DNA of 37,930 bases from the NCBI GenBank assembly GCA_029547805.1, contig JAKPOP010000002.1, positions 1 to 37,930 of the forward strand, in the 5' to 3' direction. This document shows positions 1 through 37,930 of this stretch, one piece after another (positions within the stretch are counted from its first letter, which is position 1; the number at the start of each line of letters is the position of its first letter). The position numbers and the translations under genes are program-made. This stretch comes from Deltaproteobacteria bacterium. Its GTDB lineage: Bacteria; Myxococcota_A; UBA9042; DTJE01. The notes beneath the pieces were generated by a model. It saw only the letters and a list, made by a program, of their open reading frames with translations. It was not told the DNA's origin and did not search any database.

Positions 1-630
1 GACGACTGCGACGGTTCCACCGACGAGGACCTGGGAACCACCACCTGCGGCATCGGCGCCTGCCGGGTCACCGTGGCCGACTGCCAGGACGGCCGTCCCC
101 AGGCCTGCATCCCGGCGCCCGGCTCCACCGAGGCCTGCAACGGCATCGATGACGACTGCGACGGTTTCATCGATGAGGACCTGGGAACCACCACCTGTGG
201 CATCGGTCCCTGCGAGGTGACCGTGGACAACTGCCGGGAGGGCCGTCCCCAGGCCTGCATCCCGGCGTCTGGCTCCCCCGAGACCTGCAACGGCATCGAC
301 GATGACTGCAACGGGCTGACCGACGAGGACCTGGGAACCACCACCTGCGGCATCGGCGCCTGCCAGATCACCGTGCAGAATTGCCTGAACGGAGTCCGCC
401 AGTCATGCCTGCCGGGCAGCCCCTCCGGGGAGGCCTGCAACGGCATCGACGACGACTGCGACGGTTTCACCGACGAGGACCTGGGAACCACCACCTGTGG
501 CATCGGTCCCTGCGAGGTGACCGTGGACAACTGCCGGGACGGCCGTCCCCAGGCCTGCATCCCGGCGCCCGGCTCCACCGAGGCCTGCAACGGCATCGAC
601 GACGACTGCAACGGGCTGACCGACGAGGTC
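1..630 (+). repeat. Tandem 150-bp repeats inside the cysteine-rich gene
   Basis: The block beginning CTGGGAACCACCACCTG recurs at 31, 181, 331 and 481, exactly 150 bases apart, and the GACGACTGC-type block recurs at 1, 151, 301, 451 and 601. The copies at 181-240 and 481-540 differ at only one base. The array continues off the left edge. Near-identity at the DNA level, including synonymous positions, suggests recent duplication or gene conversion. Confidence 0.9.
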
Positions 631-2016
631 TGGCCCCAACTGGGAGGGCGCTGCGTGGCGGGGATCGGCCAGTGCCGCCGGGAGGGGATCCTGGTCTGCC
701 GGCCCGACGGGACCGGGTTGCAGTGCAGCGAGGCGCCCGGTGAACCCTGGCCGGAGGTCTGCAACCTGCTGGACGACGACTGCGATGGCGACACGGACGA
801 GGACGGTGCGCGGATCTGCGACGACGGGGTTCCCTGCACGGAGGACGCCTGCGACCGAGGGACCTGCATCCACCCGCTCCAGGCATCGTCCTGCCGGATC
901 GACGGCGTCTGCCTGCCCGCGGACGGGAGGCACCCGATCGACCCCTGTCTCTCCTGCCAGCCGGCGGTGAGCCAGGCGACCTGGTCCCCTCGGGTCGGCG
1001 CACCCTGCGACGACGGGGATTCCTGCACGGGCAGCGATGCCTGCGACCCGATCGGCCGGTGCACCGGGACCCCCTGGAACTGCACCCAGCCGAATCCCCT
1101 CTGCGGCGGGGACGGCTGCTACTGCGACGCGAATGCGCGGACCCGTTGCATGGACGACGGAATCCCGTGCACCGACGAGGTATGTCAGAACGGGACCTGC
1201 ACGCATCCCATCCGGAGCGGTTGGTGCCTGATCGGCGGGGCCTGCATCCCCGATGGCGCCCTCCATCCAACCGACGGGTGCCTGTGGTGCCAGGAAGGGG
1301 TCCAGAAGACGGCCTGGACCCCCCGAAACGGTCTGTCCTGCGATGACGGCGACCCCTGCACGGCCGGTGAGACCTGCGACGGGGCCGGGGCGTGCCGGCC
1401 CTCGGCCTCCTGGTCCTGTGCCCAGCCGAACCCGAACTGCGGCGGGGACGGCTGCTACTGCAACCCCACCGCCCGAACCAGGTGCGGCGACGACGGCCTC
1501 GACTGCACCGACGAGGCCTGCGAGGGGGGCCAGTGCACCTACCCGGTCAAGGAGGGCCGCTGCCTGATCGGGGGCAACTGCCTCTTCGACGGAAACGTGA
1601 ACCCGAACAACGCCTGCCTGTCCTGCCAGTCGGCCACGAACCGCCTGGCCTGGAGCCCCCGTACCGGAGTGGCCTGCAACGACGGCAACGCCTGCACCCG
1701 CAACGACCTCTGCAGCAGCCAGGGGCAGTGCGTCGGCACGACGATGACCTGCAGCCAGCCGAACCCGAACTGCGGCGGGGACGACTGCTACTGCAATCCG
1801 ACGACGAGGAAGAAGTGCGTGGACGACGGCCTCGCCTGCACGATCGAATCCTGCAATGCCTCCCAGGTCTGCACCTTCACGGTCCTGTCGGGGCAGTGCG
1901 CCATCGACGGGCGCTGCTGGAGGGCCGGCGACTACAACCCCTACGATTACTGCTACTACTGCAACCCCTCCTTCAGCCAGACGGCCTGGTACTACGACTG
2001 GAGCTGCAACAACTGA
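1..2016 (+). CDS. Secreted cysteine-rich repeat protein, MopE-type and EB-like repeats (5' end outside window)
   Basis: The frame is open from base 1, so the true start and any signal peptide lie upstream. The first 210 residues are 50-residue units built on CNGIDDDCDG...TDEDLGTTTCGIG, the Asp/Cys motif seen in MopE-type putative metal-binding proteins of deltaproteobacteria. After a variant unit (VWPQLGG...) and one more DDDCDGDTDED motif, a second repeat class of about 111 residues begins near base 810. Its units contain CDDG-PCT-E-C, C-IGG-C, WSPR and QPNPNCGGDGCYC blocks, and it occurs about four times, the last one shortened. The protein ends with aromatic-rich residues just before the TGA. 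Many paired cysteines and acidic loops suggest an extracellular disulfide-bonded, possibly calcium- or metal-binding surface protein; this is inference. No anchor or catalytic domain is visible in the part present. Confidence 0.85.
   Translation, partial: DDCDGSTDEDLGTTTCGIGACRVTVADCQDGRPQACIPAPGSTEACNGIDDDCDGFIDEDLGTTTCGIGPCEVTVDNCREGRPQACIPASGSPETCNGIDDDCNGLTDEDLGTTTCGIGACQITVQNCLNGVRQSCLPGSPSGEACNGIDDDCDGFTDEDLGTTTCGIGPCEVTVDNCRDGRPQACIPAPGSTEACNGIDDDCNGLTDEVWPQLGGRCVAGIGQCRREGILVCRPDGTGLQCSEAPGEPWPEVCNLLDDDCDGDTDEDGARICDDGVPCTEDACDRGTCIHPLQASSCRIDGVCLPADGRHPIDPCLSCQPAVSQATWSPRVGAPCDDGDSCTGSDACDPIGRCTGTPWNCTQPNPLCGGDGCYCDANARTRCMDDGIPCTDEVCQNGTCTHPIRSGWCLIGGACIPDGALHPTDGCLWCQEGVQKTAWTPRNGLSCDDGDPCTAGETCDGAGACRPSASWSCAQPNPNCGGDGCYCNPTARTRCGDDGLDCTDEACEGGQCTYPVKEGRCLIGGNCLFDGNVNPNNACLSCQSATNRLAWSPRTGVACNDGNACTRNDLCSSQGQCVGTTMTCSQPNPNCGGDDCYCNPTTRKKCVDDGLACTIESCNASQVCTFTVLSGQCAIDGRCWRAGDYNPYDYCYYCNPSFSQTAWYYDWSCNN
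810..2000 (+). repeat. About four 333-336-bp cysteine-rich coding repeats
   Basis: GACGACGG-type segments encoding DDG-(x)-CT recur near 820, 1153, 1489 and 1822, spaced 333-336 bases. Each unit also carries a QPNP(N/L)CGGD(G/D)CYC block. The units are diverged in sequence, unlike the upstream 150-bp repeats, so they are older duplications. Confidence 0.75.
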
Positions 2017-2125
2017 CGGGGCGCCGGACGGCCATGTCCTGTGAACCGGAATCCCCGACCGATGCGGGGGGCGCGTGGTCGATGCCGTCCCGGGACTCGC
2101 CGAACGGCGAGCCCGGTCCTGGCGG

Positions 2126-2154
2126 TTGCGCAAGGAACCCTGGCGCGCTAGCAT
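2126..2154 (+). promoter_or_regulatory. Putative sigma70-type promoter for gmk-gltX
   Basis: TTGCGC at 2126-2131 and TAGCAT at 2149-2154 are separated by 17 bases. The expected start near 2161 leaves a leader of about 35 bases before gmk. The match is good on spacing and moderate on sequence. Confidence 0.5.
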
Positions 2155-2195
2155 CCGGCCCGCTTCTTCGGGGATCTCCCTGAGGGGAGGGGGCC

Positions 2196-2811
2196 ATGCA
2201 GGAAGGGCTGCTCGTGATCTTCAGCGCCCCGTCGGGAGGCGGAAAGTCCACCCTGATTCATCGCCTGATGGCCGAAGAGGGACGCATGGCCTTCTCGGTC
2301 TCCCACACCACCCGAGCGCCCCGTCCGGGGGAACAGGACGGCGTGGACTACCACTTCGTCTCCGAGGAGACCTTCGACCGGATGCTGGCCGAAAACGCCT
2401 TTGTGGAGTGGGCCCGGGTCCACGGGCACCGCTACGGCACCTCCCGGAAGGAGGTGGAGCGGATCCTGCGCCTGGGCCAGGACGTGCTGTTCGAGGTGGA
2501 CTTCCAGGGCGGCCGGGCCCTCATGCGCCGCTTCCCGGAGGCCGTCTCGATCTTCGTGCTCCCCCCGTCGATGGCGGAGGTCCGGCGCCGACTCCGTTCC
2601 CGGGGCACCGATGCCCCGGAGGAGATCGCCCTGCGACTCCGGAACGCCCGGATGGAGATCGCCGTGGCCGGCGAGTACCGCTACGTGGTGGTCAACGACG
2701 ACCTGGACCGGGTCATCGGTGACGTGCGGGCCATCCTGGCCGCCGAGCGCCTGCGGTCCCACCGGGCCGCAGACCGCATCCGGGCCCTGGTGGCCGAGGA
2801 GGTTCCTTCCG

Positions 2812-2819
<8 letters not shown>
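2196..2819 (+). CDS. gmk: Guanylate kinase
   Basis: Phosphorylates GMP (and dGMP) to GDP with ATP in purine nucleotide synthesis and salvage; cytoplasmic. The 207-residue length is typical. The P-loop is at residues 10-19 (APSGGGKST), followed by the guanylate kinase signature region SVSHTTRAPRPGE and the lid/GMP-binding stretch with YGTSR. The ATG follows a GGGGAGGGGG ribosome-binding site. The last eight bases overlap gltX, so the two are probably translationally coupled. Confidence 0.97.
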
Positions 2820-4254
<1,435 letters not shown>

Positions 4255-4332
4255 CCCTGGGGTCACCCTGGCGGCACCACGACCGCGCCTCGCTTCCAGG
4301 AAACGGAAGGCCTGGCCGAAGCCCCCGGCACG

Positions 4333-4752
4333 TCAGATCAATTCGCGGGCGGCGAAGGCGAAGGGGATCTCCTGGGCGGCCGTCTCGGGAGAATCACTGC
4401 CGTGGACCGCGTTGCGGCCGATGTCGGTGCCGAAGCGCCCCCGGACGGTATCGGGTCCCGCCTTCGTCGAGTCGGTGGGGCCCATCAGGTCCCGCCAGCG
4501 GGCGATGGCGTTCTCCCCCTCCAGCACCATCACCACGATGGGGCCCGAGGACATGAACTCGCACAGGGAGGGGTAGAAGGGCCGCTCCCGGTGCACCGCG
4601 TAGAAGGCCTCCGCCTCGCTCCGGGTGAAGCGGGTCCGCCGCAACCCGACGATCCGAAGCCCCGACCGCTCGATCATGGCCAGGATCTCCCCGGTCCGAC
4701 CGGCCTCCACCGCATCCGGCTTGATCATCCCGAAGGTCCATTCGATCGCCAT
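4333..4752 (-). CDS. ndk: Nucleoside diphosphate kinase
   Basis: Transfers the gamma-phosphate of ATP to nucleoside diphosphates through a phosphohistidine. The protein is 139 residues, the usual family length. The KPDAV motif is at residues 11-15 and the active-site His117 lies in NAVHGSDS. It is the last gene of a sucC-sucD-ndk run, 18 bases after sucD, so ndk is probably co-transcribed with succinyl-CoA synthetase. Functionally this fits: the synthetase makes ATP or GTP and Ndk equilibrates the pool. It is convergent with gltX. Confidence 0.97.
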   Translation of the reverse strand: MAIEWTFGMIKPDAVEAGRTGEILAMIERSGLRIVGLRRTRFTRSEAEAFYAVHRERPFYPSLCEFMSSGPIVVMVLEGENAIARWRDLMGPTDSTKAGPDTVRGRFGTDIGRNAVHGSDSPETAAQEIPFAFAARELI

Positions 4753-4770
4753 CTCTCGTCTCCTTCCTGG

Positions 4771-5643
4771 CTAGCGCCCCAGCCGCCTGGCCATCGTGGC
4801 CCCGATGTCCGCCGGGGTGTCCGCCACCTCGATCCCGTGGTCCCGGAGGACCTGGATCTTGCCCTCCGCCGTCCCGCTGCCACCGCTGACGATGGCGCCG
4901 GCATGGCCCATGCGCCGTCCCGGAGGCGCCGTGCGCCCCGCGATGAAGGCCACCACCGGCTTGGTCATGTGTTCCCGGACGAATGCGGCCGCCTTCTCCT
5001 CCGCCTGGCCCCCGATCTCGCCGATCAGGACGACCCCCTCGGTCCCAGGGTCCGCCTCGAAGGCCTCCAGCACCTCCACGAAGGAGGTCCCGGCCACCGG
5101 GTCTCCGCCGATTCCCACGGCCGTGGACTGCCCCAGGCCCAGTTCGGTCAACTGGGCCACCGCCTCGTAGGTCAGCGTCCCGGATCGGGAGACGACGCCG
5201 ATCGTCCCCGGCCGATGCACCGACGCCGGCAGGATCCCGATCTTGCATTTTCCGGGGCTGATCAGGCCCGGGCAGTTGGGGCCGATCATCCGGATCCCGG
5301 CCCGATCCACGACGGGCTTCACCGCCAGCATGTCCAGGACCGGCATCCCCTCGGTGATGCAGACGATCAGCCGGACCCCGGCGTCCACCGCCTCCAGGAT
5401 TGCGTCCTTGCAGAAGGGCGCCGGCACGAAGATGCAGGTCGCATCGGCGCCGGTCTCCCGGACCGCCTCCCGGACCCCCTCGAAGATCGGGATGTCGTCC
5501 AGCCGGGTCCCTCCCTTGCCGGGCGTCACGCCACCGACCACCCTGGTCCCGTAGGCGACCATCTGGCGGGCATGGAAGGCCCCCGCCGTCCCGGTGATTC
5601 CCTGGACCAGCACCCGCGTGTTCTCGTCGATGAAGATGGACAT
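4771..5643 (-). CDS. sucD: Succinyl-CoA synthetase, alpha subunit
   Basis: With SucC, interconverts succinyl-CoA, ADP (or GDP) and phosphate with succinate, CoA and ATP (GTP) in the TCA cycle. The 290-residue length is standard. An N-terminal CoA-binding Rossmann domain carries [11 protein letters not shown]. The phosphorylated histidine sits in [14 protein letters not shown] near residue 247, followed by GTAEGK. The start is four bases after the sucC stop, indicating tight coupling. Confidence 0.97.
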
Positions 5644-5647
5644 CGCG

Positions 5648-6811
5648 CTACTCCCCCCGGCTCGCCCGGACCACCGCCTCGGCCGCCTCCCGCATCGTCT
5701 CCACCGGGATGATGGCCAGCCCCGACTGTCGCAGGATCTCCCGCCCCAGGTCCCGGTTGGTCCCCTGGAGCCGCACGACCAGCGGCACGTCCAGGCCCAC
5801 CTCCCGGGCCGCCGCCACGACCCCCTCGGCGATGATGTCGCACTTCATGATCCCGCCGAAGATGTTCACCAGGATGGCCTTGGGCCGATCCGCCAGGATG
5901 ATCTCGAAGGCCGCCTTGACCCGGGCCTTGTCCGCAGACCCGCCGACGTCCAGGAAGTTCGCCGGCTCGCCGCCGAAGTACTTGATGATGTCCATCGTGG
6001 CCATCGCGAGCCCGGCACCGTTGACCAGGTTGCCGATGTCGCCGTCCAGTTTGATGTAGGACAGCCCGTGGTCCGTCGCCCGGACCTCCAGGGGCTCCTC
6101 CTCGTCCAGGTCCCGGAGGGCGACGATGTCCGGATGGCGGAAGAGGGCGTTGTCGTCGAAGCCCATCTTGGCGTCCAGCGCCAGCAGGTCGCCCCCCCGG
6201 GTCACCACCAGGGGGTTGATCTCCACCAGCGAGGCGTCCTTGTCCACGAAGGCCCGGTACATGCCTTCCAGGAAGGTCCGGGCCTGCTGCGCCGTGGCAC
6301 CCGTCAGGCCCAGCCCCCGACAGACGTTCCGGACCTGGAACGGCTGGATGCCCACCGAGAAGTCGATGGATTCCCGGAGGATCTTCTCCGGGGTGTGGGC
6401 CGCGACCTCCTCGATCTCCATGCCCCCCTCGGTGGAGGCCATCAGGACGATCCGCCGCGTCTCCCGGTCCAGCAGCATCGCCACGTAGAGTTCCCTGGCG
6501 ATCTCAAGGCCTTCCTCGACATAGACCTTCCGGACCAGCCGTCCCTCGGGGCCCGTCTGGACGGTCCGCAGGGTCATGCCGATCATCGCCGCGGCCTTCT
6601 CCCGGACCTCCTCGAGGGATCGGCAGACCTTCACGCCGCCGCCCTTGCCCCGCCCGCCGGCGTGGATCTGGGCCTTCACCACGAAGACCGGACCAGGAAG
6701 CCCCCTGGCCACCTCCACGGCCTCCTCGGGCGTCGTCGCGATCCCCCCCCGGGGAACCGCCACCCCGAAGGGCCCCAGCACCGCCTTTGCCTGGTATTCG
6801 TGAATCTTCAT
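5648..6811 (-). CDS. sucC: Succinyl-CoA synthetase, beta subunit
   Basis: Nucleotide-binding subunit of the TCA-cycle succinyl-CoA synthetase. The 387-residue protein begins [17 protein letters not shown], the family's conserved N-terminus, and has an ATP-grasp fold with the conserved [11 protein letters not shown] segment. The C-terminal region contains the conserved [10 protein letters not shown] and the final VRLQGTN segment. A GAGGAG ribosome-binding site precedes the ATG. First gene of the sucC-sucD-ndk operon, with a promoter-like element 90-120 bases upstream. Confidence 0.97.
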
Positions 6812-6901
6812 CCGGTGTTCTCCTCGCGGTGGAGTGTCCCTGCCTCCGCCCGTTCTCTGGCCGTGACGACCACCGGGAATCGGGAGGTGGAAGGCGCGCC
6901 G

Positions 6902-6929
6902 ATGGTATCCCGGCCGCCTCCGATGTCAA
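6902..6929 (-). promoter_or_regulatory. Putative promoter of sucC-sucD-ndk
   Basis: On the minus strand a perfect TTGACA (6929 to 6924) is followed after 16 bases by TACCAT (6907 to 6902). The expected start near 6895 gives a leader of about 84 bases before sucC. The remaining sequence to 7043 contains no gene that I can support. Confidence 0.6.
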
Positions 6930-7043
6930 TCTGCGGCCCCGCTGCGAGGCTTCCCGTCGGCCCCACAGGGAGATGGAAGGAGATGACGAGGGCAACGGGG
7001 AAACCGGGAAGGACCTTCGTGCCAGGATGCCAAGCAAGGGGGT

Positions 7044-8114
7044 TCAGGGGCCTTCCTCCGGCACTCCAAAGGCGAAGGTCAACAGGTCCCGGCGGGCCGC
7101 CAGGGCCGTCCAGAGGGGATTGCCCCGGCCCTTCAGGAAGACCCGGTCGCCCCGGAGGGTGACCTCGGCGCTTGCCAGTGGCGTGTCGGCGTCCTTGAAG
7201 AGGTCCCCCAGGGCCCCGGGCTCTCCCTGCTGGTCCGGGTCCTGGCCGATGACCTGCCGCACCGCCTCCACGGTTCCCTGCCACCAGGTCCGGACGGCCT
7301 GTTCCAGGGCCGTCTCCTTCCCCTCCGCCGCCAGGAAGACCGCCAGGAACCCCTCGGGGCTCTGGAAGAGGGCCCCCAGTCGGCAGGCGCTGCCACCGGG
7401 GATCCCGGCGGGGTCCAGCACCCACAGGGCCCCGTGCCGGAAGGCATCGTTCCCCGCCACGTCCCGGAGTTCCTTCTGGCGCCGTTGCAACACGGGCCCC
7501 AGGGACGGGACCTGCCGGCGCGTCACCGCCAGGGCCTCGGCGACCGCCGCCGCATCCCCGATCACCACGGGACCCTCCGGCCCCAGTCGGCCCACCCGGA
7601 ACTCCCGGTTCCCCCGGCGGACCAGGACGCCCCCGGCGGTTCCTTCCTGCCACCGAGCCCCTGGTGCCTGTCCCAGATGTCCCTTCGGACAGATCCCCGC
7701 GAACCCCTTGTCCCGGACCCCGAAGACCACGCAGTCCCCGGCGAGGCTGGCCGAATCGATGCCCCAGGTCCGCTCGATCCCCCGCCGGAAGGCCGCCTCA
7801 TCGATGGCCCGGACGACCCGCGGGAACCGCTCCGGCAGGACCCGGACCACCTGCTGGAGGTCCGACGCCGGCACCAGGGAGACCCAGGTGGTCCCGACCG
7901 GCAGGAACTCGCCCCAGGCCGCCAGGTCCTCCAGGCGCCCGGGGGAGGGCAGGGGAGGGCGATCCGGCGTCGTCGCCACCGGGCCGCCATCGGCCGCTCC
8001 CCGGGCCTCCGAGGAGGCCGGATCGACCCGCCCCCGGGAGGAACAGGCCCCTCCCCCGAGGGACGTCCCGACGATCGCCAGGGCCCAGGTCATCGCCATC
8101 AGGTGCCGCTTCAC
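7044..8114 (-). CDS. Probable lipoprotein of unknown function
   Basis: A 356-residue protein starting at a GTG. The N-terminus MKRHLMAMTWALAIVG ends in GGGAC-SS, a lipobox-like cysteine near residue 24, followed by a Pro/Ala-rich linker. The rest is a folded domain with no motif I recognise; segments such as WGEFLPVGTTWVSLVPAS and GRGNPLWTALAARRD are typical of large uncharacterised myxobacterial lipoproteins. The start was chosen because GTGA at 8114-8111 overlaps the stop of the upstream PAP2 gene and a GGGAGGGAGG site lies just before it. Third gene of the nadE-PAP2-lipoprotein operon. Confidence 0.8.
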   Translation of the reverse strand: MKRHLMAMTWALAIVGTSLGGGACSSRGRVDPASSEARGAADGGPVATTPDRPPLPSPGRLEDLAAWGEFLPVGTTWVSLVPASDLQQVVRVLPERFPRVVRAIDEAAFRRGIERTWGIDSASLAGDCVVFGVRDKGFAGICPKGHLGQAPGARWQEGTAGGVLVRRGNREFRVGRLGPEGPVVIGDAAAVAEALAVTRRQVPSLGPVLQRRQKELRDVAGNDAFRHGALWVLDPAGIPGGSACRLGALFQSPEGFLAVFLAAEGKETALEQAVRTWWQGTVEAVRQVIGQDPDQQGEPGALGDLFKDADTPLASAEVTLRGDRVFLKGRGNPLWTALAARRDLLTFAFGVPEEGP

Positions 8115-9151
8115 GAATCCCTCCCTCCCGGAACCCCCGCGGGAGTTCCCACCTCCGATTCCCCGGGGGATGCAGCGGTGGCCATCGTGCCGTCCTGGGC
8201 CGGGAAGGCGACCCCATGGAAGGCCTCGCTCCACCGGCTCGCCAACTGCATCGCGAGGACCGCCCAGAGGGCCCCCGCCAGGACATCCACCACGTAGTGA
8301 TAGCGCAGATAGACCGTCGCCCCGATCAGGCCGACCTGTACCGGCAGGATCCAGTAGAAGACCGGCCTCCGCCACTTCCACATCCCCATCAGCACGACGA
8401 GTCCGCCGGCGGTGTGACCGCTGGGAAAACAATCCAGGACGTTGGTCTCCGAGTGGTGGACCCAGGCCCCGAGCCACGGCTGGATGTAGTGCCCCCAGAC
8501 GGGTCTCGTAAAGTGATAGAGCCCGGCGAACTGGGGGTCCAGGGTGGTGCGGTAGGGCGACATCGCCGGGACCAGCAGATAGCCGATGTAGGTCCCGCAC
8601 TGGGTCAGGGCGATGGCCGTCATGAAGGCGTAGAAGTCATGAACCTCCCGGCCCGTCTCCCCGTTCCAGAACTCCCGAAGAGTCCGGTGGGGCCGTCGGG
8701 TCAGGATGAACAGGCCCGTCAGGAAGACCGGGTAGTAGGTCACGTAGGCGAACTGCATCACGTCCACGGCCAGGGGATGGAGGAACCGCTCCAGGGCCTC
8801 CAGGGGATCGACACCCAGGAAGATCAGGCGGTCCAGGGCCGCCAGTTCCCGCTCGTAGGTGTGGTCCACGACGTAGGGAAGAATGTCCCCCATCTCCAGG
8901 AACATGTATGGGATCAGTGAACACAGGGCCACGGTGCGCAGCATCGCCATTGGCAGCGGACGGATTCCTCGGCGGGTCGCCATTCGCAAGACCCAGGCAT
9001 AGGCCAGGGCCACCAGCAGGTAGCGGTGGATCACGCTCGTGTCCGGCAGGCGTTCCCGGTGCCACAGACCGACGCCGGCCATCGTCAGCCCGAAGGCGAT
9101 GATGACGAGGTCCGGCGCCTCGAACCCCATCCCTCGAAGGCGCTGCTTCAC
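8111..9151 (-). CDS. PAP2-superfamily integral membrane phosphatase or phosphotransferase
   Basis: A 346-residue protein with about six hydrophobic segments. The PAP2 catalytic motifs are seen as CFPSGHTAGG (PSGH at residues 243-246) and YLRYHYVVDVLAG (His285, Asp289), close to the inositolphosphotransferase/Aur1-like branch, where the second motif takes a YHYxxDVLAG form. It may act on a lipid phosphate or transfer a phosphoalcohol head group at the inner membrane; the substrate is unknown. The GTG start (9151) overlaps the nadE stop as GTGA with GGAGGA upstream, and its own stop overlaps the next gene in the same way. Confidence 0.85.
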   Translation of the reverse strand: MKQRLRGMGFEAPDLVIIAFGLTMAGVGLWHRERLPDTSVIHRYLLVALAYAWVLRMATRRGIRPLPMAMLRTVALCSLIPYMFLEMGDILPYVVDHTYERELAALDRLIFLGVDPLEALERFLHPLAVDVMQFAYVTYYPVFLTGLFILTRRPHRTLREFWNGETGREVHDFYAFMTAIALTQCGTYIGYLLVPAMSPYRTTLDPQFAGLYHFTRPVWGHYIQPWLGAWVHHSETNVLDCFPSGHTAGGLVVLMGMWKWRRPVFYWILPVQVGLIGATVYLRYHYVVDVLAGALWAVLAMQLASRWSEAFHGVAFPAQDGTMATAASPGESEVGTPAGVPGGRDS

Positions 9152-10821
9152 GTCAGGTCCTCCTGAAAACGGGATGCCACGGGAACCCGACGACCGGGTC
9201 CGAAGGCCCGGCGGGTCACCTTCAGGCTGAAGGGGGCCTGCCGGCGCTTGAACTCGCTCCGGGCCAGGGCCGAGAGGACGAAGGCCACCGCGTCCGCCGG
9301 GAGCCCCTCGGCGACCGCCTCCCGTCCCGATCGATTCCGGACCACCAGGGCGTCGATCACGCGGTCCAGGACAGGGTAGGGTGGCAGAGAGTCCTCGTCC
9401 CGCTGGTCCGGGCGCAGTTCGGCGCTGGGGGCGCGCCGGAAGATCCCCTCGGGGATCGCGAATCCCTCCTGTTGCAGGGCCCGTCCGACCCGATAGACCC
9501 ACTCCTTCGTGAGGTCCCCGATCACCGCGATCCCCCCCACCATGTCCCCGTAGAGGGTCGCATACCCGACCGCCGCCTCGCTCTTGTTGCCCGTGTTCAG
9601 GACCAGGGCGTCGTGCTGGTTGGACCAGGCCATCAGCAGGACGCCCCGGGTCCGGGCCTGGAGGTTCTCGTCGGTGATGCCCCGGAGGGGGGCCCCGTCC
9701 ACCGCCTGGGAGAAGGCCTGCCGAAAGGCGTCGCAGATGGGGTCGATGGGGACCTCCCGAAACCGGATGCCCAGGTTTGCGGCCAGTTCCCGGGCGTCGT
9801 TCCGGGTCCCCTCCGAGGAGTGTCGGGAGGGCATCGAGAGGGCGGCCACCGAGTCCTTTCCCAGGGCTCGAACGGCCAGGGCGGCCACCACCGCCGAGTC
9901 GATGCCCCCCGACAGGCCCAGCACCACCTGCCGGAAACCGGTCTTGCGGCAGAAGTCCCGGATCCCCAGGGACAGGGCCTCGACGACGTCCCTGGCGTCT
10001 TCCTCGCTGCTCTCCGTTCTCAGGTCCCGAGGAGCCACCGGTTTGTCGGATGGCAGGTCCGCGTCCACCACCACGCATTCCTCCCGAAACCGGGAGGCCT
10101 GGCCCCTGATCCGGCCCGTGGCGTCCATCACAAAGGAATCGCCGTCGAAGATCAGGGCATCGTTCGCTCCGGCGGCGTTGACGTAGGCCAGCGAGCACCC
10201 CAGTCGCTCGACGATGCCCCGGGCCACGGCGCGCCGCTCCATCGTCTTTCCGATGTGGAATGGAGAGGCCGAGAGGTTCACGACCAGGCCGACGCCGCGC
10301 CCCGCAAGCACCTCCAGGGGGTCATGGGTGTAGGGCCTTCGCCCGTCCCAGACCTCCGGGTCGTTCCAGATGTCCTCACAGATGGTCAGGGCGATCCTTC
10401 CGTAGGGCCGGTCCATCACGGCAGGCTCGAAGGACGGCTGGAAGTATCGGGCCTCGTCGAAGACGTCGTAGGACGGCAGCAGGGCCTTTTGATAGCGGCC
10501 CACCTCGGCACCCCGGGCCACAAGAACCGCGGCGTTGAAGAGTCGTTTTCCGGTGGCCGAGGGGTTGGGCTCCACGAACCCGATGCATGCCTCCGGACCC
10601 ACGCAGGCCTGGCGAAACGACTGGAGCGCCCGGAGGTTCGCCTCGACGAACTCCGAACGGTCCAGGAGGTCCAGCGGCGGGTACCCCGTGAGAGCCATTT
10701 CCGGGAAGAGAACCAGGTCCGCCTGATCCGCCATCGCCCGGCGATAGGCGTCCAGGACCCGCGCGACGTTGCCCTCGAAATCTCCGACGGTGGAATCGAC
10801 CTGGGCGAGTCCGATTTTCAT
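9148..10821 (-). CDS. nadE: Glutamine-dependent NAD+ synthetase
   Basis: Makes NAD+ from nicotinate adenine dinucleotide, ATP and glutamine. The 557-residue protein has an N-terminal nitrilase-fold glutaminase (residues 1 to about 255) with the Glu41, Lys112, Cys148 triad and a C-terminal synthetase domain with the P-loop SGGIDS at 304-309. The ATG at 10821 (MKIGLAQVDSTVGDFEGN) matches the family's N-terminus; the frame stays open upstream, but that extension looks unrelated. There is no Shine-Dalgarno sequence before this ATG, and a TATACT box ends six bases before it, suggesting a leaderless message. First gene of a three-gene operon. Confidence 0.96.
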   Translation of the reverse strand: MKIGLAQVDSTVGDFEGNVARVLDAYRRAMADQADLVLFPEMALTGYPPLDLLDRSEFVEANLRALQSFRQACVGPEACIGFVEPNPSATGKRLFNAAVLVARGAEVGRYQKALLPSYDVFDEARYFQPSFEPAVMDRPYGRIALTICEDIWNDPEVWDGRRPYTHDPLEVLAGRGVGLVVNLSASPFHIGKTMERRAVARGIVERLGCSLAYVNAAGANDALIFDGDSFVMDATGRIRGQASRFREECVVVDADLPSDKPVAPRDLRTESSEEDARDVVEALSLGIRDFCRKTGFRQVVLGLSGGIDSAVVAALAVRALGKDSVAALSMPSRHSSEGTRNDARELAANLGIRFREVPIDPICDAFRQAFSQAVDGAPLRGITDENLQARTRGVLLMAWSNQHDALVLNTGNKSEAAVGYATLYGDMVGGIAVIGDLTKEWVYRVGRALQQEGFAIPEGIFRRAPSAELRPDQRDEDSLPPYPVLDRVIDALVVRNRSGREAVAEGLPADAVAFVLSALARSEFKRRQAPFSLKVTRRAFGPGRRVPVASRFQEDLT

Positions 10822-10827
10822 GGCGGG

Positions 10828-10833
10828 AGTATA
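10828..10833 (-). promoter_or_regulatory. -10 box of nadE, leaderless-type
   Basis: TATACT reads on the minus strand at 10833-10828, with six bases (CCCGCC) before the nadE ATG. At normal spacing, transcription would start at or next to the A of the ATG. The upstream -35 region is poor (GTGCCC at 17 bases). Confidence 0.5.
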
Positions 10834-11220
10834 GCCCGTTCCTCCGATGAGGGCACGGGTCAGAACCGCAGGGAATCCCTGCATTCCCGGCTCCGGGGCG
10901 CCAGAGGCCCCCTGGGCCCTGCCCTCCGGCAACGTCTGATAAGAGGTATTATGTCAAGTCGCAGCCGGGTCTGGTCTCCCGGGGGTCTTCCCCAGGTCTC
11001 GCGCCTCGTCTGCCCGTGGTCTCCCCTGCTCTCATCAGACCGACCGGTGTCTCGTAACCATCCATTCTCACGCGATTTCTCTCTGGAACAGGCCCCTTCG
11101 GCATCCTGGGTCTTCCGGCCGAAGACCACTCGATTTTTTTGTCGCCGTCCGTTTGTTGGGGGAACCCACCGAACCCGGGTCATGCTCGCCGTTGGGGAGG
11201 ATCTCCAACAGGAGGACACG
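10834..11220. other. Divergent non-coding stretch with a hairpin
   Basis: This 387-base gap lies between nadE (minus) and the small membrane ORF (plus). It holds AT-richer patches such as GGTATTATG at 10946, a 7-bp hairpin at 11109-11127 and a T7 run at 11134-11140. Frames across it are open but show no recognisable protein and no good ribosome-binding site, so I do not call a gene. Confidence 0.5.
11109..11140 (+). terminator. Hairpin followed by T7: possible terminator or operator
   Basis: GGTCTTC (11109-11115) and GAAGACC (11121-11127) are perfect inverted arms around a 5-base loop. A run of seven Ts follows at 11134-11140, but six bases (ACTCGA) separate stem and T-run, longer than in a standard intrinsic terminator. 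The symmetric sequence could also be a protein-binding site. Confidence 0.35.
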
Positions 11221-11340
11221 ATGGACACGATGCTGACGATCGGTGCCCTGGTCGTCTCTGCCTCGCTGGGCCTGGGGTTTGCCGCCGCGGCCCTCCGGCT
11301 GGTCCTCTTCCTGGGAGTCAAGGCTGCCAGCCGGGCCTGA
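11221..11340 (+). CDS. Small single-helix membrane protein (39 residues)
   Basis: ATG is preceded by AGGAGG at five-base spacing, a consensus ribosome-binding site. The 39-residue product has a short N-terminus (MDTMLTIG), one hydrophobic helix of about 24 residues and a positively charged tail (VKAASRA), as expected for a small inner-membrane protein. Codon third positions are mostly G or C, like the neighbouring genes. Its stop lies two bases from the stop of the convergent HEAT lipoprotein gene. Function is unknown; no similar peptide is recognised. Confidence 0.6.
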   Translation: MDTMLTIGALVVSASLGLGFAAAALRLVLFLGVKAASRA

Positions 11341-11342
11341 CG

Positions 11343-12239
11343 TCAGCGGCCCAGGCCCAGCGCCTTCCGCCAGGCCGCCTCGTCGGCCGGCAGGCCCTTC
11401 CCGGTGATCTGCTTCAGGGCCATGTGGGCCCGCTCGCGGACCATCGGGCTCCGATCCGACAGGCAGGCCACGAGACCCGGGACGGCCTCCCGAGCCCGGA
11501 ACTTCATCAGGGCACTGACGGCCCGGAGTCTCACGAAGGTATCCTCGTCCTGGAGAGCCCGGATCAGCACCGGCACGGCCCTCCGATCCCCCGACTCCCC
11601 CAGGGCCCAGGCCGCGTTGGCCCGAGTGGCCTCGTAGGGATCGGCCTCGAGGCTGCGGATCAACAGGTCCACGGCCCGCTGGGCCGGAATCGCCAGGAAG
11701 GAACGGGCCACCATCGCCCGGACGTCCGGGTCCCGATCCAGGATGAGGGCATCACGCATGGCCGCGATCGTCTCCGGGGACCGGTCCTTCAGAAGCCCCA
11801 GCATCACCGCCGCCTGGATGCGGACCTCGCGGTTCGAGGACCGAAGCGCCCGATGCAGGAACGGCAGCCAGCGCGCCGCGTCCTTCCGGATGACCTTGAA
11901 CGCCTGCTCGGCGCTCTTCGCATTGGTCATCTGGCGGAAGAACTCCTCCTCCGGTCCCGTCGTCGCGACCTCCCCCATTGCCAGCAGTCCGTAGTCCTTT
12001 CCCAGGGCATCGGGATGTGTCCTGGAACGGGGAGACGCCGCCTCCTCCGGCGGCGCCATCGGGGCGGCATCGGGGCCGTTGGTGGGCCCCGGGTCCGCCG
12101 TGACCACCGGTGTCGCGGGTTCCGCCGCGGCGGGCGCCGTCGCCGGCCTCGCCCCACGCCGGCATCCCCACGAGGGGATCAGCGCCGCCAGCAGGAATGC
12201 CCATGCCCACCAGGGTGCGGTCTTCCCCAAACGGCCCAT
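11343..12239 (-). CDS. HEAT-repeat lipoprotein
   Basis: A 298-residue exported protein. The N-terminus MGRLGKTAPWWAWAFLLAALIPSWGC gives a signal sequence ending at a lipobox-like cysteine (about residue 26). An Ala/Pro-rich linker follows, then HEAT-like (PBS lyase-type) repeats from about residue 120 to 275, for example RSSNREVRIQAAVMLGLL and DEDTFVRLRAVSALM. Such repeats form a curved binding scaffold, so a role in protein-protein contact at the envelope is likely. I chose the ATG at 12239, with GGGAGGTGGGGG in front, over one 14 codons upstream. It diverges from glpD across a strongly palindromic site. Confidence 0.85.
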   Translation of the reverse strand: MGRLGKTAPWWAWAFLLAALIPSWGCRRGARPATAPAAAEPATPVVTADPGPTNGPDAAPMAPPEEAASPRSRTHPDALGKDYGLLAMGEVATTGPEEEFFRQMTNAKSAEQAFKVIRKDAARWLPFLHRALRSSNREVRIQAAVMLGLLKDRSPETIAAMRDALILDRDPDVRAMVARSFLAIPAQRAVDLLIRSLEADPYEATRANAAWALGESGDRRAVPVLIRALQDEDTFVRLRAVSALMKFRAREAVPGLVACLSDRSPMVRERAHMALKQITGKGLPADEAAWRKALGLGR

Positions 12240-12279
12240 CCCCCACCTCCCGCCAGATGCCATGGATGCCGAAAAAAGC

Positions 12280-12298
12280 ATTTACGCAATGCGTCAAT
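12280..12298. promoter_or_regulatory. 19-bp palindrome between the HEAT gene and glpD: probable operator
   Basis: ATTTACGCAATGCGTCAAT is symmetric about 12289 with eight of nine base pairs matching (ATTnACGCAnTGCGTnAAT). It sits about 40 bases from each start codon in the AT-richest part of the intergenic region, overlapping possible promoter elements (TATTCT at 12299, TACACT at 12306). This is the form of a site for a dimeric repressor or activator. It is unlike the known GlpR operator as I recall it. Confidence 0.55.
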
Positions 12299-12336
12299 AT
12301 TCTACTACACTAGGGCGGGAGTGGACAGGAGGACCC

Positions 12337-14004
12337 ATGAACCCCAACGAGGCGTCCTGGCGAGAGCAGGCCTGGTCCCGTGGAACCGCCGAGGAATACG
12401 ACCTGGTCGTCGTCGGAGGAGGCATCACCGGCGCCGGCATCTTCCGGGATGCGGCCGCCCGGGGGCTCCGGGTGGCGCTGGTCGAGCAGGGCGACTTTGC
12501 CTCCGGCACCTCGTCGAAGTCCTCGAAACTGGTCCACGGCGGCCTGCGCTACCTGGAGAACTTCGAGTTCGGGCTGGTCCACGAGAGCACCACCGAGCGG
12601 ACTCGCCTGGAGCGGCTGGCGGCCCACCTGGTCCGCCCCCTCCCCTTCCTGATGCCTGTCTGGAAGGCGTCGAAGCACCCCCTCTGGTTCCTGGACATGG
12701 GGCTCTTCGTCTATGACGCCCTCCGCTGGTTCCGCGGCGACCCGATCCACCGGCGCCTGCCCCGGGGAGAACTGACCCGACAGGTCCCCGGGATCCGGAC
12801 CGATGGCCTGACCGGCGGACTTCGCTACTACGATGCCGTGACCGACGACACCCGCCTGACCCTCGAGAACGTCCTGGACGGGGTCGCCCTCGGAGGGGTC
12901 GCCCTGAGCCGGGTCCGGGCCGTCGGGAGCCGGTTCCAGGAGGACCGGGTCGCTGCGTTGGAGGTGGAGGACCTCCTGCAACCGGGCCGGAAGGGGCTGC
13001 TTCGCACCCGGGCGGTCATCGTCGCTGCCGGTCCCTGGACCGAGGCCACCGACGATGCCCTGGGGGTCCAGGACGGCCCCCGACTCCGGCCGACCAAGGG
13101 CGTCCATCTGGTCTTCCCCCGGAGTCGCCTGCCTCTGGACCAGGCCGTCGTTGCCACCACTCCCCAGGACGGGCGTGTCTTCTTCGTGATCCCCTGGCAC
13201 GACGCCACCATCGTCGGGACGACCGACACTGATGACCCCGAGGATCCCGACCGGGTGGTGGCCACAGCCGCCGACGTCGAGTACCTCATGACCGCCCTGC
13301 GGCACCACTTTCCGGAACTGCCGCTGGAGACCGGGGACATCCTCGGGACCTGGGCGGGCCTCCGGCCGCTGCTCCGGGAGGAGGGAGTCTCGGCCAGCAA
13401 GGTCTCCCGGGAACACTCGATCCACGTGGACCGTCGGGGCATCGTGACGATCGCGGGTGGAAAACTCACGACCTACCGTCTGATGGCCCGGGAATGCCTC
13501 GAGTCGGCGCGACGCTTCCTCCCCTCCCCTCTTCCCCCATGGGGGGTCGCGGACCGCCCCCTGTTCTACAGGGGAACAATCACCGACGATCAGGCGCGCC
13601 AGGACGAGATCCTGCGTCTGCAACGCCTGCACCGCCTGGACACGGCGGTGGCCCGGCACCTGGTCCACACCTACGGCGCCTCTGCGGAGGAGGTCCTGGC
13701 GCTGGCATCGGAGGACCCGTCCCTGGCGAACCCCCTGGCCCCCCCCTGGCCGGTGCTGGAGGCCGAGGTGGTCTGGGCGGTCCGGCGCGAGATGGCCCTG
13801 ACCCTCGAGGATGTCCTGACCCGCCGGAACCTGCTGTTCTACCTCGTGGGGCCGTCCCTCGAGGCTCCGGCCCGGCGGGCAGCGGCCCGGATGGCCCTGG
13901 AACTGTCCTGGGACCCGGATCGGATCGAGCGGGAGGTCACGGACCTGCTGGACCTCCAGGCCCGTCATCTCGCCGGCGTACGCGGAACAGCGTCTCCCGC
14001 GTGA
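12337..14004 (+). CDS. glpD: Aerobic glycerol-3-phosphate dehydrogenase (FAD)
   Basis: Oxidises sn-glycerol 3-phosphate to dihydroxyacetone phosphate and passes electrons to the quinone pool at the inner membrane. The 555-residue protein has the FAD-binding VVVGGGITGAGIFRDAAARG near residue 25, then SSKSSKLVHGGLRYLE, the family's second conserved signature, and a C-terminal DAO_C-like domain. AGGAGG lies four bases before the ATG at 12337. No glpK or glpF is in the window. The last 68 bases overlap the convergent radical SAM gene. Regulation may run through the palindrome at 12280-12298. Confidence 0.95.
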   Translation: MNPNEASWREQAWSRGTAEEYDLVVVGGGITGAGIFRDAAARGLRVALVEQGDFASGTSSKSSKLVHGGLRYLENFEFGLVHESTTERTRLERLAAHLVRPLPFLMPVWKASKHPLWFLDMGLFVYDALRWFRGDPIHRRLPRGELTRQVPGIRTDGLTGGLRYYDAVTDDTRLTLENVLDGVALGGVALSRVRAVGSRFQEDRVAALEVEDLLQPGRKGLLRTRAVIVAAGPWTEATDDALGVQDGPRLRPTKGVHLVFPRSRLPLDQAVVATTPQDGRVFFVIPWHDATIVGTTDTDDPEDPDRVVATAADVEYLMTALRHHFPELPLETGDILGTWAGLRPLLREEGVSASKVSREHSIHVDRRGIVTIAGGKLTTYRLMARECLESARRFLPSPLPPWGVADRPLFYRGTITDDQARQDEILRLQRLHRLDTAVARHLVHTYGASAEEVLALASEDPSLANPLAPPWPVLEAEVVWAVRREMALTLEDVLTRRNLLFYLVGPSLEAPARRAAARMALELSWDPDRIEREVTDLLDLQARHLAGVRGTASPA

Positions 14005-15700
14005 TCCCCTGGACCTGGATCGACCGGGCCAGGAGGGGACGAAGGGGAACCCGCCGGTCCCCAGGACTGCACAGGACCTGCCCTCCCAGGTGGGGAAGCG
14101 ACCAGTTCAACACCGAGTATCGGGGTTCCACGAAGGCCGTCGGCAGCACCGTGCCCGCCAGATCGAACCGCAGTCTTCCCCGGGTCCAGATCGCGACGCC
14201 CGGCAGGGCCGCCGCCTCCCAGCGGCGGGGCCACGGGACGTGCAGGACGACGGACCGGGGCCGGGAGGGAAGGCGCCGGGCCCTGGCCACGAAGTCCCGG
14301 ATCCGTCGGACCTGCAACGCGGGCCGCCCCTCCGTCCTCCAGGGGGCCCGCAGCAGCAGATCCCACTCGATTCCCTCGAGCCCTCGGATTCCCTCCGACT
14401 CCAGGAATGGCCATTCATTCTCGGACACCGGGACCAGGACCCCGAGTCCCAGGCCCTCGGGGGCCTCCTGGCGCCACCGGCCGACCAGTTCCAGCAGGTT
14501 GGCGTCATTTCCCGCATGGCAGATCATCCGGTCCGACGACCGGGGGTCCCGGGCATGGTGGACCAGCACCAGCCGGGACGCGCCCCCTTGCCGCATGGCG
14601 ATCCATCCGGCGCGGCCGTCCCAGAGGCTCGTGCCTCCCGTGGTGACGAGGACCTCCTCGAACCCGTTCAGCCGGGCCTTCCGGACGACGCGGTAGAGGG
14701 TGGCGGGCCTCATCAGGTCCGTTCCCGACAGCCAGACCTGGGGATGGTCCCAGGCCGCGATGGACAGCAGGGACTCCTCGAAATGGGCAGCGAGGTCCTC
14801 CTGGGGCAGCAGGGTCACGTGGATCCGGGGACAGGTGCTCCGGACATCACAGGAGGCGCAGGCGGGCGTCTCGACGGACCCCGTCTCCTGGTCAGGGTCG
14901 TTCTGGAGCGGCGCATCCTGGTCATGCTCCCGAAAGGTGGCCTCCCGGTAGGAGTCCAGGTCCAGGCCCTCCAGGACGTCCCGAAAGAGGCAGGGAGGCA
15001 GATTGAACAGCTTGACCCGGAAGTCCCGTTCCATGCCCTCCAGGATCACGGGTCGCAGGCCCTCCACGATCTCCTCGATGCCCACCTGGACCCGGGAGGC
15101 CTCCCGAAAGTTCGACTTTCCCAGGATGGCCGGCTGGAAGACCAGCAACCGCACCCCGAGTCCCGCCAGCACCCGCGCGAGTTCCAGCAGTCGGCCCACG
15201 TTCCCCCGGTGGACCACCGTGAAGGTGTTCAGGCGCACCGGCCGGAGGGTCCCGTGCGTCGCCACCGCATGGTGGATCGCCCGCAGGGCCCGGCCGAAGG
15301 ACCCCTGGCGTCCCGTGGCCCCCTCGTGGGTCGCCGCATCGGGGCCGTGGATGGAAACCCCCATGGAGGTCAGCCCCGCCTCGACCGCCTGCGCAAAGAA
15401 CGTCGGGTCCGAGAGCCTCGACCCGTTCGTCGTCACGGCGACCCGTCGGTATCCCATCTCCCGGGCGGCGCGGATCAGGTCCAGGAAATCCGGCCGAATC
15501 GTCGGTTCCCCACCGGTGAAGGAGACCTCGTCGTATCCATGAGAGAGGCCCCATTGCATCCGCCTCCGGATCTCCTCTCCTGGGACCAGTCGGGGGTAGT
15601 CGGGAAGCGCCCGGTAGGCCTGCTGGTAGCAGAACGAGCAGCGATTGCCGCACCAGACGCCGGTCTCGATGGTCAGGGTCCGGTAGTGGATCGCCGCCAT
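13937..15700 (-). CDS. Radical SAM protein with a degenerate second SAM-like domain
   Basis: A 587-residue protein. The N-terminal domain has the radical SAM cluster motif CxxxCxxC (Cys17, Cys21, Cys24), GGEP at 63-66 and a TTNGSRL strand at 90-96. A second cysteine set (Cys237 and CASCDVRSTC with Cys281, 284, 290) may hold an auxiliary iron-sulfur cluster. From about residue 322 the chain seems to repeat the first barrel: LSGTDLMRP aligns with FTGGEPTIRP and VLVTTGGTSL with VAVTTNGSRL, but with no cluster cysteines. The substrate is unknown and no precursor peptide or partner is evident nearby. The start is set by a promoter box six bases before the ATG. Confidence 0.85.
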   Translation of the reverse strand: MAAIHYRTLTIETGVWCGNRCSFCYQQAYRALPDYPRLVPGEEIRRRMQWGLSHGYDEVSFTGGEPTIRPDFLDLIRAAREMGYRRVAVTTNGSRLSDPTFFAQAVEAGLTSMGVSIHGPDAATHEGATGRQGSFGRALRAIHHAVATHGTLRPVRLNTFTVVHRGNVGRLLELARVLAGLGVRLLVFQPAILGKSNFREASRVQVGIEEIVEGLRPVILEGMERDFRVKLFNLPPCLFRDVLEGLDLDSYREATFREHDQDAPLQNDPDQETGSVETPACASCDVRSTCPRIHVTLLPQEDLAAHFEESLLSIAAWDHPQVWLSGTDLMRPATLYRVVRKARLNGFEEVLVTTGGTSLWDGRAGWIAMRQGGASRLVLVHHARDPRSSDRMICHAGNDANLLELVGRWRQEAPEGLGLGVLVPVSENEWPFLESEGIRGLEGIEWDLLLRAPWRTEGRPALQVRRIRDFVARARRLPSRPRSVVLHVPWPRRWEAAALPGVAIWTRGRLRFDLAGTVLPTAFVEPRYSVLNWSLPHLGGQVLCSPGDRRVPLRPLLARSIQVQGITRETLFRVRRRDDGPGGPAGP

Positions 15701-15706
15701 GGCACG

Positions 15707-15734
15707 ATTCTAGGCCATTCCCGATCCGCTTCAA
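15707..15734 (-). promoter_or_regulatory. Promoter of the radical SAM gene, leaderless-type
   Basis: On the minus strand TTGAAG (15734-15729), a 16-base spacer and TAGAAT (15712-15707) form a good sigma70-type promoter. Only six bases (CGTGCC) separate the -10 box from the ATG, so the message should start at or beside the ATG, and no ribosome-binding site is present. The geometry is the same as at nadE. Confidence 0.65.
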
Positions 15735-15799
15735 CCGTCTGCCCCCGGCCCTCTCCTTTCTGCTACGATTCCCCCGTCCGCTGGCCGGGGAGCCGAACC

Positions 15800-17506
15800 G
15801 TGAACCCGAAGAAGATGACCGGGCCGATGATGCTGTTGCTGGTGGCATGGACGGCCTGCGCCGGCACCCTCCCTCCGCCCGTCTCTCCCGGCGGCATGCT
15901 CCGGGTCGTCAACCGGTCCGGGGAGGCCCTGGAGGTCTTCGTCCGGGGGGATCGGGTCCTCGCCCACCTGGAGACAGGGCGGGAGGCCCTCGTGGACCGC
16001 CTCCTGGGGGGGGAGGCTCCCGTCGAGGCCCGGGGAACCCGGACCGGATGGCGCTTCGTTTCGATGGTCACCCTGGTCTCGGGCCAGGAGGCCCGTTGGG
16101 TGGTCCTCGGCGAGGCAGACCAGGAAGCGGCCTTGAAGGCACTGCCCACGGGGGCGCTCCGGGTCCAAAACGAGGCCGACGAGCCGGTCCGAATCTTCCT
16201 GGACGGGGAGAGCCGGGAGATCCTCTGGCCCGATTCGGACCGCCTCTGGAGCGGCCTGATCCCGGGTACCGTGACGGTGAAGGCCCAGGGTACCCGGACC
16301 GGCTTCGTGATGCAGGCCGAGATCCCCGTGGGGCCGGGTGTCGTGCCCACCTGGACCATTCCGCCGCCCCAGGCCTCCCTGAGGGTCCTCAATCAGTCGG
16401 GAGGCCCGGTCCGGGTGCTGGTCTCCGGCTTCCCTCCCCGGCCCCTGGCCCTGGACCAGGAAACGGTCTACGGGAATCTCCAGGGCGACATGGTGGACGT
16501 CGCGGCCACGGACGACGTGGGACGGCCGGTCTGGAGCGGCCGTGCGGAGTTGAAGAAGGGAGAGGTGGCCGAGGTCCGGATCCCCTCCCCGGGGGCCACC
16601 CTGTCCGTGATCTCGGAACTTTCGTTCCCGGTGTCGATCCGGATGGACGGGCGCGCCCTGGGGATCTGCCAGACCCAGGGAGGGGCCGAGTTCCGGGGGT
16701 TGCCCGGCGGGAGGGTCCGGCTCTCGGCGGCCACGGTCGACGGTCGGGTGGTGGCGCGGACGCGGCTGGTCCTGACCGAGGGCGCCTCGTTGCTCTGGCT
16801 CGTGCGACCCGGTTCCGCCGACGAGCGGCAGGGGGAGCAGGGGGGCCTCCGGGTCGAGAATCCCACCTACCAGGACCAACGACTGCAGGTGGACGGCGTG
16901 GACCGCGGCCGGGTTCCCCCGGGGGGGCGGCGCCTGGTGGTCGGGCTCTCCCCGGGCCGTCACCGCGTCCAGGTCCTCGGGGACCGGGATCGGGAGGTCC
17001 AGGAGGCCGAGGTCGAGGTCCCGGCCGGTGGAGACGTGGGCTGGGTCATCCCGACCTCCCAGGCGATCCTCGCCCTCCAGAACGATCGCGACGAGGAGGT
17101 GCGGGTGCTGCTGGACCGGGACCCGATCGCGGTCCTCGCCCCGAAGGAACGGGCCGAGATCGCCGTCGCCGCGGGTCCCCACCTGCTGGAGGCCGTCGGG
17201 GTGACCTCCTTCCGGTCCACCGAGTACCGGGTCCTGCTCCCGTCGGGGTCCCGGACCTCCCAGGTACTCGGTCCTTCCCAGGCCACGCTGGTCATCACGA
17301 ACCGCCTGGGGGATCCCCAGGAGTTGTTCGACGGCTCCCGAAGCCTCGGCATCCTGCTTCCGGGGGAGCGGGTCACCCTCCGGAACCTGGACGCCGGGGA
17401 GCACCAGCTGGAGGCCCGGTCCCGGAAATTCCCCCTCTCCCGGCACCTCCGGGTCCACCTCTCGCCTGGCGAGACCCTGTCCTGGGACCTGGGCAACGGA
17501 GAGTGA
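15800..17506 (+). CDS. Exported protein of about seven PEGA-like repeats
   Basis: A 568-residue protein starting at GTG with GGGGAG seven bases upstream. A signal sequence (MTGPMMLLLVAWTACAG) ends near a cysteine at residue 21; the lipobox is imperfect, so lipidation is uncertain. The mature chain is about seven diverged repeats of 75-85 residues, each beginning like LRVVNRSGEALEVFV, with a central VDGxxxG-type turn and a closing GxHxLEA-type strand. This is the PEGA-like beta-fold found in surface and periplasmic proteins of myxobacteria. The last units are nearest the PEGA consensus (LGILLPGERVTLRNLDAGEHQLEA). A TACGAT box at 15764 could be its -10. It is convergent with cdsA at 12 bases. 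Confidence 0.8.
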   Translation: MNPKKMTGPMMLLLVAWTACAGTLPPPVSPGGMLRVVNRSGEALEVFVRGDRVLAHLETGREALVDRLLGGEAPVEARGTRTGWRFVSMVTLVSGQEARWVVLGEADQEAALKALPTGALRVQNEADEPVRIFLDGESREILWPDSDRLWSGLIPGTVTVKAQGTRTGFVMQAEIPVGPGVVPTWTIPPPQASLRVLNQSGGPVRVLVSGFPPRPLALDQETVYGNLQGDMVDVAATDDVGRPVWSGRAELKKGEVAEVRIPSPGATLSVISELSFPVSIRMDGRALGICQTQGGAEFRGLPGGRVRLSAATVDGRVVARTRLVLTEGASLLWLVRPGSADERQGEQGGLRVENPTYQDQRLQVDGVDRGRVPPGGRRLVVGLSPGRHRVQVLGDRDREVQEAEVEVPAGGDVGWVIPTSQAILALQNDRDEEVRVLLDRDPIAVLAPKERAEIAVAAGPHLLEAVGVTSFRSTEYRVLLPSGSRTSQVLGPSQATLVITNRLGDPQELFDGSRSLGILLPGERVTLRNLDAGEHQLEARSRKFPLSRHLRVHLSPGETLSWDLGNGE

Positions 17507-17518
17507 CCCACCGAACGC

Positions 17519-18361
17519 CTACCGCGAGACCAGGGGACTCCACAGCAGGAACCAGACAACGGTCCAGGGAAGCACGAAGAGGAAGGCGTCGATCCGGTCC
17601 AGGAACCCCCCGTGGCCCGGGAGGAATTCCCCCGAATCCTTCACGTTGGCCGCCCGCTTGAAGACCGATTCGGCGAGGTCCCCGGCCTGGGCCAGCGCCC
17701 CGCCCGTGACGGCGAAGGCCACCACCGACACCAGGGAGACCTCCGGGAGCAGCACGGCCCGGACGCCCAGGGCCCCGGCAAGGCTCCCGACCATGCCCCA
17801 GGCCGATCCCTCCCAGGTCTTGTTCGGGCTCACGATGGGATACATGCGATGCCGGCCCATCGTCTTCCCGCCGAAATAGGCGAGGGTGTCGTTCATCCAG
17901 GTGACGAATCCGGCCAGCAGCACCAGTCCCCTCCCCTGGCTGCCCAGGGAATCGCGCATCAGCACGAGCCAGCCCGATCCCAGCAGGGCCACGTAGACCA
18001 GGCCGCCGATCATCCAGAGGGCCCGGAGGGAGGCCCCCGGAAGGTCCCCCGGTTCCCGCAGGGGGGTCCAGAGCACCCGGACCAGGATGCCGACGCCGGC
18101 CAGCATCGTCGCCGCCATCATCCAGGCCGGGAAGTCCTGCCAGGGGGCCAGGGCCGCGGCAGCCAGCACCGCCGCCCCTCCCGCCAGGGCCACCACGAGG
18201 TCACCGGTGGTCAGGAGGCCCGCCGACAGCCGCAGGAACTCGTACTGGGCTCCCAGCAACACCACCGCCGCCACGGACCCCACGAGCCAGAAGGGGCCCC
18301 AGAGGATCCCGGCCAGGGCCAGCGCCGCCAGCAGGGCACCCGTGGTGATCTTCACGAGCAT
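17519..18361 (-). CDS. cdsA: Phosphatidate cytidylyltransferase (CDP-diglyceride synthase)
   Basis: Converts phosphatidic acid and CTP to CDP-diacylglycerol, the branch point of phospholipid synthesis; integral inner-membrane enzyme. The 280-residue protein has about eight membrane segments and the family's C-terminal signature, seen as SVFKRAANVKDSGEFLPGHG followed by GFLDRIDAF. ATG at 18361 is used; a GTG two codons later is an alternative. It begins 19 bases after the large helical-repeat gene and is the last gene of the 27.7-17.5 kb envelope run. The frr-uppS-dxr neighbours common elsewhere are absent. Confidence 0.95.
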   Translation of the reverse strand: MLVKITTGALLAALALAGILWGPFWLVGSVAAVVLLGAQYEFLRLSAGLLTTGDLVVALAGGAAVLAAAALAPWQDFPAWMMAATMLAGVGILVRVLWTPLREPGDLPGASLRALWMIGGLVYVALLGSGWLVLMRDSLGSQGRGLVLLAGFVTWMNDTLAYFGGKTMGRHRMYPIVSPNKTWEGSAWGMVGSLAGALGVRAVLLPEVSLVSVVAFAVTGGALAQAGDLAESVFKRAANVKDSGEFLPGHGGFLDRIDAFLFVLPWTVVWFLLWSPLVSR

Positions 18362-18380
18362 CGGTCACCCCCGTGGGAGC

Positions 18381-21300
18381 TCAACGGGTTTCACGCCATC
18401 GACGGAGCGACCGGATCCCGTGCCAGTCCCCCGGCGGGGCCCACACCGAGGCCCTCTTCCACGCCTCCCGGGCCTCCTGCAACCGCCCGGCCTTCTCGAG
18501 CATCCTCCCGAGATGCCAGAGCCCCTCGGACCATCCGTCGGAACCGTCCTCGGTCCAGTGACGGAGGGCCCGCCGTTGCATCCGGAGGGCCCCCTGGGTC
18601 TCCCCCCGAAGAAACCGCGCCCAGGCCTCGGTCTCCAGATACCACGGCAATCCCGCCGGGGAAAGGACCAATGCCATCCGTGCCTGGCGAATCGCCTCCT
18701 CCAGGTCCCCTCCCGCCAGGCTGATCAGGTAGGCCAGGTTGTTCCGCATCGACGCCGATGACGGGTCCGCTGCCAGGGCCTTCCGGTACTCCTGGGATCC
18801 CGCATCGACACCGTGGGCCATCTCTTCCAGGTGCGCCCGGACGGCCTGTTGGGAATCGGTCCTCCACTCCCGAACCCCCGACGGGAACCAGGCGAGGGCC
18901 AGGGCACCCAGTTCTCGCCGGGCCTCCCGGCTCCATCCCTCGGGGTCCCCCAGGAACGACACCAGCATTCGGGCGACCTGCAGTCGGACGCTCCTCGATT
19001 GTCCCGAGAGGCGATCCGCCGCAAGGATCCACTCCCGCGCGTGCCGCCATCGGCCTGCCGCCAGGGCCCGGGTGGCCAGCATCAACAGGGTCCCGTCGGT
19101 CGCCGTGCCCAGGCCCCACCGTGCCACGCACGCCGGGATCCCGGAGAAGTCCTGGGCCTCGTCACATGCCAGCAGCCCTTCCAGGGGAAGAGGGCCCCCA
19201 TCCTCCTCCCGGACGATGTCCTGCCGGGAGATCCAGGGCACCGCCTCCAGAGGGACTTCCGGATCAGCCAGGACGCGCCTGGCGACCGCGACCCTCCAGC
19301 CCAGGGTGTCCGGGACCCGGGCCATCCAGGTCCCAAGGACCTCCCGGGCCCGGTCCGGTCGCCCCGTCCTGGCCAGGGCCATCGCCGCCGAGAGGACCGC
19401 CCGGCCTCCTTCGGGCCCCCGTGGGCCTTCCAGGGCCGCCGGAAGCCACCGCTCCACCAGGGAAGGATCCAGCATCTGCGCCGCGATGTCGACGACTCCC
19501 TGGGCTGCCTGGGACGGGTCCGGGAACCTCGTGACCCAGCGATCTGCGACCTCCCGGGCGAGCTCGGGCCGTCCCGCCATCAACCATCCTCGGATCCCTT
19601 CCAAGACCGGGAAGGCCTCCCCTGGCCGGACCTCCTGCAACGGTTCCAGGACCTTCGCCAGTTCCTCACCCTTCCAATACTTCCGATACAACTTCGCAAG
19701 TTCGATCCGGGCCTGGATCGGGTCCTCGGCGCCCCGAATCCACCGCGTTTCGACCTCTTGCCGAATCCGGTCGTCCTCGGCCCGGAGGGCCGCCTCCATG
19801 GCCTCCTTCGCCGCCTCCCAGTCCCGGGGCACGCGACGCCACCGCATGGCCAGTTCCGTCGCCTCCCCCTCATCGTCCATCGTCCACTTCCGGATCAGTG
19901 CCCGGACCGCCAGGCGTGCCACCGGGTCCTCGAACCCGTCGTCGGCCAGCGCCAGGGCCTCCCGGACCGCCGGCTGGCCTGCCAGGGTCGAGGCGGATAC
20001 CAGCAGCGTGATCATCCTGGCGGTTGGAGTGCCGGATCGGGAGGCCGCCTTCCGAGCCCAACGGACCGCCAGTTCCCAACGCCCCCCCATCAGGAATGCC
20101 CAGGCGGCGCCTTCCGCCGTGATCCCGTTGTCGCCGATCTCTTCGATCCGGCTCCTGGCCAGGGCCTCCAGGACCTCGTCCGGATCTCCCCGGAGGCTTC
20201 GGGCCAGCAGGCCCAGGTCCCAGGCCAGTCGTCCCCGGGTCCGGTCCAGGAACGTCACCGCGCCTTCCAGGCCGCCGCTCCGGGCGGCCTCCTGGACCCG
20301 GAGGACCCCCTCCCCGAAGGCCCCTTCCGCCGGGGCGATCCAGGTCATGAAGTCCTCCCAGTTCCCCTGTCCCAGGGCCCACTCGATCCGGTTGCGCACC
20401 ATCCGGACGTCCCCGATCCCCGGGAGGGTCCACTGGGGCCCCTTCCAGGACTTCACCAGTGCCAGGGCATCCTCCTGGTCACCCTCCGAGAGCAGGAATC
20501 CCAGCGCGGCTCCCGTCCCGGCCAGCGGGTCGGGATTCTTTTCCTCTCCGCGGGAACCGGCCCCCCCCTCCCCCCACCAGGAGATCAAGACCTTCCGGGC
20601 CTCGGCCTTTCGGCCGCTGGCCCAGAGCGCTCGAAACCACAGGAATCGCCCCTCGTCGTCCAGCGTCCTCGGTCCCAGGTGCGACAGGACGTCCAGACCT
20701 CGTTGCCACTCCCCGGCCAGGACCAGGGCCTTTCCGACCCGGGCCAGGGTCTCCTCGTCCCGGGATCCCGTCTCCCGGGGTTCGACCTGTCCCAGGGACA
20801 TCAGACGATTCCCCCAGCCCAGGGAAACGACGTCCTCGACTCCTCGCCGAAAGGTCTGGGAGCCTGCACTGCCTCCGCCTCCCAGGATCGTGGACAGGAA
20901 GACCTCTGCCGCCCTCTGGAGGCATCCCCCCTCCCTCCAGACGGTCCAGGCAGCCTCGCCAGAGTTCCGCAACCCGTCGCGACCGGCCGCCAGGGCCGCC
21001 TCGGCTCGAACCACGTCCCCCAGGAACAGGGCCGTCCGAACCCGCTCCAGGGTCGCGGCCTCGGCGGCCTCCGGACTTCGGGGCGAAAAGGTCTCCAGCA
21101 AGGCCAGCCAGGATCGCCCGAGCCCCGCCTCCCGCATGCCCCGTCCCAGCCGTTCCAGCGAGGACCCTTCCTGGAGCGGCCCGTTCACCAGATCGGCAAC
21201 CGTCTCCTCTCCCTCGGAGAACTGCCCGATCCGCAACAGACGCAAGACCAGTTCCACCCGAAGGCCCTCGCCGGCGATCCCCGTCCGGGCCCGCTGCCGG

Positions 21301-23936
21301 AGCCACTGGATCGCCTCGTCCCCACGTGCCTGGCGTTCCAGCCAGTCCGCCGCCCGCAGGCAGTCCCGATCCCCGATCAGGCCGGGGCGTCGGCAGGACT
21401 CCTGCACCCACCGAATCGACTCTTCCCGGCCCCATCCCTGCGGTTCCGTCCCGGGAGGCCAGGGAGGAAGGCCCTCCCGATGCGCCAGCCCGCCCTTGCC
21501 GGTCCTCCAGAGGTCCACGGCCAGGGTGTCCAGACCCGCCCGCAGCAACCCCTTCACGGCCCGCAACCAGATCGCCGAATCGGGCCAGCGGAACCCCCGG
21601 GCCTCGTCCGCAGCCCTCCCCAGCGCGGCCTCGTTTCCCAGGCGGCCCGCGACCTCGAGGATCGACGCGATTGCATCGCCGCGAACCCCCTCGTCCGTTC
21701 CTCCCATCGCCCGGAGCAACCAGGGAATCGCCAGCACGGGCCGACCGGCATCGAGCAGCCTCCGGGCCAGTTTCAGGGCCGCGGCCTCGGGGAGCGACCG
21801 CCCCTCGGGCAGGCGGTGGATCCGTCGCTGGTACTCCGCATCCATCCTCCAGGTGGCGGCCAGTTCGGCCCCGAGCAGGATGGCCTCCCAGGCCCGGTCC
21901 CTCGGGAGAACCCTCTCGGCGACATCGGTGGCCTTCCAGGACAGGTCCCGCAGGTCCATCTCCCCCAGTCGCCGGGCGAGGTCCAGGTAATCCAGATCCA
22001 GATCCACCGGTCCCTTCAGCAGCGACGTGGCGAAACGGGCGACGCATGGAACGTCCTGGATGGCCAGGCAGGCGGTGGTCAACGCCCGGGCGACTCCCGA
22101 CCCGGTGGAGGCCGCGGTTCCGAAGGACTCCGACAGCCGGATGGCCTCGGAGAGGGCGCCGGCCTGGATCAGCGCCGAGACGGCCTCTGCCAGCGCCGAA
22201 CGGCGATCGCTGCTCCGGCGGACGGCTTCGGAAAAGGCCTCGAAGGCCCTGGGAAGGTCCGAAACCTGCAGGCACCCCCGGGCCAGCCGAAACCACCGAT
22301 CCGGCCGATTGGGATCCCGCCGAACCCCAGCTTCGAGGCCCAGGAGCCGCAGAGGCGATCGATCCGGGACCCGGGCGGCCAGGTTCTCGATCCGCGCGAG
22401 CCCATCGGGGGCCACCTGACCGCCCCGGACCGCCTCCTGGAGGGGGCGCAGGAACTCGCCGATGTCCTTCGCCTGAACGACGAGGCTCTCGACCAGGCCA
22501 ACCAGGGCGCTCCCGAGGGTCTCCCCGGACGGTCGGCAGTCCAGGGCCTTCCGGAAGGCCCACTCGGCCACAAGAGCGCCCCCCGGTTCCCGCAGCCGTT
22601 CCTCGCCGATGGCGACCCAGGCCCGCGCAGGTTCCCGCGAATCCGCCGCCGCCCGCTCCCAGGCCGCTTCGGCCCCCTGCCGATTCCCGAGGGCCAGTCG
22701 CACCTGCGCGAGGATCCACCACCAGTCCCCGGTCGGGGCCTCGATTCGCCGCTGCTCCCGTTCCATGACCTCCCCGGCCCAGGAGGCGTCCCCGGCCCGG
22801 AGGGCCAGTCGCGCCGCCTCCAGCACCACGGCCGGATCTCCCTGTGACAGGTCGATCGCTGCCTGGAATGCCGACCGGGCACTCTCCCGGGCCCCGGCGG
22901 CGGCCCGGATCGCCCCGAGGCGGCACAGGACGGCCGGGTCCCGCCTCCCCCAGAGGGCGATGGCCTGGGCCAGGACGTCGGCAGCCAGACCGGATTGCCC
23001 CTGTCGCTCCAGCACCGACACCACCTCCAGGGACCGGGAATGCCGTTCCGCGGGCGTTCCAGGGCGCCGGACCCATCGGTCCGCCACCCTGCGAAGCATC
23101 GCCGCATCTCCGTGTCGGGCACCGAGGGCGACCAGGACGTCCAGGTCCTCCATTCCCATCGACGGGCACTCCAGCAGGGCCGATGCGGCCTGTTGCGCCA
23201 GGTCCCGGGCGTCCAGCGCCATCGCCGTCAGGATGACCCTCCGGAGCACCGTCGGGCGATCTCCGAAACGCCCGCGCAGAATGGCCCACTGGCGTGCGGA
23301 TCCGGCCTCGTCCCCGGCCTCCAGCAGACGCTCCAGCCGCCGCAAGGCAAGGTCCTCGTCGTCCGGTCGCAGTTCCTGTGCCTTCCCGAGGTAGTGCGCC
23401 GCCAGCCCGGGCCGCATGCGGTTTTCCATCAGCGCGACCACCGCCCGCAGCAGTCGCAGCGCCCCCTCCCGGTCCCCTCCCAGGGCATCGAGGGCCTGGT
23501 CGATCTGCCGGGAGGCCTCGTCCAGGTCCCCCTCGGCCAGCAGCGGGTCCACACAGGCCAGGACCGACTCGGGAGTCCGCCGGGACACCCCCCGGCGATC
23601 CATCGCCTGGCAGAGGGTCCTGGACCGCTGCCAGGATCCCATGCGGTTGCTCGACTCCAGGTTTTCCAGCAGGGCATCCGACCACGCGGGACAGCGACTC
23701 GAGAAGGTCGCGTCCGTTTCCAGCAGGTGCAGGATGGTCCGGGCATGACCCTCGAGGGTCCGGTCGTCGGGATGGGGGGGCAGGGGCAGAACCCGGCAAC
23801 CGCCCTCCCCTTCCCGCTCCTCCCCGTGCACGGAACTCGGACCGATCAGGGCCGCCGCGACCATCAACCCCGAGAATCGAAGCACGACCGCATGGGATCC
23901 CACCCGGAGGGGCCCCGTGGGCGGATGAGAGGACAC
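18381..23936 (-). CDS. Giant exported helical-repeat (TPR-like) protein, 1851 residues
   Basis: A GTG start at 23936, eight bases past the cdnL stop, gives a signal-peptide-like N-terminus (VVLRFSGLMVAAALIGPSSVHG then EE), so the protein is probably periplasmic. Nearly all the rest is alpha-helical and rich in Ala, Leu, Arg, Trp and Glu, in TPR/SEL1-like pairs of about 34-36 residues. The clearest are near the C-terminus: SSASMRNNLAYLISLAGG, then LEEAIRQARMALVLSPAG, and LWHLGRMLEKAGRLQEARE. No catalytic motif is seen. Internal GTGs about 12 or 18 codons in are alternative starts. Such a scaffold could organise envelope machinery; its place between cdnL and cdsA suggests an envelope role, but that is inference. 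Confidence 0.8.
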   Translation of the reverse strand: MSSHPPTGPLRVGSHAVVLRFSGLMVAAALIGPSSVHGEEREGEGGCRVLPLPPHPDDRTLEGHARTILHLLETDATFSSRCPAWSDALLENLESSNRMGSWQRSRTLCQAMDRRGVSRRTPESVLACVDPLLAEGDLDEASRQIDQALDALGGDREGALRLLRAVVALMENRMRPGLAAHYLGKAQELRPDDEDLALRRLERLLEAGDEAGSARQWAILRGRFGDRPTVLRRVILTAMALDARDLAQQAASALLECPSMGMEDLDVLVALGARHGDAAMLRRVADRWVRRPGTPAERHSRSLEVVSVLERQGQSGLAADVLAQAIALWGRRDPAVLCRLGAIRAAAGARESARSAFQAAIDLSQGDPAVVLEAARLALRAGDASWAGEVMEREQRRIEAPTGDWWWILAQVRLALGNRQGAEAAWERAAADSREPARAWVAIGEERLREPGGALVAEWAFRKALDCRPSGETLGSALVGLVESLVVQAKDIGEFLRPLQEAVRGGQVAPDGLARIENLAARVPDRSPLRLLGLEAGVRRDPNRPDRWFRLARGCLQVSDLPRAFEAFSEAVRRSSDRRSALAEAVSALIQAGALSEAIRLSESFGTAASTGSGVARALTTACLAIQDVPCVARFATSLLKGPVDLDLDYLDLARRLGEMDLRDLSWKATDVAERVLPRDRAWEAILLGAELAATWRMDAEYQRRIHRLPEGRSLPEAAALKLARRLLDAGRPVLAIPWLLRAMGGTDEGVRGDAIASILEVAGRLGNEAALGRAADEARGFRWPDSAIWLRAVKGLLRAGLDTLAVDLWRTGKGGLAHREGLPPWPPGTEPQGWGREESIRWVQESCRRPGLIGDRDCLRAADWLERQARGDEAIQWLRQRARTGIAGEGLRVELVLRLLRIGQFSEGEETVADLVNGPLQEGSSLERLGRGMREAGLGRSWLALLETFSPRSPEAAEAATLERVRTALFLGDVVRAEAALAAGRDGLRNSGEAAWTVWREGGCLQRAAEVFLSTILGGGGSAGSQTFRRGVEDVVSLGWGNRLMSLGQVEPRETGSRDEETLARVGKALVLAGEWQRGLDVLSHLGPRTLDDEGRFLWFRALWASGRKAEARKVLISWWGEGGAGSRGEEKNPDPLAGTGAALGFLLSEGDQEDALALVKSWKGPQWTLPGIGDVRMVRNRIEWALGQGNWEDFMTWIAPAEGAFGEGVLRVQEAARSGGLEGAVTFLDRTRGRLAWDLGLLARSLRGDPDEVLEALARSRIEEIGDNGITAEGAAWAFLMGGRWELAVRWARKAASRSGTPTARMITLLVSASTLAGQPAVREALALADDGFEDPVARLAVRALIRKWTMDDEGEATELAMRWRRVPRDWEAAKEAMEAALRAEDDRIRQEVETRWIRGAEDPIQARIELAKLYRKYWKGEELAKVLEPLQEVRPGEAFPVLEGIRGWLMAGRPELAREVADRWVTRFPDPSQAAQGVVDIAAQMLDPSLVERWLPAALEGPRGPEGGRAVLSAAMALARTGRPDRAREVLGTWMARVPDTLGWRVAVARRVLADPEVPLEAVPWISRQDIVREEDGGPLPLEGLLACDEAQDFSGIPACVARWGLGTATDGTLLMLATRALAAGRWRHAREWILAADRLSGQSRSVRLQVARMLVSFLGDPEGWSREARRELGALALAWFPSGVREWRTDSQQAVRAHLEEMAHGVDAGSQEYRKALAADPSSASMRNNLAYLISLAGGDLEEAIRQARMALVLSPAGLPWYLETEAWARFLRGETQGALRMQRRALRHWTEDGSDGWSEGLWHLGRMLEKAGRLQEAREAWKRASVWAPPGDWHGIRSLRRWRETR

Positions 23937-23943
23937 CGGCTGC

Positions 23944-24477
23944 TCATTCCTCGGAGGAGGCGTCCTCGACCTGGGACGCGGGCGGCCGGGGGGCCGGGAA
24001 GATGGACTCCACCTCGCCCTCGACCTGGGCGACGTGGCTGTCGGTGGCCACGGCGATCTCCCGAACCAGCAGTTCCCGTGCCGTGTCGAGGAGGCGCTTC
24101 TCCCCGAAGGACAGGGGCTTCTGGTAGCGGAGCAGGTAGAGGTCCCGGAGGACCTCGGCCACGTCAAAGACCGATCCGGTCTTCAGTTTGTCCACGTATC
24201 CCCGGTATCGCCGGTTCCAGTTCTGCTGGGAGCGACGCGGGGGACGGGTCCGGAGGAACCCGAGCACCTCGGGGACCTGCTCGCTGGGAATGACGCGGCG
24301 AAGTCCGACCTGCATCGCCTTCGCCAGGGGGATCATGATCCGCCGGTCGCTGTCCACCAGGCGCAGCATGTAGAACGTCTCCTGGTTCCCGGCCACCTCG
24401 CGGCTCTCGATGCCCAGGACCTCCGCGACACCCTGGGCGGGATAGACCGCCTTGTCGCCAACCCGAAATCCCTGCAT
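23944..24477 (-). CDS. cdnL: CdnL/CarD-family RNA polymerase-binding transcription factor
   Basis: Binds the RNA polymerase beta subunit through its N-terminal Tudor-like domain and stabilises the open complex at sigma70-family promoters, notably rRNA promoters. The 177-residue protein runs MQGFRVGDKAVYPAQGVAEV, then RIMIPLAKA, WNRRYRGYVDKLKTG and SVFDVAEVLRDLYLL, SFGEKRLLDTARELL, matching Myxococcus CdnL across its length as I recall it. The C-terminal tail (PAPRPPASQVEDASSEE) is a short acidic extension. It lacks the HMGA-like region of true CarD. AGGAGG is six bases before the ATG. It lies between a BamD-like gene and the giant repeat gene, with gaps of 35 and 7 bases. Confidence 0.95.
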   Translation of the reverse strand: MQGFRVGDKAVYPAQGVAEVLGIESREVAGNQETFYMLRLVDSDRRIMIPLAKAMQVGLRRVIPSEQVPEVLGFLRTRPPRRSQQNWNRRYRGYVDKLKTGSVFDVAEVLRDLYLLRYQKPLSFGEKRLLDTARELLVREIAVATDSHVAQVEGEVESIFPAPRPPASQVEDASSEE

Positions 24478-24512
24478 GTGCCACCTCCTGATGACGGGCC
24501 GGTCCCGCCCCC

Positions 24513-25325
24513 TCACGAGGACGAACCCGGTCTCCCACAAAGACGCCGAATCCGGGCATGGGACGACCCGCCCGGAAAGTCCTCCAGATACCGCCGGCAC
24601 TCCTGTTCCCATCCCGGCTCTCGGGCCTGGACCATCGCCTCGACCCAGGCGGCCCGGACCTCCTCCAGCCGTCCGGTCTGAGGCAGGTCCTCCATGAGCC
24701 TGCGAAGGCGTCCTGCGGCCCCGGCCGGCTTGTCGCGGCTGCGGTAGAAGCGTGCCACCTCCATCTCGAAGGAGGCGACGGTCCGGCTCATCCGGTCCAT
24801 CATGGCCAGGGCCTCGGGGACGAAGGGGCTGTCGGGAAATCGGGCCAGGAAGTCCCGACACGCCGCCAGGGCTCCCCGGACCCGCTGCTGGTCGCGACGA
24901 TCCGAGGGCGGCACCAGGAAGAACTCCCCGGCGATGGCCTTCACCCGGGACTCCGCGAGCCGGAAGTAGGCGTAGTGCAGGTTCGGATCCCCTGCGGAGG
25001 TATCGATGAAGGTCCGGTAGCCCTCGACGGCCTCCTCGTACTTCTCCTGGAAGAACAGCGCGTCCGCGATCCGCAGCCGGGCCATCGCCGTGTAGGGAAT
25101 GTAGGACGGCCCCCGGGCGACCCGCTGGAGCGTCTCGATGGCGGTGGCGTAATCCCCGTCCCGCAGGGCCTTCAGTCCCGCCAGGTAGTCGTCCCGGCTC
25201 TCGGAGAGGACCGTGCGCCGTCCCTGGGACGCCGGGGAGCCATCCCGGACGGTCTGGCCCGCCCCGCATCCCACGAGGCACGCCCCGGCCAGGATCGCCC
25301 GCGTCAGGAGGTTCCGGAAGGTCAT
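24513..25325 (-). CDS. bamD: BamD-like outer-membrane assembly lipoprotein with TPRs
   Basis: A 270-residue lipoprotein: signal MTFRNLLTRAILAGACLVGC with lipobox LVGC. The mature part has TPR-like helices with the BamD/YfiO hallmarks: GDYATAIETLQRV, then YTAMARLRIADALFFQEKY and EEAVEGYRTFIDTSA, then HYAYFRLAESRVKAI and CRDFLARFPDSPFVPEA. BamD is the essential lipoprotein of the complex that inserts beta-barrels into the outer membrane. The length is slightly above usual. A YbgF/CpoB-type protein is the alternative, but the LHYAYFRLA arrangement favours BamD. It sits 56 bases after the flippase/SLT gene, with a possible promoter in the gap. Confidence 0.82.
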   Translation of the reverse strand: MTFRNLLTRAILAGACLVGCGAGQTVRDGSPASQGRRTVLSESRDDYLAGLKALRDGDYATAIETLQRVARGPSYIPYTAMARLRIADALFFQEKYEEAVEGYRTFIDTSAGDPNLHYAYFRLAESRVKAIAGEFFLVPPSDRRDQQRVRGALAACRDFLARFPDSPFVPEALAMMDRMSRTVASFEMEVARFYRSRDKPAGAAGRLRRLMEDLPQTGRLEEVRAAWVEAMVQAREPGWEQECRRYLEDFPGGSSHARIRRLCGRPGSSS

Positions 25326-25355
25326 GTCAGGCCTGGACCAGAGAAAGGCCGATGT

Positions 25356-25385
25356 AGACTACCGCAGCGTCCACCCTCCCGTCAA
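25356..25385 (-). promoter_or_regulatory. Possible internal promoter for bamD-cdnL-repeat-cdsA
   Basis: Minus-strand TTGACG (25385-25380), which overlaps the stop of the upstream gene, is followed after 18 bases by TAGTCT (25361-25356). The start would lie about 24 bases before bamD. The -10 match is only partial. Confidence 0.35.
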
Positions 25386-26212
25386 TAGGGAGAAGCGGCG
25401 CGCCCCTCGGGGCCGAGACCTGGCGGTTCCTTGGCCTCGGCATGCCGGCGGTAGCGATCCAGCACCTTGCGGACGTAGCCCCGGGTCGGCTCGTCGGGAG
25501 GTCCTCCGGCCCGGATGACCGCCGATGCGCCGGCATAATAGGCGGCGAGCGTCTTCTCCAGGTCCCCCTGGAACCGATCCGACAGGCGCCGCAGGAGACG
25601 GGCCCCTCCCAGGATGTTCTGTTCCGGATCGAAGGGGTCCACCACCTCCAGGGCGTCGGCGGTGACCGGCATCAGCTGCATCAGGCCCTGGGCCCCTGCC
25701 GGCGAGACGACATCGGCCCGAAACCCCGACTCCACCTCGATGACGGCCAGCAGCATGGCCTCGGGGATCCCCGTCTCCGCCGCGGCTCGAGTCACCAGTC
25801 GGCGGATCTCCTGGTCGAATGGTTCCTGGCCCTTCGCCCGCCCGGGCCTCGGGGTGCCCGATTCGGCAGCCTCCTGGGCGCCTCCTCCGCGTTCCGATGC
25901 CTCCCCGGGCACGGACCGGTTGTAGATCCAGGAAACCCCGTCCTTCTCGCAGACGAAGAAGATGGTGGTCCGGAAGCGCATCGAGCGACAACGGGCTCCC
26001 TTGGGATGGGAGGGTTCGCTGGCCTTCCGGCTGTCCAGGTAGACGCGGCACCGTGCCGAAGAGGGGCGGGTATTGATGTAGAACCCCACGTTGCCTTGTC
26101 GATCCCGGCACTGCCAGACGGTGTCGGCCCGTCCCGGCGACGGCCAGAGGCAGGCCACCAGCAGGATCGCCGTGGCCCCTCCCCGGATGTCGAAGGCTCG
26201 CCGGAAGGACAC
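25382..26212 (-). other. Candidate internal start for a separate secreted SLT protein
   Basis: GTG at 26212 is in frame with the fusion and preceded by AAGGGGGCG. Starting there would give a 276-residue protein with a normal signal peptide and an SLT lytic transglycosylase domain. The spacing of the purine run to the GTG is short, so this start is uncertain. Confidence 0.35.
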
Positions 26213-27247
26213 CGCCCCCTTCAACACGAACCATCCCCCGAAGACCAGCAACTGGAGCAACTGGAACGTCCAGACCAGCAGAGCGAACGCCAGTCCCCCG
26301 GGATGCCCGGCAGGGACCCCGTAGAGTTCCATGGGCTTCAGCAGGAAGTACCAGAAGGACCCGACGTTCGCCGGTGCGTTGGGAATCATCATCCCGATCA
26401 CGATGGTCGACATCATCGCGAAGGCGCCCAGCATGGGCACTCCGAGCCCCGTCCATCCCCCCAGGTCGGTCCGGACCTCGAAGGCCTGGCCCAGGAGGAA
26501 GAGCCCCACCCCGTTGCTGAGCCAGTAGAGGAACGACAGCAGGAAGAAGGCCCCGATGTTCCCCGCCGAGGGCAACAGCCCCAGCCCTTCCAGGAACCGC
26601 TCGGTGGCCCCCTGGAGGCGGGCCCCCCAGCGGGGGGAGAGGTGGTGGACCAGCCACCGCACTCCCTCGGCAACCCGCTTCCGAAAGAGAATCAACACCC
26701 CCAGGACCAGGGCGCTTCCCAGGAAGACCGCCAGGGCCAGGTAGGTCCCCCACCGGATCTCGGAGAAGGACTGGGCATTGTGGCGCGGCAGGAAGACCAG
26801 GGCCGTCGCCAGGAACCCCGCCACCATGACCCCGTCCACCAGCCTCTCGACCACGATGGTGGCCAGCGCGGCAGACCTCCGGATGTCCGACTCGGTGGAC
26901 AGCAGTGCCGGGCGGACCAGTTCTCCCAGACGCATGGGCAACAGGAAGACCGCCATGAATCCCACGGAGCAGACCCGGTTCAGTGTCCCGAAGCCGATCC
27001 GCTGCATCGGTGCCAGGAGCGGCTGCCACCGCCAGACCCGGAAGACGTGCATGACCACCAGGGACGCGAAGTAGAGCCCCAGGCTGGCCAGGGGAACCCG
27101 CCAGGAGGAGGTGGCCAGCACGCCCTGTCGGAGGGTCACGCCCCCCTCCAGCAGGCGATCCACCGGCCATTCCCGGAAGGCCAGCCAGATGAAGAAGGCC
27201 CCGATCCCGATCGAGACCCCCCACTTCAGGATGCCCTGGACCTTCAA
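25382..27247 (-). CDS. Fusion: flippase-like (YbhN/LPG-synthase TM type) plus SLT lytic transglycosylase
   Basis: One open frame of 621 codons. Residues 1 to about 335 are polytopic and match the lysylphosphatidylglycerol synthase transmembrane/YbhN family (RVWRWQPLL, FLLPMRLGELVRPALL, ERLVDGVMV, PNAPANVGSFWYF). At residue 346 a GTG begins a signal-peptide-like stretch (positives, GATAILLVACLWPSPGRA, then DTVWQC). There follows a DUF4124-like Cys-containing region and, from about residue 480, an SLT family 1 domain with catalytic Glu in AVIEVESGF and GLMQLMP, AAYYAG. The TTG start at 27247 is chosen over an ATG 26 codons upstream because GGGAGGAGG precedes it and it clears the neighbouring gene. 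It is either a true fusion of a lipid transporter-like and a peptidoglycan-cleaving protein or two nested genes. Confidence 0.8.
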   Translation of the reverse strand: MKVQGILKWGVSIGIGAFFIWLAFREWPVDRLLEGGVTLRQGVLATSSWRVPLASLGLYFASLVVMHVFRVWRWQPLLAPMQRIGFGTLNRVCSVGFMAVFLLPMRLGELVRPALLSTESDIRRSAALATIVVERLVDGVMVAGFLATALVFLPRHNAQSFSEIRWGTYLALAVFLGSALVLGVLILFRKRVAEGVRWLVHHLSPRWGARLQGATERFLEGLGLLPSAGNIGAFFLLSFLYWLSNGVGLFLLGQAFEVRTDLGGWTGLGVPMLGAFAMMSTIVIGMMIPNAPANVGSFWYFLLKPMELYGVPAGHPGGLAFALLVWTFQLLQLLVFGGWFVLKGAVSFRRAFDIRGGATAILLVACLWPSPGRADTVWQCRDRQGNVGFYINTRPSSARCRVYLDSRKASEPSHPKGARCRSMRFRTTIFFVCEKDGVSWIYNRSVPGEASERGGGAQEAAESGTPRPGRAKGQEPFDQEIRRLVTRAAAETGIPEAMLLAVIEVESGFRADVVSPAGAQGLMQLMPVTADALEVVDPFDPEQNILGGARLLRRLSDRFQGDLEKTLAAYYAGASAVIRAGGPPDEPTRGYVRKVLDRYRRHAEAKEPPGLGPEGRAASPY

Positions 27248-27272
27248 GACCTCCTCCCAGGATCCGGGTGGT

Positions 27273-27722
27273 TCACGGATGTTCCGACCCCGGGGCGTCG
27301 GCCCCTTCCCATCGCTCCGGGGCAATCCCGGTCCGGATCAGAACCCATCGCCCGGACCGTTCTTCCCAGGTCTGGAGCAGGCGGACCGGTCGGACCACCA
27401 GCGAGTCGGCCTGTCTCGCCTCCAGCGTCACCAGGACCAGCGCCCGGAGGGGGTCCTTCCGTTCCTGGCCATGGAGGAAGCGCACCGTCTCGACCTGGAA
27501 CTCCTCCATCTGGAGCCCGTTCCTCCGGTCCCCATGGAGGGACCGGAAGTCCTCCATGGCATCCCCCGAGACATAGGACGAGGCCCGCTCCAGGTCCTTG
27601 GCCTTCAGGTGATGGTGGTAGGCCCGAAGAGCCTCGTCGAGTCGATTCGCCGACGACATCTCCGACGCGCATCCAGCCAAGGCGCATCCCGCCAACAGGA
27701 TCGGCCACCAGCGACTTCTCAT
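27273..27722 (-). CDS. Small lipoprotein, possibly NTF2-like
   Basis: A 149-residue protein with signal MRSRWWPILLAGCALAGC, lipobox LAGC at residue 18. The mature part reads like an NTF2/SnoaL-type alpha-plus-beta fold (LDEALRAYHHHLKAKDLERASSYVSG near the N-terminus, WVLIRTG near the C-terminus), but I assign no function. A GGGAGAGGGC site precedes the ATG. It is the first gene of the envelope run and lies 25 bases before the TTG of the flippase/SLT gene. It is divergent from the Mla operon. Confidence 0.75.
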   Translation of the reverse strand: MRSRWWPILLAGCALAGCASEMSSANRLDEALRAYHHHLKAKDLERASSYVSGDAMEDFRSLHGDRRNGLQMEEFQVETVRFLHGQERKDPLRALVLVTLEARQADSLVVRPVRLLQTWEERSGRWVLIRTGIAPERWEGADAPGSEHP

Positions 27723-27859
27723 GCCCTCTCCCGAGGTCCCCAGGAAAGACTACCCCATCTGGCCTCTTCCTGGCCAACCGCGGAGGCATGGACGGAAACC
27801 ACGGGCCGGTTCCCCTCCGCGACGGCCGGCGGCTCGGGCACTCTGGACCGCGGGGATCC

Positions 27860-27888
27860 TTGAACACGGAGCCCGATCCAGGCATAAT
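27860..27888 (+). promoter_or_regulatory. Promoter of the NifX-like/Mla operon
   Basis: TTGAAC (27860-27865), exactly 17 bases, and CATAAT (27883-27888) form one of the best sigma70-type matches in the window. The start near 27895 leaves a leader of about 18 bases, with GGAGG at 27903 before the GTG. Confidence 0.7.
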
Positions 27889-27912
27889 CCGCCCGGCTCT
27901 CCGGAGGCGCCC

Positions 27913-28353
27913 GTGAAGATCGCCATCCCTACCGACGACGGCGTCTTCCTCTCGGCGAGCCTCTCTCGCGCCGCCTCGTTCGTCGTCGCCGAGGTGGCCC
28001 TCGGGGAGGTCCTCCGGGTCGAACGGCGCATGCACCGGCCCCCCGTGCGATCCCCCCGAAGGATGCGCCGGGACCCCTGGCGGACCCGCTACAGCGCGGT
28101 CGCCGACACCCTCCGGGACTGCCAGGCCCTGATCACCAGTTCGGTCGGGGCGACCTTCCGCCGCCTCCTCATCCGCCGCGGCCTGGAGGTGCTGGTCACC
28201 TCCGAACTGCTGGTGGACCGGGCCATCGCCCTCTTCGCCCGCATCTCCCTCCCCGACGAGTACGACGGAGACGCCGAGTACGCGGGCATCCGGAGGCTCT
28301 CGGACCTTCCGGACGAGGGGCCTCCCATCCCGGACGACGAATTCGATGCCTGA
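27913..28353 (+). CDS. NifX/NifB-type (dinitrogenase cofactor-like) domain protein
   Basis: A 146-residue protein starting at GTG with GGAGG five bases upstream. The N-terminal strand KIAIPTDDGVFLSASLSRAASFVVAEV, the later DTLRDCQALITSSVGATFRRLLIRRGLEVLVTS segment and the compact alpha/beta layout match the dinitrogenase iron-molybdenum cofactor biosynthesis domain family (NifX, NafY, NifB C-terminus). A basic insert (RRMHRPPVRSPRRMRRDPWRTR) and an acidic tail are unusual. No nif gene is present, so nitrogen fixation is not implied. It is first in the Mla operon and overlaps the first ATPase gene by eight bases, implying a linked role. Confidence 0.75.
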   Translation: MKIAIPTDDGVFLSASLSRAASFVVAEVALGEVLRVERRMHRPPVRSPRRMRRDPWRTRYSAVADTLRDCQALITSSVGATFRRLLIRRGLEVLVTSELLVDRAIALFARISLPDEYDGDAEYAGIRRLSDLPDEGPPIPDDEFDA

Positions 28354-29095
28354 TGCGGCCCGGCTCGACGACGTGCACATCACCCTCTCGGGGATCCCCT
28401 GTCTTCGGGGAGTCCATCTGGCCCTGGAGGCGGGGAGGATGCACGCCCTGGTGGGTCCCGGCGGTTCGGGAAAGACCCTGATCCTGAAGACCCTCGCGAC
28501 CCTGCTGCCCCCCGATTCGGGGACGGTGGCCCTCTTCGGGGAACCGGTGGCCTTCGGGGACGAGGATCGCCTTCGAGCCGTCCGGTCCCGCATCGGCGTC
28601 CAGTTCCAGAACCTCGCCCTCTTCGACTTCCTCACCGTCGGAGAGAACGTGGCCCTGCCCCTGGAGGAGGTCTCGCCTCCCCTCTCCCCGGCCGAACGGA
28701 ACCACCGGGTGGCGGACAGCCTTCGATCCGTCCGACTGCCCGAGGTCGCGGACCTGCCGATCCAGGCCCTCTCCGGGGGCATGCAACGACGCGTCGCGGT
28801 GGCCCGTGCGGCCGTGGCCCGGCCCGACCTGCTGCTCTTCGACGACCCGGCCGGAGGCCTCGACCCCGTCACCACGTCCCGGATCTTCGACCTCATCGCC
28901 CGGGAACAGCAGGAGTCGTCCGCCACCGTGGTCATCTCCTCCCACGACATTCCCCGCCTCGCCCGCTGTTGCAGCCGGTTCCATCTGGTGGACTCCGGCA
29001 GCATCCTCTTCAGCGGGTCCCTCACCGAGGCCCTTCGGCATCCCGATTCCCGAGTCCGGGACTTCTTCCAGGAGGTGCAGGATGCCGACCGGTAG
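28346..29095 (+). CDS. mlaF: Mla-type ABC ATPase 1, with Walker B Glu replaced by Asp
   Basis: A 249-residue ATPase of the MlaF class for phospholipid transport at the inner membrane. Walker A is GPGGSGKT (37-44), Q-loop Gln88, signature LSGGM (142-146), D-loop GLDP, H-loop His200. Walker B reads LLLFDDP: the catalytic Glu expected after Asp166 is Asp167. So the signature is canonical but the Walker B base is altered. The operon's other ATPase shows the reverse, suggesting they pair. It overlaps the NifX-like gene by eight bases and the following permease gene by 14. Confidence 0.93.
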   Translation: MPDAARLDDVHITLSGIPCLRGVHLALEAGRMHALVGPGGSGKTLILKTLATLLPPDSGTVALFGEPVAFGDEDRLRAVRSRIGVQFQNLALFDFLTVGENVALPLEEVSPPLSPAERNHRVADSLRSVRLPEVADLPIQALSGGMQRRVAVARAAVARPDLLLFDDPAGGLDPVTTSRIFDLIAREQQESSATVVISSHDIPRLARCCSRFHLVDSGSILFSGSLTEALRHPDSRVRDFFQEVQDADR

Positions 29096-29900
29096 TCCCC
29101 CTGCCCTTCCCGCCCGGCCCATCCCCCCCTGGGCCCTGCCCCTGGCCCTGCTGGGCCGTGGCGTGCTGCGTGCCTGCGAGGTGATGGGGGGCATGACGCT
29201 CTTGCAGGTCCGCATCCTCCGGGCCCTGATCCCCCCGACCTTCGACCGGGACGAGACGATCCGACAGGCATACAAGATCGGGGTCCAGTCCGTCGCCGTG
29301 GTGACCTTGACGGCCCTCTTCGTCGGAGGGTTGATGCTGGTGCAGACGGGTCCCTTCGTCCGGCGAACGGGGGCCACGGGAATGGTGGGCTGGGGGACCG
29401 GGCTGGCCACCCTGGCGGAGGTGGGCCCGGTGCTGATCGGCCTGATGTTCGGAGGACGGGTGGGGTCCAACAACGCCGCCGAACTGGGGACGATGGTGAT
29501 CACCGAACAGGTGGAGGCCCTTCGGCTGCTGGGCATCGACCCGATCCGCTATCTGGTGGTCCCCCGCTTCCTGTCGATGATCGTCATGCTGGTGCTGCTG
29601 ACCTGCATCGGGGACCTGGCGGCCCTGGTCGGCGCCTCGGTGGCATGCCAGGCCATCCTGGGCATCGAGGTGCGGGTCTTCTGGCAAGGGCTCATCGACG
29701 GACACCTGCTGGACGAGTTCCTGATGGGGCTCGTGAAGGGCTTCTTCTTCGGCGGTGCCATCGGCATCGTCTCATGCCATTACGGGCTCCGGGTCACCGG
29801 AGGAGCCACCGGCGTGGGACGGGCGGTGAACGAGACCGTGGTCACCAGCGCCATCGCGATCTTCGTGGTGAACTTCCTGGTGACCTCCCTGTGGGTCTGA
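29082..29900 (+). CDS. mlaE: MlaE-family permease 1
   Basis: A 272-residue inner-membrane permease of phospholipid/retrograde lipid transport. It has a coupling helix near the N-terminus and about five to six membrane segments. Conserved MlaE motifs are visible: AEVGPVLIGLMFGGRVGSN, then AAELGTMVITEQVEAL and DPIRYLVVPRFLS. The ATG at 29082 follows AGGAGG at six bases and overlaps the ATPase 1 stop by 14 bases. The N-terminus has a Pro/Ala-rich cap. The next gene is a second, clearly different permease, so the transporter may be built from two unlike halves. Confidence 0.93.
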   Translation: MPTGSPPALPARPIPPWALPLALLGRGVLRACEVMGGMTLLQVRILRALIPPTFDRDETIRQAYKIGVQSVAVVTLTALFVGGLMLVQTGPFVRRTGATGMVGWGTGLATLAEVGPVLIGLMFGGRVGSNNAAELGTMVITEQVEALRLLGIDPIRYLVVPRFLSMIVMLVLLTCIGDLAALVGASVACQAILGIEVRVFWQGLIDGHLLDEFLMGLVKGFFFGGAIGIVSCHYGLRVTGGATGVGRAVNETVVTSAIAIFVVNFLVTSLWV

Positions 29901-29905
29901 CCGGC

Positions 29906-30673
29906 ATGAAGGCGACATCACGCAGGAAACCCGTCCTCCCGCCCCTGGTCCGGGAGCCCCTCCTGCTGCTGGGGCGCACCCTCGCGGCAACGATCCGGCG
30001 GCCACCGCCCAGGCATCGCCTCCTGGCCCAGATGCACAACGTCGGCAACCGGTCCGTGGTCTTCATCGCCGTGACCCTGGGGTTCCTGGGCCTGATCCTG
30101 GTGTATCAGGCCTGCGTCCAGACCCTCAAGGTCCTCCCGGACCTCTCGGGGGTCGGCGGCGCCTTCCTCTATGCGATGGTCCGCACCTTCGGTCCCACCG
30201 TGACGGGCCTCATGGTGGCCACCCGGGTCGGCGCGGGGATCGCCGCCGAACTGGGGTCGATGACCGTGACGGACCAGGTGGAGGCCCTGAAGGTGGCCAA
30301 CAGCGACCCCGTCTCCTGGCTCGTGGTTCCCCGGTTCCTGGCCTGCGTGGTGATGATGCCGGTCCTCTGGGTCGTCGGGACCCTGGTGGGGTCCTTTGCC
30401 GGATACCTGATGGGGCACTACCGGTTCGCCATCGGGACCCGCATCTTTCTGGACTTCTCCGGGATCGCCCCCATCGACGTCTTCTTCGGGTACCTGAAGG
30501 CCCAGACCTACGGCATCGTGATTCCGATCCTGTCGGCCCACGCTGGTTTCCAGGCCTTCGGCGGGTCCGAGGGCGTCGGTCAGGCGACCACGGCCGCCGT
30601 CGTGCGGTCCTCGTTCGTGGTGATCGTGCTGGATTTCGTGATCTCGACGATGGCGTTCCTGATGGGACACTGA
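29906..30673 (+). CDS. mlaE: MlaE-family permease 2
   Basis: A 255-residue paralogue of permease 1 with the same layout and motifs (GPTVTGLMVATRVGAGIAAE, then LGSMTVTDQVEALKVAN and LVVPRFLA). The N-terminus is basic and cytoplasmic (MKATSRRKP). The ATG at 29906 is five bases past the permease 1 stop; a GTG five codons upstream is an alternative and no strong ribosome-binding site favours either. It is followed after seven bases by ATPase 2. The F-E-E-F gene order looks like a mirrored pair rather than two copies of one unit. Confidence 0.92.
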   Translation: MKATSRRKPVLPPLVREPLLLLGRTLAATIRRPPPRHRLLAQMHNVGNRSVVFIAVTLGFLGLILVYQACVQTLKVLPDLSGVGGAFLYAMVRTFGPTVTGLMVATRVGAGIAAELGSMTVTDQVEALKVANSDPVSWLVVPRFLACVVMMPVLWVVGTLVGSFAGYLMGHYRFAIGTRIFLDFSGIAPIDVFFGYLKAQTYGIVIPILSAHAGFQAFGGSEGVGQATTAAVVRSSFVVIVLDFVISTMAFLMGH

Positions 30674-30680
30674 GGCAACC

Positions 30681-31424
30681 ATGATCGCCTTCGAGGGGCT
30701 CTGCAAGGCGTTCGACGGGCGGCCGGTCCTCGCGGGGATCGACCTGCAGATGCGGGGAGGGGAGATCACCTTCGTGATCGGGTCCTCGGGGACCGGCAAG
30801 AGCGTCCTGATGAAGCACGCCGTCGGCCTCCTCTTCCCCGACGCCGGCCGAGTGATCCTGGACGGCGAGGACACCGCGACCTTCTCGGAGGACCGCTGGC
30901 GGGAGGCCCGGCGGCACTACGCGATGGTCTTCCAGCACCCCAACCTCTTCGACAGCATGACGCTTCGGGAGAACGTCGCCCTCCCCCTCCGGATGCACCG
31001 GCGCATCGCCCGGGACCGGGCCCTCGCCGAGGCGGAGTCCTTCCTTCACCAGGTCGGCATGGCCTCGAAGGCGGACCTCCTTCCGGCCCAGGTCGGCCCC
31101 TCGGAACGCAAGCGCGTGAGCATCGCCAGGGCCCTCACCCTGGACCCGGACTGGGCGATCCTGGACGAGCCCACCACCGGCCTGGACCCGGTGGCGGCTC
31201 GGAGCATCGACCGCCTGGCGACTCGTCTCTGCCGGGAAATGGGCAAGTCCGTCGTGGTCGTCTCCCATGACCTGACGAGCATCTTCACGATTGCCGACCG
31301 GATCATCTTTCTGTATAAAGGCCGCGTCCGCCTGGACGGGGCCCCCGACGACTTCCGCCGCAGCGAGGACCCGGTGGTCCGGCAGTTCATCACCGGTGCC
31401 CCGGACGGACCCATGGAGACCTGA
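30681..31424 (+). CDS. mlaF: Mla-type ABC ATPase 2, with degenerate signature motif
   Basis: A 247-residue MlaF-class ATPase. Walker A GSSGTGKS (34-41), Q-loop Gln85, Walker B ILDEP with Asp162 and catalytic Glu163, D-loop GLDP, H-loop His196 are all canonical. The ABC signature, normally LSGG(Q/M), is replaced by VGPSE (138-142) directly before RKRVSIARAL. Loss of the signature Ser-Gly-Gly means it should not complete an ATP site on a partner, while its own Walker motifs could act with a partner's intact signature. ATPase 1 offers exactly that. It is followed after three bases by the MCE gene. Confidence 0.93.
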   Translation: MIAFEGLCKAFDGRPVLAGIDLQMRGGEITFVIGSSGTGKSVLMKHAVGLLFPDAGRVILDGEDTATFSEDRWREARRHYAMVFQHPNLFDSMTLRENVALPLRMHRRIARDRALAEAESFLHQVGMASKADLLPAQVGPSERKRVSIARALTLDPDWAILDEPTTGLDPVAARSIDRLATRLCREMGKSVVVVSHDLTSIFTIADRIIFLYKGRVRLDGAPDDFRRSEDPVVRQFITGAPDGPMET

Positions 31425-31427
31425 GGG

Positions 31428-32420
31428 ATGACCGACCGCACCCGATCGCTGGAATGGAAGGTGGGAGGTCTGATCCTCACGGCCGTCGCTCTGCTGGTCT
31501 TGTTCCTGGTCCTGCTGGGTGACTTCCGGTGCGAGAAACGGGTCCCGGTGACCGTGGACTTCCCGACCTCGGCGGACCTCAAGGTGGGCGCCCCGGTGAA
31601 GGTCTCGGGGGTCACGGTGGGAAAGGTGACCCGGGTGGACCTCTGGGGGGGGCGGCCCGACCCGGACCGAGGCAACCGGCCCGTCGGGGTGCGGGTGACC
31701 CTGGCCATCGACGCCGATGCCGCGGCGATGCTGCGCCAGGACGCCCTGTTCCGGCTCACGACGCTGGGAATCCTGGGGGAAAAGTACGTGGAGGTCTCCC
31801 CGGGGTCCCTCGAGTCTCCGACGGTTCCGGCGGAGTTCGTCTTCGTCGGGAAGGGACCGATGAACCTCGACGCCGTCGGGTCCGACGCCGGCAGCCTGGT
31901 GGCGGACCTGTCGTCCTTTCTGGCCGAGAACCGGGAGAACCTCCGGGAGAGCATCGCGAACATCCGCCAGGTCACGGCCCGGGCCAACGAGATCCTCGAG
32001 GAGAGCCGCCCCGTGATCCAACGAACCCTGGCCCGCCTGGACCAGATCTCGGCCGGGGTCGCCCAGGAGACCCGCAACGGCGCGACGGTCGGTGAAGCCA
32101 TTGTGGCCGTCCGCGACCTGGCCCGGAACCTGGACCGGGGGATCGGACCGGTGCTGGAGGCCCTGCCGGGGACCGTCCAGGAAGTCCGTCGTCTGGCGAC
32201 CGACGGCAGCCAGATGGCCCGGGAACTCGCGGCCCTGGTCGTCGCAGCCCGGCCGGACCTCCTGGCCCTGGTCGTCCAGATTCGCGGCATCGTCCAGGGG
32301 ATTGCCGAGGGCAAGGGAACGGTCGGGGGCCTCCTGGTGGACCGGGAGATCTACGACGACCTGGTGGCACTGATGAAGGACATCAAGCGCCATCCCTGGC
32401 GTCTGCTTCTCAAGGACTGA
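31428..32420 (+). CDS. mlaD: MCE-domain (MlaD-like) periplasmic lipid-transport protein
   Basis: A 330-residue protein anchored by one N-terminal helix (residues 13-30) and carrying one MCE domain (about 39-125; VTVDFPTSADLKVGAPVKVS, VGKVTRVDL, TTLGILGEKYVEVSPGS). The remaining about 200 residues are a long helical/coiled-coil segment (SSFLAENRENLRESIANIR, and GTVGGLLVDREIYDDL near the end). MCE proteins form hexameric rings or needles that bridge the periplasm and carry lipids between the membranes. This one is longer than MlaD and closer to the LetB/PqiB/Mce-like class with a helical tube. It is the last gene of the operon; no MlaA, MlaB or MlaC gene is seen. Confidence 0.93.
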   Translation: MTDRTRSLEWKVGGLILTAVALLVLFLVLLGDFRCEKRVPVTVDFPTSADLKVGAPVKVSGVTVGKVTRVDLWGGRPDPDRGNRPVGVRVTLAIDADAAAMLRQDALFRLTTLGILGEKYVEVSPGSLESPTVPAEFVFVGKGPMNLDAVGSDAGSLVADLSSFLAENRENLRESIANIRQVTARANEILEESRPVIQRTLARLDQISAGVAQETRNGATVGEAIVAVRDLARNLDRGIGPVLEALPGTVQEVRRLATDGSQMARELAALVVAARPDLLALVVQIRGIVQGIAEGKGTVGGLLVDREIYDDLVALMKDIKRHPWRLLLKD

Positions 32421-32435
32421 TCCGGGGTTCCGGAT

Positions 32436-32466
32436 CCCGGTCCCCCGTTGTTCCGGGGGCCCCGGG
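32436..32466 (+). terminator. GC-rich hairpin after the Mla operon
   Basis: CCCGG-CCCCCG and CGGGGG-CCGGG arms around a TTGTT-type loop form a stem of about 11 pairs with a small internal bulge. There is no T-run after it (AATCATT), so it may be a weak or Rho-assisted terminator, or it may simply protect the 3' end. Confidence 0.35.
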
Positions 32467-32566
32467 AATCATTCCGACCCGGAACCGGTAGACCTGCGGG
32501 TGGCATTGAAAATCCGGCGAAATTCCCGACAATGGGTCCGTCGGGGGTCGGGGATGAATTTTCCCG

Positions 32567-32595
32567 TTGACGCGCCGGAGGGTTCTTTGGAGAAT
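32567..32595 (+). promoter_or_regulatory. Putative promoter of the AgmX-like gene
   Basis: TTGACG (32567-32572), 17 bases and GAGAAT (32590-32595) fit a sigma70-type promoter and would give a leader of about 110 bases. A second, weaker pair lies upstream: TTGAAA (32506) with GACAAT (32528) at 16 bases. The 291-base gap 32421-32711 otherwise holds only the hairpin at 32436. Confidence 0.45.
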
Positions 32596-32711
32596 CCGTC
32601 CGCCCGGGTTCCCCGGGGACCCGACGTCGCCTGCCGGACGACAGGCACGGCGCGGGCCGACGGACCGACGGAGGTGGCTGATCGCCTCCCTTGAAACGAG
32701 AGGGCAGGAAC

Positions 32712-34472
32712 ATGCAGATTGGCTTGTTGATCGCCGTGGTCGGTGCCCTGGTGGGTCTCATCGGCGGCCTCTCGGTCCCATGGGTGGATTCCGAGGTCGT
32801 TCGCTTCACCGATGAAACGCTCTTCCAGGGCGTCGCCTGGTGGGACGGGATCCTCTCGATGATCCTCACGGCGGTCGGCCTGGCCTGTGCAGGCATCGCC
32901 CTGGCGACCCACCGCAAGAAGCCCCTGGCCACTGCCGGACTCGTGGCCGCGGGCCTGTCCTTCGTCTTCCTGTTCCTGGTCCCCTTCACCGTCCGCTCCG
33001 AGATGCTCGCGATGGTGCAGCAGGGCACGATGAAGGCCCACACCCAACTGGCGATGTTCTACGGTTACCATCTGATGTTCCTGGGGATCGTGGTCCAGGT
33101 CGTGGGATTCGTCTGGACGCTGTCGGCCCAGCCCATCCTCGGGCCCGACGACCGACTCCTCCGGGTCGCGCTGCTCTGGGACGGGAAGATCATCAAGGAA
33201 ACCACCTTCACCGAGAAGCGCGACATCACCATCGGCGAGGCGGTCTCCTGCGACTTCATCGTCCCGGACCCCGCCGTGGGCCGATCCCTGGCCCTCTTCC
33301 GCTTCGACAAGAAGGGGATGTACCAGGTCGCCCTGTCCCGGGACTTCCAGGGGCGGGTCAACCTGGACAACCTGCTGCTCCCGATCCGGGACTACGTGAA
33401 GAAACACACCAGCGACGCCAGTGGCCTGAACTACGTGAACGTCCAGAAGGGCGACTGGGGCGTCTTCGAGTTCGGGAAACGGGAGGTCTTCTTCCAGTTC
33501 GTCCGTCCCGACGTCATCATCGGCCGCAGCACCGCGATGTCGATGGACGGGAACTTCATCGCCGCGACGGTGGGGTCCCTGTTCGTGCTGGTCTCCCTGT
33601 GGGTCTACTCCCAGTTCGCCTGGGACCCCACCCAGAAGGTCGAGCAGCGCCCGGCGGAGCGCCGCCTGCTGAAGGTCGAGGCCAACGTCACCATGGAAAA
33701 GGAGGAGACGCTCCTCGAGATCGGCGAGGAGGACGACTCGGTTGGCAAGCGGGCCGAGGGCGAGGAAGGCAAGTTCGGCGACCCGGACAAGGACCCGAAC
33801 CTCGAATCCAAGGTTCCCCGGCGCGACGGGGCCCTGGCGGCCCGCATCGACCCCAAGAAGGTGGGACTGGCGGACCTGCTCTCGAACCGGATGGGGCAGT
33901 CCGGCGCCATCTCCTCGATCCTCTCGGACAACGCCGACGCCTTCGAGAACCGGATGGCGGTGGCCATGGCCGGGACCGGTTCGGAACTGGTGGTCGGCTA
34001 CGGCGCCGGGGGCATGGGCTTCAAGGGAACCGGCCCCGGTGGCGGCGGCACGGGCGGCTACGGGCGCATCCACGGCCTCGGGCGGGTGGATACCGGTGGC
34101 GGCATGGGCATGAGGGCGGGCCTCGGCAAGAAGGGCACGAAGAGCGTCGGCAAGATGTCGCTGGGCGGCATGGGCGCGACGGGCTTCTGCCAGCGGAACA
34201 ACATCCAGGCGGTCGTGATGCAGCGGGCCGGTGCGATCCGGGCCTGCTACGAGCAGCAGTTGCAGATTTACGAGAGCCTGGCGGGGAAGGTGTCGGTTCG
34301 CTGGACCATCGACCTGGAAGGACGGGTCTCCGATGCCACCGTGGTTGATTCCTCTCTGGGCAACGATGCCGTTGTCCAGTGCGTGCTGCGGACCATCCGC
34401 AACATGCGGTTCGCAAAGCCGGAGGGCGGCATCTGCGTGGTGCAGTGGCCCTTCGTCTTCAATCCTGGTTGA
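32712..34472 (+). CDS. Membrane protein with AgmX/PglI-type C-terminal domain (GltJ/AgmX-like)
   Basis: A 586-residue protein. Four membrane segments lie in residues 2-137, followed by a cytoplasmic FHA-like or ligand-sensing region (about 150-265, RVALLWDGKIIKETTFTEKRDITIGEAV), a fifth membrane segment (280-302), a charged linker, a Gly-rich segment (about 430-480) and a C-terminal domain. The C-terminal domain (ACYEQQLQIYESLAGKVSVRW, with VQWPFVFNPG at the end) is the AgmX/PglI-type domain that resembles the TonB C-terminus. Its neighbours are one ExbB and two ExbD genes, so it is probably the force-transmitting partner of that motor. Start at ATG 32712 with GGGCAGGAAC before it; a TTG seven codons earlier is possible. 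Confidence 0.82.
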   Translation: MQIGLLIAVVGALVGLIGGLSVPWVDSEVVRFTDETLFQGVAWWDGILSMILTAVGLACAGIALATHRKKPLATAGLVAAGLSFVFLFLVPFTVRSEMLAMVQQGTMKAHTQLAMFYGYHLMFLGIVVQVVGFVWTLSAQPILGPDDRLLRVALLWDGKIIKETTFTEKRDITIGEAVSCDFIVPDPAVGRSLALFRFDKKGMYQVALSRDFQGRVNLDNLLLPIRDYVKKHTSDASGLNYVNVQKGDWGVFEFGKREVFFQFVRPDVIIGRSTAMSMDGNFIAATVGSLFVLVSLWVYSQFAWDPTQKVEQRPAERRLLKVEANVTMEKEETLLEIGEEDDSVGKRAEGEEGKFGDPDKDPNLESKVPRRDGALAARIDPKKVGLADLLSNRMGQSGAISSILSDNADAFENRMAVAMAGTGSELVVGYGAGGMGFKGTGPGGGGTGGYGRIHGLGRVDTGGGMGMRAGLGKKGTKSVGKMSLGGMGATGFCQRNNIQAVVMQRAGAIRACYEQQLQIYESLAGKVSVRWTIDLEGRVSDATVVDSSLGNDAVVQCVLRTIRNMRFAKPEGGICVVQWPFVFNPG

Positions 34473-34517
34473 TCCCGAGGAAGGGCGTCGGCCCCAGGGG
34501 GGCCGCTGGTTGGGAAG

Positions 34518-34547
34518 TTGACAACCCGGGTTCAGGGCTGCTATAGG
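34518..34547 (+). promoter_or_regulatory. Promoter of exbB-exbD-exbD
   Basis: A perfect TTGACA (34518-34523) is followed at 17-18 bases by CTATAG/TATAGG (34541-34547). The expected start near 34554 leaves a leader of about 100 bases. It lies after the AgmX-like gene, so the motor genes can be expressed independently of it. Confidence 0.6.
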
Positions 34548-34654
34548 GGTTTACCGCGCTTGGCGTCCCGAGGGATCCTTCAGCGCGGGGTTGCCTGTGG
34601 GATGGTTCCCCGCGAGGGGAGAGAGTCGAGGCCAGCAAGAGGAGGAGTGCAGCA

Positions 34655-35314
34655 ATGTTCGAGTTCATCGCAACGGCGTTCGAGAAGGGTGGCGCCAACA
34701 TGTACATCATCCTGGCCACGTCGATCTTCATGTTCGGCGTGATCATCGAGCGCGTGGTGGTGCTCTACTTCCAGTCCAACGTGGACAAGGAGGGGTTCAC
34801 CCGCGTGCTCACGAAGTACATCCTGGTGGGCGATCTCAAGAATGCGCTGAAACTGTGCTCCATCTCCAAGTTCCCGCTGGCGAAGGTCCTCCAGGCGGGC
34901 CTGATGAAGGCCAAGGAGTCCGACGGCGCGGTGCAGGCGGCGATGGACGAGGCGGCCCTCCGGGAGCTGCCCCGCATCGAGAAGCGCATCGGCTTCCTCG
35001 CGGTCATCGGGAACGTGGCCGTGTTGATGGGCCTCCTGGGGACCATCTTCGGTCTGATCCGGTCGTTCGGCGCCGTGGCCGAGGCCGATGCCGCCTCGAA
35101 GGCCACCGAGCTGGCGAAGGGAATCTCCGAGGCCATGTACAACACGGCCTTCGGCCTCGCGGTCGCCATCACCGCGTCGCTGGCCTACGCCATCTTCCAG
35201 GCGAAGTCCCAGCAGCTGGTGGACGACATCAACGAGACCACGGTGTCCGTGTTGAACCTGATCACCGCGAACCGGGACAAGTTCGACAACGAGAAGTCCG
35301 GCCGGGGCGAGTGA
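34655..35314 (+). CDS. exbB: ExbB/TolQ/MotA-family proton channel protein (AglR-like)
   Basis: Inner-membrane subunit of a proton-driven motor that energises work across the periplasm. The 219-residue protein has three membrane segments: about residues 14-35, 105-130 and 150-175. Conserved family features are GLLGTIFGLIRSFG in the second and ISEAMYNTAFGLAVAI in the third, with the channel-lining Thr residues. AGGAGG precedes the ATG. Two ExbD genes follow directly, a one-to-two ratio as in the Myxococcus AglRQS motor. Which substrate or motility system it drives cannot be read from the sequence; TolA, TolB and Pal are absent. Confidence 0.93.
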   Translation: MFEFIATAFEKGGANMYIILATSIFMFGVIIERVVVLYFQSNVDKEGFTRVLTKYILVGDLKNALKLCSISKFPLAKVLQAGLMKAKESDGAVQAAMDEAALRELPRIEKRIGFLAVIGNVAVLMGLLGTIFGLIRSFGAVAEADAASKATELAKGISEAMYNTAFGLAVAITASLAYAIFQAKSQQLVDDINETTVSVLNLITANRDKFDNEKSGRGE

Positions 35315-35400
35315 GGCCAGTGAGGGACATCCGGCCCTGCCTGTTCGCGTCGTCCTGACGGCGAGAACGGGCGGGGACGGTGTCGATCCAGGAGGCAACG

Positions 35401-35877
35401 ATGAGCGGTCCCCAAGAGATCAGCAAGGGCGGGAAGAAGACCCTCGGCATCTCCCTGAACCTGGTGCCGATGATCGACCTCTTCTCGGTCTGCATCACGT
35501 TCCTTCTGATCACCGCGGTCTGGACCCAGACCGGACGCATCAGCGTGGACCAGTCGGTCCAGAAGCCCCAGAAGCAGCAGCAGACCGAGCCGCCCAAGCG
35601 CCTGACCATCCTGCTGGACAAGAACGGCTACGTGGTGAAGTTCGCGGACCTGCGCCCCGAGTCCCTGCCGAAGGTGGGAGACAAGTATGACACCGTGGGG
35701 CTCCGGAAGAAGGTCGAGGAGCTGAAGCTCCCGAAGGACCAGAAGGTCATCGTGGCCCCGGAGGACCAGGTCGCCTATGCCGACATGATCACGGCGATGG
35801 ACACCTGCATGTCGCTGGGCATGGCGAACGTCGTCGTGGCCGATGCGAACTCCGTGGCCGGTGAGATGGAGAAGTGA
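35401..35877 (+). CDS. exbD: ExbD/TolR-family protein 1 (AglQ-like)
   Basis: A 158-residue single-pass inner-membrane protein. The membrane helix carries the essential proton-carrying Asp in NLVPMIDLFSVCITFLLIT. It is followed by a Gln/Pro-rich linker (VQKPQKQQQTEPPK) and a periplasmic ExbD/TolR domain. ATG at 35401 with AGGAGG five bases upstream. It works with ExbB; the second ExbD gene is 43 bases downstream. Confidence 0.93.
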   Translation: MSGPQEISKGGKKTLGISLNLVPMIDLFSVCITFLLITAVWTQTGRISVDQSVQKPQKQQQTEPPKRLTILLDKNGYVVKFADLRPESLPKVGDKYDTVGLRKKVEELKLPKDQKVIVAPEDQVAYADMITAMDTCMSLGMANVVVADANSVAGEMEK

Positions 35878-35920
35878 CGGCGTCGGGACGCCACAGGCGC
35901 CCCCGCCAGGAGGAGAACCG

Positions 35921-36493
35921 ATGGCCATCAAGGCACCGGGCAGCCGAATCGGCTCCAGCGTGAACATGAAGGGGCTGAAGGTCGGGGGCAAGGGCGCCCG
36001 CAGGGCGATGCTCTTCGACCTGAACCTGACGCCCATGATCGACATGTTTTCGATCCTCGTCGTCTTCCTGCTGATCACCTTCTCCGCCACGGGCGAGATC
36101 CTGATGCAGCAGAACGACATCCGTCTCCCGAAGGCCTACTCCGGGAGGCCGCTGGACCGCTATCCCCTGATCGGCATCTCCAGCCAGTCCCTCGTCTTCG
36201 AAGGCGAGGAGGTCATGAAGACCACCCTGGTGGCCGAGAAGAACTACCCGGACCTGCGCCTGCCGGACCTGTCGAAGGTCCTCAAGGCCGCCCGGGAGTC
36301 CTACGAGCGCGCCCGCCCGATGCCGGCGGACAAGGAGAAGGCCGAGAAGTGGCTCGAGGAGTCCCGCCAGATCATCATCCAGGCGGACGAGGCGATCCCC
36401 TTCGAGGTGATCCGGCTGGTGATGACCACCGCGGCCATCGAGGGGTATTCCTCCATCAACTTCGCGATCATCAAGAAGGCCAAGGGGACCTGA
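35921..36493 (+). CDS. exbD: ExbD/TolR-family protein 2 (AglS-like)
   Basis: A 190-residue paralogue of ExbD protein 1. The helix contains the conserved Asp (LNLTPMIDMFSILVVFLLITF). It has a basic N-terminus and a periplasmic domain longer than that of ExbD 1, with a charged helical insert (LKAARESYERARPMPADKEK) in the middle. ATG at 35921 follows AGGAGG. Two unlike ExbD proteins with one ExbB suggest a hetero-oligomeric motor, as in AglRQS. Confidence 0.93.
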   Translation: MAIKAPGSRIGSSVNMKGLKVGGKGARRAMLFDLNLTPMIDMFSILVVFLLITFSATGEILMQQNDIRLPKAYSGRPLDRYPLIGISSQSLVFEGEEVMKTTLVAEKNYPDLRLPDLSKVLKAARESYERARPMPADKEKAEKWLEESRQIIIQADEAIPFEVIRLVMTTAAIEGYSSINFAIIKKAKGT

Positions 36494-36533
36494 CCGGCGA
36501 CGCCGGGGGAACGACGCACTCCCGCTCCCCCGG
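36494..36533 (+). terminator. Nested GC-rich hairpins after exbD 2
   Basis: CCGGC-GAC-GCCGG (36494-36506) and CCGGGGGA/TCCCCCGG (36503-36510 with 36526-36533) are alternative stems sharing bases. No T-run follows, so any termination would be Rho-assisted. The rest of the gap to 36621 shows nothing clear. Confidence 0.35.
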
Positions 36534-36621
36534 GTCTGCTGCCGGAACGCCTTCTCCTTCTCCAATCCCCAGAAATCGACTACCGGACAGCGTCGCGGCG
36601 CCTTGGGCCCCGTGGCCAGGG

Positions 36622-37665
36622 TCAGGGCTGCGGGACGGAAGGGGGAACGGGCACCTGGGCCTCGGCGGCCGGACCGGGGGCCCTCAGGACGTGCAAGGGG
36701 GGACGGGACACGAGCCCCAGGACGGCCACGGAGCGCAGGTCCTCGAGGCTCTGGACCAGGGGAGTCACCGTCAGGGTGTCGGGACCCGACTGCTCGACCT
36801 TCAGCAACTTCGGAAAGAGCGTGGCCACCTGGTCCTTCCGGACAATGAAGGCGCCGATGTCCGTGACCATCCGGCTGCCGTCCTTGCCTCCCACCCGGAT
36901 GGGGGACGGCGTCCAGAACGCATAGGCAGCCAGGTCCTTCCCGTAGGAACGAAAGCGAATCAGGGACGACACCAGGGGCTCCGGGCGCTCCCCCTCGTGA
37001 ACCGGCGCCAGTTCCAGCACAGGAACCCCGACCATGGGGTCCATCGTGAAGAACAGGGCCGCATAGTCCCGGGTGTCGGTCGGAAGACGGGTGATCGCCC
37101 TGGCATAGACGTAGACCTGTTCCGGGGCCGTGGCGGCCGAGACCGGCCGGTGAAGGTCATCTTCCAGGGCGTGGAACTCGATGCCCTCGGCCCGTCCCCG
37201 GATCACCATCGGCACGGCCAGCACATCCGTGGGCGTCTTCGCCCCCCCGTCGAAGTAGGTGATCATCAGGCTCTCCTCCCGGCCCACCTCATCGGGGATC
37301 GCGAGTTCCGCCAGACACTCGGGCATCTCCCGCTCCACGCCGAAGGCCTTCAGCAGAAATCGGGGCCTCCCGGATCCCGGAGGGGCCCGGGACACCACCT
37401 GGCAATCCAGGGTCACGGTGGTCCCGGCCATCACGTCGATGGGCCGGTAGGACTCCCCGGGACCCAGGTCCATCCGCATGAATGGCTGTTCGTCCAGTCG
37501 GGCCATCGTGATCTTGGGGACCTCGAAGGCCCTGGTGGCCTCCGTGGGTGGCTTCAACCAGTAGAACATCAGCACCGCCAGGCCCAGGAACACCGCGACC
37601 GCTCCCACGGAGGCCACCCATTTCCGCCGGGGAAGGGCCCCCTCCTGCGTCTTCGGATCGTCCAT
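36622..37665 (-). CDS. Single-pass membrane protein of unknown function
   Basis: A 347-residue protein. A short charged N-terminus (MDDPKTQEGALPRRK) is followed by one membrane helix (about residues 17-37), giving an N-in anchor with about 310 residues outside. The outer region is beta-rich (MRMDLGPGESYRPIDVMAGT, YDGGAKTPTDVLAVPMVIRG-like strands) and ends with a Pro/Ala-rich tail. I recognise no family. ATG at 37665 is preferred over one 11 codons upstream because a TTGTCA/TATGCT promoter would start transcription between them. It is convergent with the exb cluster. Confidence 0.75.
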   Translation of the reverse strand: MDDPKTQEGALPRRKWVASVGAVAVFLGLAVLMFYWLKPPTEATRAFEVPKITMARLDEQPFMRMDLGPGESYRPIDVMAGTTVTLDCQVVSRAPPGSGRPRFLLKAFGVEREMPECLAELAIPDEVGREESLMITYFDGGAKTPTDVLAVPMVIRGRAEGIEFHALEDDLHRPVSAATAPEQVYVYARAITRLPTDTRDYAALFFTMDPMVGVPVLELAPVHEGERPEPLVSSLIRFRSYGKDLAAYAFWTPSPIRVGGKDGSRMVTDIGAFIVRKDQVATLFPKLLKVEQSGPDTLTVTPLVQSLEDLRSVAVLGLVSRPPLHVLRAPGPAAEAQVPVPPSVPQP

Positions 37666-37693
37666 CCCGCATCCCCTGCAAGATTCCCCGGTC

Positions 37694-37721
37694 AGCATAC
37701 CTTCCCGGGGCCGCTTGACAA
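37694..37721 (-). promoter_or_regulatory. Promoter of the unknown membrane protein gene
   Basis: Minus-strand TTGTCA (37721-37716), 16 bases, TATGCT (37699-37694). Start near 37687, leaving about 22 bases to the ATG with an AGGGG site. Its -35 box overlaps the plus-strand -35 TTGACA. Confidence 0.6.
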
Positions 37722-37744
37722 GACCCTTCCGGTCTCGCTAGGGT
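37715..37744 (+). promoter_or_regulatory. Possible divergent promoter toward the right edge
   Basis: Plus-strand TTGACA (37715-37720), an 18-base spacer and TAGGGT (37739-37744). The -35 is perfect, the -10 weak. CTTGACAAG here is a near-palindrome used by both strands. Confidence 0.35.
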
Positions 37745-37829
37745 GATCCTGTTCTTGCAGGGCGGGTTTCCCCGTGATGGACGACTCCCACTGTACCGCA
37801 CCCGGTTCCCTGGACACTCCTTTGTACCT

Positions 37830-37914
37830 GACGACGCCGGGGAGTCAATGATGGCGTCGTCGCCCTTTCCGTTGGGGAGGTCCGCGTGAGGACGGATGCC
37901 ATCATGCGACCTCC
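37830..37914 (+). promoter_or_regulatory. Nested, mutually exclusive inverted repeats: candidate structured 5' leader
   Basis: Three stems compete for the same bases. Stem A: GACGACGCC (37830-37838) with GGCGTCGTC (37853-37861), 9 pairs. Stem B: ATGATGGCGTC (37848-37858) with GATGCCATCAT (37895-37905), 11 pairs with one G-U. Stem C: GGAGGTCCGCGTGA (37876-37889) with TCATGCGACCTCC (37902-37914), 13 pairs with one bulge and one G-U; it would bury a GGAGG site and a GTG start. Such overlapping alternatives are typical of riboswitch or attenuator leaders. The downstream gene is outside the window. Confidence 0.4.
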
Positions 37915-37930
37915 TGGAACGAGTCCCGGC
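37886..37930 (+). CDS. Possible start of a gene running off the right edge
   Basis: GTG at 37886 has GGGGAGG five bases upstream and an open frame (VRTDAIMRPPGTSPG) to the end of the window. Only 15 codons are visible, so the product is unknown. A minus-strand ATG at 37905 with GGAGG also exists, so the call is tentative. Confidence 0.25.
   Translation, partial: MRTDAIMRPPGTSPG

Follow-up and report, generated by a model that had tools for sequence, protein, structure and literature searches.

The operon considered here raises the question of why a transporter of the MCE type should be encoded with two MlaF-like ATPases, F1 and F2, each of which departs from the consensus in a different motif. 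It occupies 28346-32420 of the window, the whole stretch of 37,930 nucleotides that was analysed, and its initial annotation proposed that the two ATPases pair. Each ATP site of an ABC dimer is composite, with Walker motifs and switch His coming from one subunit and signature and D-loop from its partner (PMC12038006). In a pair of unlike subunits the two sites need not be equivalent. The evidence set out below makes it highly probable that the locus encodes an MCE-type lipid ABC transporter with an obligate F1:F2 heterodimer, an E1:E2 permease pair, and one consensus and one degenerate ATP site.

Organisation of the operon

The operon is tightly packed on the forward strand in the order F1-E1-E2-F2-MCE, and is preceded by a gene for a Nitro_FeMo-Co (NifX/NafY-like) domain (27913..28353, same strand; PF02579, 26.7 bits) that overlaps the start of F1 and whose homologues in the same family frequently sit 5' of F1. 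The ORF of F1 (28346..29095, 249 aa) matches PF00005 at 3e-31 and carries the motifs of an MlaF-like ATPase; its AlphaFold model has a mean pLDDT of 94, with E. coli MlaF as the top PDB match (TM 0.88-0.92). F2 (30681..31424, 247 aa) is likewise an ORF with MlaF-like motifs, and MlaF chains rank first among its PDB sequence matches. Two unlike MlaE permeases in an F-E-E-F order had been proposed for this operon, and this is borne out by PF02405 matches for both E1 (29082..29900, 272 aa; 1.4e-65, 221 bits) and E2 (29906..30673, 255 aa; 2.9e-53, 181 bits), each against a cut-off of 22.5, and by the separate clades to which the two belong. The ATPases and permeases are all separate ORFs, with no TMD-NBD fusion in the operon.

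The last gene (31428..32420, 330 aa) encodes an MCE/MlaD protein (PF02470, 1.4e-18, 67 bits, cut-off 25.1) in which a TM helix at the N-terminus is followed by a single MCE domain and an extended helical C-terminal region. In its AlphaFold model the helix at residues 2-30 and the beta domain at 38-142 are predicted well and the helices from 147 on have low confidence; this build is compatible with a periplasmic tube, although the model is too uncertain past residue ~150 to claim one. The operon thus has all three parts that define an MCE-type lipid ABC transporter, namely an MlaE-family permease, an MCE/MlaD protein and an MlaF-like ATPase. Purifying selection acts on each of the five genes, with dN/dS of 0.09-0.16 against a same-genus genome.

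Motifs of the two ATPases

The lesions described in the initial annotation are present in the sequence as it had stated. F1 has an intact LSGGM signature (28769..28783, + strand), a Walker A of GPGGSGKT, a D-loop of GLDP and the switch His (H200, 28943..28945), and its Walker B reads LLLFDDP with Asp167 (codon GAC, 28844..28846) aligned where E. coli MlaF has the catalytic Glu. F2 has a Walker A of GSSGTGKS, a Walker B of ILDEP with the catalytic Glu163 (codon GAG, 31167..31169, + strand), a D-loop of GLDP and the switch His196, and carries a degenerate signature, VGPSE (31092..31106), in place of LSGGM. Sequencing error at the motif codons, which had been named as a possible source of the pattern, was ruled out, as was chance, by the recurrence of the lesions in relatives with F2 identities of 52-89%. 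The dN/dS values against the same-genus homologue (0.12 for F1 and 0.16 for F2) place both ATPases under purifying selection, and the value for F1 rules out a pseudogene.

Conservation of the lesions in related operons

F-E-E-F operons were gathered from Myxococcota and relatives, for which many of the genomes are metagenome-assembled, giving 109 operons, of which 74 remain as a non-redundant set once identical sequences are merged and 57 once an 80% identity threshold is applied. The expectation of one consensus and one degenerate composite site holds throughout this set: for the site formed by the F2 Walker motifs and the F1 signature every scored element is consensus in 73/74 operons, the odd one having LAGGL, and the site formed by the F1 Walker motifs and the F2 signature has at least two lesions in 74/74. 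F2 keeps its Walker A, Glu and His in all 74 and in none of them has SGG in its signature, which is instead VGPSE, VGPPE, VAPSE, xGDGM/L, LSDGM, LPAGE, LSAGQ, INQSD or one of several others. F1 has a catalytic lesion, either Asp or loss of the switch His, in every one of the 74 and yet retains SGG in 73.

The initial annotation had asked whether a Glu to Asp change in F1 co-occurs with loss of the F2 signature; co-occurrence is borne out, but the F1 lesion is not always at that residue. Catalytic lesions in F1 and signature lesions in F2 occur together, and fall in the same composite site, in 74/74 operons, with no case of the independent substitutions that would have spoken against the pairing; F1 however loses catalysis in two ways, either by Glu to Asp as in the window, or, in one clade, by replacement of the switch His with Ser or Asn where the Glu is kept. 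The 74 F1 sequences comprise 46 with Asp and His, 25 with Glu and Ser, and one each with Glu and Asn, Asp and Ser, and Asp and Gln, and the combination of Glu and His is absent. The D-loop, which was not part of the original proposal, refines it by following the same split in trans as the Walker motifs and the signature, since GLDP is found in F1 without exception across the 74 operons and varies in F2.

The same division is seen in the entropy of the motif columns. Those that vary are the Walker A (0.44 bits), Walker B catalytic pair (0.47) and His (1.12) of F1 together with the signature (0.83) and D-loop (0.61) of F2, and those that are invariant or nearly so are the Walker A, Walker B and His of F2 (0.00 bits each) together with the D-loop (0.00) and signature SGG (0.03) of F1. 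It is extremely unlikely that F1 is simply a decaying paralogue beside an F2 that suffices alone. The mean column entropy of F1 is indeed higher, at 1.72 bits as against 1.26 for F2, but a decaying gene would not be expected to show its dN/dS, a nearly invariant SGG, an invariant GLDP and retention in operons across the phylum, and F2 by itself has no intact signature.

Single-ATPase E-F-MCE operons of the same phylum served as a control, and LSGGM, Glu and His are present in 19/19 of them, a count that leaves out four fragments of F2 type; these four seeming single-ATPase operons, with LGDGM or IGDGL, proved to be F2 genes read with one permease in reach. The motifs are intact in the MlaF of E. 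coli and A. baumannii too. Where F1 genes were found with no F2 in reach, 31 of the 32 that are non-redundant bear a lesion. The exception, F1 of genome G254 (L109/L198), retains Glu and His but has a D-loop of GRDP, and the F2 of this genome lies on another contig and has the signature FGDGM.

Some of the F2 signatures, such as LSDGM and xGDGM, are only partly degenerate and therefore residual function of the second site is possible. An alternative would be a heterodimer in which both sites hydrolyse ATP, with the Asp and the VGPSE-like signatures tolerated and the pairing serving permease asymmetry only. A Walker B Asp could leave residual activity and the last Gly is kept in many F2 signatures (xGDGM), but this would seem unlikely given that the degenerate site has its two or more lesions in every operon and has acquired them by alternative routes, through loss of either Glu or His. 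Furthermore, in the exporter TM287/288 the degenerate site could not be credited with any residual activity (PMC5216877).

Phylogeny and distribution

In a tree of the ATPases built with the motif columns removed, a single branch sets F1 off from the remaining sequences and another does so for F2 (SH-aLRT 98 and 100), both being apart from the single MlaF-like ATPases, and E1 and E2 are divided in the same manner (SH-aLRT 99 and 99). Within the F1 tree the sequences that combine Glu with Ser or Asn form one group, which includes Labilithrix and Polyangiaceae records (Polyangiales), and the tree needs 2 changes in the catalytic column, 3 in the His column and about 4 in their joint state. As these changes are few, the operon counts given above are not counts of independent events; the alternative route of the F1 lesion is nonetheless real, though it has been taken on few independent occasions.

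The records of the relatives are from Myxococcota, Deltaproteobacteria, Bradymonadales and, in one case, Oligoflexales, the closest named one being Myxococcota bacterium Go_SlDig_bin_299, with an E1 that is 93% identical. Among 284 sampled genomes of the phylum an E1-type permease was called in 122 and an F2-type ATPase in 123, on score gaps set by eye; 117 genomes have both, 5 have E1 only, 6 have F2 only and 156 have neither. The operon is dispersed in family f6, with F1-E1, E2 and F2-MCE at separate loci and all parts present; F2-MCE without its neighbours could be taken for loss of F1 and E1 in this family, which was ruled out by finding F1-E1 and E2 elsewhere in the genome. From these sequence comparisons the paired-ATPase design appears to be retained across much of Myxococcota. 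A plasmid search returned matches from other phyla at up to about 42% identity.

The complementary lesions, the separate clades and the co-occurrence of E1 with F2 are together as would be expected of an obligate F1:F2 heterodimer with one degenerate site. The operon might instead encode two transporters, with an F1 homodimer on one permease and an F2 homodimer on the second, and with the MCE protein either common to both or contested between them. The two permeases are certainly unlike, and the statement in the initial annotation that Mla and Mce ATPases are normally homodimers agrees with the solved MCE complexes, in which MlaF (PMC10094684) and MceG (PMC9882608) are both homodimeric. Either homodimer, however, would have two defective sites, through Asp or the absent His in the one and the degenerate signature in the other, and E1 and F2 would hardly be retained together as nearly always as they are. 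Two homodimers also give no reason why signature and D-loop should be constant in F1 and changeable in F2 when the Walker motifs show the reverse, a split by composite site in trans. Two separate transporters are considered very unlikely.

Comparison with known transporters and a proposed mechanism

The presence of MlaF-like ATPases, MlaE permeases and an MlaD/MCE protein in one operon likens this system to MlaFEDB, the phospholipid transporter of E. coli, A. baumannii and P. aeruginosa, in which MlaF and MlaE are homodimers accompanied by MlaB (PMC10094684). In contrast to MlaFEDB it has two unlike ATPases with complementary motif lesions and two unlike permeases, its MCE protein is longer, and no MlaB-like gene was recognised among the operon genes scanned. 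Neither ATPase reaches the NCBIfam equivalog cut-off of 441 for MlaF (PRK11831; F1 128 bits and F2 158 bits), and E1 and E2 fall under the MlaE equivalog cut-offs of 315 and 212. The unlike permease pair recalls mycobacterial Mce1, where YrbE1A/YrbE1B form a heteromeric pair under the MCE assembly and the ATPase is an MceG homodimer (PMC9882608), but MceG has a long C-terminal extension, whereas F1 and F2 lack an extension and differ from one another.

Degenerate-site exporters such as TM287/288, MsRv1273c/72c, BmrCD and TAP are TMD-NBD-fused half-transporters of another fold type, whereas here the ATPases are separate subunits of an MlaE-family lipid transporter. The lesions themselves are nevertheless alike. 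The degenerate site of TM287/288 combines an Asp in Walker B with a non-consensus signature (PMC5216877), the same pair of lesions opposite one consensus site as is seen in the window, and the Asp497 and Gln528 of the degenerate site of MsRv1273c (PMC12038006) have their counterpart in one relative of the operon (L035), which shows the same residue pair. The system is accordingly filed as MCE-type by its parts and as a degenerate-site heterodimer by its inferred working, outside the exporter families of that design. This design is familiar from drug and peptide exporters and is apparently new for MCE lipid pumps as far as the open-access literature goes, searches of which yielded no description of an MCE system with a heterodimeric or asymmetric ATPase.

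The proposed arrangement would place F1:F2 on E1:E2, with an MCE ring or tube above them. Once the dimer has bound ATP, the Walker A, Glu163 and His196 of F2 would form the hydrolysing site with the LSGGM and D-loop of F1, the LSGGM being supplied in trans, and the Walker A and Asp167 of F1 would form the degenerate site with the VGPSE of F2, where ATP is probably bound but poorly hydrolysed. In TM287/288 the degenerate site keeps the ATPases in contact and hydrolysis takes place at the consensus site (PMC5216877), and by analogy the F2 site would be expected to drive the cycle and the F1 site to hold ATP, acting as a hinge that stops the two ATPases from separating and renders the cycle one-sided. 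Physical F1:F2 pairing, unequal ATPase activity and the hinge role are points that we infer, as are the lipid substrate and the direction of its transport. A more far-reaching proposal, for which the case stands about evenly balanced, is that these operons represent an obligately asymmetric class of MCE transporter, in which the degenerate site is actively maintained, having been reached through loss of either Glu or His, and in which one ATP per cycle and a fixed left-right polarity would move lipid through a sixfold MCE tube.

Degenerate ATP sites have mostly been investigated in exporters, and their purpose is said to be incompletely understood (PMC5216877). The same asymmetry in an unrelated permease family would offer an independent means of asking what a dead site does for its transporter. 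The clade in which Glu is kept and His is lost is in effect a natural experiment on which of the catalytic residues must go. The direction of Mla-type transport is a matter of debate (PMC10212509), and a system that pairs a single working site with two different permeases would allow any influence of asymmetry on direction to be tested. Finally, asymmetry would become a recurrent feature of MlaF-like ATPases if a related protein of the phylum, with two ATPases fused, is of this kind.

Organisation of the transporter genes

The transporter genes of family f6 are spread across three loci, one carrying F1 and E1, another E2 and a third F2 together with the MCE gene, with all of them being retained (loci L039, L041, L043-L046, L065-L072 and L291-L296). 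The F1 ATPase of a related genome, G254 (found in L109 and L198), is the sole F1 that keeps both the catalytic Glu and the switch His; its D-loop reads GRDP, and the F2 of the same genome (in L301) has the signature FGDGM and the D-loop NVDP.

Within the window the start of F1 is overlapped by a gene encoding a Nitro_FeMo-Co (NifX/NafY-like) domain protein (27913-28353, + strand), homologues of which sit upstream of F1 within the same family. A TonB_C-like gene, then ExbB and two ExbD genes occupy 32691-36493 (+ strand), and in several relatives a homologue of the first of these is found downstream of the MCE gene. On the - strand, a lysylphosphatidylglycerol-synthase-type membrane domain and a lytic transglycosylase (SLT) domain are encoded together in a single ORF (25382-27325).

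Tandem MlaF-like ATPases

Tandem pairs of MlaF-like ATPase domains occur at the related loci L073, L075, L077 and L078. At L077 (4203-5945, + strand) the two are fused in one ORF of 580 aa, in which domain 1 carries LSGGM, DEP and the His, and domain 2 ISNGQ, DEP and the His. This is a second asymmetric pair, here covalently linked, and no MlaE gene adjoins it.
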